A stretch of DNA of 64,000 nt from contig JAFGIY010000037.1 in the NCBI GenBank assembly GCA_016929335.1, positions 83,574-147,573 on the forward strand. The letters run 5' to 3'. The stretch comes from Acidobacteriota bacterium (GTDB taxonomy: Bacteria > Acidobacteriota > UBA6911). The notes under the pieces were generated by a model, which did no database searches, was not told the origin of the DNA, and saw only the letters and a list, made by a program, of their open reading frames with translations. Position 1 is the first letter of the stretch, and each line of letters opens with the position of its first letter. A program made the position numbers and the translations under genes. Positions 1-64,000 of the stretch are shown piece after piece.

Positions 1-76
1 ATCGAACGCATTATATCCCAGCAGCCAGGCGTAAGAGACTATCTCAAAACTCGATTCAATCAGGCATGCCTTGAAC

Positions 77-110
77 CATGTGGGTCGCGGCTGAAGCCGC
101 GACCCACATG
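77..110. repeat. Perfect palindrome catgtgggtcgcggc-tgaa-gccgcgacccacatg, REP-like
   Basis: 15-bp perfect inverted arms with a 4-nt loop; related half-sites at 5990 and 6416. Confidence 0.85.
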
Positions 111-272
111 ATTCACCGCATGTGTGAAGCTGTTCAACATGTCCCGGTTCAATGAAATCAGCTTATCCGGGCCGTCTTATTCCGCTGCCTGGAAGAGATT
201 ATTAATCCGTGAAGTCCGCGGCATATTTTCACCGCGGTGGCGGTTGAAATGGCGTATTGAATTCTCTATTAT

Positions 273-1910
273 GTGCCTTTCAAAAACTCAGGAGAACAGG
301 TGGGATCAGAACAAATACAGACTAATACCGACCGGGCAAAGATACGGGCAACAGCAGAAAGCATGGCTTCGCGCCAGCGCGAGATTTCCATTTCCGAGTT
401 CTTCAGCAAAAATCGCCATCTTCTTGGTTTCGACAATCCCCAGAAAGCGCTTCTTACGGCAATCAAGGAAGCGGTCGACAATTCGCTGGACGCCTGCGAA
501 GAAGCGGGGATTCTGCCGACTCTGAAGGTCGAGATCCGGCAGCTTGCAGAAGATCGCTTCCGAATCGCCGTCGAAGACAATGGCCCCGGGATCGTGAAAG
601 CGCAAATCCCGAAAATTTTCGGCAAGCTGCTTTACGGATCGAAATTCCACACGCTGAAACAGGCGCGGGGACAGCAAGGCATCGGGATTTCAGCCGCGGG
701 GATGTACGGGCTGCTGACTACGGGAAAATCGATTGCGATAACCTCGCGTATCGGTCGTGAAAAGCCCGCGCATTATTACGAAATCCAGATCGACACACGC
801 AAGAATACGCCTCAGATCATTACGGATAAAGTCGTGGAGTGGGAGGTCCCGCACGGAACGCGGGTCGAAATCGAGCTGATCGGGACCTATAAGAAGGGAC
901 GGCATTCCGTCGACGACTATATCCGCCAGACCGCTATCGCCAATCCGCATTGCGAAATTTTCTACACCCCGCCGGACAGCAACGAGCCTCAGCATTTACA
1001 GCGTGGTTCGGATTCGCTTCCTCCTGAGCCAGTTGAAATCAAGCCGCATCCCTATGGTGTCGAGTTGGGAGTTCTCATCCGGATGATGAAGGAAACGCCC
1101 GCGCGACAGCTCAGCGCGGCGCTGAAAAGAGACTTTTCCCGGGTCAGCGGGCGCGTGGCGGCAGAAATCTGCAAAGCGGCTGATCTCAAGCCGAATGCCA
1201 ATCCCCATACCATTGTCGTGCATGAGGCCGAGCGTCTTTACAAGGCGATTAACAGCGTCAAGATCATGAGCCCGGCTACGAGCTGTCTTTCTCCGATCCG
1301 GGAGGAACAGATTCTTCTGGGATTGCAGAAGGAAATACAAGCGGATTTTTTTACGGCAATTACACGCTCCCCGACCGTCTACAGGGGGAATCCTTTTCAG
1401 GTAGAAGTCGGGCTGGCCTACGGAGGGAAACTGCCGGGCGAGGAATTGATCGACCTGCTGCGCTTCGCCAATCGCGTTCCGCTTCAATACCAGCAGTCCG
1501 GCTGCGCCATTACGAAGGCGGCTCTCGGTATAGACTGGCGCAGCTACGGGATCTCGCAGTCCAAGGGCGCTCTTCCGACAGGACCGATGGTGCTGTTTGT
1601 CCACATCGCTTCGGCATGGGTTCCCTTCACATCGGAAAGCAAGGAAGCCGTCGCGCCGTATCCGGAAATTATGCGTGAGTTGCGCCTGGCATTGCAGGAG
1701 TGCGGCCGCAAGCTGGCCATGCACATCCGGGCGCACAGGCGCGCCGTGGATGAAGAGAAAAAGAAGTCCTATATCGAAAAATACATTCCTCATATCGGAA
1801 TAGCTCTGCGCGAGATCCTGGGACTGAGCGCCAGGGCGGAGAAGGATGTGGTTTCGACGCTCAAGGTAGTTCTCGAACGCAGCAGATCAAAGGATACGAT
1901 TGACGATTGA
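273..1910 (+). CDS. top6B: DNA topoisomerase VI subunit B
   Basis: GHKL ATPase motifs ([36 protein letters not shown]) and Top6B-like C-terminal part; followed by a subunit A gene. Start codon uncertain. Confidence 0.93.
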
Positions 1911-1930
1911 CGATTTTCGATTGACGATTG
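1894..1930. repeat. Heptamer tandem array (tgacgat/acgattg)n
   Basis: acgattgacgattgacgattttcgattgacgattg; overlaps the end and stop codon of top6B. Confidence 0.85.
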
Positions 1931-1966
1931 CAAACATAGGGCGCAACAGGCTGCAGGGAGTTGTGA

Positions 1967-3094
1967 ATGGCTAAAAAGAGCGATGCGGTGAAAAAGCCGG
2001 CGGCAGGCTCAAGCAAAAAGGTTTTAAGCGCGATACGGGCGGCGGCGGAAGACATTCATGGCAAGATCATGGCGCGCAAAAAGCCCACCATGAAACTTCC
2101 GGTACGTTCTCTTTCGAATGTCCGATATCAGCCGCAGCGCGGTTTTTTTGAAATGAAGGGACAGAAGAAGGAGCGCACGCTTACGGTTAATACCGTCAAG
2201 ACCTTCGCACAAACCCTGCGCATGGTTGCTCTTTCGAAAGAACTGGTCGAAAACGATGATATCGCTACGAAGCGAGAAGCCTATTATGTCTCCAAAAACT
2301 GGGAGGAAGCACGCTTCAGTGAGCAGCCTGAAAGCGATACCGTCATGGACGATGTCGAGGCTTACTTCGGCGTCAATCGCGAGCAGTTGGGCTTTATCCC
2401 CGAGGAAAAGGGGGGCGATGTGGCGGGCCGTCTGTTTGTCCTGGATCATGACCGCGATACCGGACAGGTGCTCCGGATCGACTGCACCAAGTTCGGCTCC
2501 GGCGCTTACAGCATCCCCATCTCCGTCGAACAGCTTCAGTTCGAAACAAATGCGGACTTCATCCTGGTGATTGAAACGGCGGGAATGTTCCAGAGGCTGG
2601 TCAAGCACAACTACTGGAAGAAGGCCAACTGCATCCTGATCAGCATGGGAGGCGTTCCCACCAGAGCCTGCCGCCGCTTCATCCGCAGGCTGGCGGATTT
2701 TAAAAAGATTCCGGTCTATGTCTTTGTGGACGGCGATCCGTACGGGATCACCAACATCTATCGGACTTTGAAAGTGGGATCCGGCAATGCGGCGCATCTG
2801 AATGAATATTTCTGCGTGCCGCAGGCCCGCTTCCTCGGTATCACTCCGCAGGACATTGTCGACTACAAGCTGCCGACTCATCCATTGAAGGACGTGGATA
2901 TCAAGCGGGCGCGCGATGCCATCAAAAACGATCCGTTCATCAAGCACTATCGTGACTGGGTCCGCGCGATCGAGCATCTGCTGAAAATGGGAGTCCGTGC
3001 CGAACAGCAGGCTCTGGCAAAGCACGGGCTGAACTACGTTATCGAAACCTATCTGCCTCAGAAGCTGGCGCACCCCGAACGATTCCTGCCGTAA
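1967..3094 (+). CDS. top6A: DNA topoisomerase VI subunit A (Spo11-like)
   Basis: Toprim-like segment PVYVFVDGDPYGITNIYRTLKVGSGNAAHLNE and overall Top6A architecture; adjacent to top6B. Confidence 0.93.
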   Translation: MAKKSDAVKKPAAGSSKKVLSAIRAAAEDIHGKIMARKKPTMKLPVRSLSNVRYQPQRGFFEMKGQKKERTLTVNTVKTFAQTLRMVALSKELVENDDIATKREAYYVSKNWEEARFSEQPESDTVMDDVEAYFGVNREQLGFIPEEKGGDVAGRLFVLDHDRDTGQVLRIDCTKFGSGAYSIPISVEQLQFETNADFILVIETAGMFQRLVKHNYWKKANCILISMGGVPTRACRRFIRRLADFKKIPVYVFVDGDPYGITNIYRTLKVGSGNAAHLNEYFCVPQARFLGITPQDIVDYKLPTHPLKDVDIKRARDAIKNDPFIKHYRDWVRAIEHLLKMGVRAEQQALAKHGLNYVIETYLPQKLAHPERFLP

Positions 3095-3115
3095 TCAGTC
3101 GCGACCTACGCGAAT

Positions 3116-4567
3116 TCAATGTGGCGGGTGGATGCGCAACAGGTGCGGAAGAATGGGTTCCTTTGTGCAGTCTTTCAGCATGAGGTAGACGTCGAGGAAT
3201 TCCTTTTCAAAGTAAGACCAGCCGGCCGGATCCGTGCTTAGATAGACAGGCACGCTATTGGCCCACGCATCCGCGATTTTCGCCTCAACCGTTCCATGAT
3301 TCCAATCCCACCCCGACCACTGGATCTGCCATTCCGGACGGAGGCCGATGCCGCGGTAGTAGTCCAGTATCGGGCTGTAATTTCCCGCAATCATCAAGCC
3401 CGGGCCGGGGACGGATTCCCGGATCATCCGGGCAAACTCCATTTTTTTCGTTTGGATTTGACGGTAGGGCGAAAATGCGATCATCGCCAAGCCGAAAATG
3501 GAAACCTGAATGATCGCCCATATCACCGTCCCTCGTCTGGACGGCACCCAGTTCCGGTATAAAGAAACACACAAAATGACGGACGCCGGCAGCGCTACAA
3601 GCAGGTACCGCGGATGCATCTGAACATCCGCATCACGCCAAAGAACAGCAACCGGCAACAGGAGACAACAGACAGTTCCCCAGATGGGATTTGGGATCGC
3701 AGGGGCCGGAGGCACAGCCTTTGTGGCCGGCGGCTTTTTCCTTTTTAACAACCTATAGCCGCCGGCTCCGGCGAGAGCCAGCCATGCGCCGGGGCATACG
3801 ATAAAGACAAACAGCAGGCTCGCCTCCAGATTCGTCCGGAATTGCCTGGAACCCATTGGAATCGCATGGAGCCAGGTTCTTGTTCTTTCCAGAAATCCCG
3901 CCGGATTGTACAAATAGAAAATGCCGGCCGGAACCACTATGACGACTGCCGCTGCAGTAACGAACAACAGCGCGGAACGAATCCGTTCGCGACGGGAACC
4001 GGCTCTGCTGAAAATGATCCACAGGAAAGCTGCGCCTAACGCAAGAGCCTGTTCCCGCATACCGACCGCAAGGCCAAAAAGGATCCCGCCTGTGGCATCA
4101 ATCCAAATGGAATGCTTATCGATGCGATTCCAGAGCATCAACGCCGATGCAATGAGCAACGCAAGCATTGGGACTTCCGTCATTATGAATCCCGAGTAGA
4201 CGGCATAAACCGGCGACACTGCCAGTGCCAGCGCTGCCATCCCGTCTGCCGGAGCTGCCAGAATCCGGCCTGCCAATTTCCGGAACAAAACCACTCCCAA
4301 TACGCCGAGGAGGATAATGCCTGCCATGACTACAATCTCAGCGTCCAGCGGTTCAAGACGGAAAATCGTCTTTAGTGATTCCCACAGCAGAATGTTATAG
4401 CCGAGAAATACCGGGCGTCCGATGCCCAGGGCGGAGAGCTGATGGGATACAATCTGTTTGAGATAATCGAAACTATCCCACTGTCCCAGGAATGGCGCAC
4501 TTCCGGCCACATACAGGTAAAATGCAATGGCAGGCAGTATCCATTGATATCGAGGAGCCTTGAACAA
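3116..4567 (-). CDS. Multi-spanning membrane protein, probable glycosyltransferase-39/PMT-like
   Basis: Many hydrophobic segments; N-terminal loop PFLGQWDSFDYLKQIVSHQ typical of GT-C-like proteins. Confidence 0.55.
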   Translation of the reverse strand: MFKAPRYQWILPAIAFYLYVAGSAPFLGQWDSFDYLKQIVSHQLSALGIGRPVFLGYNILLWESLKTIFRLEPLDAEIVVMAGIILLGVLGVVLFRKLAGRILAAPADGMAALALAVSPVYAVYSGFIMTEVPMLALLIASALMLWNRIDKHSIWIDATGGILFGLAVGMREQALALGAAFLWIIFSRAGSRRERIRSALLFVTAAAVVIVVPAGIFYLYNPAGFLERTRTWLHAIPMGSRQFRTNLEASLLFVFIVCPGAWLALAGAGGYRLLKRKKPPATKAVPPAPAIPNPIWGTVCCLLLPVAVLWRDADVQMHPRYLLVALPASVILCVSLYRNWVPSRRGTVIWAIIQVSIFGLAMIAFSPYRQIQTKKMEFARMIRESVPGPGLMIAGNYSPILDYYRGIGLRPEWQIQWSGWDWNHGTVEAKIADAWANSVPVYLSTDPAGWSYFEKEFLDVYLMLKDCTKEPILPHLLRIHPPH

Positions 4568-4667
4568 TCAAGCCTTTCGTAGTACTAAACCAAAAATCGG
4601 CATTTATTAGCAGCAAAACCTATCCTTAAGCTGACAGCTGCAGCGCGGCCGGCCTATCCGCTAACCT

Positions 4668-5678
4668 CTATTTGGTTGTGGCCTCCAGCCGCGCTGCGTA
4701 ACCGGGATAATCTCTTGCCGCAGGATAACATCCCCATGATTTGCATTTCCGAACGCTGCGAATAATCGCCGTCGCCAGCGCATCGGCTGCCAGGGCCCCT
4801 ATTATGCCTGTGTCCGGAGCTTTCTTTCGAGCCCAGGTCCCGGTGCTGATCGCGAATATGGTATCGCCATCCCAGGGCATGTGGGCGGGATAGATGCAGC
4901 GCGCCAGTGCATCGTGCGCCATTTGTGCAACTTTGGTGCATTGCACTTTTGTCAGCGACGCATTTGTCGCGACGACGGCAAGAACGGTATGGCCGTGGAA
5001 GGGAGATCCGGGTGGACGGCATTTTCGGATCTGATCCATCGATCCCACAAATCCCTTCCCATCCTTTCGTCTTGCTCCGGCAATAATTCTGCCGGTAGCA
5101 GGATCGACAATGTCGCCAACCGGATTGACGGCAGCCAACGCGCCCACTCTGAGCCCGTTCGGGTGAGACAGCGACCAGGAACCGAGACCGCCTTTCATAG
5201 CGAGTTCGGGACCGAACAGCTTGCCGACCGTCGCGCCGGCGCCGGCTCCGACATTGCCTTCCGAAACATATCCCGAATTGGCGGCTTGAATGGCTTTATA
5301 GCCCGCATCGGCGCCGGGCCTGATTTTCGGATCCCCGAGCGTCAGGTCGTAAAGAATCGCGCCGCATACAATCGGAACCCTGGCAGCGTGAGTATCAAAC
5401 CCACGTCCCTGCTCTTCGAGGTACCGTGAAATGCCCGAGCCCACATCGAGGCCAAAAGCGCTGCCTCCGGAGAGAAAAATTGCATCGACATGATCTACGC
5501 TGTTTTCGGCCCGCAGCAATTCAACTTCGCGGGTGCCCGGCGCTCCGCCACGGACGTCGACTCCGGCGATAAAAGGCTTTCGAGAAGTGATAACCGTACA
5601 ACCGGTTGGGCGCTCGCCTGATGTGTAATGGCCAACCAGGATTCCTTCTACATCGGTGATGGATGATATGCGCGACAT
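4668..5678 (-). CDS. P1 family peptidase (DmpA/L-aminopeptidase-D-esterase-like)
   Basis: ITDVEGILVGHYT, PGTREVELL, GGSAFGLDVGSG, GNVGAGAGATVGK, VVATNASLTK motifs. Confidence 0.9.
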   Translation of the reverse strand: MSRISSITDVEGILVGHYTSGERPTGCTVITSRKPFIAGVDVRGGAPGTREVELLRAENSVDHVDAIFLSGGSAFGLDVGSGISRYLEEQGRGFDTHAARVPIVCGAILYDLTLGDPKIRPGADAGYKAIQAANSGYVSEGNVGAGAGATVGKLFGPELAMKGGLGSWSLSHPNGLRVGALAAVNPVGDIVDPATGRIIAGARRKDGKGFVGSMDQIRKCRPPGSPFHGHTVLAVVATNASLTKVQCTKVAQMAHDALARCIYPAHMPWDGDTIFAISTGTWARKKAPDTGIIGALAADALATAIIRSVRKCKSWGCYPAARDYPGYAARLEATTK

Positions 5679-5989
5679 GGGGGAAGTTTTTCAAAATTTT
5701 TCAATAACCGCAACTGCTTATTCAAGAAATCCCTGATACACTTCTACTAAAATTATGGAATATCGGGAACCCGGCTTCTGGATATGTTTGATTATCGGGC
5801 TTTTCTGTCTGGGCGTTTTTATATACTGGATATGGAAGGGCGGGAAAAAATCGCGCTGAACACAAGGTTTGCCGGTCATAAAAATAACCGAAAGCACAAT
5901 TCGTCCGCGCTGAATAGGCTGTCTCAAAAACCGATAACAGGCCATAAAACTGTAGCGGCAACTACGCAATCCACACAAGAAAAAATTTC

Positions 5990-6416
5990 CATGTGGGTCG
6001 CGGCTCCAGCCGCGACTCCTGGGGTTTATGCATTTTTCTAAATCCGCGGAAACTGAATTCAGTGGAATCCTTCATTAATGCCGCGCTTGCCATGATCTGT
6101 CTGACTGATCAGTCTGGGGCCCGCGCCGCAGAAGCACTGAAAGGGCTTCGTACCAGAGCCCAGGGTTGGCCGCGTTTTTTGCGGTCAACCCTGGGAGGAA
6201 TCGTGCAAGAAACCAACCCTGAAAGGGTTGCGTACTCGCTCAACCCTTTCAGGGTTGACCGCAACGGCATATCATCCCCAGGGTTGGCTGCTAAAAGCGC
6301 AGCCAACCCTGGGCTTTGTTTCGCAGCCGCTTCGCGGCTGATCACCGGGTCCTTCCACATCATCCCAGTCTCAAATGAATAAACCCCAGGCCGTAGCTGA
6401 AGCCGCGATCCACATG
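5990..6416. repeat. REP/MITE-like hairpin cluster bounded by imperfect ~42-44-bp inverted repeats
   Basis: Ends 5990-6033 and 6375-6416 are inverted copies; internal hairpins at 6159-6195, 6214-6257, 6277-6313 and 6324-6340. Confidence 0.8.
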
Positions 6417-6552
6417 TGCGCAGGGATATCATACGAAAAGGCGAACAAGCCTCGGATAATATTTGTTTTTGCGTGATTTTGGAGACGGCAAGCTGAAGGG
6501 TGGAGTGTATAATAAGCAATTTAATTTTGCATAAATTCGGGTAAACACTGGA

Positions 6553-8583
6553 ATGCAGTCAATCAAGCGCATCTTATTGGCCGGCGGTGGTACGGCAGGC
6601 CACGTAAATCCGGCGCTGGCGATCGGCTCAGCTCTTGCCGCACCTGAAACACGAGTGCTTTATGTTGGTGTCCGTGGAAGAGTCGAAGAGGAGGTTGTCC
6701 CGCGCGAAGGGATCCCCATCAGGTACATTCAGGCATCCGGATTCCCCGGCAGCATCTCTGCCAAAATGACGGGATTTTTCCTGAAGCTCTTCATAGGAAC
6801 CATACAGTCGATCCTTATTCTGCTGCGCTTCCGGCCCCAGATTATCGTCGGAACAGGAGGATATGTTTCGGCGCCCGTCATTATTGCTGCTTCGCTTTTG
6901 CGCAAGCTTCATCTTGGTCATACCCGGGTTTTGCTGCATGAACAGAATGCGATCCCGGGGAAACTCAATCACCTCATGGGGCGGTTTGCGGATCAGGTTC
7001 TGGTTACATTCCCCGAAACGCTGGATTATTTCCCGCATAATGGCGTGGTGGTGGGCTATCCGCTCCGAAAGCGAATAGCCAAAGTCGGCCGCTCAGAGGC
7101 ATTGGAGAATATCGATCTGAAAATTCCGGAGGGGCGCAAGATTGTATTCGTTTTCGGCGGCTCACAGGGAGCAAGGGTTATCAATCACGCTTTGGTTGAT
7201 GCTTTAGGATACCTGCTTCCCCACCGGGATTCTCTGTTCATCATTCATGGGGTGGGTTTATCCAAAAACCATGAATACAACTCCTTGAAGGACACGGAGG
7301 AACGGCTGCGACGGTTGTACGGCGAGGAGCAGCTCAGGGAAATCGACGGCTTCTATACGTATCGCGCATTCTTTCATAATATCGAGCTTTTCTATGAGGT
7401 AAGCAACCTTGTGATTACGCGCGGAGGCGCAGGCAGTTTGAACGAAATTTCGGCTATGGGACTGCCCGCGCTGATTATTCCAAAATCCAACTTGCCCGGT
7501 GATCATCAGGTCATGAACGCCCGATCGATGGAAAAGGCCGGAGGCGCCGAAATCCTTTACGAGCAGATTTCTCCGGTTCAGGGCAAATTGGTAGAATCCA
7601 TTGACGGGAGACTCCTTGCCGAAAGACTTCTATCGCTTATTCGGAACGAGTCGCTTCTCGAAAAAATGAGTCGTGACAGCAGTGCTTTCCTGAATAAGAA
7701 TGCCCTGGACCAGATTCAGAATCTGGTCCTCGGAGAAAAAACCGGCGCAGACATGAATCCTTCTCCCGCATCACAAAAAGAAGCACCGCTGCCCGGCAAT
7801 AAAGCCCTCCTGGCATTGCTCGAGAAAGCCTACGAAAGGCACCGCAACACATACAAGCCTGAAACCGTCATACAGCGCGCGCAGGACCTGGAATATCTAA
7901 AAAAACGGGCAAGCGCTCTTCTGGTTCATCCCGCGTGGCAGGAGCGGAACCTCGGAGTGAAGTTAATCGGCCTTCTTCATGCGAAAGACAAGATACCCGT
8001 CCTGCTGACGCTCTTTCACGACCGTAAACGCGTCTCATTGCTGAAGAGGCTTTTCGGCGGCGATTTTGAACAGGTCGGTTTTATCCGACGGAATCTAATC
8101 ATAGCGCTGGTCCGGCTGAACGAGTTGTCTCGCGAAGTCGAAAAGGCAATATTTCTGGGATTCGAAGATCCGTACTATGAGGTCCGGGCTGAATCCGCGC
8201 ACGCAGCAGCATTCTTCAGTGAACGCCTGGCGTCCAGGGAGCTTTTTGTTTCAGCCCTGCTGAAACTCCTGAAAGATCGGAATATCGATGTTTGCTCGGC
8301 CGCCGCTGAGGCCTTGGGAAGAATCGGCTCGGAAAGCGATGCTTTGCCTGCTCTTCTTCAATTATGGGATTCGAAATTCTGGCGCATGAGAACGGCCGTC
8401 CTCCGCGGTATCCTTCATATGGTGGAACGTGGAAAAGTAACGGATCTGGATTCTCTGGAAACGCATATCCCCAAATTCATACTCACATCCACTGATTTCA
8501 GGCCGCATTTTGAGATCAAATTCGCCTATCTGCGTCTTTTGGAAACCCTTGCCAGGAAAAAAGAAAAGAGGATCGTGCAATGA
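6553..8583 (+). CDS. murG: MurG (UDP-GlcNAc transferase) with C-terminal HEAT-like extension
   Basis: N-terminal GGGTAGHVNPALAIG, GTGGYVSAPV, HEQNAIPGKLN, FGGSQGARVIN, TRGGAGSLNEI; C-terminal ~270 aa of helical HEAT-like repeats in the same ORF. Confidence 0.92.
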   Translation: MQSIKRILLAGGGTAGHVNPALAIGSALAAPETRVLYVGVRGRVEEEVVPREGIPIRYIQASGFPGSISAKMTGFFLKLFIGTIQSILILLRFRPQIIVGTGGYVSAPVIIAASLLRKLHLGHTRVLLHEQNAIPGKLNHLMGRFADQVLVTFPETLDYFPHNGVVVGYPLRKRIAKVGRSEALENIDLKIPEGRKIVFVFGGSQGARVINHALVDALGYLLPHRDSLFIIHGVGLSKNHEYNSLKDTEERLRRLYGEEQLREIDGFYTYRAFFHNIELFYEVSNLVITRGGAGSLNEISAMGLPALIIPKSNLPGDHQVMNARSMEKAGGAEILYEQISPVQGKLVESIDGRLLAERLLSLIRNESLLEKMSRDSSAFLNKNALDQIQNLVLGEKTGADMNPSPASQKEAPLPGNKALLALLEKAYERHRNTYKPETVIQRAQDLEYLKKRASALLVHPAWQERNLGVKLIGLLHAKDKIPVLLTLFHDRKRVSLLKRLFGGDFEQVGFIRRNLIIALVRLNELSREVEKAIFLGFEDPYYEVRAESAHAAAFFSERLASRELFVSALLKLLKDRNIDVCSAAAEALGRIGSESDALPALLQLWDSKFWRMRTAVLRGILHMVERGKVTDLDSLETHIPKFILTSTDFRPHFEIKFAYLRLLETLARKKEKRIVQ

Positions 8584-9686
8584 TCTATTTTCTTGGAAGA
8601 TATCTGCACCCCCAGTTTGAAATTTTTTCCTACCTCCGGCTGGTCGAATATCTTTCGGCCAGAGCTATCGGCGCCGCGTTGACTGCAATATTGCTGACAT
8701 TGTTCTTCACACCTCTTTTCATAAGATATCTCCACCGCCATGGATTCGTCGACCAGAGGCGCGACACGGGCGTCGTTTCGTCCGCCGATAAAGCGGGAAC
8801 TCCCGTGATGGGGGGAGCAATTTTTGCGGGATGCGTTCTGGTCTCGTGCCTTCTGTGGTGCAATCTCGCCAATCTCTACCTTCTTGTTGTACTGATCGGC
8901 ATGGCATGGTTCGGAACCATCGGGCTGTTTGACGATTTGACCAAGATGAGGGCAAAGTCGGGGGATAAAGGGCTATCCGAAAGCAAAAAACTTCTGTGGC
9001 AGGCGGCATTCGCAGCGTTTGTGGTTATTCTCCTCGTCAGTCCCGTATCACCTGTCCCGGCCGACCAGGCAGGCGCTTTTTACATTCCCTTCCTGAAAAC
9101 GCCGCTCTTTAACTCCGTCTGGTTTTACATGCCTATCGTGTTTTTTTTCATCCTCGTCGTCGGCAATTCGGTGAACATCACCGATGGACTGGATGGACTT
9201 GCCATTGTTCCTTCCGTATTTGTGCTTGGCGTGCTTGGGATTTTCGGCTGGATTCTGGGGAATGCAATCTGGGCAAGATATTTGAATTATCCTCCGCTGC
9301 CGGGTGCCGGCGAGCTTGCCGTCTTCTGCTCCGCCTTTGTCGGCGCGGGAATAGGCTTTCTTTATTTCAATTCCTATCCTGCGCAGGTTTTTATGGGGGA
9401 TACCGGCGCACTGGCCATCGGTGGATGCATGGCGGTGCTTTCCGTCATGCTGAAACAGGAAGCGCTTTTTTTAATACTCGGCGGGCTTTTCGTGGCGGAA
9501 GCCGTCACCTCACAGATCCAGGATAAGATAGGGATAAAATGGCTCGGCCGCCGAATATTCCTGCGCGCTCCTCTGCATCATCAGATGCAATATAAGGGCC
9601 TTGCGGAAACAAAAGTGGTCATCCGGCTGTGGATTGTGGCCGGCATCCTGGCGCTGACGGCGCTTGCTACGCTCAAGCTGCGCTGA
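8580..9686 (+). CDS. mraY: Phospho-N-acetylmuramoyl-pentapeptide transferase
   Basis: GTPVMGGAIF, NSVNITDGLDGLAI, FMGDTGALAIGG, RAPLHHQMQYKGLAETKVVIRLW; ATGA overlap with murG. Confidence 0.95.
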   Translation: MIYFLGRYLHPQFEIFSYLRLVEYLSARAIGAALTAILLTLFFTPLFIRYLHRHGFVDQRRDTGVVSSADKAGTPVMGGAIFAGCVLVSCLLWCNLANLYLLVVLIGMAWFGTIGLFDDLTKMRAKSGDKGLSESKKLLWQAAFAAFVVILLVSPVSPVPADQAGAFYIPFLKTPLFNSVWFYMPIVFFFILVVGNSVNITDGLDGLAIVPSVFVLGVLGIFGWILGNAIWARYLNYPPLPGAGELAVFCSAFVGAGIGFLYFNSYPAQVFMGDTGALAIGGCMAVLSVMLKQEALFLILGGLFVAEAVTSQIQDKIGIKWLGRRIFLRAPLHHQMQYKGLAETKVVIRLWIVAGILALTALATLKLR

Positions 9687-9699
9687 TTAGACAGATTTC

Positions 9700-11334
9700 A
9701 TGCGGAGACGCCCTTCAGCGCATCCATGTCCGGAAGGGAGATCGGCATCAGTGAAGCATACCAGTTCAGGCCGGAACGCAGTTCTTGTGGGATCCGGCAT
9801 TTTTCTGAGTCACGTCTTCGGACTGGTGCGGGAGCGCACTTTTGCGCACTTCTTCGGGAATACCGATGCAGCGGATGTTTTTAAAGCTGCGCTGAGAATT
9901 CCAAATATCCTTCAAAACCTGTTCGGCGAGGGTGCTCTTTCTTCGTCCTTCATTCCCGTCTATGCCAGCCTGTTGTCTTCCGGAGATAAGGAGGAAGCGA
10001 ACAGGATTGCGCGAGTCATTTTCTCGCTCCTCGCTCTGGTCATGTCCCTGCTGGTTCTGGCAGGCGTGCTGGCTACACCGCTTCTAATCTACGTGATTGC
10101 ACCGGGATTTGAAGGCATCAAACGGGACACCACAATACAGCTGGTGCGGATATTGTTTCCCGGCATCGGGATCCTGGTACTCTCGGCATGGTGCCTCGGC
10201 GTCCTGAACAGCCACCGGCACTTTTTTCTCCCTTACGCCGCTCCGATCCTTTGGAACCTGGCCATCATCACGGCGCTTGTCGCATTCGGCGGCAGAATTC
10301 AATCGTATGCGCTGGCTGAGATTGTTGCGTGGGGAGCTGTTGCCGGGAGCATTCTGCAATTTGGCGTACAGCTGCCTTCTGCAGTGCGGCTGGCAGGCCG
10401 CATCCGGTTCCAGCTCGATACGGTTTCCTCCAATGTCCGGACGGTTATCCGGAATTTTATACCGGGCGTTGCGGGACGCGGAGTAAACCAGTTGAGCAGT
10501 TACATTGATGTTTCACTGGCAAGCCTCCTGTCAACCGAGGGAGCCGTGGCCACGCTTTTATACACCCAAACCATTTACCTCCTTCCCGTCAGCCTCTTCG
10601 GGATGTCCATCTCGAACGCTGAGCTTCCGGAGATGGCGAGCCAGGTGGGATCCGAAGCAACCGTTGCCGCAGCGCTTTCCCGGCGGCTGAGCAACGCGAT
10701 GCGGCGCGTAACCTTTTTTATCATTCCTTCAGTAGCCGCATTTCTTGCTCTGGGCGACAGCGTCGTCGCTCTTTTGTACCAGACGGGCAAATTTACGCGC
10801 GGGAATGTGGAATACGTCTGGGCCGTCCTCGCCGGATACACGGTCGGGCTTCTCGCAGCCACGCTGGGACGTCTTTATACATCCGCCTTCTGGGCATTGC
10901 GCGATACACGCACGCCTTTCCACTTCGCAAGCATCCGAGTCGCGGTCGCTGCAGGATTGGGCTGGTTTCTCGCTTTTCCCGTCGCGAGATGGATTGGATT
11001 GCCGGCGCACCTGGGCTTGATCGGACTAACGCTTTCCGCCGGCATCGCCGCCTGGATTGAATTCACGCTCCTGCGTTTAAAGATGAATCGTAGAATCGGC
11101 TGGACGGGCTTAAAGCCGGCTTATGCTGCAAAACTTGCAGCCATCGCCGCCGCTGCGGCGGGCATGGCTTTCGCCACTAAATATTGGACTCACTCTCTGC
11201 CGCCTCTGCTATCGGGACCGATTGTGCTCTGCGTGTTCGGATTGGTCTATTTGGGATGCACAGCGGCATTAAAGATACCCGAAGCGACCCAACTGCTGTC
11301 AGCCATCAGCTCCAGGATTCGAAACAAATTGTGA
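9700..11334 (+). CDS. murJ: Lipid II flippase MurJ/MviN
   Basis: SHVFGLVRERTFAHFFGNTDAADVFKAALRIPNILQNLFGEGALSSSFIPVY is characteristic. Confidence 0.95.
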   Translation: MRRRPSAHPCPEGRSASVKHTSSGRNAVLVGSGIFLSHVFGLVRERTFAHFFGNTDAADVFKAALRIPNILQNLFGEGALSSSFIPVYASLLSSGDKEEANRIARVIFSLLALVMSLLVLAGVLATPLLIYVIAPGFEGIKRDTTIQLVRILFPGIGILVLSAWCLGVLNSHRHFFLPYAAPILWNLAIITALVAFGGRIQSYALAEIVAWGAVAGSILQFGVQLPSAVRLAGRIRFQLDTVSSNVRTVIRNFIPGVAGRGVNQLSSYIDVSLASLLSTEGAVATLLYTQTIYLLPVSLFGMSISNAELPEMASQVGSEATVAAALSRRLSNAMRRVTFFIIPSVAAFLALGDSVVALLYQTGKFTRGNVEYVWAVLAGYTVGLLAATLGRLYTSAFWALRDTRTPFHFASIRVAVAAGLGWFLAFPVARWIGLPAHLGLIGLTLSAGIAAWIEFTLLRLKMNRRIGWTGLKPAYAAKLAAIAAAAAGMAFATKYWTHSLPPLLSGPIVLCVFGLVYLGCTAALKIPEATQLLSAISSRIRNKL

Positions 11335-11374
11335 GAAGATTTCTGAGAGTCCGGCAAAATTCGAGGCCGATTTT

Positions 11375-11935
11375 CTATTCCAGAGCCTTCAGCATCGGCT
11401 GCAGCGCTTTGAATTCCTCCGTCCCGGCGCGGCGGAGCCACTCGAAAACTACAGCCTCCGCCGTCGTGATTGTAAGCCCGTTCCTCTCCAGACGGCGCAA
11501 TGCCATCTGAGAATCCAATGGTCTCCGGGAAGAGGTGGCATCTGCAACCACAAAAACGTTCTCTCCACGCGCCGCCAGATCCAGCGCCGTTTGCGCCACG
11601 CAGATATGCGTCTCTATTCCGGTCAGGACGATTTGATCCCGCATCAGAGAGAAAATCCGATCGGTAAAGCCGGGCATAGCGACGCAGGAGAAACTCATCT
11701 TTTCCAGAGGCTGCACCTCCGGCAGCTCCTTCCGGATTTCTTCAATAGTTGATCCCAGTCCCCTGGGGTACTGTTCCGTCAATACCATCGGGACTTGCAG
11801 CAATTTCGCGGCAGAGAGCAGAAGGTTGATCCGCTTCAGAACGCGTTGATATTCGTATACGTTAGGGAACAACCGTTCCTGAAAGTCGATAAGCACCAGT
11901 GTGCTCCGGCTCCTGTCCAGCAGTTCCGATTTCAT
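11375..11935 (-). CDS. Isochorismatase-family cysteine hydrolase
   Basis: LVLIDFQERLFPNV, VLTEQYPRGLG, VLTGIETHICVAQTALDL motifs. Confidence 0.9.
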   Translation of the reverse strand: MKSELLDRSRSTLVLIDFQERLFPNVYEYQRVLKRINLLLSAAKLLQVPMVLTEQYPRGLGSTIEEIRKELPEVQPLEKMSFSCVAMPGFTDRIFSLMRDQIVLTGIETHICVAQTALDLAARGENVFVVADATSSRRPLDSQMALRRLERNGLTITTAEAVVFEWLRRAGTEEFKALQPMLKALE

Positions 11936-12140
11936 AGGATGATCCCTCCGCGTCAGACAGTAGCACATGAAGCGATTTCAGCGCCAAAAAGATTTCCCAA
12001 ACCTTCATAAATGAATTACTTTATTAGAGCGTACTGTGTGTGATCGGCGGATCCTGCGCGCGCAGGAAGACAAAAGGCGGCAACATTTATTATTCTGAAT
12101 TCTTTTTTCTATCTTCTGACTTCATCCAAGGAGAAATTCC

Positions 12141-12887
12141 GTGAAAAAAGTGGTTCTTCTGAGACATGGAGAAAGCGTTTGGAACAAGGAAAATCTATTC
12201 ACCGGTTGGACCGATGTGGGACTCAGTGAAAAGGGCGTCCAGGAAGCAATCGAGGGCGGCAGAGTCCTGCGCGCTGAAGGATATATTTTCGATGTCGCTT
12301 TTACATCCGTGCTGAAGCGCGCAATCAAGACCCTATGGATCGCCCTGGAAGAAATGGACCTTATGTGGATCCCGGTTTACAACAGCTGGCGTTTGAATGA
12401 GAGACACTACGGCGCGCTTCAAGGACTCAACAAAGTGGCGATGGTGGACAAGTTCGGTGCGGCGCAGGTTCAGCTCTGGAGACGCAGCTATGATGTCCGG
12501 CCGCCGGAACTCGAGCCCGGTGATGAACGATCGCCCGCCAAAGATCCCCGTTATGCGGATCTCGATCCGAAGGACATTCCGCTTGCCGAATGTCTCAAGG
12601 ACACCGTGGCGCGTGTTCTTCCCTACTGGCACGAAGTCATCGTACCGGCAATCCAATCGGGGAAGCGGATCCTTGTCTCAGCTCACGGCAACAGCATGCG
12701 GGCTCTGGTGAAATATCTGGACAACGTTCCCGAAAATGAAATTGTGGGACTGAACATACCGACCGGAATTCCCCTGGTCTATGAATTCAACGACGATCTG
12801 ACGCCGATACGCCACTACTATCTCGGCGATCCCGAAGCCATCAGTAAGGCGGTGCAGGCAGTGGCGAATCAAACCAAGAAGAATTGA
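12141..12887 (+). CDS. gpmA: 2,3-bisphosphoglycerate-dependent phosphoglycerate mutase
   Basis: [57 protein letters not shown]. Confidence 0.97.
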
Positions 12888-12960
12888 CGATTTACGATTG
12901 ACGATTTACGATTGAAAACCAAAGTCGATGTTACCATTTGTAAATCGTCAATCGTCAATC
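12884..12960. repeat. Heptamer inverted-arm element
   Basis: Left arm ttgacgatttacgattgacgatttacgattg, core aaaaccaaagtcgatgttaccattt, right arm gtaaatcgtcaatcgtcaatc. Confidence 0.9.
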
Positions 12961-13241
12961 AGCCCTGGGTGGCAGCAAAAAAAACTTCCGATAATCTTTG
13001 GGAGGCGTGCGGGGCGGAAATTCATATTTGTTACGACGTGTTTGGTTTCGCCTGTTGCCGGCAGTTGGCCGGTGCTCTCTTTGCGGATTTCGTAGCGGTA
13101 ATGAATTACCTTGTCGGAAGCTTTTGCCAGACCCGTTCTGATCACGATGTCGTCCTCATCCCGAATCAGCAGACATATTAAACCGCGGAGATTCAAAGTC
13201 TCAAAGAATGATTTATACTGAAGCTTCAATTTGCGCGGCAA
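12948..13241 (-). pseudogene. 3' remnant of a YbgC/FadM-like acyl-CoA thioesterase
   Basis: DDIVIRTGLAKASDKVIHYRYEIRKESTGQLPATGETKHVVTNMNFRPARLPK matches the C-terminal half of 4HBT thioesterases; the catalytic N-terminal half is absent. Confidence 0.7.
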
Positions 13242-13259
13242 AAGGGGAACGGCATCGAT

Positions 13260-14453
13260 ATGTTTTCAGGGATTACGGAGAGGCTGCACGGAGAATCCAA
13301 TGACCTGTACAGGCTCCGCGATGAGTTGAAGAAGCAGGGATTGCCAATCCAGGATTTCATTTCTGGAAATATCAATGATCAGGGATACCTTTTTCCCCAG
13401 GACCTTCTTGAGGAGATACTTGTACGCGGATTGCGGCAATGCCGGGTTTATCATCCGGACTCGTTCGGTCAGAAGTTCGCCCGCGAGGCTGTGTCCGAAT
13501 ATTACCGGGAGAACGGCCTGACTATTAACACCGACCGCATTCTGATCACTCCGGGTTCGAGTCTGTCCTATTGGTATTGTTTTAAGCTTCTGGCGGATGA
13601 AGGCGATGAGATCCTGTGTCCATGTCCCTCCTACCCGTTATTCGATTACATCGCATTGCTGAGCGGTGTGAAGCTCATCCCCTACCGGCTCGATGAAGCT
13701 CGGAACTGGTCCGTCGATGCGGATCAACTGGAAGCGTGCGTTTCCACCAGGACCCGGGCGCTGGTCGTGATTTCGCCGCATAATCCCACAGGACATGTCG
13801 CATCTGCAGAAGAGATCGCGGCAATTGCGGACATTTCACGCCGTCATGATCTGGCGATTATCAGTGATGAAGTATTCAGTGAGTTTCTGATCGGCAGAGA
13901 ATCCCTGCCACGCCCCGCGGGAAGTGATGCTCCGCTTGTCTTCACGCTGAATGGTTTTTCAAAGATGCTTGCTCTTCCGGGAATCAAGTTCGGATGGATG
14001 GCCGTGTCGGGGGAATCCGATCGGGTTCGAAAAGCCCTTCGCTCTCTGGAGTTCATTTCCGACACCTTTCTTCCGGTAAATGAAATCATCCAGGCATCTG
14101 CCCCGGAAATTTTCAAATATGGCCGGAGTGTGAGTATTGACTTCGCAAAACGCATCCGCGACTGCTGGAAAGTTGCGGAGCGCATTCTCGCATCAAACCG
14201 GCAGGTTCAATTTGTACGTCCGGATGGGGGATTCTATGTCACGCTGCGGCTGAAGAACCTGGATGAAGAATGGGCGGCGGAAACAATCCTGCGGGAAAAT
14301 CATGTTTTGTTACACCCCGGTTACTTTTATGATATGGCTCCGAACCATCTGATCCTGAGCTTTGTACAGCAGATCGAAACAATCCGGGAATTTTTGCCGA
14401 AATTGTTGGAAACACTCGAAAGGCAGATGAGGCAATCGAGCGCGCCTGAATAA
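13260..14453 (+). CDS. Pyridoxal-phosphate aminotransferase class I/II
   Basis: ITPGSSLSYWY, PCPSYPLFDY, SPHNPTGHVAS, ISDEVFSEF, NGFSKMLALPGIKFGWM. Confidence 0.93.
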   Translation: MFSGITERLHGESNDLYRLRDELKKQGLPIQDFISGNINDQGYLFPQDLLEEILVRGLRQCRVYHPDSFGQKFAREAVSEYYRENGLTINTDRILITPGSSLSYWYCFKLLADEGDEILCPCPSYPLFDYIALLSGVKLIPYRLDEARNWSVDADQLEACVSTRTRALVVISPHNPTGHVASAEEIAAIADISRRHDLAIISDEVFSEFLIGRESLPRPAGSDAPLVFTLNGFSKMLALPGIKFGWMAVSGESDRVRKALRSLEFISDTFLPVNEIIQASAPEIFKYGRSVSIDFAKRIRDCWKVAERILASNRQVQFVRPDGGFYVTLRLKNLDEEWAAETILRENHVLLHPGYFYDMAPNHLILSFVQQIETIREFLPKLLETLERQMRQSSAPE

Positions 14454-14484
14454 AACCGGTGCCGGCCTTTGTGGAGGAGGATGT

Positions 14485-15231
14485 ATGAAATATGTGCGTT
14501 ATTGTTGCCAGGGCAAAATTTCCTATGGAATTCTGGATGGAAATACTGTCCGGGAAATTGAGGGAGGATTGTTCGGGCAGAGGAATACCACCGATTTCAC
14601 GACCGATCTCGATGCGGTAGAACTGCTGTGGCCCTGTGAGCCTACAAAAATCCTGGCGGTGGGACTGAATTACAAAAGCCATCTTGGGAATCAGCCGGCG
14701 CCTTCCAATCCTGAAATTTTCTATAAGCCTCCATCGGCGCTGCTTCAGCCTGGAGGTGCGATAAGACTTCCTCAGAATGGCCGCGACGTACATTACGAAG
14801 GCGAACTGGTCGCCGTAATCGGAAAAACAATTCGAAATGCGTCCGCAGCCGAAGCGGAGGAGGCCGTATTCGGATTCACGTGCGGCATCGACGTCAGCGA
14901 ACGTTACTGGCAGAAAAACGACCTGCAATGGTGGCGCGCCAAAGGCTGCGATACTTTTGCACCCCTGGGCCCGGTCATCTGCGCAAGCTACGACTGGAAC
15001 CGCGGCCGGATTGAAACCAGAGTAAACGGTGCTGTTGTGCAATCGGGCTGCTTCAGCGAATTGCTCTTTGATCCCATCAAAATAGTCAGCTACGCAAGCC
15101 GGCATCTGACATTGATGCCGGGGGATGTCATTTACACCGGCACCCCCGGACACACCGCCGCCTTGAAGCCGAAAGACCTTGTCGAGGTCGAAATTGAAGG
15201 GATCGGCATCCTGCGCAATACTGTTGCCTAA
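14485..15231 (+). CDS. Fumarylacetoacetate hydrolase family protein
   Basis: AVGLNYKSHLGN, EIFYKPPSAL, HYEGELVAVIGK, DVIYTGTPGHTAALKPKDLVEVEIEGIG. Confidence 0.93.
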   Translation: MKYVRYCCQGKISYGILDGNTVREIEGGLFGQRNTTDFTTDLDAVELLWPCEPTKILAVGLNYKSHLGNQPAPSNPEIFYKPPSALLQPGGAIRLPQNGRDVHYEGELVAVIGKTIRNASAAEAEEAVFGFTCGIDVSERYWQKNDLQWWRAKGCDTFAPLGPVICASYDWNRGRIETRVNGAVVQSGCFSELLFDPIKIVSYASRHLTLMPGDVIYTGTPGHTAALKPKDLVEVEIEGIGILRNTVA

Positions 15232-15945
15232 TTATCCGGCTGCGCAGGCCAGGGCTCCATATTTACGGGTGCGGGAGCGATAATCGGCAATGGCCTCTTC
15301 CAGATCGACAGCTTCGAAATCCGGCCACAATTTGGAGCTGAAATAGAACTCCGAATAGGCGGCTTGCCAGAGGAGGAAGTTGGAAAGGCGCTGTTCGCCC
15401 GCGGTCCGAATGATCAAATCAGGATCCGGGACACCGTCGGACGCAAGCCTCCGCATGAATCCTTCTTCGGTGATCTGCTCGAGATCCAGCTTCCCCTGTG
15501 CGACCTCGTTCGCCAATGCCCGCGCCGCTTCAACGATTTCATAGCGGGCGCCATAATCCAGGGCAATACGCAGGTGAAGCCGTTTGCAGCTTCCGGTCTC
15601 TTCCTCCACAGAGGAAAGAGCTTCGCCGACAAACAACGGGAGACGGTCGCGTCTGCCAAATGCAGAGACGCGGATATCGTTATCGATGAGAGACTGTCGT
15701 TCCGCAACCAGGTAGCGCTGGAAAAGGCTGAAGAGTATTCGGATTTCCTCCGCCGGCCTTTTCCAGTTTTCACTCGAAAAAGCAAATAAGGTCAGGATGG
15801 GAATCTCCTGACGGCAGGCAGCTTCTGAGACGCGCCGCACAGCCTGGATCCCCATTTCGTGTCCTTTCCATCGCGGCATGCTGCGCTGCTGTGCCCAACG
15901 GCCGTTGCCATCCATTATGATTGCCACATGATTGATCGTATTCAT
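15232..15945 (-). CDS. uppS: Isoprenyl transferase (undecaprenyl diphosphate synthase)
   Basis: HVAIIMDGNGRWAQQR, FAFSSENWKRP, DPDLIIRTAGEQRLSNFLLWQAAYSEFYF. Confidence 0.95.
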   Translation of the reverse strand: MNTINHVAIIMDGNGRWAQQRSMPRWKGHEMGIQAVRRVSEAACRQEIPILTLFAFSSENWKRPAEEIRILFSLFQRYLVAERQSLIDNDIRVSAFGRRDRLPLFVGEALSSVEEETGSCKRLHLRIALDYGARYEIVEAARALANEVAQGKLDLEQITEEGFMRRLASDGVPDPDLIIRTAGEQRLSNFLLWQAAYSEFYFSSKLWPDFEAVDLEEAIADYRSRTRKYGALACAAG

Positions 15946-16023
15946 CTTCGACTCACCTGTTGATAAGTTCTTTGCCAAATAAAGCGTTTGGGTCCGATTA
16001 TCCCTCCGGCAAAGGGCAGCGGT

Positions 16024-16407
16024 TCAGCTGTGGGAAGGAAGAGGATTGATTTGAGTCCGCAGTGTCGAGCTCTTTGCGTTTCGCACTTGAGCACGATCCG
16101 GCAGCAGGCTGGAAAGCTTGTCGAGATATTCTTCCAGCGCAAGCCGTCCGGCAGAGCTGAGGCGATAGGTGCTTTTGGGTTTCCTGTCCTCAAATTTCTT
16201 ATCGCAGACCACATAGCCGGCCATTTCCAGCCGTCGGGCCTGGACACTCAGGTTGCCGTCGGTTGTTTGCAGGAGATCGCGCAGTTCCGTGAAAGAAAGG
16301 GATTCCTGAACGACCAGCGCAGAAACGATGCCCAGGCGCAAACGCTCGTGGATGAGAGGATCCAGTTCATTCGGGGAAGGACGGATTGTCTTCTGTTTCT
16401 TAGCCAT
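16024..16407 (-). CDS. Winged-helix transcriptional regulator
   Basis: RLRLGIVSALVVQESLSFTELRDLLQTTDGNLSVQARRLEMAGYV; stop adjacent to a membrane protein gene. Confidence 0.85.
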   Translation of the reverse strand: MAKKQKTIRPSPNELDPLIHERLRLGIVSALVVQESLSFTELRDLLQTTDGNLSVQARRLEMAGYVVCDKKFEDRKPKSTYRLSSAGRLALEEYLDKLSSLLPDRAQVRNAKSSTLRTQINPLPSHS

Positions 16408-17014
16408 TATGCCTCCTGGCAATGTAGGATCCATAGACGAGATGCAGCCAACCAAATCCAAGCGCCAGCCAGATCAGGCCGGCTTTGGGAGTCGATAAAG
16501 CGGCGCCTGCGGCTGCAAGCAGGAAACTCAATCCCATATAGCGGACCGGCGCAACGGATACCTGCCCTCCGTTCGCTATTGCGGCGCCATAGCATCCGAG
16601 CCATATAACGGGAAGCCAATCCAAACGCTGGGATCGGATCGCAAGGTCGGTGAACAGCCCCCCGATAAACAGAGCCGGACAAAGGCTCCAGAGCAGCTTT
16701 CGCAAAAGCGGAGCCTGTATAGGGGAGCATGTCTGGCGGCTCTTGCGATAGATGCCGATGGAAATGACAGCAATCGAGATCGCCAGAATAATGCCCCAGA
16801 CGGCAAGAGCCCATTGCGGATGTGGCCCGGAATCCCAGGGAGCCCCGGTGACAAAGCCATTAATGAATGATCCGGCGACTGAAAGGAATCCTGCTGCGAT
16901 CAGCCCCCGGCCGGGTACGGCCGTGATCTGTCCCGCCGCCTCCAGGGTCTTGCGAATATAAAGCAGATTCTCCCGAACGCTTTGTGCGCTAGACGGATCG
17001 ATCATAGGATGCAT
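16400..17014 (-). CDS. Multi-spanning membrane protein of unknown function
   Basis: Hydrophobic segments; overlaps the start of the downstream winged-helix regulator gene. Confidence 0.7.
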   Translation of the reverse strand: MHPMIDPSSAQSVRENLLYIRKTLEAAGQITAVPGRGLIAAGFLSVAGSFINGFVTGAPWDSGPHPQWALAVWGIILAISIAVISIGIYRKSRQTCSPIQAPLLRKLLWSLCPALFIGGLFTDLAIRSQRLDWLPVIWLGCYGAAIANGGQVSVAPVRYMGLSFLLAAAGAALSTPKAGLIWLALGFGWLHLVYGSYIARRHNG

Positions 17015-17129
17015 CCTCCAGGGAAGGCATCATCACACAATATCTCACCATGTGTCAAGTTCTTTATATTATAAAGCCACCCTTGAATGTCCGCAGAAAG
17101 AATGCTCGTGAAATGCGTGGCCGGCTTTC

Positions 17130-18521
17130 TTACTGGGATTCATAGGGAAAAGCGGAGCCGAGTTTTTTTGCAATGCGATCCAGGATCCAATGACCATCCC
17201 ACCATTCTCTGGGATTCACCGGCAAGCCCTGAAGCAGCGTGCAGAAGTGCAGGTGATCGCCTCCTGCGAGCCCGGTTTCACCTGTTTTGCCGATGATTTC
17301 AGCCCTGGTGACATTCTGCCCTTCCTTGACGGCGACGGAAGACAGGTGTCCGTAAATGCTTTGGAGACCGTACCCGTGATCGATCACTACGGCATTGCCG
17401 TAAATGCCGAGGTATCCGGCATAGACCACAATGCCGCTGTTGGCGGCGGGGATAGGAGCCTGCTTTGTTACTGCTAGATCAAATCCAAGGTGAGTCTGGC
17501 GGTCAATCTCCCGCCCCTGATAAAGATAGGTTCTCCGGTCGGCAAATCCGGCCATCACCTTGCCGTTGGGCATCATGAAGAACGGGCTGTTCCAAAGGAA
17601 CTCCGGCTTTGATTTTTGTGCCAGCGCTTTGATCCGTTCGGCATTCTTCTGACGCAGCTCGCGGTTGATGGCAACGTAGTTATCAAGGAGATTGCCGCGA
17701 TCGGTCAGATCAGGGGTCTGGGCCATGATTTCCGGGACCACTTTATTAAGGAATGCATCCGTAATACCCATGTCGTCGGATTTAAAGGATTTTGCAAAAT
17801 ATTGATCGATGAAGCCTCTCTCCGCTTTATTCCCGGCTGCATCTTCAACGACCAGTCGCACATCCAACCGCGCCATATCATAAGGCACCGCGAAGAGCGC
17901 AAACCGGTCCTGCTTCCCGCCGCCGGGAAGGGGATATCCGGGGAACCACCACGCACCGGCCCTTACGCCATCGCGCACCGCGGACTCCCCCACACGGTAG
18001 GTGACGGCCTCGCATCCCCCCTGGGCGGCGTAGGTCTGCGTTGAAGTTATCTGAAGAACCGGCGGGATGAAGTTCACCGGCAGACGGACTTCTTCGACAG
18101 CCGGTTTCGGATGGCGAAGCCATGTGGTTGCCCTATCCGCCGTAACCCTTATTATGGCGTCTCCTCCAGCTAAGCCTGGCATTATGCCTCGGCCCACGTC
18201 AGTCTTCAGCACGTCCTTTTCGGTTTTGGAATCCCATAAGAAAAACTGGGAACCGGACGGATAGCTCTTGTCAATGACGGTGACGGCCTTGTTGCCCTGA
18301 ACAAGCTCGACTCTGGCATGCACTAATCCCCGGCGGGGCTCGGCAATTTCTATGGTTACGGGAGTTTTATTGCCGATCGTGGGTATGGCCGGTTTGATAT
18401 GAATATCCGGAGGGCCTCCAACCAGGAAGAATCCCTGGCCGGCCAAAGCCAGAATGAGGATTACCAACCCTACGAGAATTGCTTTAATTAAAAATCCAGA
18501 ACGATAATTGGTTTCGATCAT
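17130..18521 (-). CDS. M23-family metallopeptidase
   Basis: DRQTHLGFDLAVTKQAPIPAANSGIVVYAG...VVIDHGYGLQSIYGHLS...GGDHLHFCTLLQG. Confidence 0.92.
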   Translation of the reverse strand: MIETNYRSGFLIKAILVGLVILILALAGQGFFLVGGPPDIHIKPAIPTIGNKTPVTIEIAEPRRGLVHARVELVQGNKAVTVIDKSYPSGSQFFLWDSKTEKDVLKTDVGRGIMPGLAGGDAIIRVTADRATTWLRHPKPAVEEVRLPVNFIPPVLQITSTQTYAAQGGCEAVTYRVGESAVRDGVRAGAWWFPGYPLPGGGKQDRFALFAVPYDMARLDVRLVVEDAAGNKAERGFIDQYFAKSFKSDDMGITDAFLNKVVPEIMAQTPDLTDRGNLLDNYVAINRELRQKNAERIKALAQKSKPEFLWNSPFFMMPNGKVMAGFADRRTYLYQGREIDRQTHLGFDLAVTKQAPIPAANSGIVVYAGYLGIYGNAVVIDHGYGLQSIYGHLSSVAVKEGQNVTRAEIIGKTGETGLAGGDHLHFCTLLQGLPVNPREWWDGHWILDRIAKKLGSAFPYESQ

Positions 18522-18748
18522 TTTTAATCCTGCCGTTTCTTGGTTTCAGTCAGGAATTCTACCATTCCTCAAGTGCTGCAGGCGAAATCTATGCCGGCTT
18601 TTTTTCATGAAAGACGCAGGGACGCCGTTTTCAGACAGAAATGCAGCTATCCGCAGACAATGTTTGTTGCTCTATTGGAGGCCCCAATGTAAAATCCAAA
18701 TGATTGGCCCGCGTTTGGCAAAATGGGATCAAGTACAAGGAGGAAGTG

Positions 18749-19102
18749 ATGAAAAAAATTTGTACCGCCGTTTTGCTCGGTTTGTGGCTCCTGTTTTCCA
18801 TCGGCTGTTCTTCCACTCCTGCCGGAACGGAAAAAATCAAGAACCTTCTGAAAGATCCCGAATCGATCTTAGGCAAGGAAGTGGTATCCGTTGGACTGGC
18901 CGAAACGAAGACCTCGCTTTCCTCTTTTCGGATGTTTAAGTTGTACGATGGTGCAGATTTTATCTGGGTCAAATATCCGGAATCGGTTGAGGAACCTCCG
19001 CAGGGCTACAAAATTCGGGTACACGGCATGCTGCTGCAGGGTGAATTCAACATCATCGGCAAAGTTTACTATCTTGAAGCCAGCAAAGTGACAATGGAGT
19101 AG
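18749..19102 (+). CDS. Small putative lipoprotein
   Basis: MKKICTAVLLGLWLLFSIGCSSTP lipobox; ribosome-binding site aaggagg upstream. Confidence 0.75.
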   Translation: MKKICTAVLLGLWLLFSIGCSSTPAGTEKIKNLLKDPESILGKEVVSVGLAETKTSLSSFRMFKLYDGADFIWVKYPESVEEPPQGYKIRVHGMLLQGEFNIIGKVYYLEASKVTME

Positions 19103-19174
19103 AGTCCAAGACCGAGCCATCTGGATGATGCTTCTGTCAGGGCGGCTCATTGCAGCCATTCTGAAAGCAAAACC

Positions 19175-19231
19175 AGCCACGAATGGGCACGAATAGCGGC
19201 TAAAAGATTTGATTCGTGTAAATTCGTGGCT
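19175..19231. terminator. Inverted repeat between convergent genes, possible bidirectional terminator
   Basis: agccacgaatgggcacgaat ... attcgtgtaaattcgtggct followed by T-run. Confidence 0.6.
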
Positions 19232-19241
19232 TTTTTTCGGG

Positions 19242-19982
19242 CTAAAGGTAGTGTTCGAGAAAAAGCTTCAGACTTTCTTGTGCCTTTCGAGAGTTTGTTT
19301 TCCACTTGCGATATGTCTTTACCATGCCCCTATCGATAAGCTTTCCGGCGCGGGAAACCATGGTCTTTGAAGGATCGTGGGAAAAGGGCTCCAAAAACGC
19401 GTCGTTGGCTTCGTCGCTTATGGCACGGATGCAGCTGAGCGGAACATTTCGGGATGCTGCGATACGTGCAAACGCTGCCGTCTCCATATCCACAATCGAA
19501 GCGTGAAATCTGCCAAAAAGAAGGCTCTTGTGCGCCGGATTGCCTAATACATAAGACGAAGTCAAAGCATCTCCAATGGATGTCTTGAGGCCAAGAGACC
19601 CGGCGGACCAGGCAAGCATTTCGCTCTCCGTCAAATCAAAGGCACCCTCCAGCCGAACATTTTCCCATGCAGCATTATCTTCAGGAAGACTGAATGCCGA
19701 GGCTCGTGCAACTGCCACCAGATCTCCCACTCTTAAAACCGGATCCAGTGCTCCTGCATAGCCGATCACCAGGACGTGAGAAGCTTCGATCCATTTCAGC
19801 GCTTCTTCAAGTCTTGCTGCAGATCGTTTGGGGCCAACGCCTGACTGCAAAAAACCTATTGTTTTCTCGCCGCGATCGGCATGCCAGAGGCTGAGGCTCC
19901 GGTTGGGGAATTTCCTATGCCGGCAACACAGATCCATTGCCGTCCTGAGTTCCTCTTCTAATGCGGCTGCAATCAATAGCAT
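19242..19982 (-). CDS. Nucleoside phosphorylase/nucleosidase-superfamily protein
   Basis: GVGPKRSAARLEEAL, VIGYAGALDP, ASIVDMETAAFARIAASRNVPLSCIRAISDEANDAF. Confidence 0.85.
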   Translation of the reverse strand: MLLIAAALEEELRTAMDLCCRHRKFPNRSLSLWHADRGEKTIGFLQSGVGPKRSAARLEEALKWIEASHVLVIGYAGALDPVLRVGDLVAVARASAFSLPEDNAAWENVRLEGAFDLTESEMLAWSAGSLGLKTSIGDALTSSYVLGNPAHKSLLFGRFHASIVDMETAAFARIAASRNVPLSCIRAISDEANDAFLEPFSHDPSKTMVSRAGKLIDRGMVKTYRKWKTNSRKAQESLKLFLEHYL

Positions 19983-20274
19983 AGGCGTCCAAGCATAGGG
20001 CGGCTGCTATAAGGAGTAAAGCAAGATCGCTGCAAATCCGTTTCCACAGATATTTCCGGTCTGTTCGCACCGTCATTCGACGTGAAACTCTCCGCTCTGC
20101 CTTTCATCCAATTATTTGGGCGCGTTGATGATAATGTTGAACGCACAGCGCGCATTCAGATATATTTCGAAAAGCAATGGAATTAATTATTCCTGCATCC
20201 GCTTCCAGAGCCGACCGGCAAGAGTCTGGCATCGTTATGAACAGACGTCGAAAGGAATGCAAGGTTATCGGGAT

Positions 20275-21234
20275 ATGAAAACTTTCACTTTGATGATCCT
20301 CCTGGTGTTTTTCCCCGCATTGCAGCCAGAAGCCGGGCTCCATGAGGGAAAAGAGCTTTATGCAAAGGGAAAATACAGTCATGCAGCAGACGCATTTCAG
20401 AAGCTTGCGGATGCGTCTCCATCAAATACTGAGGTCAGGATTTGGCTGGGGAGGTCTTACCTGAAAATGCGCCAATGGGATCGGGCGGTTCGAGAAATGG
20501 AAAAGGCGGTGCAGATCCAGCCCGACAATGCGTACTATCATCTATGGCTTGGCCGCGCATGCGGGGATCGGGCTTCGAATTCTAGCTTTATTACCGCTCC
20601 CGGCTGGGCTCGCCGTGTCCTGAAGGAATTCGAAACAGCCAGGAAGCTTGCTCCGGAAAATCTGGATGTGCGGTTTGATCTGCTTGAATATTATCTGGAA
20701 GCCCCCGGAATTATGGGCGGAGGAAAGGGCAAGGCGGAAGCCGAAGCGCAGGCGATTGCCGGGTTGAACAGCGAAAAGGGATACATTGCGCGGGCAACGA
20801 TCCATATTAAAAACAAAAAGTGGGATATGGCCCGCAAAGAGCTGGAGAAGGCTGTTTTGGAATACCCGCAATCCGTCAGCGCGTTCAATGATCTGGCAGG
20901 CTTTCTTCTTGACCGGAATGATTATGAAGAGGCGCTCCACTACGCGAATAAGGCATTGCTTCTGGAAAGCAATTCCAAACGAGCGCGGCTAATCGCGGCA
21001 GCGGCAAAAATCCGGCTGAAAACGGACCTTGATGAAACCGCAAAGACATTTCAGGATTTCGTGGCAGGCTCGCTGAGAGACGGGGATCCCTCTTTTGAAG
21101 AGGTATATTATTGGCTGGGAGAGTGCTTTCTGGCTAAAGGAGACAAAGCGAAAGCAAAGGAATCCTTCAAATCCGCGCTCATTTATAATCCGGAGTACGG
21201 CAGGGCAAAAGAGAGTCTCTCCAAATTGAAATAG
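20275..21234 (+). CDS. Exported TPR-repeat protein
   Basis: Signal peptide MKTFTLMILLVFFPAL; repeated TPR motifs. Confidence 0.85.
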   Translation: MKTFTLMILLVFFPALQPEAGLHEGKELYAKGKYSHAADAFQKLADASPSNTEVRIWLGRSYLKMRQWDRAVREMEKAVQIQPDNAYYHLWLGRACGDRASNSSFITAPGWARRVLKEFETARKLAPENLDVRFDLLEYYLEAPGIMGGGKGKAEAEAQAIAGLNSEKGYIARATIHIKNKKWDMARKELEKAVLEYPQSVSAFNDLAGFLLDRNDYEEALHYANKALLLESNSKRARLIAAAAKIRLKTDLDETAKTFQDFVAGSLRDGDPSFEEVYYWLGECFLAKGDKAKAKESFKSALIYNPEYGRAKESLSKLK

Positions 21235-21426
21235 TTTTGTATATTTTGCCGAAGCAGCCCGTTCCGTGCCAAATAACTGGCCGGTCCAAAGCGGGCTTAT
21301 TCAAGCAATACAGAAACCTGCATCCACACTGAATGCCTGACTGAAACCAGCGGGCATCGATAAAACCTATCGATGTGGTTCAGGCTGACAGGGATGCGAA
21401 ACCGAGATCGATTGAGGCACTCAGGT

Positions 21427-22758
21427 ATGAATAAACCGACAAAAATCCTGTTTCTGATATGCGCTGTATGCTTCAGCTTTGCGGGCAGGCTTTACGCCAC
21501 AGACTCGGACGGGCATGATTCGCAGCGTGAAATTCGAACTCTAACGGTTCAGGAAGCGGTTCGAATGGCGTTGTCGCGTTCACCGGAGGTTTTGCTGGCG
21601 GAAGCCCGCGCCCTCCGGGCTAGAGAAGCTCTGCGCGAAAGCCGATCGGTGAACCGTCTTCAGGTATATGCCGGAACGGGACTGGCATATAACAACGGCT
21701 TCCCGCTAAGCATTGAAGGCTCCGCTCCATCGATTTTCCAGGTTAATGCGAGTCAGCCTTTTCTCAGCAAAAAAAACTCGAATCTGATTCGCGAAGCCGA
21801 GGAATCCGACAAGGCAAGCCGTTTTGGAACGGAATCGGCGCGCAATGAGCTTGCCTTACAAACGGCGTCGGTCTATTACGAGCTGCATCAGGCTCGAAAA
21901 ATTATAGAACTGGCATCCGGCAGAGTGGACGCAATACAGAAACAGCAGAAGCATGTTGAGACTCTGCTCGACGCCGGCAAAGTTCTCCCTGTCGATGTGA
22001 CGCTTATAAAAACCGCCGCACTTTCTGCCCGGCAACAACTGCTGATCGCCCGGGAACAGGCAATCGTTGCGGAAAAGGAAATCCGTGAATGGACCGGCTT
22101 GCCGGAGGAGATCGTGATCCGTACCGTCGAACCGCAGATTGACGGCTCCGATCTGGAGATTCCGGAAGAAACGCTCTACCAGAAGGCTCTCGTGAAACTT
22201 CCGGCAATTCTCCAGGCAGAAGCGGAAGTCCGGGCAAAGGACTTTCATGTTCAATCGGACAGAGGAGAATACCTGCCACAGATGGAAATTGTCAGCGAGT
22301 ATGCTTTGCTCAGCCGTGCCAACAATTACGCCGATTATTTCAGCCAATTCAAACGGCATAATTATTTGATCGGGCTTTCGTTGAAAGTCCCGATCTTCAA
22401 CGGATCCGGCACCAGCGCAAGAATCGCCCAGAGCCGCCAGAATGCGTCGGAATCGCGCATCAGGCTGCAGCAGATAAAGTCGAACCTGAAGCTGGAAATC
22501 CGGCGTGGCTTCAGCGCTTTGCGCATTGCGACGGGAGCCGTGGATCTTGCGCGTAACGACGTTGAAGCCGCGCGTGAAGTGGCCCGTGTAAATCAGACGT
22601 TGATGGAAAGCGGCCGTATTACGACGAAAGAACTTGAGGATTTCCGCTCGCAACTGTTGCAGAAAGAGCTGGCGCTGCTTAATGCGGATCAGGATCTTTT
22701 TCGGCGGAAACTGGAGCTGCTGCAATCCGCAGGTTCCATGCTGACCGCAGTTCAGTAG
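21427..22758 (+). CDS. TolC-family outer membrane efflux protein
   Basis: LTVQEAVRMALSRSPEVLLAEARALRA and duplicated helical organisation. Confidence 0.88.
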   Translation: MNKPTKILFLICAVCFSFAGRLYATDSDGHDSQREIRTLTVQEAVRMALSRSPEVLLAEARALRAREALRESRSVNRLQVYAGTGLAYNNGFPLSIEGSAPSIFQVNASQPFLSKKNSNLIREAEESDKASRFGTESARNELALQTASVYYELHQARKIIELASGRVDAIQKQQKHVETLLDAGKVLPVDVTLIKTAALSARQQLLIAREQAIVAEKEIREWTGLPEEIVIRTVEPQIDGSDLEIPEETLYQKALVKLPAILQAEAEVRAKDFHVQSDRGEYLPQMEIVSEYALLSRANNYADYFSQFKRHNYLIGLSLKVPIFNGSGTSARIAQSRQNASESRIRLQQIKSNLKLEIRRGFSALRIATGAVDLARNDVEAAREVARVNQTLMESGRITTKELEDFRSQLLQKELALLNADQDLFRRKLELLQSAGSMLTAVQ

Positions 22759-22873
22759 CCCGGCTTGCATTTGGATCCGTTTATCCCGGGCCGGCATTTT
22801 CCGTAAATGGACGGGAGCAATCGGCCCCGCTTCGGTGTCTAAACGTGTTAGACATTCTCAAAATCAGGGAGCG

Positions 22874-24631
22874 ATGATGAACTCACAGCAGACAAGAATC
22901 GCACTGGGCGTGATCGCAATTGTGCTGTTTGCGTGGCTGGTCTCTCCGTTGCTGTTTTCCGTGCGGGAGGCCCCACAGCCTCCGGTCCGGATTTCACTTT
23001 CATTTGATGCATCCAAAGCCCACGCAGTCACCGAAGAATTTGTCAGGAAGTTCCCGAACCGCATCTTTGGAAGCCTTGAGTCCCGGCAGCCGACCGGATA
23101 CCTGCAAGACTGCCTTTCGGAAATGGGCTATGAAATCAGCTATTCGCATTTTGACGGACGGATTGCCGGCAAAAACAAAACAGGAAGAAATGTGCTGGCA
23201 TATAAGCAGGGCTCAATCGATGAAATTCTGGCAATAGTGGCCCATTTCGATACAGCCCGAACAACAGCGCAGGGCGCGGCAGATAATGGATCCGGGGTAG
23301 GCGTCCTGCTGGAAATGGCTCGCATCTTTGCCGCAAATCCAACGCGCAGAAGTCTGCTGCTGATATTTTCCGATGGAGGGGTCTGGGGCAGTCTCGGAGC
23401 ACGTGATATTGCCGAAAATAATCCTCAGCGGGCAAAAATCGTGGCCGTTCTCACTCTGGACCACGTGGTTCCAGGAGATGTATCGGCGCTATGCCTCCAG
23501 GAAACCGGCCAACTGGGTGGATATACTCCCTCCTGGTTGCGTCAGCTGGCTCGCCAGGCAGCCGAAGCGCAAGGCATGCCGGTCGTTCAGGCCTCCGCGT
23601 TTCCAGAGCATTTTGAACGAGCTCTTTTGGTCTCCTCCGCCGATCAGGGCCCTTTCCTGAAAGCGGGCATTCCCGCCATTAATCTCGGCAGTCTATCCAC
23701 AGATCCCTCTCGGGCAAAAGCCATCCGTCATTCGTTGCAGGATACCATTGAAAACCTCAGGACTGCCGGCTTCGAAAAATATGGACGTGCTGCGGAGTGC
23801 ACCGTTCGAATGCTGGATGATCTGCAATCTATTCCAGAGGGATCGGCGGGGTCTCTGCGGCTGTGGGATTCGCTCTTTCTGAAGCCGGCTGCGATGCCTG
23901 TTCTTCACGCCTTTTCATTCCTGCCTGTAGCATTCATTTTATATTTTTATGCGAAGAATCATTGCGGACGGCTGAATTCTCTTGGAATCGGCCGGGAACT
24001 GCTGGTCTGTCTGGGGACAATTCTTCCTTTCCTGGCAGTCTATTTCTTCATAGGCCTGGCTCGTGCCCTGCGCCGTATTCCGATCTATGCTCTATACCCC
24101 GCAACCGACAAAGATCCGGTTCTGCTGAATCCGGCGTGGAATGTCCTTGGCATCATTCTGGCCGCTTCGTTGTTCCTTGCAGCTTTCTTTTACATTATAG
24201 GCAGGTATTCGGTCCGGGATTTGCCAAAGCCCGATTTTTATGTATCCAAGCTGGTCCTGCTTGCATTAATGCTGATCATAGTGGTGCCTGCGCTGTTGCG
24301 CAATTCTTATTGGGCAACCTCTTTTTTGCTTCTTCCGGCCTGGGTCTGGGCCCTGGTCGGACCGGGTAGAAGCCGGACCGACCGGTTGCGGAATGCAGTC
24401 TGGGTCCTGCTTGCCGGCGTTCCCTATTATGCCGCCCTGTGGATTTATTCCTCCCGGCTTGATCTCGGATGGAATTATATCTGGTATCAGGTCCTTGCCC
24501 TGAGTTCCGGATTGTTTCCCGCCTCCGGTTTCATGCTGGGATCGGCGGCCGTCGCTCTCGGGATACGGTTTCTGGTAATCCAGACCCGAGAAATGCGCCC
24601 AGGGAAGCAGGCAGTTACTGGTCCTCAATAG
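22874..24631 (+). CDS. M28-family peptidase with multi-spanning C-terminus
   Basis: IVAHFDTARTTAQGAADNGSGVGVLLEMAR, FSDGGVWGSLGARD, LTLDHV. Confidence 0.85.
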   Translation: MMNSQQTRIALGVIAIVLFAWLVSPLLFSVREAPQPPVRISLSFDASKAHAVTEEFVRKFPNRIFGSLESRQPTGYLQDCLSEMGYEISYSHFDGRIAGKNKTGRNVLAYKQGSIDEILAIVAHFDTARTTAQGAADNGSGVGVLLEMARIFAANPTRRSLLLIFSDGGVWGSLGARDIAENNPQRAKIVAVLTLDHVVPGDVSALCLQETGQLGGYTPSWLRQLARQAAEAQGMPVVQASAFPEHFERALLVSSADQGPFLKAGIPAINLGSLSTDPSRAKAIRHSLQDTIENLRTAGFEKYGRAAECTVRMLDDLQSIPEGSAGSLRLWDSLFLKPAAMPVLHAFSFLPVAFILYFYAKNHCGRLNSLGIGRELLVCLGTILPFLAVYFFIGLARALRRIPIYALYPATDKDPVLLNPAWNVLGIILAASLFLAAFFYIIGRYSVRDLPKPDFYVSKLVLLALMLIIVVPALLRNSYWATSFLLLPAWVWALVGPGRSRTDRLRNAVWVLLAGVPYYAALWIYSSRLDLGWNYIWYQVLALSSGLFPASGFMLGSAAVALGIRFLVIQTREMRPGKQAVTGPQ

Positions 24632-24648
24632 TGAAGAAGGAGTTTGCT

Positions 24649-25491
24649 CTAATTGGAGGCGCAGACGATATTGCGAAGCATATGAATGTGGCTTTGTATA
24701 TTGGTGCTGTCTTCGGGGGCTACGGTATTAGCCAGGTAAGATTCCAAATCTGCGAGTGCTTTGGCAAAGAGGCTGGTCTGCATGTAGAGAAGTCCCCGAT
24801 CGCGCAATTCGGACGGCATGCTGGGATTTAGCATCAGGATCTTATCAATCGCGGAGAGGGCTTTGAAATATTGCTCCTTTTGCGTGTAAATGTCTTTGAG
24901 ATTGTAAAGCATTCGGGTGAGGATCATCCTTTTTTGCATTGGCTGAAGAAGTGAAGAACTCATTTCCATGGATCCCTTATATATCCTGTCCAGGAGTTCC
25001 TGGCAATCATTCAAAGTCAGGATCCTTCCCATATTGAAGGGATCAATGATGATATCCCGGTCATTGTCTGCATGTTTTACCAGGAAGTGCCCGGGAAAGC
25101 CGACGCCCTGGATGTGAAAATCAATTCGCTTGGCTACTTCCATATAAATGACTGAAAGAGAAATGGGTATTCCCAGCTTTCGATCCAGCACTACATTCAG
25201 ATAGCTGTTTCTCGGATCGTAGTAGTCGTCGCTATTTCCCCGCAAGCCTTCCTGCACAAAAAGCGCTTCATTGATGGCCTCAATTACATTGACAGCGGAT
25301 CGATCCGCGCCGACGATGACGTCTGCGCGTGCTGCAAGCGTATCCATTCTTCGCAGATATGCCTGCAGATCCAGGTCGGGATACTCCTCCAGCGCAATTA
25401 TCAGAGCGGCGCGATCAAGGGGCAGGGCTGTTTCATCCAGTTGCGCGATTTCTGAGAAGAATTGGCGGGCTCGAAGAGCTTGAATGATCAC
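24649..25491 (-). CDS. SirB1/transglutaminase-like protein with TPR tail
   Basis: YYDPRNSYLNVVLDRKLGIPISLSVIYMEVAKRI...GVGFPGHFLVKH. Confidence 0.88.
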   Translation of the reverse strand: MIIQALRARQFFSEIAQLDETALPLDRAALIIALEEYPDLDLQAYLRRMDTLAARADVIVGADRSAVNVIEAINEALFVQEGLRGNSDDYYDPRNSYLNVVLDRKLGIPISLSVIYMEVAKRIDFHIQGVGFPGHFLVKHADNDRDIIIDPFNMGRILTLNDCQELLDRIYKGSMEMSSSLLQPMQKRMILTRMLYNLKDIYTQKEQYFKALSAIDKILMLNPSMPSELRDRGLLYMQTSLFAKALADLESYLANTVAPEDSTNIQSHIHMLRNIVCASN

Positions 25492-26177
25492 TCAGATCCC
25501 CCGAAAAGATCTTGCAGGCTATCCACTCGTACCTCATCCAGCGAATTTATAATCCTGTTTGCGGCGGCCAATGCTTCGCGCGGATAGCTGTTGGTAACTG
25601 CCATACAGGCCATGCCGGCAGCGCGAGCTCCGCTTATGCCGGCGACTGAATCTTCTATAACAAGGCATTCTTCAGGCTTGATAGGGTATCCATTCAAAGC
25701 TGCGTTCAGTCGTTCCAGCGCCAGCAGGAAACTCTCGGGATGGGGTTTCCCAAGGTGAAAGTCCTCCGCCGCCACGACTGCTAAAAAATAGCGTTTGAGA
25801 TCGGTACATTCCAGCGTTGTCTCTATTTCCTCACGCCGGGCTCCCGACGCCAGAGCCAGCGGATAGTGCTCGGCGGCCGCTTGAATGAAATGAGAGGCTC
25901 CCGGCAGCAACGGGAAACCGCCCCGTAGCAGATCCTGATAATAGTGAGACTTGCGGGAGAGCGCTTCCTCGCGCTCTTTTACACTCAGGGGGAAGGAATG
26001 ATCGCGGCAGATGGATTCCAGGCATTGCGTGTCATCGAATGGCAGATATTTTTCCCAGTAGGCTTCTCTGGTCAGATGAATTCCAAAGTCCGCGACAGTA
26101 TCCCTCATCGCAGCAAAATGAAGCGGTTCATCGTTCAGTATTACACCATTAAAGTCAAAAACGATCGCTTTCAGCAT
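25488..26177 (-). CDS. HAD-superfamily hydrolase
   Basis: AIVFDFNGVILNDEPLH, LASGARREEIE, CLVIEDSVAGISGARAAGM; 4-bp overlap with the downstream gene. Confidence 0.93.
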   Translation of the reverse strand: MLKAIVFDFNGVILNDEPLHFAAMRDTVADFGIHLTREAYWEKYLPFDDTQCLESICRDHSFPLSVKEREEALSRKSHYYQDLLRGGFPLLPGASHFIQAAAEHYPLALASGARREEIETTLECTDLKRYFLAVVAAEDFHLGKPHPESFLLALERLNAALNGYPIKPEECLVIEDSVAGISGARAAGMACMAVTNSYPREALAAANRIINSLDEVRVDSLQDLFGGSE

Positions 26178-26197
26178 TTAGTCCCCTACTTATACCA

Positions 26198-26250
26198 CAG
26201 TTGGCAGCTGCCAGTCGTTATTAGTCGGCAGTCATTAGCAGTCTGCAGTT
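26198..26250. repeat. Degenerate heptamer arm (agtcggc-like)
   Basis: cagttggcagctgccagtcgttattagtcggcagtcattagcagtctgcagt. Confidence 0.65.
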
Positions 26251-26379
26251 GCTTGGAAAAACCAGGGGCGGTCTCACGATATCTCCTGGCCGGCAATGCG
26301 GATTGATGATCCGAGCAGTTGGGACCGGCGGCTTTTAGCGGCCGATCCCGATTGGATTTGCTATAGCGTTGCTGCTCCC

Positions 26380-27351
26380 TTAGGGAGCTTGAATGACTAG
26401 AGGGGATTGCAGTTTAAATTCCAGGATCGTTTCTATCGGGATCCTCAGGATTTGGCCCCGGGTAATGACTTGGACTCCCGTTCCGACAGCAGCACCCGAT
26501 GCAGCGCCAATAGCAGCGCCCTTCCCTCCCCCGGCGATAGCGCCTATTATGGCGCCCACAGCTGCCACTCCGCCGACCGTCTGAGCCGTCCTGGTTCCTC
26601 TCGATGCTCCTACTTCAGTGTAGTCGGAGGTGCGCACGGGATAGGTTTTGCCGTTGGCGGCTAATTCGATCAATTCAAGGATGAGCTGGGACTGTCCGGA
26701 GAGTTTGCCTGATTCCTGGGCATAGGCAATCCGTCCCTTGATAAGCGCCCCACGCGGAACGGCCACCTGAGTTCCGGAAAGAAGATCATCCTCCAACACG
26801 GCATCAAAGGTATCTCCCACCCGGTTGCGTTCCGTGTCGATTTCCGTAGCGGTTCGGACCGTAATTGCCATTCCTGCCGGTACCGTAAGCGATGAAGGCA
26901 CACCTTCCTGGGCTGCAGGCTCCGGCTTAGTGATTTGGCGCCTCGGTCTATCCTCCGCGCTTGAGGGCTCCGGCTGGGGAGGCACAGAAGAGGAAGCTCG
27001 CGATAGAACCGGACGGCTCCGAGTCGACGCTCCGTCTTCAGAACTCCGGTTCATTTGCCCTTCTTCCGAGCCGGCGGCTTCAGACCGGACCGGGACAGGA
27101 GCGGGGGCTTTTGAAGAAGCATTTCCTGATGATGCCGCTTCCGGTTCTTCAAAAACTATCTGAGCGATCTCAGCCGTCTGAAAGCTTTCAATTCTTCCCA
27201 GGATCCGAAACTCGATAATCTTGGAATCTCCGCGGACGAATCTGCCCGAATACATGGTCCCGTCTTTCAGCGTGATCTGGTCGGCCCACGCCGCAGCAGC
27301 TAAAAGCGCTATGGCGAGCACCGCAAAATAGGCCGGAGCTTTTAATCTCAT
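26380..27351 (-). CDS. Exported protein with glycine-zipper C-terminus
   Basis: Signal peptide; GAIIGAIAGGGKGAAIGAASGAAVGTG. Confidence 0.75.
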   Translation of the reverse strand: MRLKAPAYFAVLAIALLAAAAWADQITLKDGTMYSGRFVRGDSKIIEFRILGRIESFQTAEIAQIVFEEPEAASSGNASSKAPAPVPVRSEAAGSEEGQMNRSSEDGASTRSRPVLSRASSSVPPQPEPSSAEDRPRRQITKPEPAAQEGVPSSLTVPAGMAITVRTATEIDTERNRVGDTFDAVLEDDLLSGTQVAVPRGALIKGRIAYAQESGKLSGQSQLILELIELAANGKTYPVRTSDYTEVGASRGTRTAQTVGGVAAVGAIIGAIAGGGKGAAIGAASGAAVGTGVQVITRGQILRIPIETILEFKLQSPLVIQAP

Positions 27352-27597
27352 GCCTCATATCTCCTTTCCATGAGCATCGCGTTCAGGCACGATACCGAAT
27401 AATTGCTCTAACATTAGATAAGGCTAGCGCTTGTATGTTTCAGAATCAACCAGGTTCGGCAGGAATTGGCCGGCGGGAGCTTGCCTGGGGGTGGGCTTGA
27501 GATCAACGGGAGAATGAATTCAGCCGGGAACTGATATGATCTATCGCAAAGCTATAGCCGCGATGCCTTTATTGGAGAGGATGGGATGCCCTGTCAG

Positions 27598-28086
27598 CTA
27601 TTTTGCAGGTCCTTTGCCTGGTTCGTGTCCAAGGTAGCCATACCGCAAGACCTTGACCTTTACCATTCTTCTACCGAATTCCCTGCAGTCTTCATAGCTG
27701 GGAATGAAGATATCGATTATGTTCCCTTTAATCAGGGCTCCGGTGTCCAGAACTTGATAGATGCCGCCCATCAAGGGTGAATCCACATGAATTATGGAAC
27801 CCAGGGGAATCACTTTCGGATCCGCGGCAACATGGCCCGGAGCTATCGGGATTCCGCTTTTGGAAATCCCTGTAATGCAATATGCAGTGGCTTGAAACTC
27901 TGCATGCTGAGTCAAACCGGGAGAACCGGCTGGTTCTTCTGACTCATTGTGCTGCAAAGGTTTATCAGCTATTTTGGCGCTCTCCACGTGCGTCAGGTGA
28001 AGAATCGCTATGAATCCCAGGGCAATGAGCGGGACGCGAAGCAGCATTATAAATTTCCGATGAACTCTCCACATTCTCGATTGCAT
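27598..28086 (-). CDS. 3D-domain protein (MltA C-terminal/RlpA-like fold)
   Basis: FQATAYCITGISKSGIPIAPGHVAADPKVIPLGSIIHVDSPLMGGIYQVLDTGALIKGNIIDIFIPS. Confidence 0.85.
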   Translation of the reverse strand: MQSRMWRVHRKFIMLLRVPLIALGFIAILHLTHVESAKIADKPLQHNESEEPAGSPGLTQHAEFQATAYCITGISKSGIPIAPGHVAADPKVIPLGSIIHVDSPLMGGIYQVLDTGALIKGNIIDIFIPSYEDCREFGRRMVKVKVLRYGYLGHEPGKGPAK

Positions 28087-28462
28087 ACAGCCTCCTCGTA
28101 AAAAACAAATTCCCCCGATTCGGGCGGAAAAATTAATAAACTGGGTCAAGCTTGCTCGAATGGCGGGGTGATACGAGTCTTCGGCGCTCTCGCATGAAAG
28201 GATCTGGAAAGGAACACTCGGACATAATTAAGCATGGCAAAAAGGCTAGCACCTGGAATCCAGGGTAGGCAACTATTATTTTAGAGAGGATTTCAGGTAC
28301 ACAAAATTTTGCTTGCATTATGGTATTATTTCAGCTAGGCCCATTTTAAGTACGAGAGGGATCCGATATCGGCTTTTCAGGGCTTCTTAACCTGACATGC
28401 CTGGGATTAAATGAGGCAACATATTGATTTTATTAGGTTTAAATAAGATCTAACGGAGCGGC

Positions 28463-28821
28463 ATGCACGAATTGGGAATCGCGCAAAGCATTTTGGATAT
28501 TGTTCGGCAATCTGTAACCGAAGAACAGGCGTCGGCCGTGCGATGGATTCGGATCCGGCTTGGACAGCTTTCAGGAGTGGTGCCCGACTCACTCGAATTC
28601 TGTTTTAAGGCAATTGTAAGCGACACAACCTTGCAGAAAGCCGCCCTGGCCATTGAACAAATGCCGACTGTTTTTCGATGCAAAAAGTGTGGATATCGCT
28701 TTCAAGTCAATGACTTAGAGTATTTATGCAGGGAATGCAAAAGTCCTGAGCTGGAGATACTCTCCGGCAAAGAACTGGACATCGTGGAAATAGAACTGGA
28801 AGAAGAAAGCGACGGGAATTT

Positions 28822-28825
<4 letters not shown>
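28463..28825 (+). CDS. hypA: Hydrogenase maturation nickel metallochaperone
   Basis: MHELGIAQSILDIV; zinc-finger CKKCGYRFQVND...CRECKSP. Confidence 0.96.
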
Positions 28826-29478
<653 letters not shown>

Positions 29479-29486
29479 TCCAGCGA

Positions 29487-31778
29487 ATGCATATCGCCAT
29501 TCGGGGCGCAGTCCAGGGTGTTGGGTTCAGGCCTTTTGTCTTCCGGCTGGCCTCAGACCTGAAACTGCCCGGCTGGGTGCATAATTCTCCGCAAGGTGTT
29601 TTTGTTGAAGTCGAGGGAGAAAAAAGGGATCTGGAGACTTTTCTTTTTCGGCTGCAGCAGGACAAGCCGGCTCCTTCCTTCATTCAGAGTCTGGAATACA
29701 CCTACCTGGATCCCGTTCACTTCACCGGCTTTGAGATCAGACAAAGCGCCGTATCGGGGGCAAAAACCACCCTAATCCTTCCCGACATTGCAGCATGCGA
29801 GAAGTGTCTTTCGGAAGTCTTTGATCCCGGCAACCGGCGCTATCGCTATCCGTTCACCAACTGCACGCACTGCGGTCCGCGTTTTACGATCATCGAGTCA
29901 CTCCCCTACGACCGTCCGAACACCTCGATGAAATCCTTTGAGATGTGCCCGGCATGCCGCCGGGAGTACGAAAATCCGCAGGATCGACGCTTTCACGCTC
30001 AGCCGAACGCCTGTCCATTATGCGGTCCTGCGCTTGCTTTATGGGATGCCTCCGGCGCGCTGATTTCCAGCAGGGATGCTGCATTACGGGAAGCGGCAGG
30101 AGCCGTTCGAGAAGGAAAGATCGTTGCGGTTAAAGGACTTGGAGGCTTTCATCTTGTTGCAAATGCAGGAAATGCCCAGGCCGTCGATACTCTCAGGCAA
30201 AGAAAGCATCGGGAAGAAAAGCCTTTTGCATTGATGTATCCTTCGCTCGAGCAAATCCGGGAGGATTGTGTTGTTTCGCCGCTGGAAGCCCGTCTGCTCT
30301 GTTCACCGGAATCGCCCATTGTTCTCCTCGAGCGCAAAGCGGAAGGATCGCGGCAGGCGATCGCGTCGAATATAGCTCCGAACAATCCTTATCTGGGCGC
30401 AATGCTTCCATATACTCCCCTGCATCATCTCCTGATGAGAGAGATCGGATTCCCTGTTATTGCGACCAGCGGCAATTTATCGGACGAGCCTATCTGCATT
30501 GACGAGCGGGAAGCTCTGGTTCGCCTATCAGGCATCGCCGACCTTTTCCTTGTCCACAACCGGCCCATAGTCCGCCATGTAGATGACTCCATTGTCAGGG
30601 TGGTTTTGGATCGGGAAATCGTCTTGAGGCGGGCACGCGGATATGCCCCGCTTCCCGTTCATTGCAGGGGGCAGGTTTCCGACAGTCTGGCGGTCGGCGC
30701 GCATTTGAAGAACGCGGTCGCGCTAAGTGTAGAGAACAACGTTTTTCTCAGCCAGCACATTGGAGATCTGGAAAACAGGGAGGCTTCGGAAGCGTTTCAG
30801 GGTGTGATCCAAAGCTTTCGCCGGCTATATCGGATCGATCCTGTACAGGTGATAGCGGACCTGCACCCGGATTACCTGTCGACCAGGTTTGCCAGGGACT
30901 GCGGAATTCCGATGGTATCCATCCAGCACCACTACGCGCACGTAGCCGCGTGTATGGCGGAAAACGAGATCGATGGCCGCGTTCTGGGGGTTTCCTGGGA
31001 TGGTACCGGGTATGGGACGGATGGCACTATATGGGGAGGAGAGTTTCTCCTGACTGATGAAACGGGATTTACCCGCATCGCTGCGCTGCGCCGATTCCGG
31101 TTGCCTGGAGGGACTCCAGCCGTCAAAGAACCCCGGCGAACGGCGCTCGGTGTGCTTTATGAAATCCTGGGCAGCAAAGTCTTTGAAGAAAAGAATTCCG
31201 TTCCAGTCCGCTTTTTTTCCGAGAAGGAAGCATCTGTTCTAGCCCGGATGCTTCAAAAAGGCATTCAATCTCCCTGGACAACCAGCGCGGGCCGCCTGTT
31301 TGATGCGGTCGCTTCGATCTCCGGTTTGAGGCAGTTAATCAAATACGAAGGCCAGGCGGCCATGGAGCTGGAATTTGCCATTAAATGTGAGAAAGAGACC
31401 GGGCTTTATCCCTTCATAATCGAGGGTGCGCCCGGTTCAGGTCCGGGCGTTGCACAACCTGCGATGATCGTTGATTGGGAACCAATGATTCGATCTATCC
31501 TGGATGATGTCGGCAATGCGATTCCGCTGGCAAGCGTATCCATAAAATTCCACAATACACTTGTGGAGATGATTGTGGAGGTCGCCAGGAAGGTTGCGGA
31601 ACAGCGCGTCCTGCTTACCGGAGGATGCTTCCAGAACAAATATCTGCTGGAAAATGCCGTCCGCAGGCTGGAACAAGAAGGATTCCACCCGTATTGGCAC
31701 CAGCGCGTCCCGCCCAACGACGGCGGTATCGCGCTGGGTCAGATCTATGCAGCCTCTCGCATATCAAAGAAGGGGTAG
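29487..31778 (+). CDS. hypF: Carbamoyltransferase HypF
   Basis: Acylphosphatase domain VQGVGFRPFVFRLA, zinc fingers, VSWDGTGYGTDGTIWGGEF, LTGGCFQNKYLLE. Confidence 0.97.
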   Translation: MHIAIRGAVQGVGFRPFVFRLASDLKLPGWVHNSPQGVFVEVEGEKRDLETFLFRLQQDKPAPSFIQSLEYTYLDPVHFTGFEIRQSAVSGAKTTLILPDIAACEKCLSEVFDPGNRRYRYPFTNCTHCGPRFTIIESLPYDRPNTSMKSFEMCPACRREYENPQDRRFHAQPNACPLCGPALALWDASGALISSRDAALREAAGAVREGKIVAVKGLGGFHLVANAGNAQAVDTLRQRKHREEKPFALMYPSLEQIREDCVVSPLEARLLCSPESPIVLLERKAEGSRQAIASNIAPNNPYLGAMLPYTPLHHLLMREIGFPVIATSGNLSDEPICIDEREALVRLSGIADLFLVHNRPIVRHVDDSIVRVVLDREIVLRRARGYAPLPVHCRGQVSDSLAVGAHLKNAVALSVENNVFLSQHIGDLENREASEAFQGVIQSFRRLYRIDPVQVIADLHPDYLSTRFARDCGIPMVSIQHHYAHVAACMAENEIDGRVLGVSWDGTGYGTDGTIWGGEFLLTDETGFTRIAALRRFRLPGGTPAVKEPRRTALGVLYEILGSKVFEEKNSVPVRFFSEKEASVLARMLQKGIQSPWTTSAGRLFDAVASISGLRQLIKYEGQAAMELEFAIKCEKETGLYPFIIEGAPGSGPGVAQPAMIVDWEPMIRSILDDVGNAIPLASVSIKFHNTLVEMIVEVARKVAEQRVLLTGGCFQNKYLLENAVRRLEQEGFHPYWHQRVPPNDGGIALGQIYAASRISKKG

Positions 31779-31792
31779 AGGGAGAAAAGACT

Positions 31793-32050
31793 ATGTGTTT
31801 AGCCGTTCCAGGGAAAATCATGAGCATTGAGGGGACCGAAACACTGCTTCGTTCCGGGAAGGTAAATTTCGGAGGAATTATTAAAAACATCAATCTTGCG
31901 TACGTTCCGGAAGCGAAGATTGGAGATTATGTTCTGGTTCATGTTGGATTTGCCATCAGCACGATAGACGAAGCGGAGGCCCAGGAGGTATTTGAATACC
32001 TTAGACAGATGGGGGAACTCGCCGAAATGGAAGAGAACAGCAGGCAATGA
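31793..32050 (+). CDS. hypC: Hydrogenase assembly chaperone
   Basis: [14 protein letters not shown]...[22 protein letters not shown]. Confidence 0.96.
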
Positions 32051-33138
32051 AATTCATTGATGAATACCGCGATGCAAAGGCTGCCCGTGAATATTCGCAA
32101 GCCCTGGATCGCATCACGACAAAACCCTGGACCATCATGGAGGTATGCGGCGGACAAACACACTCCATAGTCAAGTTTGGAATAGATGAGCTTCTCCCAT
32201 CCAAAATCACTCTCGTACACGGTCCGGGATGCCCCGTCTGCGTTACTCCTCTTGAATTGATTGAAAAGGCTATCGAGATCGCTTCGACGCCGAACGTTCT
32301 GTTCTGCTCTTTCGGTGATATGCTTCGGGTTCCCGGAAATTCCAAAGACCTGCTTTCGGTAAAGGCGGCCGGCGGCGATGTGCGCATTGTCTATTCCCCT
32401 CTGGATGCGGTAAAACTGGCATTGGACAATCCCGACCGTGAGGTGGTCTTCTTCGCCGTCGGATTTGAAACGACAGCGCCTGCAAATGCAATGGCCGTGT
32501 ATCAGGCCAGACAGCAGGGCATCCGGAATTTCTCTCTCCTCGTTTCTCATGTCCTGGTTCCTCCGGCCATGGAGGCAATTCTTTCCTCTCCGGACAACAG
32601 AGTGCAGGGATTTCTGGCAGCCGGACACGTTTGCGCAATCATGGGATTTTGGGAATACGAACCGATCGCGCAGAACTATCGCGTACCGATCGTTGTAACC
32701 GGATTCGAGCCCCTGGACATCCTGCAGGGGATTTATATGTGTATTTATCAGCTCGAGCACGGCAGAGCCCAGGTCGAAAACCAGTATGCACGTTCCGTTC
32801 GCAGGGAAGGCAATACTACGGCGCAGAAGCTCATTTCCGAAGTATTCTGCGTAGTGCCGCGCAAGTGGCGCGGCGTGGGAGAAATTCCGCGAAGCGGGCT
32901 CGGCTTGCAGGAACAATACGCCGAATTTGACGCAGAAAGGCGTTTCGGCATCGCGCATCATACCGCCGATGAGCCCACAGAATGCATAAGCGGATTGATA
33001 CTTCAGGGCATCAGGAAACCTCACGAGTGCCCGGCGTTCGGCGGTCGTTGCACGCCAGAGCATCCGCTGGGAGCGACGATGGTATCCTCGGAAGGCGCTT
33101 GTGCGGCATATTATCATTATCGACGAAGAAAACTCTGA
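32047..33138 (+). CDS. hypD: Hydrogenase formation protein HypD
   Basis: [48 protein letters not shown]. Confidence 0.97.
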
Positions 33139-33152
33139 CACGGACAAAACCC

Positions 33153-34214
33153 ATGACATCCGAATTCAAAAGCGGCAATTCGTTCCTATGTCCCATTCCC
33201 ATTGAGCAGTACCCCAACGTGCTGATGGCACACGGGGGAGGCGGCACGCTGACGCATCAGCTGATTGAAAAGATGTTCCTGCCGGCTTTCGGCAATTCCC
33301 TGCTTGGGGCCAGGCACGACGGCGCCATTTTTGATATTCCATCCGGGAAGCTGGCTTTCACCACGGATTCCTATGTAGTGCGTCCCCTGTTTTTCCCCGG
33401 AGGAGACATCGGTACGCTCGCGGTCAATGGCACCGTAAACGACCTGGCGATGTGCGGAGCGCACCCGCTGTATTTAAGCGCAGGCTTTATACTCGAAGAG
33501 GGCCTCCCCATGGACACCCTCTGGCGCGTCGTTCAATCAATGAAACTCGCGGCCGAACAGGCCGGAGTGCAGATTGTTACCGGTGACACCAAGGTTGTGG
33601 ATCGCGGAAAAGGGGATGGGATTTATATTAATACCGCCGGGGTTGGCGCTATCGATTCCTCCTGTGCCATATCGCCGGCAAACGTGAAACCCGGCGATAC
33701 CATCCTGTTAAGCGGGGATATCGGGCGTCACGGGATTGCGATAATGGCAGTACGCGAGGGGCTCGAGTTTGAGAGCGCCATTGAAAGTGATTGTGCTCCC
33801 CTATCCGGCATTGTATTGGCACTGCTGGCCGAAGGGATTAAAGTGCACTGCCTGCGCGATCTCACGCGTGGAGGGCTTGCGAGCGCGCTGATTGAAATCG
33901 CCGAAACGGCGAGTCTTCAGTTCCAGATTGAGGAAACGGCCATCCCCATGCTGGAAGATGTCAAAGGGGCTTGCGAAATCCTGGGTTTTGATCCTCTCTA
34001 TGTCGCCAATGAAGGCCGGTTTATAGCATTGGTTCCGGCACAGGAAGCAGAGCGGGCCCTTCAAAAGATGCGCGCACACCCTTTGGGAGAGAAAGCCTGC
34101 ATTATAGGAACGGCAGCCGAGGGGAATTCCGGACTTGTAACCATGCGAAGCCGGATAGGAGCGACGCGCGTCGTCGACATGCTAAGCGGCGAACAACTCC
34201 CAAGGATCTGCTGA
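33153..34214 (+). CDS. hypE: Hydrogenase expression/formation protein HypE
   Basis: [60 protein letters not shown]-terminal PRIC. Confidence 0.97.
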
Positions 34215-34278
34215 TGAAACTCGGCAAATTGCACAAATTTTGTAAATCGTGGAATTCGCGGCTTCAAAGGAGAGGATT

Positions 34279-35610
34279 GTGGCTTTTTCTCTGCGATTGA
34301 CGGAGATTCGCAAAGGATTTCAGCCCGCATTCTGGGTAGCCAATATAACCGAGCTGTTTGAGCGTTTGTCATACTACGGCGTCAATGCCGTCCTCGCCAT
34401 CTATCTGCATGAAACACTTAAATTCTCGCAGCAGCAAACAGGAGAGTTGATCGGTTTCTTCGGTGGCGTCGTCTGGTTTCTTCCCATCATCGGAGGAACG
34501 CTTGCCGATCGATTCGGGTTCCGACGGTCGCTTGCCGGCGCTTATCTGGTACTGGCTTTCGGTTATTTTCTGCTCGGTTCGCTTTCATCATCATGGATGG
34601 AGCCTTTGAAGGAAGCGTTGCCGCTCGCCGTGGTTGTGCAGCTGATCCTATGCGTGCCTGCGCTTGGTCCTGCGATCGTCAAACCCTGTGTAGTCGGCAC
34701 TACGGCGCGTGCAGCTTCCGAAAACGTCCGTTCACTCGGATATTCCATTTACTACACGCTGGTGAACATCGGAGGCACGCTTGGACCGATCATGGCCTTT
34801 GCAGTCCGGCGCACCATCGGAATCGAAAATGTCTTCCGCGTATCTGCCGTCAGCGTGCTGTTGATGTTTCTGGGAACGCTTCTGTTTTACAGAGAACCGG
34901 ATCGCCTTGTTGAAAAACAGGTGGCAAGTTTCGTTCAGGCATTCAAAAACATGTTCGTCGTCCTGGGCAATCTGAAGTTCATGACGTTTTTGCTGATCTT
35001 TTCCGGATTCTGGATCATGTTCTGGCAGGAATTTATTGCTCTTCCGCTCTTCATCCGAGGCTATGTGAATCCGAACGCCGATGTGGATCTGCTGACAACC
35101 GTGGATCCGCTGGCCGTAATTCTCTTTCAAATCCTGATCAGCTATCTGACACGCAATATTCGCCCTTTCGGCGCAATGACAGCCGGAATACTCATAACCA
35201 GTCTCTCCTGGCTGATCCTTGCTGTGTGCGATCTCGGTCTGCAAATCAATACTACCTTGCACATCGGTTCATGGACTGTGCCTGTTCAGGGACTTCCGGT
35301 CTATGCGGTTTTTGCGCTTGTAATCCTGGCCATCGGAGAGATGGTGCAATCTCCGCGATACTATGAATATGTTTCGCGGCTCGCGCCTCCCGGTCAGCAG
35401 GGCACCTACATGGGCTTTTCATTTTTGCCGATCGCGATCGGATTTGTAATTGCGGGCCAGATCGGCGGCCGGTTGGTGGACTACTTCGGTGAAACTCTCC
35501 ACCGTCCCAATCAACTTTGGTACGTCATTGCAGGCATCGGAGTGCTGACGACAATAATAATGTGGATATACGACAAGCTGGTGAAACCTCTCGCGAAAAA
35601 GGATGATTAG
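34279..35610 (+). CDS. POT/PTR2-type MFS transporter
   Basis: FWVANITELFERLSYYGVNAVLAIYL, GGTLADRFGFRRS, multiple TM segments; GTG start with ggagagg upstream. Confidence 0.85.
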   Translation: MAFSLRLTEIRKGFQPAFWVANITELFERLSYYGVNAVLAIYLHETLKFSQQQTGELIGFFGGVVWFLPIIGGTLADRFGFRRSLAGAYLVLAFGYFLLGSLSSSWMEPLKEALPLAVVVQLILCVPALGPAIVKPCVVGTTARAASENVRSLGYSIYYTLVNIGGTLGPIMAFAVRRTIGIENVFRVSAVSVLLMFLGTLLFYREPDRLVEKQVASFVQAFKNMFVVLGNLKFMTFLLIFSGFWIMFWQEFIALPLFIRGYVNPNADVDLLTTVDPLAVILFQILISYLTRNIRPFGAMTAGILITSLSWLILAVCDLGLQINTTLHIGSWTVPVQGLPVYAVFALVILAIGEMVQSPRYYEYVSRLAPPGQQGTYMGFSFLPIAIGFVIAGQIGGRLVDYFGETLHRPNQLWYVIAGIGVLTTIIMWIYDKLVKPLAKKDD

Positions 35611-35724
35611 GAGGTTCTGACCGGATGCAATATTTGCAGGGTCTTTATCTATGACTTCTTTGCGTTTTGCAGAGAAGTCTTATCCGGCAAAACATCCGAA
35701 GCCGGTCGCGATGATAAAGAAGCT

Positions 35725-35753
35725 GAGCGCTGAAAGCTGAACGCGCGCGGCCA
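35725..35753. repeat. Short heptamer-like array (gctgaac/gctgaaa/gctgagc)
   Basis: aagctgagcgctgaaagctgaacgcgcgc. Confidence 0.5.
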
Positions 35754-35805
35754 GAGTGAATATCGGCTATTTTGGCTGCGGCCTCGGGCCGCGCCGGGGG
35801 AAATT

Positions 35806-36522
35806 ATGCGAATATGCGTAGAGGAGGAAGTATTCCGGCTGTTTCCGGGTTTCTGTCGAGCCGTGGTAATAGCTGCCGGCATTGACAACAGCCGTCCCTG
35901 TCCCGAACTGGAGGAGCGTTTGCGGGAAGAAGCGGATAAGATGCGCCAGGATCCGGCAATGGATCCGGCTACGCATCCACGGCTTCTGGCATGGAAGGAA
36001 GCCTATCGTCAATTCGGCTCCAATCCAAACAAATTCACCCCGTCCATTGTGTTCCTTGCGAAACAGGTGAAATCGGGAAAGCCGGTGCGATCCATTTCGC
36101 CGGCAGTCGATGCCTTCAACCTGGTAAGCATCAGACACGTCGTTCCCAGCGGTGGGGACGACATGAACAGCGTTGAAGAAGATGTGACGCTGGGGCGGGC
36201 GACGGGGGATGAGACCTTCGCCCCGATCTTCAAACCGGATGAGGTCGAGCATCCGGATACAGGTGAAGTCATTTATGTAAATCGCAGTACCAAGAGAATA
36301 CTATGCAGGCGATGGAACTGGCGGAATGCGGATTTTTCAAAAATCACACCAGACACCAGGAATCTCGCCATTAATGTCGATGGGATGCAGCCGGCCATCT
36401 CAAGGCCGGAAATCGAGGAGGCAGCCGAAGAGCTGCAGCGACTCCTGATTCAGTATTGCGGCGGGACCATCTCCATTTATTATCTGGATAATCAATGCAG
36501 GGCGGTGGAAGCCGCTTTCTGA
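35806..36522 (+). CDS. Stand-alone B3/B4 (PheRS beta-like) domain protein
   Basis: LLAWKEAYRQFGSNPNKFTPSIVFLAKQVKSGKPVRSISPAVDAFNLVSIRHVVPSGGDD. Confidence 0.88.
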   Translation: MRICVEEEVFRLFPGFCRAVVIAAGIDNSRPCPELEERLREEADKMRQDPAMDPATHPRLLAWKEAYRQFGSNPNKFTPSIVFLAKQVKSGKPVRSISPAVDAFNLVSIRHVVPSGGDDMNSVEEDVTLGRATGDETFAPIFKPDEVEHPDTGEVIYVNRSTKRILCRRWNWRNADFSKITPDTRNLAINVDGMQPAISRPEIEEAAEELQRLLIQYCGGTISIYYLDNQCRAVEAAF

Positions 36523-36570
36523 AGCTGCTTCACATTTCACATGTTGATTTCGTGCAATTTATGGCTGTTT

Positions 36571-36888
36571 TTACCGGGGAGAACCTTTCGTAGCCTGCTT
36601 GAAATGTGCGATTTCGTAGATTCCTATTATGATGTCCGCGATCCCCAATCCAAGAACCGCGCCCTTGAAGTAGGCGTTGGCTATCAGAGGCCTGATCCGG
36701 GGATAGTGATATAAAAGGGAGTTGTTCTCCCAAAAGCTTTGCCATGGGAGGCTGACGAGAAGCACTCCAAATCCAAGAGAAAAGAAAATGTAGAGAATCC
36801 TGAAAACCAATGCTCCGCGCCGGATGTGAGGATCGCCTTTATCCTGGGAGGCTGAGCTGGGAAATTGGAGCGCGATTCTAAGGGGCAT
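36571..36888 (-). CDS. Small membrane protein
   Basis: Two hydrophobic segments; start overlaps the stop of the upstream TPR gene. Confidence 0.6.
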   Translation of the reverse strand: MPLRIALQFPSSASQDKGDPHIRRGALVFRILYIFFSLGFGVLLVSLPWQSFWENNSLLYHYPRIRPLIANAYFKGAVLGLGIADIIIGIYEIAHFKQATKGSPR

Positions 36889-39571
36889 GCCGGTTGAGAC
36901 CGCTTTTTATTTTGTCTATTCGCTGCGCCACATCCCGATAGCCGGGATCCATGCCGAAAATCCGGTCAAAGCACTCGAGCGCCCGCTCGCTGCTTCCGGA
37001 CATCGAATGTGCGACACCCATATCATAGCGAAGAGCCATGGCTTCGTGTGAAGAAATATCGGCAAAACTTAATCCGGTCTGACACCATCGAAGAGCCGAA
37101 CTGGGCATATCCCTTTTAAGAAAGCAGGCGCTGAGCATGCCGCAGCACTGAATGACTCTTTGAGAATCATTGCGGGCGTTGGCGGCTTTCAAAGCGCTTT
37201 CAAATTCTTTAATTGCGTCATCCAGCAAATCCATTTCGCGATAGGCGGTTCCCAGGCTGTAGTGATTTTCAAAAGACTCTACTGGGTCCTCCTGAGTCGT
37301 ATCCGGGCCAACATCATCCATTAAATCCGCAAACATTTCGTTGGCCTGGAAACCGGAGGTATCCGACTCCAGAGGAATCATCGTTTGTACCTTCGGCGCC
37401 GCGGAGCTTTTCGCGCCGAACGATTTGGCGGGAGGAGCAGGAGCGGCGGGCGTGTGATCAGAGGTTCCGATGTCTTGCATCGGGCCGGAATCAACTATAG
37501 CAAAGGCGGATGAAGCTTCCGCAACTTCGAAATCCGGCAGAATCTCGATGGTATCCGAAGGGCTTGTTTTGCGAGAATTCGCGGAATCGGGCACTGCGGC
37601 CGCCTCAGATACTTCCGGGAATTCCGGCATGATCTGGCCAAGCTTTGCATAGCGCGATTCCAGTTCCGGATGGCCGGGATTGGTTTTGGCGATATCATTC
37701 AGCTTGGCCAGCGCCTCGTCGTTAAATCCAAGCCTTATATAAAAATCCACTTCCTGGAGCTGCTCTTGAATGGATTTGGGCGGAGTTTGGGCGATATTTT
37801 GCGGATAACTTTCGGTCAGGGCATCCGCCGATACTTCCGGTATTTGCGGTATTTCGGAATCGTCGTCGTTTTGTGTTCCCTGATCGCCCACAAAGAATAT
37901 ATCCATCAAGTCGGTAGACAGATCGACTTCTGCGGTGGCTTTAAGCAAGCCGGATTCCGCGCCCTTGCTCGACACAGTTTCTGCAGCGATTCCGCGCGTG
38001 CGTGCAAACTCCTCCAGGTCCTGTTCATATTCGGCCATATGAGGAGCGAGTTGTTTGGCTTCATCGAGATAATCCTGAGCCGCTTCCTCGTTTTTTGACA
38101 TACGGTATAAAGCCGCAAGGAGCAGACATTGTTCTGCAGCTTCGGAGTGTTTGTCTCCCGCTTTATATATGCTGAGCAACCGGATTCTCACTTCCTTATC
38201 GTTGGGATCCCGGGTCTCCAGACTGCGCAGAATGCTGAGCGCTTTCTCTTTCAGGCCGTAGTTCAGCAACAGGTCGACTTCCACTATTTCAGGAGAAGTC
38301 GGCGCCGGAGCGGAATCGGATTCTGCCCGGACGGGAGCGGTAGATATTGCCGGTTCGGAAGGCTCTGATGGCGCGACATATTCAACGTCGGGATAGGCTT
38401 CAGCAAAAGCTTTCCGGTGAAGCTCTCTATGTTTTTCGCTCTGCGGAACAGCCTGGAGAATTTTTTCAAGAAACTCGATTGCTTCAATGGGGCGATTTTG
38501 CTCCAGATAATGGTCCGCGATCTTGTCCAGGGCGTCCAGATATCGAGTATGATCGCCCGTTGCAGAATATATGGATGCCAGTTTGACCTGGGGAAGTATG
38601 TTTCCCGGGCAGCGATCAAGTATCTGTTCGTAAAGAAGAGCGGCGCGTTCGGTTTCACGGCGTGTTATGAGTATAGGAATTATCGTTTCCAGGCAGCCGA
38701 TAGCCTGATCGTACTTTTCCTTATCGATCAACGACTGGGTAACGGCGAAGAAACCCTCATAGCGCGACTCGTCCATGGAGATGACTACCTGGAAAACCTT
38801 GGCCGCTTCTTCAGGGTCATTGGCTGCCAGATAAGCCTGTCCCAGCATTTCGCGGATGCCCAGATTTTGAGGAGCAATTTCCAGCGATCTTTTCAGCCGA
38901 TCGAGGGCTGGGGAGATGTCTCCCAATTCCTGGCAGCATTCCAGAAAGCCCCCCATGGCATCCGTGTCCAGAGGCTCGATCTGCATTGCGCGTTCGAAGG
39001 AAGCCACGGCTCCGGCCAGGTCCCGAGCCTTCATTTGTGCTCGAGCGGCGCCGGCGAAATGAGCATACGCCTGCTTTTGAGATCCTGCCCCCAGATGAAG
39101 TTCGGCGAGCTTCTTCTGGATATCGGAGTTGGTCGGATCCAGTTCGACAATCTTTTCGTAAACGTCCAGTATCTCTTTGGCTCTGCCTTCCTTTTCCAGA
39201 AGTGAAGCGACCTTGAGGTACTGATTGCGCGCGTCAACGCTCAAGCCTTGCTTGGCGTAGAGCGCGGCCATGGTCCTATTGATTTCCAGATTGCCGGGAT
39301 CTGCGCTCAGGATCTTCCTATAGACGGCAATAGCCTTAAGAAAGAAATTATTGCGGACGTAATCTTCGGCAACCTGGGTAAAATATCTATTGGCTTCTGC
39401 TACATTCCCCTGCCGAAGTAATAAATCCCCGATCGTGTTGAGGGTAAGAACATCTTTTGGATCGACCTTTATGATCTTCAGATATTCGCCGATTGCCTGC
39501 TGTACCTTCCCATGGAGTACATATCTTTCGGCGTCTTGAAGAAATTTTGCCTTGTTATCAGCGGCCACCAT
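36878..39571 (-). CDS. Large TPR-repeat protein
   Basis: Many TPR motifs over ~900 aa (LNTIGDLLLRQGNVAEANRYF etc.). Confidence 0.9.
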   Translation of the reverse strand: MVAADNKAKFLQDAERYVLHGKVQQAIGEYLKIIKVDPKDVLTLNTIGDLLLRQGNVAEANRYFTQVAEDYVRNNFFLKAIAVYRKILSADPGNLEINRTMAALYAKQGLSVDARNQYLKVASLLEKEGRAKEILDVYEKIVELDPTNSDIQKKLAELHLGAGSQKQAYAHFAGAARAQMKARDLAGAVASFERAMQIEPLDTDAMGGFLECCQELGDISPALDRLKRSLEIAPQNLGIREMLGQAYLAANDPEEAAKVFQVVISMDESRYEGFFAVTQSLIDKEKYDQAIGCLETIIPILITRRETERAALLYEQILDRCPGNILPQVKLASIYSATGDHTRYLDALDKIADHYLEQNRPIEAIEFLEKILQAVPQSEKHRELHRKAFAEAYPDVEYVAPSEPSEPAISTAPVRAESDSAPAPTSPEIVEVDLLLNYGLKEKALSILRSLETRDPNDKEVRIRLLSIYKAGDKHSEAAEQCLLLAALYRMSKNEEAAQDYLDEAKQLAPHMAEYEQDLEEFARTRGIAAETVSSKGAESGLLKATAEVDLSTDLMDIFFVGDQGTQNDDDSEIPQIPEVSADALTESYPQNIAQTPPKSIQEQLQEVDFYIRLGFNDEALAKLNDIAKTNPGHPELESRYAKLGQIMPEFPEVSEAAAVPDSANSRKTSPSDTIEILPDFEVAEASSAFAIVDSGPMQDIGTSDHTPAAPAPPAKSFGAKSSAAPKVQTMIPLESDTSGFQANEMFADLMDDVGPDTTQEDPVESFENHYSLGTAYREMDLLDDAIKEFESALKAANARNDSQRVIQCCGMLSACFLKRDMPSSALRWCQTGLSFADISSHEAMALRYDMGVAHSMSGSSERALECFDRIFGMDPGYRDVAQRIDKIKSGLNRHAP

Positions 39572-39660
39572 TCCCTCCTGAGGCTAAATTCTTCGCCCAC
39601 TATTCCGAAGTCCGCCAATAATGTGACAAGAATCACGCTCGCGCTTCCGAAACCTCTAGC

Positions 39661-40038
39661 TTAGGCGTTTGAGGCACCTTCGGGCGCGCGCTCCGTCCTG
39701 CCTACTTCTTTCAGCCGGGCAGCCTTGCCCCGGCGTCCTCGGAGATAATACAACCGGGATCGGCGCACTTTCCCGCTTTTGACTACTTCAAGCTTTTCAA
39801 CGATGGGGGAATGCAAAGGGAAAATACGCTCGATGCCGTATCCGAACGAAACCTTTCGTACTGTGAACGTTGAAGAAATACCGTTATTTTTATGAGCTAT
39901 GACAACACCTTCAAAAACCTGGATGCGATACTTATCCCCTTCCTTGATCTTGACGTGCACTCGCACCGTGTCTCCTGAACGGAAACGGGGGATATCGGTC
40001 CTAAGCTGAGAGTTATCGACTGCCCGCTGCAAATCCAT
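39661..40038 (-). CDS. rplS: 50S ribosomal protein L19
   Basis: [30 protein letters not shown]...[20 protein letters not shown]. Confidence 0.97.
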
Positions 40039-40050
40039 GACAAATACTCC

Positions 40051-40749
40051 TTAATCTTGGGCTAACTTCTTGTTTATCAGCTCTGGTCGGGCCCGCCGGG
40101 TCTTTTCCAAAGCCTGTTCTTTACGCCATTGTTCAATTCTCGCATGATCTCCCGACAGGAGCACCTCCGGAACGGCATTTCCACGATATTCGGAAGGCCG
40201 GGTGTACTGTGGATAATCCAACAGACCCGTCGAAAAGCTTTCGTTGATCGCAGAATCCTTGCACCCTAAGGCGCCGGGAATCAGTCGAACTACCGAATCG
40301 AGGACCGCCATAGCCGGAATTTCCCCCCCAGTCAGGATGAAGTCTCCGATAGAGATCTCCCTGTCTACGAGACAATCGATTACCCTCTGGTCCACTCCTT
40401 CGTATCGGCCGCAAATCAACAGAAGATGCGGAATTGTAGAAAATTCTACAGCAATTTTTTGCGACCAGGTTTTGCCCTGAGGAGTCATGAGCACTACCTG
40501 GCCATTCCAATCCCTGTCTCCGCCTCGGCAATACTCGATTGCCTCAAACAAAGGAGCCGGCATGAAAACCATGCCTTCGCCGCCGCCATAGGGGCGATCA
40601 TCGACAGATCGATGTCTATCTTTGGCGAAATCCCGTAGATTGACAATACGGATATCCACCAGACCGGACTGTCTCGCGCGGCGAAGTATCCCACACTCCA
40701 GCACGCCCGTAAACAGCTCGGGAAAAACTGTTATGATATCAAACCTCAT
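40051..40749 (-). CDS. trmD: tRNA (guanine-N1)-methyltransferase
   Basis: FDIITVFPELF, DDRPYGGGEGMV, LICGRYEGVDQRV, SIGDFILTGGEIPAMAVLD. Confidence 0.98.
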   Translation of the reverse strand: MRFDIITVFPELFTGVLECGILRRARQSGLVDIRIVNLRDFAKDRHRSVDDRPYGGGEGMVFMPAPLFEAIEYCRGGDRDWNGQVVLMTPQGKTWSQKIAVEFSTIPHLLLICGRYEGVDQRVIDCLVDREISIGDFILTGGEIPAMAVLDSVVRLIPGALGCKDSAINESFSTGLLDYPQYTRPSEYRGNAVPEVLLSGDHARIEQWRKEQALEKTRRARPELINKKLAQD

Positions 40750-41279
40750 TTGCCCAGGTCCATCAATCCTTCAGGCGGATCAACAAGTATCTGCTTTTCC
40801 TTGATTGAAATCTTCAGGCAGATGCTTTCGACCGCAGGGATCAAAAATTCCTTATCCAGGTGTTTGATCACCAGCTGGTTGTTACCCGCAAAATGAAGGA
40901 CTTCAACAACCATGCCGATCTCGTTCCCGCCGGTATCCAGCACGGAACAACCAATCAGATCGTGATCGTAGTATGTGCCTTCCGGGAGCGGCATGGCCTG
41001 CTCTACCGGAATCTCAATCCAGCAACCGACATAATGCTCCGCTGCGCTGATGCTGTCCACGCCGGCAAACTTGAGCACCAGGCGGCCTTTGTGCTCCCAG
41101 GTACTATCGACGGCAACGAGCTGCCGGCTGCCGCTTTCGGGCACCAGCCACACCTCACTCAGAAGATTGAACCGGTCAGGAAAATCCGTATACAAGTCGG
41201 CCAGGACTTCGCCACGATTCCCTCTAGTCCTGGCGATTCGGGCAATTGTGATAAAAGAAGGTTGTGCGTCTTGCGCCAC
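40746..41279 (-). CDS. rimM: 16S rRNA processing protein RimM
   Basis: IARIARTRGNRGEVLADLYTDFPDRF, EHYVGCWIEIP; GTG start one base overlapping the khpA stop (TAGTG). Confidence 0.95.
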   Translation of the reverse strand: MAQDAQPSFITIARIARTRGNRGEVLADLYTDFPDRFNLLSEVWLVPESGSRQLVAVDSTWEHKGRLVLKFAGVDSISAAEHYVGCWIEIPVEQAMPLPEGTYYDHDLIGCSVLDTGGNEIGMVVEVLHFAGNNQLVIKHLDKEFLIPAVESICLKISIKEKQILVDPPEGLMDLGK

Positions 41280-41509
41280 TATTCCAGGATTTCCAGGACA
41301 AACCGCTTTTTCAGTTTCATTCCTGCCGCGCCGAGAAGCGTCCGGATGCATCGGGCTGTCCGCCCTTGCTTTCCGATAACTTTGCCTAGGTCACTGGGCG
41401 CAACCCGCAATTCAAGAACAGTGGTCTGCTCTCCTTCAACTTCGGTGACCGTAACTTGCTCGGGGTTATCCACAAGCGCTTTCGCAATCATTTCTACTAG
41501 ATCTTTCAT
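41279..41509 (-). CDS. khpA: KH-domain RNA-binding protein
   Basis: [24 protein letters not shown]; between rpsP and rimM. Confidence 0.95.
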
Positions 41510-41594
41510 ATCCGCCTCTCCTCCGAGACCGCTCTAAACCGCACAACTCGGGAGCACAATCGGACGCGAGCAAGAAGATGGACGCGAGCAGCCG

Positions 41595-41852
41595 CTAACC
41601 GGCGGCTACGGATGGCGGTGGGGCAGCCTTTTTCAAAAGTGAGTTCACCGTATCTGAAGGTTGGGCGCCGCACGCCAGCCAATGACGAACTCTATCCATT
41701 TTCAACTCAACCAAGGGAGGATTTGTCGTGGGATTATAATGCCCAATAATTTCGACAAAACTCCCGTCTCGGGTCTGTCTCTGCTCCGTAACCACTACTC
41801 TATAAAAGGGCTTCTTTTTTGCCCCCATGCGTGTCAAACGTATTCTTAACAA
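41595..41852 (-). CDS. rpsP: 30S ribosomal protein S16
   Basis: [41 protein letters not shown]. Confidence 0.98.
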
Positions 41853-42079
41853 AATTCCTCCTCATATAAAACAACCTTTAAGTTATGACAATTCTGGCAT
41901 ATAACGAGACCGGATTCAACCTCCCCGAATCAGAGGCTTTGAGCCCCGCTCGACGGCTAAGTGTCCCAAGGAGTAAAAGCATAAAGGGATAGAGGAACAA
42001 ATGGTTCCTCTTCCAAGACACTCTGCCTCCTTCATGCTGTGCAGGCTTATTAAAATTAATCTCTGATCTTCGCCGAAAT

Positions 42080-43417
42080 CTACATTGGGGGGAACTTCAT
42101 GCCCTTCAGCATGCGCGGCATGATCCCGCGGCTCAAACTGCGCATCATTTTCCTGGTTTCTACATATTGCTTGAGCAACTGGTTTATTTCCGAAACCGGG
42201 CGAGCGCTGCCGCGCGCGATTCGCTTTCTTCGGCTTCCGTTAAGTATTTGGTGATTTCGCCTTTCCTCAGGCGTCATGGAATTGATAATGGCTTCTATAT
42301 GAACCAGCTCCTTTTCATCCACCTTCATCTTATTCAATCCCCGCAACGGCCCCATATTGGGCAGCATCCCGAGAATCTGATCCAGAGGGCCCATCTGTCG
42401 AACCTGCCTCAACTGATCTTTAAAATCATCCAGGGTGAATTCATCTTTCCGGATCTTATCCGCCAGTTCGGCAGCCTGCTCCCGATCCACGGTCTCTTCG
42501 GCCTTCTCTATGAGAGATAACACATCTCCCATCCCAAGGATTCGTCCCGCCAATCGGTCCGGGAAGAACGGCTCAAGCGCTTCGACCTTTTCTCCAACAC
42601 CCACAAACTTGATGCACTGGCCGGTTGCGCTCTTGATGGAAAGTGCTGCGCCCCCGCGCGCATCTCCATCCATTTTGGTGAGGATGACGCCGGTCAATCC
42701 CAAACGGTCATGAAACTCCTTGGCGCTGCGGACTGCATCCTGGCCGGTCATGGCATCGGCTACAAGCATTATCTCCGTCGGCGGCGCAGTCTTTCGAATG
42801 TTCTCAAGTTCCCGCATCATTTCGTCATCTATATGCAGGCGGCCGGCGGTATCGATCAGCACCACATCATAGCCGCTGTTCCGGGCGTGGCGAAGCCCCT
42901 TCTCGGTCCTGGAAATGGGATCTTTATCTTCCGCATCATCAAAATATCCGAGTTTGTTGCCCTCACACAGGACACGCAGCTGCTCAACCGCCGCAGGGCG
43001 ATATACGTCTACGGAAAAAAGCAGAGGAGTGTGATTGTTTTTTGTCAGCCAGTAGGCCAGTTTCGCCGTGCTCGTCGTCTTACCGGATCCCTGCAGACCG
43101 ACCATCAGAAAAACGCTGGGAGGCTGCTTCGAAAACTGTAGTTCCGTCTGAGTCCCGCCAAGAAGCTCAACCAGTTCGTCACGAACGACTTTGATGACTT
43201 GTTGTCCTGGAGTAAGCGATTCCAACACCTCCTGGCCAAGAGCTCTTTTCTTGACCTTCTCGACAAAGTCTTTTGCAATTTTGAAGTGAACATCCGCATC
43301 CAGCAGCGCGTTACGTATTTCGCGCGCCGTTTCCTCGATATGGCGTCCCGAGACTCTTCCCTGACCTGTCAGGTTCTTAAGAATCTTCTGAAGCTTGTTA
43401 GATAAATTATCCAGCAT
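42080..43417 (-). CDS. ffh: Signal recognition particle protein
   Basis: GLQGSGKTTSTAKLA, DTAGRLHIDDEMM, M-domain GLNKMKVDEKELVHIEAIINSMT. Confidence 0.98.
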   Translation of the reverse strand: MLDNLSNKLQKILKNLTGQGRVSGRHIEETAREIRNALLDADVHFKIAKDFVEKVKKRALGQEVLESLTPGQQVIKVVRDELVELLGGTQTELQFSKQPPSVFLMVGLQGSGKTTSTAKLAYWLTKNNHTPLLFSVDVYRPAAVEQLRVLCEGNKLGYFDDAEDKDPISRTEKGLRHARNSGYDVVLIDTAGRLHIDDEMMRELENIRKTAPPTEIMLVADAMTGQDAVRSAKEFHDRLGLTGVILTKMDGDARGGAALSIKSATGQCIKFVGVGEKVEALEPFFPDRLAGRILGMGDVLSLIEKAEETVDREQAAELADKIRKDEFTLDDFKDQLRQVRQMGPLDQILGMLPNMGPLRGLNKMKVDEKELVHIEAIINSMTPEERRNHQILNGSRRKRIARGSARPVSEINQLLKQYVETRKMMRSLSRGIMPRMLKGMKFPPM

Positions 43418-43460
43418 CCCATTTCCCCATTAGTAAGGGACTAATAATACCTAAAAGCAA

Positions 43461-43522
43461 TTCGAGATTCGAGATTCGAGATCAAAATCATGAATGAGCC
43501 TCCAATCGACAATCTCGAATCT
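43461..43522. repeat. Heptamer inverted-arm element (ttcgaga)n
   Basis: ttcgagattcgagattcgagat ... atctcgaatct. Confidence 0.75.
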
Positions 43523-43591
43523 ATTTCTGGCGAAGACCAGATTTGTGCATTAAGATGCATTTTAACTGTTTTATTGAAATATTGAGGGTGT

Positions 43592-45490
43592 ATGCGGCAC
43601 GTAATCGTAGGTACTGCGGGACACATTGACCACGGCAAGAGTGCTTTAGTCCGGGCTTTGACCGGAATTGATCCCGACCGTTTGAAGGAAGAACAGCTTC
43701 GAGGCATCACCATCGATTTGGGATTTGCACATCTCGACCTGGGAGACGTGCAGATAGGGTTTGTGGATGTCCCGGGGCACGAGAAGTTTGTGAAAAACAT
43801 GCTGGCGGGAGTAGGAGGCATCGATTTTGTCCTGCTCGTAATCGCCGCCGATGAATCCATCATGCCTCAAACCCGCGAACACTTTGATATCTGCCGCCTG
43901 CTGGGAGTCAGCGCTGGAATCGTAGCCATTAATAAGATCGACATGGTTGATCCCGAAATGATCGAGCTGGTTCAGGATGAAGTTGCCGAAACGATTCAAG
44001 GATCATTCCTCGAAGCTGCGGAGATAATTCCCGTCAGCGCAAAAACAAATGAGGGAATCGACCGGTTGAAAAAAGCGATCCACGATCTGGCTGTTTCTAT
44101 CCGCCCGCGCCCGACCAATAGACTTCTCCGGCTGCCGATTGATAGGGCTTTCAGCATTCGCGGTTTTGGGACAGTTGTAACCGGGACGCTGACGTCCGGA
44201 GAAATCCAAAAAGAGCAGGAAATCGAGCTGATCCCGGGAGGACTCAAGACCAGGATTCGTGGCATTCAAGTCCACGGCGTCATGACAGGGCGCGCCGTTG
44301 CAGGACAACGCACCGCCGTAAACCTGCAGGGCGTAGATCTGACCCAAGTCGAGCGTGGGATGGTTATCACAGTTCCTCAGGTATTCCGGCCTACGCAAAT
44401 TCTTGACGTAAAGCTCCTTCTGCTTCCCAGCGCAAAACCGCTTAAAAACCTTGTCAAGGTGCGTTTTCATCAGGGAACGCTGGAGGTGCTGGCTCGAGTG
44501 GCACTGATAGGTCAGGATACTGTGGCCCCTGGTGAATCCACATATGCCCAGCTCCGTCTGGATACTCCCGTGTTCTGCCTTCATGGCGATACGTTTATTA
44601 TCCGCCAGTTCTCCCCGACCATTACAATCGGCGGAGGCACAGTCCTTCACCCTAATCCGGCCAAACACAAAAGCACAGACAAGCAAGCACTGAGCGCGCT
44701 AAAGTCATTGGATCAAGGTGAAATCCGGGACAAGATCCCCGTTCTTCTGGCTGCTGATGTCAAACGCGCAATAGACCTCGCCGAGCTTAACTCCCTTCTG
44801 GGTTTGCCGGAAACGGATCTTACGGGGATCTGCAGCGAGCTTGCTCAATCAGGCAAATTGGTAATGCTGCCGGCGCCGTCACCGATTCTGGTCCTTCCGC
44901 AGATTGTGGAATTGCTGAAAAAGGATACGCTGGCCCATGTGAGCAGCTTCCATAAAGAAAATCCCCTTCAAAAGGGCATTTCGAGAGAAGAACTGCGCAA
45001 AAGGCTTTATGATGACCTGCCGCTTGAAGTCTTCCGTTACTGTCTCGATGACCTTGTGGAAAAGGAAAAAATCGCTTTCCTGGAAGACGCAGTGTCTCTT
45101 CACGGCCGGGAAGTCCAGCTTTCCGCTGAGGGTCTGAAGCTCCGCGAAATGATTGAGGATTTCTATCAGAAGGCAGGCTATCAATCTCCGCCCTTAACGG
45201 ACCTTCAAAGCTCAGGCAGCGTGAATCCCGAAGAATTGCGCCGAATATTCTTCTGGATGTTAAAAGAAAAAATTCTGGTCAAGCTTTCCGATGATCTCAT
45301 CTATCACCGGTCAACTCTGGAAAGCATCAAGAAGCAGATAAAAGCCAAATTCGCGCCTGGAACCAAATTCGGCATAGCAGACTTCAAAGAGCTCTTCGAT
45401 ATCACACGCAAGCACGCGATTCCGCTACTCGAATATCTCGATCGGGAAAGGTTTACCCGCCGCGTCGGCAATGATCGCATTATTTTGTAG
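43592..45490 (+). CDS. selB: Selenocysteine-specific elongation factor SelB
   Basis: [45 protein letters not shown]-terminal winged-helix repeats. Confidence 0.96.
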
Positions 45491-45557
45491 GGATAAAGGG
45501 ATTGAGAGGGGTAAAGGGGCAGAGGGGTAGAGGGGTAGAGGGGCAAAGGGACAGAGG
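45491..45557. repeat. Octamer array (ggggtaga/ggggtaaa/ggggcaga)n, left arm
   Basis: ggataaagggattgagaggggtaaaggggcagaggggtagaggggtagaggggcaaagggacagagg immediately after the selB stop. Confidence 0.9.
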
Positions 45558-45560
45558 AAT

Positions 45561-45971
45561 TTAATTAATGGCTTTGGACCTGGTTCTCAAGCTGCGGATT
45601 AATGCATCGAGCATTCTGGTAACTTCCAGCAGCCTTTCAGCAATTTTTGCAGCCTTTTCTGATGTAAGGTATCCAAGACGATCAGCTAATAAAACCTGTG
45701 TTTCAAGCTCTGCGGCTGACCCTGAGGCAATTCGCAGAAATCGGATGTACTCGACTGTACTCCAGCGTTTGTATCCCTCAGCAATGTTATACGCTATCGA
45801 TCTACTCGTTTTACGAAGCTCCGAAGTGAGCCCATATAATTCATGTTTAGGAAATTCGCAGGAAACACGATAAATTCCCACTGACAAATCAAATGCCTTC
45901 TGCCAAACAATCAAATCCTTAAACGTCTTAACCGCGCATCCGCTCACATTCCGCCTCCTCATCACTATCAC
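45561..45971 (-). CDS. Four-helix-bundle protein (S23/intervening-sequence-protein type)
   Basis: VKTFKDLIVWQKAFDLSVGIYRVSCEFPKHELYGLTSELRKTSRSIAYNIAEGYKRWSTVEYIRFLRIASGSAAELETQVLLADRLGYL. Confidence 0.93.
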   Translation of the reverse strand: MIVMRRRNVSGCAVKTFKDLIVWQKAFDLSVGIYRVSCEFPKHELYGLTSELRKTSRSIAYNIAEGYKRWSTVEYIRFLRIASGSAAELETQVLLADRLGYLTSEKAAKIAERLLEVTRMLDALIRSLRTRSKAIN

Positions 45972-46043
45972 CTCTACCCCTTTACCCCTCTGCCCCTCTG
46001 CCCATCTACCCCTTTACCCCTTTACCCCTCTACCCCTTTGTAG
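45970..46043. repeat. Octamer array, right arm (inverted relative to 45491-45557)
   Basis: cacctctacccctttacccctctgcccctctgcccatctacccctttacccctttacccctctacccctttg. Confidence 0.9.
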
Positions 46044-46077
46044 TACGCTTTGACCAGCCTTAAATCGGAGGTCATTT

Positions 46078-46269
46078 ATGTTCGGGCTTGGAACAACAGA
46101 ACTTATAGTCATTCTGGTGATTGTCGTCCTGATATTCGGCGTGAATAAAATCCCTCAACTGGGAAAGGGACTGGGAGAAGGGATTCGGAACTTTAAATCT
46201 TCCATCAAGGCTGTAAGCGAAGATACGGAAGAAAAGCCGAAAGAAGAGAAGACAAAGCCTGAAAAATAA
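46078..46269 (+). CDS. tatA: Sec-independent translocase TatA/TatE
   Basis: [43 protein letters not shown]. Confidence 0.95.
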
Positions 46270-46289
46270 CAGGGCGCCGCATTTCGCCA

Positions 46290-47825
46290 TCACTCAAGCT
46301 CTTCGCACCGGTATCGTATCCGCCGCAATATCCTGACTCCGCACCTCCAATCTTCGTTGACGGAAATTTTCCAAATCTCCAGGTTGGGATCCAGATAATG
46401 GAGTAATAGTTCTGTTGAATCATGATAGGAAAATACAGGCGAAATCAGATATATCTTCGGATATTGCCGGTTCAAACGTACCTCTGAAAAATAGCCGCGT
46501 CGTTCGAAATCACCGTTATTGTTGTGCTGGATTACTCTCCCCCAATAGTCTAAAGCCTGAACCGGCATGTCGGGATCTGCCGTCACTTTCAGTTCCATCA
46601 CTATCAGGGTCCCATCCCGATCTGCCCCAAGGATATCGATCCTACCCGGATCACCTCCCAAATAAACGGGTATTTGCGAATAAACAGATTCAGGAGCCAT
46701 TTCGGGGAAAAGGCGGGGGACATCATCCAGGATCAGTGATTCCAGCCACCGTTCTGCCTGAAGCCTGTAATATGGATGATGTGTGTCGGGGGAGTCCGCT
46801 CTCCTATAAAACAGAATTTCGCTTACAAGTGAACGAAGAGAGCCAAAATTATCCGCTGTCAATTCGGTTCGCAGAGGGCCCACTCCAAAATGAATTCGAT
46901 CGCGCTCCGGACCCATGACACGGGCGAACTCCAATCCCCACAGCCGAAGCGAGTCGTAATCCTGAAACCGCGGATAACGCCTGATATAATCCGGAGCCAG
47001 GTTCAATACCTGTTCAAGCTGTGAGCTCCAGTGAAACGGGCCCAGGACAGGCCAGCGAAAATCTTTGTTTTCTTCAGGGACATGAGCTTCCGGTGCTCTG
47101 CGGATTTCCGGGAAATTTGCATTTCCTTTCTTATACTCCCATATCGCCGCCTTAACACGATTGTCGTTCAGGTATCTGCATCGGTGGACAAGGATGCCGG
47201 AATAACCGGAAGGGACAAGAACATGAATTATCGGGACAGATTGAAGCCGCTTTTTGGCTTTTAGTGAAAGGATCCACAGCAAGGCCTGTCCAATCGCCAG
47301 ATGCGCTTCTTCTCCTATATCCGCATCTGCCGCAATCAACAGAAAATCCTTTCCCCGGTATCGAAACAGAACGCGAAGAAACAGACCTGAAAGGCTTCTG
47401 GCAAGATCGGATCTCCTGCTGGACTGCACAATCCGGTGTGTCGGGAATTTGCATCTCAGCCAATAGCGAACCGTCTTCCAGATCTGATGGGCCTCTTCCG
47501 CCGAATCCAGGCCCGGTTCCTGCCATGCGACATCAAATGCTTCCGGTATGGGAATTTTGGCGCTGGACAGGAAGATACGCATGCCCCATGGCTTGGACCT
47601 TATGGACGATATGGAAAGGCTCGGACCGCTTCCTTGACCGCGAAAGCGAAAGTAGACTTTCCCTCCCTGTATCCACCACTGCGGATTTATGGATTCCCAT
47701 GAGCCCAAATTCTTCGAACGCCACCTGACCTGCGCTTCGCCTGCTCTTTTTTGTGCCAGCAGTAAAAGAGCCCGGCTTTTCTGCAGATATGCGGCTACCG
47801 GCCTTTTCATTTTTTCTCCAACCAA
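46290..47825 (-). CDS. Uncharacterised protein with C-terminal PD-(D/E)XK-like motif
   Basis: GGDPGRIDILGADRDGTLIVMELKVTADPDMPVQALDYWGRV resembles NucS/DUF91-type nuclease core. Confidence 0.6.
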   Translation of the reverse strand: MVGEKMKRPVAAYLQKSRALLLLAQKRAGEAQVRWRSKNLGSWESINPQWWIQGGKVYFRFRGQGSGPSLSISSIRSKPWGMRIFLSSAKIPIPEAFDVAWQEPGLDSAEEAHQIWKTVRYWLRCKFPTHRIVQSSRRSDLARSLSGLFLRVLFRYRGKDFLLIAADADIGEEAHLAIGQALLWILSLKAKKRLQSVPIIHVLVPSGYSGILVHRCRYLNDNRVKAAIWEYKKGNANFPEIRRAPEAHVPEENKDFRWPVLGPFHWSSQLEQVLNLAPDYIRRYPRFQDYDSLRLWGLEFARVMGPERDRIHFGVGPLRTELTADNFGSLRSLVSEILFYRRADSPDTHHPYYRLQAERWLESLILDDVPRLFPEMAPESVYSQIPVYLGGDPGRIDILGADRDGTLIVMELKVTADPDMPVQALDYWGRVIQHNNNGDFERRGYFSEVRLNRQYPKIYLISPVFSYHDSTELLLHYLDPNLEIWKISVNEDWRCGVRILRRIRYRCEELE

Positions 47826-47979
47826 GTAGTTTGAGCCAGTGCCGTTTTATTTCAGGAAGTTTTTTCAATCATGGCAGTTCACGCCTCGATAGCGATTGCA
47901 ATTAATGGCAGCATGCTAGTATTATGAAGCCGTTGCACGTATCATAGCCATCAGTTCAGACGATATTGCCGAAGAAACC

Positions 47980-48309
47980 ATGGCCCGTTCAAATCGACGT
48001 CTCACTTACAAAAAGGAACTCTATTACATCGTTTGTATCGTCGGGTTGCTTGTAGTCCTGCTCTTCAGTTTTTGGGGACCGGGCGGATATCGCGACCTGC
48101 AAAAGGCACGGCTGGAGCTGCAGGAACAGCGGATACGAGTGAATGAGCTTAAGCGCAAAAACTATAATCGTATGAAATCCATCGAATCGTTGCGATCCGA
48201 CAAAAAAGCCCTGGAAAAATATGCCCGCGAGAAGGGTTACGGAAAAGAGGGTGAGATCATCCAACAGCTTCCACCGGAACCCGAAGAAAAGCCCGATCAA
48301 ACCAAATAA
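47980..48309 (+). CDS. Septum-formation-initiator-like (FtsB/DivIC) protein
   Basis: Single TM then coiled coil; SDKKALEKYAREKGYGKEGEII. Confidence 0.8.
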   Translation: MARSNRRLTYKKELYYIVCIVGLLVVLLFSFWGPGGYRDLQKARLELQEQRIRVNELKRKNYNRMKSIESLRSDKKALEKYAREKGYGKEGEIIQQLPPEPEEKPDQTK

Positions 48310-48340
48310 TCGGGCGTTCGAAATTTATAGGGAATTTTGG

Positions 48341-48357
48341 TCTCGAATCTCGAAACC
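48341..48357. repeat. Two-unit tctcgaa heptamer repeat between convergent genes
   Basis: tctcgaatctcgaaacc; related to the array at 43461. Confidence 0.5.
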
Positions 48358-48358
48358 G

Positions 48359-49636
48359 CTATAAGCTCCAGGCAACCTTCCCCTTCACGATAGTCGCTAC
48401 GGGCCCGCCGCGCAATTTCCATCCGTCAAAGGGAGTGTTGCGGCTTCGCGAGAGGAATTCCGCAGACTGGACTTCGTAATCAAGCTCCATATCCAGCACA
48501 GTTATGTCAGCCCACGATCCCTTCGCCAGAGTGCCTCGATCCAGCCCAAGAATGCGTGCCGGACCTGAGGAAAACAGCTGAGCGAGGCGTTCGAGGGTGA
48601 TGATCCCGGTTCTCACGAAACGATCGCAGATGAGCGCAACGGCGGTTTCGAGTCCCACAATGCCGAAGGCAGCCCGATCAAATTCGAGCCTTTTATCATT
48701 AATATTATGAGGAGCATGGTCCGTAGCAATGGCATCTATGTCTCCGGAAGTAATGCCGCGGACAAGTGCGTCCACATCATCTTGAGACCGCAACGGCGGA
48801 TTCACCTTAGTGTTCGTATCATAGGCGGAGACCTGAGCTTCGGTCAGCAACAAGTGATGCGGTGTCACTTCGCATGTTATCGCGGTGTTTCCTTCTTTCT
48901 TTGCGCGCAAAACGGCTTCAAGCGAGCGCCTGCATGAGAGATGCTGAATGTGCACACGTGCGCCCGTCTGCCGGGCAAGAATAGCATCGCGAATAACATG
49001 AATTTCTTCGGCAGCAGGATTCATGCCCCGCAATCCGAGGACGGTGGAATAATAACCTTCATTCATCACGCCGCCGGCGGCTAGATCTTTATCCTCGCAA
49101 TGATCGATAATCGGCAGATTGAAGATGCGTGAATACTCCATTGCGCGACGCATCACCTGATTATCCTGTACCGGATGGCCGTCATCACTGATTGCCACGA
49201 TGCCCGCCCGGCACATCTCCCCGATTTCGGCTAGGGTCTTTCCCTGGCTGCCTTTGGTAATCGCTCCGACAGGGTAGACGGCAATCTTGGAAGCCTCACG
49301 TGCCTTTTCCAGAATGAAAGACGTGACAGCCTCGGAATCGTTGACAGGCTGGGTGTTGGGCATGCATGCGACAGCTGTGAAACCGCCCCTGGCGGCAGCA
49401 TTTGTTCCCGATTCGATTGTTTCCGAATCCTCGCGCCCAGGTTCGCGGAGATGCACATGCATATCGATAAAGCCGGGTAACACGACGAGCTTGCGCGCAT
49501 CGATTTCCTTCCGGCCTTTCTTGCGAATCCTCGGCGCAATCTCAGCTATCCGTCCATCTTCGATGCCGAGGTCCATCGTTTTATTCAGTTTTTGCGACGG
49601 ATCGACGATCCGTCCTTGACGCAGTATCAGTTGCAT
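48359..49636 (-). CDS. pyrC: Dihydroorotase
   Basis: VLPGFIDMHVHLREPGREDSETIESG, ATDHAPHN. Confidence 0.97.
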   Translation of the reverse strand: MQLILRQGRIVDPSQKLNKTMDLGIEDGRIAEIAPRIRKKGRKEIDARKLVVLPGFIDMHVHLREPGREDSETIESGTNAAARGGFTAVACMPNTQPVNDSEAVTSFILEKAREASKIAVYPVGAITKGSQGKTLAEIGEMCRAGIVAISDDGHPVQDNQVMRRAMEYSRIFNLPIIDHCEDKDLAAGGVMNEGYYSTVLGLRGMNPAAEEIHVIRDAILARQTGARVHIQHLSCRRSLEAVLRAKKEGNTAITCEVTPHHLLLTEAQVSAYDTNTKVNPPLRSQDDVDALVRGITSGDIDAIATDHAPHNINDKRLEFDRAAFGIVGLETAVALICDRFVRTGIITLERLAQLFSSGPARILGLDRGTLAKGSWADITVLDMELDYEVQSAEFLSRSRNTPFDGWKLRGGPVATIVKGKVAWSL

Positions 49637-49642
49637 AAGCGC

Positions 49643-50593
49643 TCAACGAGAGGTTTTTTTCATCTTCAATCCGGAAGATCCGGAGAGAAGGTATAAAACT
49701 GCCATGCGGGTTGCCACACCATTCGCAACCTGGTTCAGGATGACCGAATAGCCTGCGTCCGCGACATCCGAATCAATTTCAACTCCTCGATTCATTGGGC
49801 CCGGATGCATGACAATGGCATCTTTTTTTGCCAAGCGCATTTTTCCCCGGGTCAACCCATAATAATTATAGTATTCGCGCGTTGTGGGGATTAAGGCTTC
49901 GTTCATCCGCTCATGCTGCAATCTTAGCATCATGATTACATCCGCGCCGTCTATCGCTTCATTCATGTTGGAAGTGATGGCAGCGCCGAGCCTGTGATAC
50001 TCCCAGGGAATCAGCGTCGGCGGACCGCACACGCGGACGTGAGCCCCCATCTTATGAAAGAGGAGCGTGTTGGATCGCGCCACACGGCTGTGGGCGATAT
50101 CTCCAATAATGGAAAGTTTCAGGCCTTCCAGGCGTCCTTTGACCGTTCGAACCGTTAAGGCATCGAGAAGCGCCTGGGTGGGATGCTCATGCATCCCATC
50201 ACCCGCATTAATAATGGAAGATCTGCACTCCCTTCCGAGCAGATGAGGAGCTCCTGCGGACTCGTGGCGAATTACAATGATATCCGGAGCCATGGCTTCA
50301 AGATTGTGTGCCGTATCCAGCAGTGTCTCTCCCTTCGTTACACTGCTGGTTGCAATCGAGAAACTCAGAATATCGGCACTCAACCTTTTTTCAGCGACTT
50401 CAAAAGAGGATCGCGTTCTGGTGGAAGGCTCGAAGAATAGATTGATGACTGTCTTCCCTCGAAGGGTGGGGACTTTCTTGACGGCTCTGGCTGAAACCTC
50501 TCTTAATGCTTCAGCCGTGTCCAGGATGAGATTAATTTCGTCAACGGAAAGCTGTTCTATGCCCAGCAGGTCTTTGTGGCTGAGAGATGCCAT
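49643..50593 (-). CDS. pyrB: Aspartate carbamoyltransferase catalytic subunit
   Basis: [52 protein letters not shown]. Confidence 0.98.
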
Positions 50594-50734
50594 GACACTC
50601 GCCTAGCGCGGCAAAGCCGCAATCAAATAGAATGCAGGCCGCAGAATGAGGTTCATAAGTCCGGATCCGAATTGACACAGGATGGAATCATCTGTCCTTC
50701 CGTACCCCTTTATACCGGCCCAGTTTTACCGAAC

Positions 50735-51313
50735 CTATTTCAAATCCTCCTCAATAAGCTGGGCCGGATGCGGCCTCTTGAGCAGGATTACGCGCTCCTC
50801 CTGATCTTCTTCATTCAGGCGGACCTCGATGGTTTCATCTTCCGCCGTCTGAATATGCTTGCCTACATAATCAGCCTGAATCGGCAGTTCGCGCCGGCCG
50901 CGGTCTACCAGCACGGCCAATTGGACCCGTTTAGGGCGGCCAAGATCGATAATGCCGTCCAGCGCCGCACGGATTGTTCTGCCGGTGTAGAGCACGTCGT
51001 CCACCAGCACCAGGCTGAGGTTATTGATGTCGAAATCGATTAATGTCTCACGGAGCATCGGGCGGTTGCCGACCGTGGTGAGATCATCCCTATATAAGGT
51101 GATATCAAGAATGCCGAATGGAATCGGGCGCTGAAGTATCGCTTCCACTCTTCTGCATAAACGCTTGGCCAGATGCACCCCTCGACGCCTGATGCCTATG
51201 ATGGCAAACTCGTCCTGGGGGCTCAGCTTCTCAACAATTTCGGCCGAGATCCTTGCCAGCACAAGGTCTATTTCTGCGGCCGTCATCACAAGCTTGCCTT
51301 TGAGCTTTTTCAT
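50735..51313 (-). CDS. pyrR: PyrR bifunctional regulator/uracil phosphoribosyltransferase
   Basis: IGIRRRGVHLAKRL, LVLVDDVLYTGRTIRAALDGI, LVDRGRRELPIQADYVGK. Confidence 0.97.
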   Translation of the reverse strand: MKKLKGKLVMTAAEIDLVLARISAEIVEKLSPQDEFAIIGIRRRGVHLAKRLCRRVEAILQRPIPFGILDITLYRDDLTTVGNRPMLRETLIDFDINNLSLVLVDDVLYTGRTIRAALDGIIDLGRPKRVQLAVLVDRGRRELPIQADYVGKHIQTAEDETIEVRLNEEDQEERVILLKRPHPAQLIEEDLK

Positions 51314-51416
51314 GATTTTCCCGCGGTGCAAAGCGCTTTTTCGTCGAATGCGCGGCGATAATATCACATGGAAAAATGCGTTGCAAACGGCTAGTTACAA
51401 CCTATACTGAATTGAG

Positions 51417-52256
51417 ATGATTGATAAAAAAGTTAAGGTGAAAGAAATACGGGATCTCGGTTCGCGCAACTATCTGCTGACGCTCAACACGCCTGAACAG
51501 GCTCGATTGGTCCGTCCCGGGCAGTTCATCATGCTCAAATGCGTCGAGGGCATTGATGATAGTCCGCTGCTGCGCAGACCTTTCACCGTTTTTAATATTT
51601 ATCGTCAGATCCGCAGCGGGAAACCGGCAGGGCTGGAATTGCTGGTGAAGGACGTCGGCGCCGGGACACACAAACTGGTTCAGATGAAACCCGGGGGAAT
51701 GCTCGACTGTCTCGGGCCGCAAGGCCGCGGATTTCAGATCTCGGCCGACATGCGAAACCGGGTGGAATTGGCTTGTTTAATCGCGGGCGGCGTGGGGATT
51801 GCTCCGCTTTACCTGCTCGCTCAAAGCCTGCTTTCGCAAAACGTCAAGCCTGTCCTTTTCTATGGTGGTGCGAATGTCGGGGACCTGGTGCTCCGGGAAT
51901 ACTTTGAACGGCTGGGCATGGAGATTTTCTTCACGACCGAGGATGGATCTTTCGGCAGGCGCGGATTGATCACGGAGCCGGCATCCGAATATCTTAAAAT
52001 AAATGCGCGCAAAAACATTCGCGTTTATGCCTGTGGTCCCTGGGGCATGATGAAGGCCGTTCACCTGCTCTCGGCACAGAACAATTTGCAGTGCGAAGTC
52101 AGCCTCGAAGCGCGAATGGGTTGTTCGCTGGGCGCTTGTCTTGGCTGTGTGGTCCGAAGCCGGGATCATCTGGGGGAAGAGCAGTACCTGCGCGTCTGCC
52201 AGGACGGCCCGGTCATGAACAGCCGGCTGATCGACTGGGACACTATCCCCCTTTGA
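51417..52256 (+). CDS. pyrK: Dihydroorotate dehydrogenase electron-transfer subunit
   Basis: RPGQFIMLKC, LLRRPFTVFN, GGVGIAPLYLLA, C-terminal cysteine cluster GCSLGACLGCVVR. Confidence 0.95.
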   Translation: MIDKKVKVKEIRDLGSRNYLLTLNTPEQARLVRPGQFIMLKCVEGIDDSPLLRRPFTVFNIYRQIRSGKPAGLELLVKDVGAGTHKLVQMKPGGMLDCLGPQGRGFQISADMRNRVELACLIAGGVGIAPLYLLAQSLLSQNVKPVLFYGGANVGDLVLREYFERLGMEIFFTTEDGSFGRRGLITEPASEYLKINARKNIRVYACGPWGMMKAVHLLSAQNNLQCEVSLEARMGCSLGACLGCVVRSRDHLGEEQYLRVCQDGPVMNSRLIDWDTIPL

Positions 52257-52290
52257 ACCTTAGAGTCTTCGAGCCTTAGCGTTATACTCA
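52257..52290. repeat. Short octamer array (ccttagag/tcttcgag)
   Basis: ccttagagtcttcgagccttagcg directly after the pyrK stop. Confidence 0.55.
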
Positions 52291-52302
52291 ACGATTATAG
52301 TA

Positions 52303-53265
52303 ATGCTTATGAAGAATGCTGCCTCTGAAAAATCATTGTTTAGAACTCCTCATATGGCTGTGGATATTGCCGGAGTACGCTTCAAAAATCCGGTGCTGAC
52401 GGCAAGCGGCACCTTCGGCTATGGATTGGAATTTGCCGACCTTATGGATCTCAACTCGCTCGGCGGCATCGTGGTTAAAGGTCTGTCGATGAAACCGATC
52501 AAAGGGAATCCGCCGCCCCGCATTTATGAAACCGCTTCCGGGATGCTGAATGCCATAGGCTGGCAGAACATCGGCGCAACGGAGTTCGCTGCAAAAAAGC
52601 TGCCGGCGCTTAGAAATTACGATACCAACATCATCGTGAACATTGTGGGTTTTGAGCTGAATGAATATCTGGAAGTCACCCGGTTTCTCAACGATTGTCC
52701 CGGAATTAAAGCCCTGGAACTGAACATTTCCTGCCCGAATGTCAGCAAGGGTGGTTTTCATTACAACAAGGATCCGCGTGATACATTCACAATAACAGCC
52801 GAAACCAAGAAAGCATCTCCGCGCCTTCCTCTTTGGGTGAAGCTTTCGCCCAATGTCACGGATATCCGCGAATTCGCCAGAGCGTGCGAAGATGCCGGTG
52901 CGGACGCCCTGTCGGTTGTAAACACTTTCATGGGCATGGCCATCGATATTGAGAAACAACGGCCCAGGCTGCGATTCCGGACCGGAGGGCTTTCAGGCCC
53001 GGCTATCAAGCCTATCGCATTGAGACTGGTCTGGGAGGCGTGCCAGGCGGTGAAAATACCCGTCATCGGCATCGGCGGAATTGCCTCAGCAGGCGATGCG
53101 CTCGAATTCCTCATCGCGGGCGCTCGCGCCGTTCAAGTGGGGACCGCTAATTTCTATCGCCCGGACGCTTCTCAATCTGTCGCTTTGGGCCTTCAGGAAT
53201 ACTGCCGGTTGCGCCACATCGATGACATTAACGAACTAATCGGGAGCCTTCGAACATATGAATGA
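52303..53265 (+). CDS. pyrD: Dihydroorotate dehydrogenase catalytic subunit
   Basis: LTASGTFGYGLEF, GGIVVKGLSMKP, LELNISCPNV, GIGGIASAGDALEFLIAGARAVQVGTANF. Confidence 0.97.
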   Translation: MLMKNAASEKSLFRTPHMAVDIAGVRFKNPVLTASGTFGYGLEFADLMDLNSLGGIVVKGLSMKPIKGNPPPRIYETASGMLNAIGWQNIGATEFAAKKLPALRNYDTNIIVNIVGFELNEYLEVTRFLNDCPGIKALELNISCPNVSKGGFHYNKDPRDTFTITAETKKASPRLPLWVKLSPNVTDIREFARACEDAGADALSVVNTFMGMAIDIEKQRPRLRFRTGGLSGPAIKPIALRLVWEACQAVKIPVIGIGGIASAGDALEFLIAGARAVQVGTANFYRPDASQSVALGLQEYCRLRHIDDINELIGSLRTYE

Positions 53266-53977
53266 CCCCAGATCGAGTCTGATCGTAGCCCTGGATGTCC
53301 CGGACCGCGCCGCAGCAATTCAGGCGGTGGACCGGTTGGCTGGCCACGTGGGATTCTTCAAGGTCGGCCTCGAAATCTTCACTCGTGAAGGCCCGCCCCT
53401 GGTAGAGCAAATTAGAAAGCGGGGAGAAAATGTCTTTCTTGATCTAAAGCTGCACGACATTCCCAACACGGTTCGAGGAGCGGTCCGTTCAGCCTGCCGG
53501 CTTGGAGTACAGATGCTGACAGTCCATGCTTCCGGCGGTCCGGCAATGCTGGAAGGCGCCTGTGAAGAAGCGCAGTCCTCCAGTTCTCCTCCTCTTCTGC
53601 TCGCCGTAACCGCCCTGACAAGTCTCTCTCCCGAAGATGTGCGCACGCTTGGCATCGGCGGATCAATCGAAGACTGGGTTGAGAAACTGGCCTTGATGGC
53701 CTACGGCTCGGGGATTCGAGGAATCGTGGCGTCCACCAAAGAGCTGCCGATGCTTCATCGGAAGTTCCAGGGGGAAATGAAGCTTGTGATTCCCGGCATA
53801 CGTCCGGCCGGCTCCGCCCAACAGGACCAGGCCAGAACGGCAACACCCGGAGAAGCAATTCGCTCAGGAGCCGACTTCATCGTCGTGGGCCGCCCCATAC
53901 TCCAGGCTCACGACCCGGCCTCTGCGGCCGATGCAATAGTTGCGGACATCAGACAGGCGCTGTCAAAGCCTGCATAG
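53258..53977 (+). CDS. pyrF: Orotidine 5'-phosphate decarboxylase
   Basis: LIVALDVPDRAAAIQAVDRL, VFLDLKLHDIPNTV, VIPGIRPAG, IVVGRPI. Confidence 0.97.
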   Translation: MNDPRSSLIVALDVPDRAAAIQAVDRLAGHVGFFKVGLEIFTREGPPLVEQIRKRGENVFLDLKLHDIPNTVRGAVRSACRLGVQMLTVHASGGPAMLEGACEEAQSSSSPPLLLAVTALTSLSPEDVRTLGIGGSIEDWVEKLALMAYGSGIRGIVASTKELPMLHRKFQGEMKLVIPGIRPAGSAQQDQARTATPGEAIRSGADFIVVGRPILQAHDPASAADAIVADIRQALSKPA

Positions 53978-54189
53978 TGCTTCCCTCCAAACCAATCTGC
54001 GATGGCACGCTTATACAGGCATCCGCCTGTTACATATGCTTCCGAATAATCCTTCAGCGCAAAAAAATTTGGCTCAAATTGGGGGGATGTTCATTAGATA
54101 GTAAGAACAGCCGCTTGAAACCTGCCAGACAGGTGACTGCGATACTCTGTTCGGAAATATCACCCCAACAGCAAAAGGAGGATTCCACA

Positions 54190-55302
54190 ATGAGTGAACT
54201 CAGAATCAATATCCTGGATGCAAGCCGTGCCATCAACGGCACCCTCCACGGCTTCCTTGCCGATTCTATCATTGCCGGGCTGGCGGCCGAGCCGGAGACA
54301 ATTGAGGAATTGGAAGACGCCATGATCCGGTTCACCAAGCCGGCAAACAAGAAAGGGCATCTGGCCCGGTTCTCCAGCGGCGTCAACGAGGAACCGTGGG
54401 ATGCAGGAATCATCTTCGTGGATCTGGCTGCGCGAGTCTTTGCGGCGGAATCCTCATACTCGATCCTGCTGCCGGAGGGAGAAGTCCAATACCACAATGG
54501 CCGGGAACTGACCGAAGTATGGCTGCCATACCGAATACCTCGCGATTGGCTTCTTCTCGATTCCGTGGCCGAATACAAAGCCGTAGTCGATCAGCGCCGC
54601 GCCGAACGGGCGGCGGTTCAACCGCTCGATTCACGGTCTGTTCTTTACGTCGCCATCCTGGAGTTTATTGCCACCGAGTGTCGTGCAGCCCGTAAATCAA
54701 ACAAGGAAGATCCTGTTGCCGAGATTCATGCGAAGTGGCTGATGACGCCCCGCGATGATTTGCGCGGCCTGCCGCCTAGAGAGATACTTCTCATGAAACG
54801 TGAGGACATCGATTACGACATGCAGTGGCGTGAAATGCATTGGAGCCGGCTCAAAGAACCGGCTCCATGCCTGAAAAAAGAATCCCATGCTTATCGCTTC
54901 GCCGGTTTCGGCACGCATGAGATCGTGATTTATTACGATCTGGTACGGATGCTGATTGAGAATTGCTGGGAGCGGATGCGGGAGGGACAGGAAATATCGA
55001 TACCAGGCAAAATAGCGCGCCTGGAGCAGGTAAAGACAGAATGGCTCGACTCGCCCGACCCCGAACACGGCGGCAAATCGCCTTCCTGTCTGATCGAGTG
55101 CGAACGCATAAGGCTGCCTTGGCTCTCGTCCGAGGATGATTTCCCATACGATGACGATTGTCCCTTGTGTCAGGATCTGGCCAAGGAAAAGTTCGGGCCC
55201 GGCTTCTGGCACCTGGATGGCTGCAACATGGATGATGATTTTGCGTTTTCTTTTTGCCGTACCCGGGAGGAATGGGAGGAAGAGAGAGATGAATTGATAT
55301 AA
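54190..55302 (+). CDS. Protein of unknown function with C-terminal CPLC motif
   Basis: Long ORF, aaggagg ribosome-binding site before ATG at 54190; no family recognised. Confidence 0.75.
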   Translation: MSELRINILDASRAINGTLHGFLADSIIAGLAAEPETIEELEDAMIRFTKPANKKGHLARFSSGVNEEPWDAGIIFVDLAARVFAAESSYSILLPEGEVQYHNGRELTEVWLPYRIPRDWLLLDSVAEYKAVVDQRRAERAAVQPLDSRSVLYVAILEFIATECRAARKSNKEDPVAEIHAKWLMTPRDDLRGLPPREILLMKREDIDYDMQWREMHWSRLKEPAPCLKKESHAYRFAGFGTHEIVIYYDLVRMLIENCWERMREGQEISIPGKIARLEQVKTEWLDSPDPEHGGKSPSCLIECERIRLPWLSSEDDFPYDDDCPLCQDLAKEKFGPGFWHLDGCNMDDDFAFSFCRTREEWEEERDELI

Positions 55303-55691
55303 TGACCAAAAACAGCGTGCGGGGAGAAGTGCAAATCAATTCGTTGATCCCAAAACAGGCGCCAGTTTCTTCGATTCTGAAATTGGAGTCTTTCACTGCG
55401 GGGCATGGCTCCAAATTTCGGAATCAGGAATAGTTTCACAGGGATGTGGCCACGGATGCGATTGTCTCTCTATCTTGCACACATGAGATTCCGGCCGTAG
55501 ATCTGTCAGGGGCTCTCCTGAATAGATCCGGAGAGATTCGCGATGGCGGCGATTCTGGGGCTTCCGGTCTCCGCCAGGATAGCAGCATCGTGCTCAACGA
55601 TTTCGAGAAGTTTGTGGAAAGCGGTTTCTTTAATACTGTTTCCGGCAACCGGTCCGTTCAAATCGGATCGGCCGGCAGCCTGAGGATTGCA

Positions 55692-57791
55692 TTAAAGGAC
55701 AATCCTCGCGTCGGCGGCAAAAGTACCGTTATTGTTCGTGATCAACGGGTTGATGTCGACTTCCTTAACGATGGCGGATAACTTCTGGATGGCGCAAAGC
55801 ACCTTGATAAGCCCCGCTTTATCCGCATGAATGCCCCGGAATCCATCGAGGATATTTTTCGCCTTGATTTCCGCCATAAGCCGCTCCGCTTCCTTTTCGC
55901 CGAAGGGGGCGATTCGGAATGAAACATCTTTGAGCGCCTCCACCAGCACTCCGCCCAAACCGAACATAACAACCGGTCCGAATTGCGGATCCTGGCTCAT
56001 CCCTGCTATGCACTCGATGCCGCTGACCATCTGGACAATATTAACCCCGAGCAGATTCGCACCGGGCATGAGCTTTTTGATGCGCGCCATCATTTCATTG
56101 TATTTCGATTCCAGCTCTTCCCGGCTGCCTATATTCAACACAACGCCGCCGACATCGCTTTTGTGGATAATTTCCGGCGAGGCGATTTTCATGGCCAGCG
56201 GATACATGCCTTCAGCCTGCTTCTTCGCCTCATCGAGCGACCGCGCGAATCCCCATTTGGGCATAGGCACCCCGCACATTTCCAGGACCTTACGCGCCTC
56301 ATGCTCCATCAAGATAGTCCGGCCCTCCTTGCGGATTGTATCGATATACGAAACTGCCTCGTTCGGCGGCTCATATTGAACATCGCCGTCACGAGGGCGA
56401 TCCTGATTCTTCTTCCATTCGCGGAGGATCTTGAAGGAAGAAACGACGTCCTTCACCTCGCTATACGCCGGAATTTTTCTCTCGTTTAAAAGCTGCAATG
56501 CCCGGCGGGAATCCTCTCCTCCAACCAGGGCGACAGCCAAGGGCTTTTTGCGGCCTGAGGCATCATATTCCTCAGCAGCCGCTTTCGCAATTTCCAGCGG
56601 ATCCGTCATGGCCGTTTCGCAGTACAAAACAAACACTCCGTCAATTTTGTCCTCGCTCAACGCAATTTTTACGGCATCTCGATATCCCTGAACTCCACCC
56701 TGGCCCGTAATATCGATCGGATTCTTTGTGCTGCCGAAGTCCGGCATTGTGGATCGGAATTTTGATTCCAGCCAGGGCAGATCTTCCAAAAGACCGATCC
56801 CCGCTGCTTCGCACTCATCTGTCGCCGCGACGCCGATTCCTCCACCATTTGTAATGATCACATTATTGTTGCCCTTCGGAGCAGGCAAAGAAAATGCACG
56901 GGCCCAACCGAATGCCTCACTGAATGAACTCGCGCGAAGAATGCCCATCTGTTTGAACACGGCGTTATACACGCCGTCGGAGCCGGCGAGAGATCCCGTA
57001 TGTGATGCGGCTGCTTTCGCGCCGCGCGATGAGCGTCCCACCTTCAGAACAATCACGGGTTTCCGGATCTCCGTCGCCAGGAACTCGCGTCCGTCTTTCA
57101 AACCTTCCATATATATCAGGATGACGTCGACATTAGGGTCGCTGTTGAAATACCCGATCAGATCTTTTTCATCAACATCCACTTTGTTCCCGAGGCTGCA
57201 CAGAGATGACAGCCCGATTTTTTCCATCACAGTCCATCCCATCAGGGCAATCGCCAAAGCTCCACTCTGAGAAATGAACGCGATCTTTCCCGGCAGCAAT
57301 TCCACTGGTCCGAAACTGGCGTTCAGCTTCGCCGGCATGTAAAGCAAGCCCAGTATATTGGGGCCGAGAACGGCGATCTCGTTTTCGTCTGCAATCCGCT
57401 TGATTTCATCTTCATCTTTATGATTCCCGACTTCGCCGAAACCGGAGGTGATGATTGCTGCGTTTTTTATCCCCTTCTCCGCACACTCCCGCATCGCCTG
57501 AATGACTTGCTGCGCAGGAACCGTTACAACAGCGAGATCAATGTCGCCGGGCACATCTTTAACCGATTTGTAGACCTTTTTCCCATGAATCTCCTTTCCC
57601 CTGGGATTGATCGGATAAATTTTCCCGGGGAATCCACCGGCGATCAGGTTGTGGAGAATCTGAAAGCCGATCTTTGTGGTATTATTGGACGCACCGATCA
57701 CGGCTATACTCTGAGGGTGAAAAAATCCATCGAACGATTTCTTTTTCCCGACCGAACTGCTGCAACTGGATTTCATGAGCAAGCCTTTCAC
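55692..57791 (-). CDS. ADP-forming acetate/acyl-CoA synthetase, fused alpha-beta
   Basis: FFHPQSIAVIGASNNTTKIG, SQSGALAIALMGW, GRSSRGAKAAASHTGSLAGSD, ATP-grasp part KIASPEIIHKSDVGGVVLNI. Confidence 0.95.
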   Translation of the reverse strand: MKGLLMKSSCSSSVGKKKSFDGFFHPQSIAVIGASNNTTKIGFQILHNLIAGGFPGKIYPINPRGKEIHGKKVYKSVKDVPGDIDLAVVTVPAQQVIQAMRECAEKGIKNAAIITSGFGEVGNHKDEDEIKRIADENEIAVLGPNILGLLYMPAKLNASFGPVELLPGKIAFISQSGALAIALMGWTVMEKIGLSSLCSLGNKVDVDEKDLIGYFNSDPNVDVILIYMEGLKDGREFLATEIRKPVIVLKVGRSSRGAKAAASHTGSLAGSDGVYNAVFKQMGILRASSFSEAFGWARAFSLPAPKGNNNVIITNGGGIGVAATDECEAAGIGLLEDLPWLESKFRSTMPDFGSTKNPIDITGQGGVQGYRDAVKIALSEDKIDGVFVLYCETAMTDPLEIAKAAAEEYDASGRKKPLAVALVGGEDSRRALQLLNERKIPAYSEVKDVVSSFKILREWKKNQDRPRDGDVQYEPPNEAVSYIDTIRKEGRTILMEHEARKVLEMCGVPMPKWGFARSLDEAKKQAEGMYPLAMKIASPEIIHKSDVGGVVLNIGSREELESKYNEMMARIKKLMPGANLLGVNIVQMVSGIECIAGMSQDPQFGPVVMFGLGGVLVEALKDVSFRIAPFGEKEAERLMAEIKAKNILDGFRGIHADKAGLIKVLCAIQKLSAIVKEVDINPLITNNNGTFAADARIVL

Positions 57792-58262
57792 TAAAGGTTA
57801 TGAACCTGAGGAAGAAAGCGTGTATCTGGCATATATCATCTACACATGATTCCATCGTTTTTAAGGATAAGAAGAAGGATTAACCGTCCTTTCGCGGGTA
57901 CTTCGCCTGCAGACTTTTCGCTTCTGCCTTCCATAGCACCTATTCCCATGCCTTGATTGCTGATGCATTTTACACCGGGATCCAGTCGTAAGGCATGGCT
58001 TTTAAGCACATCTTCGTATTCTTGCAGTATAGGTCGGGCGGAAGCGGGCAAGCCAATGATAAATATGCTATCAGCACATTTCTTCAATCTCCCCCTTCTT
58101 TGCATGGTTCGCCTATGCGGATTCCACTTCGACCCCGATACCGATTGCGACCCCGATCCGGAAAAAAACTTCTTCCATTTGTCGCATATCTTTCCATATC
58201 AACGGTAAGCCGGAACGGCTTAGCCTGGACGGCACGGGATGGACCGTGGGCTTAACCCGCAA

Positions 58263-58952
58263 CTAATTCCCGCTGATGATGTTTCGAGCCAGGGCAAAAA
58301 TCTGATGAAACATCGGCCGCGTCAGTTTCCCCGTTTGAGTATTCTGCTGGCTCGGGTGGTATGAAGATATCAGGATGAGGCCTTCAGACAGCCTCCATCC
58401 TCCACCGTGGCGAAACGCGGGTTTAGGAAAAAGCGACCGTTTTCCATCGGCTCGCCATATTTTAATAAATGCATCAAAGGCAATACGGCCGAGCGCGACA
58501 ACAACACGCTTGCGTATAGCCAGCTTGAGTTCCAGGCGAAGATATTCGCGGCAAGCATTTACTTCCTCCGGCAGAGGCTTATTGTCTGGCGGAGCACAAC
58601 GTACGACAGCGGTGATCAGGCAGTTGTCCATAGCCAGGCCGTCATCAAGGCCGATGGAGGCGGGCCGGTTGGCAAAGCCATACTGATAGAGCGCATCATA
58701 AAGCCAATCACCGCTGCGATCGCCGGTGAAGACCCGACCTGTTCGGTTTCCTCCATGAGCGGCCGGCGCCAGGCCGATAATCACAAGTTCCGCATCGGGC
58801 CTGCCGAACGCCGGCACAGGTCGTCCCCAATATTCCTGTGATTTGAATCTGCGCGTTTTTTCGCGGGCTATCTTCTCCCGCCACTCGACCAGTCGCGGAC
58901 ATTTGCGGCATTGGATGATTTTTTGTTCCAGCTTCCGAAATTCCGATCTCAT
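58263..58952 (-). CDS. Uracil-DNA glycosylase, family 5 (UDGb)-like
   Basis: IQCRKCPRLVEWRE, VIIGLAPAAHGGNRTGRVFTGDRSGDWLY, SSYHPSQQNTQTGKLT. Confidence 0.92.
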   Translation of the reverse strand: MRSEFRKLEQKIIQCRKCPRLVEWREKIAREKTRRFKSQEYWGRPVPAFGRPDAELVIIGLAPAAHGGNRTGRVFTGDRSGDWLYDALYQYGFANRPASIGLDDGLAMDNCLITAVVRCAPPDNKPLPEEVNACREYLRLELKLAIRKRVVVALGRIAFDAFIKIWRADGKRSLFPKPAFRHGGGWRLSEGLILISSYHPSQQNTQTGKLTRPMFHQIFALARNIISGN

Positions 58953-58972
58953 GGAGGAAGAGTATCACAAAC

Positions 58973-59008
58973 AATCTTTGAGTCTTCGAGTCTTCGTATC
59001 TTTGAGTT
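58973..59008. repeat. Octamer array (tctttgag/tcttcgag)
   Basis: tctttgagtcttcgagtcttcgtatctttgag upstream of the amidase. Confidence 0.75.
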
Positions 59009-59023
59009 AATATCTACACCCAA

Positions 59024-60475
59024 ATGGAAAATAACGGCGATTTTACAATCCAAAAGCTTGCTCCACTGATTCGAGGCAAGAAATTATCTCCCGTCGAGCT
59101 TACCCGATTTTTATTGGAACGGATTTCGCGCTTTCAGCAAGAAATCAATGCGTACATCACCATCACTGCTGACACTGCCATGGCGCAGGCAGGAAAGGCT
59201 GAAAAGGAAATCTGTAAAGGCGATTACAGGGGCGTCTTGCACGGCATCCCTATCAGTTTGAAAGATCTGATTTATACCTGCAACGTGCGCACGACTGCAG
59301 GAGCAAAAATCCTACGAAAATTCGTCCCCAAAGAAAATGCAGAACTGGTGAATCGATTGCTGAAGACCGGATGTGTATTTCTGGGAAAAACGAATATGCA
59401 CGAATTCGCCTTTGGTGCCACAAACGTTAATCCTCACTATGGGCCCGTCCACAATCCCTGGGACAGGCGCTGCATCTCCGGAGGCTCAAGCGGCGGCAGC
59501 GCCGCATCCGTTGTTTCAGCCCAGGCTATGGGATCTTTCGGCACCGATACAGGCGGCTCCATCCGCATTCCAGCAGCAGCCTGCGGATGCGTCGGACTCA
59601 AGCCGACATATGGCAGAGTTCCCATGACCGGTGTTATTCCTTTGGCTGTCAGTCTCGATCATGCCGGTCCACTGAGCCGTTGCGTCATGGATGCAGCATT
59701 TTTATTTGAAGCGACAGCAGAACCAAACATATGGGGTTTCAATCCCAAACGGGCAGTTGCCGAAATCGGCAAAGGCATCAAAGATTTCCGGATTGGGATT
59801 CCTCGACAATATTTTTTTGATCGCCTCCAGCCTGCGGTGCGCCGAGCCGTCCTGGCTGCTGCCGCAGTTATTGAGCGGGCAGGCGCAAAAATCGTTGAGG
59901 TAAATTTGGCGGGGATGGACAAGACGGCACAACTGGCGGCCGAAATTACCGCAGATGAAGCCCTGGCTTATCATGAAAAATGGCTGGAGCAGAAATTTAA
60001 GGATTATGGGGAAGATGTTCGATCGCGCCTGGAGTTAAGCAGGAAAGCGACGGCAATTGCATATATACGCGCGCAGCAGGATAGACTTGCCTATTCAGAA
60101 GAAATGTCAAAGACATTGGAGGGCATTCATGTACTCCTGGCGCCGACGCTCCCGGTCGTAGCTCCTCTGATCGATGAGAATGAAGTCAGGATCGGAAGAT
60201 ACTGCGAAGACGTCCGTCTTGCTCTGCTGAGCCTTACTCGACCCGGCAATCTTTCCGGGCTGCCAGCCATTTCGGTTCCTTGCGGATTCTCTGCCGAGGG
60301 GCTTCCCATAGGCTTGCAGCTCATCGGCCGGCGATCCGGCGAAGCTTCGCTTCTGCGCGTCGCCTACGCCTATGAGCAAGCCACCCCCTGGCATCTACAT
60401 TTCCCCCCCGAAATTCAAAAGGAGAGAGGATTGGCGGGAAGCGGGAAGAAAAGGGGTAAAGGGGCAAAGGGGTAG
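59024..60475 (+). CDS. Amidase (amidase-signature family, GatA-like)
   Basis: GVLHGIPISLKDLIYT, GGSSGGSAASV, GSFGTDTGGSIRIPAAACGCVGLKPTYGRVP. Confidence 0.95.
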   Translation: MENNGDFTIQKLAPLIRGKKLSPVELTRFLLERISRFQQEINAYITITADTAMAQAGKAEKEICKGDYRGVLHGIPISLKDLIYTCNVRTTAGAKILRKFVPKENAELVNRLLKTGCVFLGKTNMHEFAFGATNVNPHYGPVHNPWDRRCISGGSSGGSAASVVSAQAMGSFGTDTGGSIRIPAAACGCVGLKPTYGRVPMTGVIPLAVSLDHAGPLSRCVMDAAFLFEATAEPNIWGFNPKRAVAEIGKGIKDFRIGIPRQYFFDRLQPAVRRAVLAAAAVIERAGAKIVEVNLAGMDKTAQLAAEITADEALAYHEKWLEQKFKDYGEDVRSRLELSRKATAIAYIRAQQDRLAYSEEMSKTLEGIHVLLAPTLPVVAPLIDENEVRIGRYCEDVRLALLSLTRPGNLSGLPAISVPCGFSAEGLPIGLQLIGRRSGEASLLRVAYAYEQATPWHLHFPPEIQKERGLAGSGKKRGKGAKG

Positions 60476-60615
60476 AGGAGGAAAGGGAAAGTGAAAATCT
60501 TGATTGGCGTTTTTCTTCTATGCTCATCCTTTATTCCCGTCCCTCCTACCCTTTGCCCCTCTACCCCTTTGCCCTTCCACCCCTCCACCCCTTTATCTCT
60601 TTTCCCCTTTCCCCT
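60448..60615. repeat. Octamer inverted-arm element without ORF (same unit family as 45491-46043)
   Basis: gaaaaggggtaaaggggcaaaggggtagaggagg ... ccctcctaccctttgcccctctacccctttgccc. Confidence 0.88.
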
Positions 60616-60640
60616 ATGCTGTACACAGTACAGGTGACAT

Positions 60641-62275
60641 ATGAAAATAGCCTTGGCTCAGATTAATACGACCGTGGGAGATATTAAGGGCAATCGCGAT
60701 CTGGTTCTGCAGGTCATGGGAAAATCCCGGCTCCTGGGCGCTGATATTGCGGTATTTCCAGAGCTTTGTCTTACGGGATATCCTCCTCGTGACTTGCTTG
60801 GACTTCATGGCTTTGTCGAGTCGAACCTCCAGGCACTCCAGGAAATTGCAGCGTGTTCCGGATCCATGGCTGTAATTCTCGGCTTTGTGGACCGGAATCC
60901 GAAGAAGGAAGGACGCGATTTTTACAACGCCGCCGCGTTTCTTTGTAAAGGCAAGATTCAGGCTGTAGTGCATAAAACGCTTTTGCCTACCTATGACGTA
61001 TTCGATGAGGACAGGTATTTTGATAGCTCCGAGAGCATACAACTGGTGGAATTCAAGGGACGGACTTTGGGAATTTCCATATGTGAGGATGCCTGGAACT
61101 CGGAGTGTTTCTGGCCTAAACCCCACTATTCCACAGATCCGATTCGTACCCAGATCGAGATGGGCGCCAACCTTCTGGTAAATATTTCGGCATCTCCCTA
61201 TGAGATGGGAAAGCCCCGATTCCGATTTCAGATGCTTCTCGACCATGTCCAAAAGCACCATGTACCGCTCGCATACGTCAATCTTGTGGGAGGCAATGAT
61301 GACCTGCTCTTTGACGGCAACAGTCTGTTATTGGGGAAGAATGGAAATGTGATCGCGCAAGGATCGGGCTTTGCAGAAGATCTCCTGGTTGTCGATACAG
61401 AGTCAACCGATAATCGTGGCTATCATGAGAAGGAAAGCATGGATGATTTGTTTCAAGCACTTGTGATGGGCACGCGGGATTACGCCCGCAAATGTGGTTT
61501 CAAATCTGCCGTCCTCGGGCTCAGCGGCGGGATCGATTCTGCTATCGTAGGTTGCATTGCGGTTGAGGCGCTGGGCGCCGGCAATGTGCTGGGAGTGTCG
61601 ATGCCGTCCATGTTTTCCGCGCCCGAGAGCTATGAGGATGCCCGATCGCTCGCACATAATCTGGGCATGTGCTTTGATATGATCCCAATCAAGTCTGTCT
61701 ACGATGCCTTTCGCAAATCCCTTTCAGATATTTTTACCGGCATGTCTGAGAATGAAACTGAAGAGAACCTGCAAGCCCGTATACGAGGAACTCTCCTGAT
61801 GGCATTATCGAATAAACTGGGACATCTTGTGCTCAGCACAGGAAACAAATCGGAATTGGGCGCCGGATATTGCACTTTATATGGAGATATGGTCGGAGGA
61901 TTGGCCGTTATCTCCGACGTGCCCAAGACCATGATTTATAAGCTCGCCGCTCATATCAACAGGCACCGGGAAATAATTCCGCAAAATACCATCAAAAGAG
62001 CTCCTTCCGCAGAGCTGCGTCCCAACCAGAAGGATCAGGATACTCTGCCCGAATACGAAATCCTGGACGGGATTCTGAAGTCGCGCGTCGAAGAGCAGAT
62101 GAACATTGATGAAATCGTAGCGCAGGGATATGAGCGAAAGATCGTTGAAAAAGTGATACGAATGATTCAGGTAAACGAGTATAAGAGACGACAGGCTGCT
62201 ATCGGGCTCAAAGTGACTACTCGAGCCTTCGGAACAGGCCGCCGCATGCCCATTGCGATGAAGCTGAATCCGTAG
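60641..62275 (+). CDS. nadE: Glutamine-dependent NAD+ synthetase
   Basis: Nitrilase domain PELCLTGYPPRDLL, VVHKTLLPTYDVFDEDRYF; synthetase GLSGGIDSAIVGCIA, STGNKSELGAGYCTLYGDMVGG. Confidence 0.97.
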   Translation: MKIALAQINTTVGDIKGNRDLVLQVMGKSRLLGADIAVFPELCLTGYPPRDLLGLHGFVESNLQALQEIAACSGSMAVILGFVDRNPKKEGRDFYNAAAFLCKGKIQAVVHKTLLPTYDVFDEDRYFDSSESIQLVEFKGRTLGISICEDAWNSECFWPKPHYSTDPIRTQIEMGANLLVNISASPYEMGKPRFRFQMLLDHVQKHHVPLAYVNLVGGNDDLLFDGNSLLLGKNGNVIAQGSGFAEDLLVVDTESTDNRGYHEKESMDDLFQALVMGTRDYARKCGFKSAVLGLSGGIDSAIVGCIAVEALGAGNVLGVSMPSMFSAPESYEDARSLAHNLGMCFDMIPIKSVYDAFRKSLSDIFTGMSENETEENLQARIRGTLLMALSNKLGHLVLSTGNKSELGAGYCTLYGDMVGGLAVISDVPKTMIYKLAAHINRHREIIPQNTIKRAPSAELRPNQKDQDTLPEYEILDGILKSRVEEQMNIDEIVAQGYERKIVEKVIRMIQVNEYKRRQAAIGLKVTTRAFGTGRRMPIAMKLNP

Positions 62276-62377
62276 TCGGCAGTCGGCAAAAAAGTATATG
62301 AGCGAAATTATTGAAAATTTGGCAATTTTTATATTCGAAAAATATTTACTGCCGACTGCCGACTGCCGACTGCCGAC
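62273..62377. repeat. Heptamer inverted-arm element, copy 1 (tcggcag arms)
   Basis: tagtcggcagtcggca, AT-rich core 62288-62348, right arm (ctgccga)4. Confidence 0.92.
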
Positions 62378-62391
62378 CATTGGAGGATACT

Positions 62392-63831
62392 GTGGCGTAT
62401 ACGCGCGCTCTACTGACAGACTTTTATGAACTGACTATGGCTGCAGGATATCTCGAACAGGGGAAAGAGTCCGATACAGCCACTTTTGACCTGTACTTCA
62501 GACATAATCCGTTTAATGGAGGCTATGCGATCGCTGCCGGGTTGGAAGACGCTATTCACGCGGTGGTGGATGCAAGATTCAGCGAAGAGGATATCCATTT
62601 TTTAAAAGCTCTCAAATCATCCACGGGCAAGCGGATCTTCTCGGATAAATTCCTGAATTATCTTGCAGAATACAATTTTGGCGGCAATATCCGGGCTATT
62701 CCCGAAGGTTCAGTGGTGTTCCCTAATGAACCGCTGTTGCAGGCAAGCGGAAACCTTATTGAGTGCCAAATGGTTGAGACAGTGCTGCTTTGTCATATTA
62801 ATTTCCAGACGCTTGTTGCGACCAAAGCCGCCCGGATATGGGAAGCATCTCATTATGGTAATGTCGTGGAGTTTGGGCTGCGCCGCGCACAGGGACCGGA
62901 TGGGGCTTTGGGAGCGTGCCGTGCTGCCTTCATAGGAGGGACGGACAGCACATCCAATGTCCTGGGAGCCGCGCTTCTACGGATGCCTGCAAAGGGGACT
63001 CATGCTCACAGCTGGATCCAATCGTTCGGATCCGAGCTTGACGCTTTTCGCGCCTTTGCACGATCATTCCCCGATGAATGCATCCTTCTGGTAGACACTT
63101 ACGACACCCTGAAAAGCGGTGTGCCTAATGCGATCCTGACTGCCAAAGAGCTCGAGCAGAGAGGACATCGGCTCGTGGGCATCCGGATTGATAGCGGGGA
63201 TCTGGCGTTTCTGAGCCAGAGAGCGCGGCAGATGCTGGACCGGGAAAATCTGTCGTATGTAAAAATAGTCGCTTCCAACGAACTCGATGAATACATCATT
63301 TCAGACATTCTCGCCCAGGAAGGGAAAGTCGACATCTGGGGAGTCGGAACCAATCTGGTAACGGGCGCGGGGATTGGAGGCGGAGCCCTGGGCGGCATCT
63401 ATAAAATGGTTGAGCATAACGGCCAGCCCAAGATTAAATTAAGCGCCAATCCCGAAAAGATGACTAATCCGGGGATTAAAAAGATCATCCGGTACTATAG
63501 CGATGAAGGTCTGATGGAAGCCGACGCTCTTGCCGCCGATTGGGAGAATGCGGAAGCCCAGGGTGTCCTCATCGTCGATCCCAATAATCCTTTACGTCGC
63601 AAAAAGCTGGATTCGGCACGGCATACAGAACTACTGAAGACGATTGTAAAATCCGGAAGGATTGTATATGAGTTCCCTTCCATAGAAGAAATTAGGAACC
63701 ACCGGAAAGAAGAGCTCTCCCGGCTCCATGAAAGCCACAAACGGCTTCATAATCCTCATGAATATAAAGTCGGACTAACCTATGAACTGTGGCAGCAAAA
63801 AGAACACATGCTTAATCAGGCCACTGTTTAG
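62392..63831 (+). CDS. pncB: Nicotinate phosphoribosyltransferase
   Basis: LLTDFYELTMAAGYLEQG, FGLRRAQGPDGALGACRAAFIGGTDSTSNV, VGIRIDSGDLAFLS; GTG start at 62392 with ggagg upstream preferred over the called 62311 start. Confidence 0.95.
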   Translation: MAYTRALLTDFYELTMAAGYLEQGKESDTATFDLYFRHNPFNGGYAIAAGLEDAIHAVVDARFSEEDIHFLKALKSSTGKRIFSDKFLNYLAEYNFGGNIRAIPEGSVVFPNEPLLQASGNLIECQMVETVLLCHINFQTLVATKAARIWEASHYGNVVEFGLRRAQGPDGALGACRAAFIGGTDSTSNVLGAALLRMPAKGTHAHSWIQSFGSELDAFRAFARSFPDECILLVDTYDTLKSGVPNAILTAKELEQRGHRLVGIRIDSGDLAFLSQRARQMLDRENLSYVKIVASNELDEYIISDILAQEGKVDIWGVGTNLVTGAGIGGGALGGIYKMVEHNGQPKIKLSANPEKMTNPGIKKIIRYYSDEGLMEADALAADWENAEAQGVLIVDPNNPLRRKKLDSARHTELLKTIVKSGRIVYEFPSIEEIRNHRKEELSRLHESHKRLHNPHEYKVGLTYELWQQKEHMLNQATV

Positions 63832-64000
63832 TCGGCAGTCGGCGGTCGTTAGTCGGCAGTAAAAGTAAATGAGGGAAATCATTGAAAATTCGGAAATTTT
63901 GATATCTGAAAAATACCGACTACCGACTACCGACTACCGACTACCGACTACCGACTACCGACTACCGACTACCGACTACCGACTACCGACTACCGACTAC
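63829..64000. repeat. Heptamer inverted-arm element, copy 2, truncated by window end
   Basis: tagtcggcagtcggcggtcgttagtcggcagt, core 63861-63915, right arm (ccgacta)12+ from 63916 to window end. Confidence 0.93.

Follow-up and report, generated by a model that had tools for sequence, protein, structure and literature searches.

S23-type genes enclosed by inverted tandem arrays: a putative mobile element with dispersed gene-less relatives

Results

The window, which is the whole 64,000-nucleotide stretch of Acidobacteriota DNA that we analyzed, contains an element made up of an array, an ORF, and an inverted array (45491-46043, minus strand). It lies outside 23S rRNA, at a site between two protein genes, selB and a tatA-like gene. 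Its center is a gene for an S23 (23S_rRNA_IVP) four-helix-bundle protein (45561-45971, minus strand), which begins with a GTG at 45971 to yield 136 aa and has an ATG at 45962. On the left, a (GGGGYARA)n array detected by TRF with a period of 8 (AGAGGGGT; 45505-45557, plus strand) forms the 3' (downstream) arm of the gene, while the inverted octamer array on the right (CCTCTACC; 45971-46037, minus strand) forms the 5' (upstream) arm. The two arms pair in inverted orientation over 46 bp with a score of 31; for this inverted-arm score (IR) we used a threshold of at least 13, which is reached by ~0.4% of random positions. The TRF arrays and the inverted match bear out the sequence-only reading of this locus as an S23-type ORF amid inverted (GGGGTARA)n arms. 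Across the 6.5 Mb genome, the octamer pattern had 59 forward and 103 reverse matches, compared with 2 and 2 for a reversed control.

S23/IVP proteins are small, have no assigned function, and have been described chiefly from insertions within rRNA genes of bacteria. The window protein matched PF05635 with 118.4 bits (cut-off 33.8) and TIGR02436 with 112.3 bits (cut-off 24), and its best solved relative was XCC0516 of Xanthomonas campestris (2gsc, E 8e-23), which is reportedly a ring-shaped homopentamer. Relatedness to Avd was weak (39.6 bits with PHROG 3206; 28.3 bits with bAvd, missing the cut-off of 40). We recognized no nuclease or transposase motif in the S23 protein, and because its profile similarity is limited to PF05635 and weak bAvd/Avd matches, we do not claim that it is a catalyst. 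The PADLOC defense models gave no match to the S23 element, and a search for phages with XCC0516-like genes found none.

The sequence-only reading had also described an ORF-less counterpart at 60448-60615, and here too we found the same octamers, inverted, around a core of ~50 bp lacking an ORF. Repeat finding placed the left array at 60450-60487 (plus strand) and the right array at 60541-60615 (minus strand), with the core at 60488-60540. A second full-length copy of this element, core and arms together, is present in inverted orientation on contig C83 (C83:46590-46748, 86% over 159 bp), and another pair of unlinked loci has a different core in common.

This genome has four full-length S23 genes (TIGR02436 matches), each enclosed by inverted tandem arrays with a unit of its own: GGGGTARA in the window, and GCAGTCG, ATTCGAG, and ATTKACG elsewhere. 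The window holds ORF-less or solo arrays of all four units. In addition to the octamers at 60450-60615, there are inverted heptamers AGTCGGC / ACTGCCG at 62274-62377 (unit of the S23 gene on C83, L002), a solo ATTCGAG array at 43460-43482 on the plus strand (S23 gene on C188, L003), and ORF-less inverted heptamers ATTKACG / CGTMAAT at 12883-12960 (S23 gene on C209, L004). These three heptamer arrays are an addition to the earlier reading, which had left them unconnected. By a strict criterion the dispersed arrays are mostly solo, with 79/285 in inverted pairs. Enrichment for arrays of a genome's own units was weak (79% of own-unit vs 49% of other-unit comparisons were positive in 1.8 Mb from four genomes), a contrast that is weak because several units are common to multiple genomes.

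Other repeats were seen as well. Copies of an 8-bp family, TCTTTGAG / CTCTAAGA, are scattered through this genome (window 58975-58996 and L209:17027-17092), and its unit matches none of the four full-length S23 genes. At L209:1443-1932, inverted GTCGGCA arrays surround ~390 bp without an S23 ORF, with nested inverted repeats inside. In window 63830-64000, 12 tandem TACCGAC heptamers extend to position 64000, where contig C61 also ends; the assembly thus stops within an array, and likewise at other contig ends (C189, C212).

Array enclosure of S23 genes was then scored in other genomes. Within the window family, 12 of the 14 further full-length S23 loci that had sufficient flanking sequence at either end gave an IR of at least 13. 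The S23 gene was present in 144/297 genomes of a phylum sample, where 28/28 loci from 28 genomes reached the threshold, as did 19/20 in a three-genome set whose paralogues each have their own unit of 6, 7, 8, or 9 bp. When the phylum loci were pooled without duplicates, 44/45 were array-enclosed vs 4/322 other ORFs (90-180 aa, taken from 1.8 Mb of four genomes; p=5e-51). The enrichment for which the sequence-only reading had proposed a test is seen across genomes, and related S23 genes without arrays, which it had named as contrary evidence, are the exception in these samples.

Beyond the phylum, a protein-only scan by similarity to S23 proteins with an AGTGGY-type unit yielded 80 GTDB loci from phyla including Bacillota, Spirochaetota, Bacteroidota, Verrucomicrobiota, Omnitrophota, Chloroflexota, Pseudomonadota, and Synergistota. 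An IR of at least 13 was found at 62.5% of these vs 0.37% of 800 control positions from the same loci. Plasmid S23 genes (named cyanobacteria, Gemmatirosa, and Azospirillum) had inverted arrays in 10/10 cases, with scores of 12-31. The unit period was 7 at 100/121 S23 loci; the unit of the window element has 8 bp.

On three of the plasmids, those of Anabaena sp. 90 (L352), Pseudanabaena galeata (L356), and Picosynechococcus PCC 7003 (L357), S23 elements lie amid cas genes (cas6/cas4, cas6/cas4, and cas10/cmr3, respectively). A figure legend in PMC10910872 names '23S rRNA IVP' among CRISPR associations, and insertion into cas operons might account for the association given in that legend.

Most of the 80 multi-phylum loci have AGTGGTY-type arms, and one S23 clade retains AGTGGTY from Bacillota to Omnitrophota. 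Over 121 loci, 5'-arm similarity increased with the identity of the S23 proteins (Mantel rho 0.384, p=0.001), the effect within the window's own phylum being small (rho 0.137, p=0.001), and this covariation held only when arms were compared in matching orientation with respect to the gene. Judged from these loci, with shared ancestry partly controlled, unit sequence and orientation appear to track S23 relatedness, in agreement with the earlier suggestion that the array unit co-varies with protein clade. Octamer array matches are abundant in two genomes of the window family, G000 and G001, and an S23 fragment in G001, 69% identical to the window protein over 72 residues, is also octamer-flanked. 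A divergent S23 subfamily in the same family (KLDVY...; L043, L044, L050, L058, L061) has units of 6 or 12 bp, not 7 or 8.

The arms also end at a fixed place within the unit. The outer end of the 5' arm lay 0-1 base before AGTG[GA] in 43/51 AGTGG-type loci (chi-square against a uniform phase, p=2e-17), and the outer ends of the 3' arms had a similar register. Median arm lengths were 4.9 and 4.4 units. Within the AGTGG clade, target-site duplications showed no excess over shuffled flanks.

These results bear on a passive origin, in which slipped-strand expansion made arrays around any gene or S23 was a passenger caught amid pre-existing ones. Arrays of 6-9 bp units are indeed frequent (75-322 per Mb in sampled genomes), but the 4/322 other short ORFs enclosed, set against the 44/45 S23 loci, argue against such an origin, as do arms that are inverted rather than direct, the recurrence of a unit with its clade in different phyla, and the fixed end register. 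We consider it very improbable.

Sites without the elements were found in related genomes. In four congeners the selB-tatA gap is 77-113 bp and lacks the window S23 element, and in two other family members it holds arrays of other units. The gap of the ORF-less element is 21-56 bp, with no element, in four family members. We also surveyed the gap between two pyruvate dehydrogenase genes (pdh gap) in 41 genomes of another genus of the same phylum. In several genomes the gap was short and free of any element, one had a gene-less array, one had a same-clade S23 element, and two had an S23 gene, confirmed by profile, amid arrays of a different unit. Thus, the empty sites for which the sequence-only reading had suggested looking exist at both window sites and in the pdh gap. 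Other inserts of ~580-650 bp without an S23 match are present in the same gap of several congeners (L216, L217, L221-L224, L230), indicating that it is a general insertion spot.

One octamer element occupies the loop between two REP-like palindromes, and a different contig has an empty REP pair; elsewhere, a hexamer-array element adjoins a REP. A REP-like palindrome, GGGGACAGTCACCAGTGTCCCC, adjoins octamer arrays at four places (L010, L034, L195, L199). The element in the REP loop and some empty pdh gaps have the look of palindromic targets, and we considered such targets as a general rule; this was rejected, since outer flanks were no more complementary than shuffled pairs.

Arrays are found in intergenic, often operon-internal gaps, as might be expected if S23 served host regulation. 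On that explanation, a ring of S23 would bind arrays in mRNA or DNA in the manner of TRAP, autoregulation would account for its own arrays, and arrays would spread by duplication or recombination; the covariation of unit with clade and the ~5 units per arm fit it also. However, that whole elements may be present, absent, or replaced at a single gap points to mobility, as do the occurrence of one clade and its unit across many phyla and the dispersed copies with common non-array cores. We therefore regard a purely regulatory role as improbable.

At the level of whole genomes, (AGTGGNY)3-type arrays were present in 37/297 of the phylum sample, and 34/37 of these carry S23 vs 110/260 of the rest (p=3e-9). 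All 19 genomes with at least 5 such matches carry S23 (19/19), and the three array-positive genomes without an S23 match have an array at one place each. Apart from these 3/37 genomes, the sample does not show arrays distributed independently of any such gene, which the sequence-only reading had listed as evidence against itself. Both the co-occurrence and the covariation tests remove shared ancestry incompletely.

Candidate enzymes were sought in array-rich genomes. RVT_1 reverse transcriptase was not found in 8/17 array-rich, S23-positive genomes, indicating that a reverse transcriptase of this family is not generally present alongside the elements, and we rejected it as a general trans factor. 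In the window's own genome, RVT_1 matches fall on C26, C42, and C95, with none on C61, the contig that carries the window S23 locus. Y1 transposases were present in 17/17 array-rich S23 genomes but, among S23-negative genomes from the phylum, in 6/17 (p=9e-5). Both groups were hand-picked, and confounding by phylogeny and general mobile-element load is possible; we treat this co-occurrence as a lead, weakly supported. In the window's own genome, the Y1 genes lie outside the S23 element.

Lastly, the transcript of the window S23 element is predicted to fold as an extended stem that encloses the gene (-220 kcal/mol, z -7.4), and the ORF-less copy has a predicted RNA stem as well (z -3.85). Such stems are consistent with an element that moves as RNA: RNase III would excise the array stem, S23 would bind the RNA, and spread would proceed through cDNA made by a reverse transcriptase acting in trans. 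The relationship of S23 to Avd, an accessory protein of diversity-generating retroelements (DGRs), also favors this route, and in Coxiella an intervening sequence (IVS) with GACAGAT heptamers 5' of its S23 ORF is cleaved by RNase III at such a stem in vitro (PMC4990558). Against it stands the lack of RVT_1 in the 8/17 array-rich genomes, although the reverse transcriptase could have been lost after movement. We judge the RNA route unlikely, while ranking it above a purely regulatory role and below S23 recognition combined with a single-strand transposase supplied in trans.

Discussion

The sequence-only reading had compared the window's two octamer elements to RAYTs and REPs, and as a functional analogy this stands: in the REPIN/RAYT system a single coding element has many non-coding inverted partners at dispersed sites (for REPINs, PMC3116915), and S23 elements likewise combine one coding element with dispersed non-coding inverted partners that have common ends. 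The enzymatic half of the comparison does not. RAYTs belong to the Y1 (HUH) transposases, with REPs as short palindromic sequences, whereas the S23 element encodes a four-helix bundle and its ends are tandem arrays.

The 23S rRNA IVSs of Leptospira, Coxiella, and others resemble the window element in having an S23 ORF within stem-forming terminal inverted repeats. They differ in that the window-type elements lie in gaps between protein genes, have tandem-array arms with many different units, and possess dispersed ORF-less relatives, whereas IVSs are inside rRNA only according to the cited literature. Heptameric repeats are known too, among them GGGAATC in Xanthomonas, GGGGAYT in Nostoc, TAACTGA in Beggiatoaceae and Microcystis, and the cyanobacterial STRRs, and 70 inverted heptamer pairs have been described in Xanthomonas campestris (PMC4692102, PMC4679880). 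Like the arrays studied here, these are dispersed, intergenic tandem arrays of ~7 bp; unlike them, the published repeats are tied to no gene in the portions of these papers that we drew on. GGGAATC repeats and XCC0516, the solved S23 structure, come from the same Xanthomonas species. As for DGRs, S23 is related to their accessory protein Avd, but bAvd is below its cut-off and the window locus has no reverse transcriptase. Classical insertion sequences and MITEs differ from S23 elements, which, judged from the AGTGG clade, lack a target-site duplication.

The combination of a gene, clade-specific arms, and gene-less partners fails a defining feature of each mobile-element class tested. In the literature searched, which included few subscription papers or preprints, we found no paper linking S23 genes to the arrays; heptamer arrays and S23-bearing IVSs are each known, and their combination appears to be new within that literature.

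Taken together, enrichment, covariation, empty sites, co-occurrence, and the second ORF-less copy (86% over 159 bp) support the earlier interpretation of the window's two octamer elements as an autonomous/non-autonomous pair. The reading we favor, and think probably correct, is a mobile element in which S23 recognizes its own array, gene-less arrays are non-autonomous copies, and rRNA IVSs are copies that landed in rRNA. The S23 gene and its inverted short-unit arrays would insert as one unit, mostly at intergenic sites. The protein most likely recognizes its own unit, perhaps with one unit per subunit of the homopentamer, an inference in line with arms of ~5 units. With such recognition, S23 could work both on the arms of its own element and, in trans, on arrays that have the same unit but no ORF; the latter could then spread as non-autonomous copies. 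Joining would keep to a fixed register within the unit, with no duplication of the target. The enzyme that breaks the strands probably comes from elsewhere in the genome and works in trans; our leading guess, a tentative one suggested by the co-occurrence data, is a Y1 (HUH) transposase with a single-stranded hairpin as its substrate. Copies in 23S rRNA may be tolerated because RNase III excises the stem.

A wider proposal, to which we give about even chances, is that S23/IVP is the recognition part of a hitherto unrecognized, phylum-spanning class of mobile elements whose tandem-array ends a protein ring reads one unit at a time, that a large share of the unexplained 6-9 bp repeats in bacterial genomes are its non-autonomous copies, and that IVSs are its copies in rRNA. 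The finding connects three puzzles: the function of S23/IVP, the origin of 23S rRNA IVSs, and the commonness of heptamer repeats in bacteria. With many natural pairs of protein and unit at hand, the rules of recognition would be readable from sequence and directly testable.

Follow-up and report, generated by a model that had tools for sequence, protein, structure and literature searches.

What are the two heptamer-armed sequences that lie on either side of the pncB gene of an Acidobacteriota genome, and what defines them: the core that they share, or the tandem arms that enclose it? The question is raised by a 64,000-nt stretch of DNA (here called the window) from an Acidobacteriota bacterium (UBA6911; GCA_016929335.1, contig JAFGIY010000037.1, positions 83,574-147,573, forward strand), whose genome is a 6.5-Mb MAG with 6.3% contamination. 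The original prediction for this locus was of a defined dispersed element with a variable number of heptamers in its arms and a conserved, structured core of about 55 bp. On the evidence set out below, the variable-number arms are dispersed and the conserved structured core is not.

Both elements are found where they had been placed, flanking pncB, and each begins at the stop codon of the preceding gene. The first follows a gene for a nadE-like glutamine-dependent NAD synthetase (60641-62275, + strand; identified from its translation and from orthologues in relatives), whose TAG stop (62273-62275) overlaps the first unit of the left arm. That arm consists of two AGTCGGC units lying directly at the stop (62274-62287, + strand) and is followed by an AT-rich spacer, the core (62288-62347, no strand assigned), with homology to the core of element 2 only. 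The right arm (62348-62378) reads ACT and then four GCCGACT units, the last of them GCCGACC, and so carries AGTCGGC on the - strand; its end lies 3 bp upstream of the GGAGG (62382-62386) of the next gene, a pncB-like nicotinate phosphoribosyltransferase with a GTG start (62392-63831, + strand; identified from its translation and from relatives). The TAG stop of pncB (63829-63831) in turn overlaps the first unit of the left arm of element 2 (63830-63860, + strand). Inverted heptamer arms are thus present on both elements, but this left arm is not the clean TAGTCGG array once read there: it comprises four degenerate units, AGTCGGC, AGTCGGC, GGTCGTT and AGTCGGC, followed by AGT. The second core (63861-63913, no strand assigned) is identical to the first at 47 of 55 positions, and the right arm (63914-64000, - strand) holds 12.4 TACCGAC units before it is cut by the end of the contig.

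The window therefore ends, with its contig (C61), inside the right array of element 2. A second contig, C158, has 14 TACCGAC-type units at its very start; the gene next to them is convergent and resembles that for protein-L-isoaspartate methyltransferase (pcm). Since pcm is the gene after pncB in a relative (locus L083), C158 is very probably the continuation of C61 across element 2. Contigs C61, C158, C35, C229 and C135 all begin or end in or near heptamer arrays; such arrays are probably a cause of assembly breaks and would explain some of the contig ends in these genomes.

The likeness of the two cores is as close as had been claimed. A hand count over 55 positions gives 8 differences and no indel, BLAST aligns them at 85.7% over 42 bp, and the local alignment score of 38 compares with a mean of 8.6 and a maximum of 16 in 5000 shuffles, indicating homology and not chance. 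Outside the elements, identity in the flanks is 0.20 and 0.35. That the homology stops at the element ends points to copying or gene conversion of the element itself, not to a segmental duplication.

The predicted dispersal of the core did not hold up. A core search of the genome returned no third copy; it was an insensitive search, missing copy 2 as well, and sites were therefore located by their arms and their cores compared directly. Only the pncB pair proved to be related, the other similarities among cores of arm-bearing sites being residual heptamers or short chance matches. A joint search with the cores of 14 other sites likewise gave no dispersed copies, with the exception of one core on contig C105, inside which lies an interspersed repeat of another, unrelated kind that is present about 40 times in the genome. 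The core was therefore rejected as a dispersed element: it is confined to the pncB pair, as a local duplication with neither further copies nor covariation, and it is the arms that form a genome-wide family. Two individual sites deserve mention. At L029 (G000:C105:41583-41810), the interspersed repeat, of about 110-150 bp (GTAGCGGCTTCAGCCGCGAC...), sits inside a heptamer-armed element and has the short core of that element on either side. L020 (G000:C10:44834-45194) is a composite in which each half of the core is tandemly duplicated between heptamer arms, suggesting that it arose via recombination through the arms.

How widespread, then, are the arms? Motif-based detection around the known unit classes located at least 31 distinct sites of the AGTCGGC class in the genome, with the layout (AGTCGGC)n AGT - core - ACT (GCCGACT)n. 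The arm search gave 60 scored matches at E ≤ 0.001 among the matches listed, and the arm pattern was found, again among the matches listed, 340 times at up to three mismatches compared with 159 for a reversed-pattern control, and 117 times compared with 13 at up to one mismatch. In a set of 60 arms of at least three units each, the anatomy is regular: 31 of the 60 have exactly four units, all 60 have a pyrimidine (C or T) before the first AGT, the flank beyond position -2 is near random, and 83-90% have their inner boundary directly after an AGT. Four is the commonest number again in the AGTCGGG arms of genome G028 (13 of 21) and the AGTCGGT arms of G045 (11 of 24), within an overall range of 2 to 21 units per arm.

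AGTCGGC is not the most abundant class in the genome. GATTGAC units, in arms of four to five and often around cores shorter than 25 bp, gave 156 forward and 156 reverse matches among those listed, with 0 and 8 in the control; within the window, there is a full inverted pair of this class at 12883-12960 and a single arm at 1896-1930. A motif-blind scan for periods of 5-12, covering 464 kb of this genome and 400 kb of G045 with Markov controls, showed that period 7 dominates both arrays and inverted pairs in the two genomes. It recovered four inverted pairs in the former sample and ten in the latter compared with none in the controls, together with further unit classes (GATTCGA, GAGTGAT, GGATACA, AAGGCAA and others) in similar arms of four to five units. 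Octamer pairs were few. Two of them lie within the window: an inverted element directly upstream of nadE (60450-60615; AAAGGGGT... / CCCTTTAC..., spacer of about 53 bp), whose G-rich arm comes first as in the heptamer pairs, and a larger one (45505-46037) with a 413-bp spacer. In intergenic regions of the relative G028 (loci L142-L161), several different heptamer arrays are nested in one another: AGTCGGG is outermost, and arrays of the GGACTTT or GCCAACT type lie within it or next to it.

The pairs have a fixed polarity, with the G-rich arm first and the C-rich arm second. AGTCGGC pairs take this orientation over the opposite one by 16 to 0, pairs in G045 by 9 to 0 and GATTGAC pairs by 23 to 2, the two exceptions being gaps between neighbouring elements. 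Of the 22 motif-blind pairs with a G/C difference, 20 have more G than C in the left arm (P = 6e-5). A hairpin alone does not require this polarity.

Position is similarly constrained. With genes called by a simple codon-usage method, almost all sites are intergenic and few or none lie inside genes, in sampled DNA of which 79% is coding; elements often span the interval from a stop codon to the ribosome-binding site of the next gene. Arms facing a stop within 30 bp make up 14 of 31 for AGTCGGC and 25 of 30 for GATTGAC. TAG accounts for 14 of the 25 stops that face AGTCGGC arms (28% in the background, P = 0.003) and TGA for 18 of the 29 that face GATTGAC arms (34% in the background, P = 0.002), and these excesses imply that the upstream gene often takes its stop from the array itself. 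Convergent genes flank 9 of 26 classified sites, compared with 25 of 207 background gaps.

Among relatives, the elements are found only patchily. The relatives of the window are uncultivated Acidobacteriota, and the gap between nadE and pncB is 2-33 bp in most of those with synteny, indicating that element 1 is an addition. In the congener G008 (L083), the gap contains a GATTGAA-armed element starting at the nadE stop (seen by eye, with the pair recovered in the motif-blind scan); by eye, a short GATTGAC-type element apparently occupies it at L084, and at L085 the gap is longer with no arrays. The GATTGAC class is rich in G000, G001, G011 and G031 and absent from most congeners, and CCGACTN arrays recur in G028 and G045, which belong to other families. 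Exact long arrays of the two classes occur in 8 and 22 stretches of viral contigs. A phage or plasmid vehicle was nevertheless rejected: the viral GATTGAC arrays are single and not paired, and a plasmid search for arrays gave no match, in a BLAST run whose low-complexity filter may have masked the query.

The anatomy of these elements, their fixed terminal phase and polarity, their intergenic position, the overlap with stop codons and the patchy distribution are direct observations. The rules that they embody (terminal phase, four units, polarity, a stop inside the array, patchiness) restrict the possible origins and make a search for the factor responsible practical. The reading that we favour, to which we would give an even chance, is that the two pncB copies are members of a class of paired intergenic heptamer arrays, found genome-wide, that has spread as an arm-bounded element. 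Such an element consists of inward-pointing arrays, typically of four 7-mers per side, around a spacer that differs at almost every site; the arms would be the unit that a putative sequence-specific factor recognises and spreads, and the spacer would be passive. Insertions would persist in the short stretch that separates a stop codon from the next ribosome-binding site, with the first heptamers often providing the stop, after which unit number would drift by slippage and the arms might sometimes be re-copied from each other via a hairpin or cruciform. At pncB itself, one element may have been copied, or gene-converted through its arms, into the neighbouring gap 1.5 kb away. Once transcribed, the arms would fold into a long hairpin that lacks a U-tract, and its likely effect on the host is that of a tolerated 3'-end or intercistronic structure and not of an intrinsic terminator.

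Several results bear on the means of such spread. Cores are almost never common to sites, which counts against a copy-and-paste element, where shared cores would be expected. No target-site duplication was evident by eye in the site flanks inspected; the nearest relatives share about 73% protein identity. The two Y1-transposase matches and the reverse-transcriptase matches in the genome have no period-7 or period-8 arrays nearby, and no cognate enzyme was found.

Could the arrays instead have grown where they stand? On this account, chance repeats at the edges of gaps would lengthen in steps of seven by polymerase slippage, and the intergenic position and the overlap with stop codons would merely be what selection allows to survive. 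The wide range of unit number fits, as does the local growth of variant units, TACCGAC being found only in the right arm of element 2, and a link between heptamer bias and the polymerase footprint has been reported as a hypothesis (Rehm et al. 2015, PMC4692102). Slippage would not, however, be expected to give a fixed start and end phase, a sharp mode at four units or a fixed pair polarity, nor to place one unit class in distant genomes whilst leaving it absent from congeners. We regard neutral slippage with selection as a serious but somewhat unlikely explanation.

A selected regulatory site, in which the four tandem heptamers would be binding sites for a protein, as has been suggested for IHF/HU in Geobacter metallireducens, or the pair would form a hairpin at the 3' end of an mRNA, at gene ends in either case, seems to us unlikely. 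It draws on the preference for four units, on placement at stop codons and between convergent genes, and on the annotation of Geobacter sites of equal layout as predicted global regulator sites. For element 1, a strong RNA hairpin is predicted (-41.1 kcal/mol, z = -7.8). The signature of a terminator is absent, however: there is no U-tract and no terminator-like site is predicted at either element, and an intrinsic terminator was rejected. In addition, the nadE-pncB gap of relatives either lacks an element or has one of another class.

Most arms of one element do not covary, which counts against such a site. For AGTCGGC, arms of the same element match each other no better than arms of different elements by best local score (P = 0.34), with P values of 0.02, 0.11 and 0.33 by three other measures (all uncorrected); for GATTGAC the effect is weak (P = 0.02 to 0.42, uncorrected). 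Strong covariation is mostly ruled out by these figures, and a within-element match that is for the most part no better than that between elements argues against strong selection on the hairpin. The exception, and a point in favour of a regulatory site, lies in rare unit variants common to both arms, of which GATTGAC elements have three where 0.38 were expected (P = 0.003); the four seen for AGTCGGC, where 1.9 were expected, are not significant (P = 0.10). On occasion, then, one arm is copied from the other or the two stay in step, but for the most part arms drift.

From polarity and phase comes a further idea, which we consider very improbable: that an enzyme adds heptamer repeats to the two 3' ends exposed where DNA breaks or is inserted into, the spacer being filler DNA. 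Much as when two telomeres fuse, the G-rich strand would extend each flank inward. If true, this would explain the fixed polarity, the starting phase, the unit shared by both arms, the unrelated cores and the many unit classes, and would mean that bacteria have an activity that adds repeats in the manner of telomerase or from an RNA template.

There remains the core as a structure. Neither core alone folds better than its shuffles (z = -0.58 and -0.75), and a search of the window against Rfam gave no match; a structured RNA was rejected for the core. The small stem first noted (AAAATT/AATTTT) is present in the sequence, but it is unchanged between the copies and so provides no covariation; of the compensatory changes sought there are none. 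That the 55-bp core defines a structured RNA element dispersed through the genome, as two homologous cores in the same orientation had suggested, is thus extremely unlikely, there being no third core, significant fold, Rfam match in the window or compensatory change.

The favoured reading of an arm-bounded class of paired arrays can be set against systems already described. Like REP/BIME palindromes and MITEs, these are dispersed intergenic palindromic repeats near gene ends. Neither category applies: the termini are Y-AGT at both ends, with no GTAG/CGTC tag and no arrays beside the two Y1 matches (against REP/RAYT), and the conserved internal sequence of a MITE is absent, since cores other than those at pncB have nothing in common beyond short remnants of arm sequence. 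The TAACTGA direct repeats of Beggiatoaceae are also intergenic heptamer arrays with a patchy distribution across phyla, including cyanobacteria and Bacteroidetes (MacGregor 2015, PMC4679880), but most of them stand singly, immediately before a start codon, with one inverted repeat only reported in the main genome, whereas ours are paired.

Much closer are the heptameric repeats of Xanthomonas and Nostoc (GGGAATC and GGGGA(C/T)T; Rehm et al. 2015, PMC4692102). In Xanthomonas these have period 7, a clear preference for four units and an intergenic position near stop codons, with 70-75 convergent inverted pairs per genome; the G-rich strand is sense after a stop or antisense before an ORF, the polarity also seen here. 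The 7-bp unit, the preference for four, the inverted pairs of one polarity and the intergenic position near stops are all found here. There are two differences. The Xanthomonas units contain GGG tracts and form G-quadruplexes in vitro, whereas AGTCGGC has only GG and GATTGAC neither, and we have therefore not filed them as G-quadruplex repeats. The Xanthomonas sites are mostly common to sister species, whereas those described here are patchy in a comparison of distant relatives.

A second close parallel is Geobacter metallireducens, where tandem octa- and heptanucleotides were annotated as classes 1-3 of predicted global regulator binding sites (Aklujkar et al. 2009, PMC2700814). These have three to five tandem units of 7-8 bp, and sites of classes 1 and 2 form pairs, one member on each strand, with variable spacing; binding of IHF/HU is those authors' suggestion. 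Here too, arrays of about four units are paired across the two strands with variable spacing; the unit sequences differ. A search of the literature for such repeats in Acidobacteria, and for heptamers placed at stop codons, found nothing closer. The pncB elements are therefore of a kind already described, paired heptamer repeats with the layout seen in Xanthomonas and G. metallireducens, and paired arrays of about four heptamers are now known from Xanthomonas, Geobacter and Acidobacteriota, with different units and one layout.
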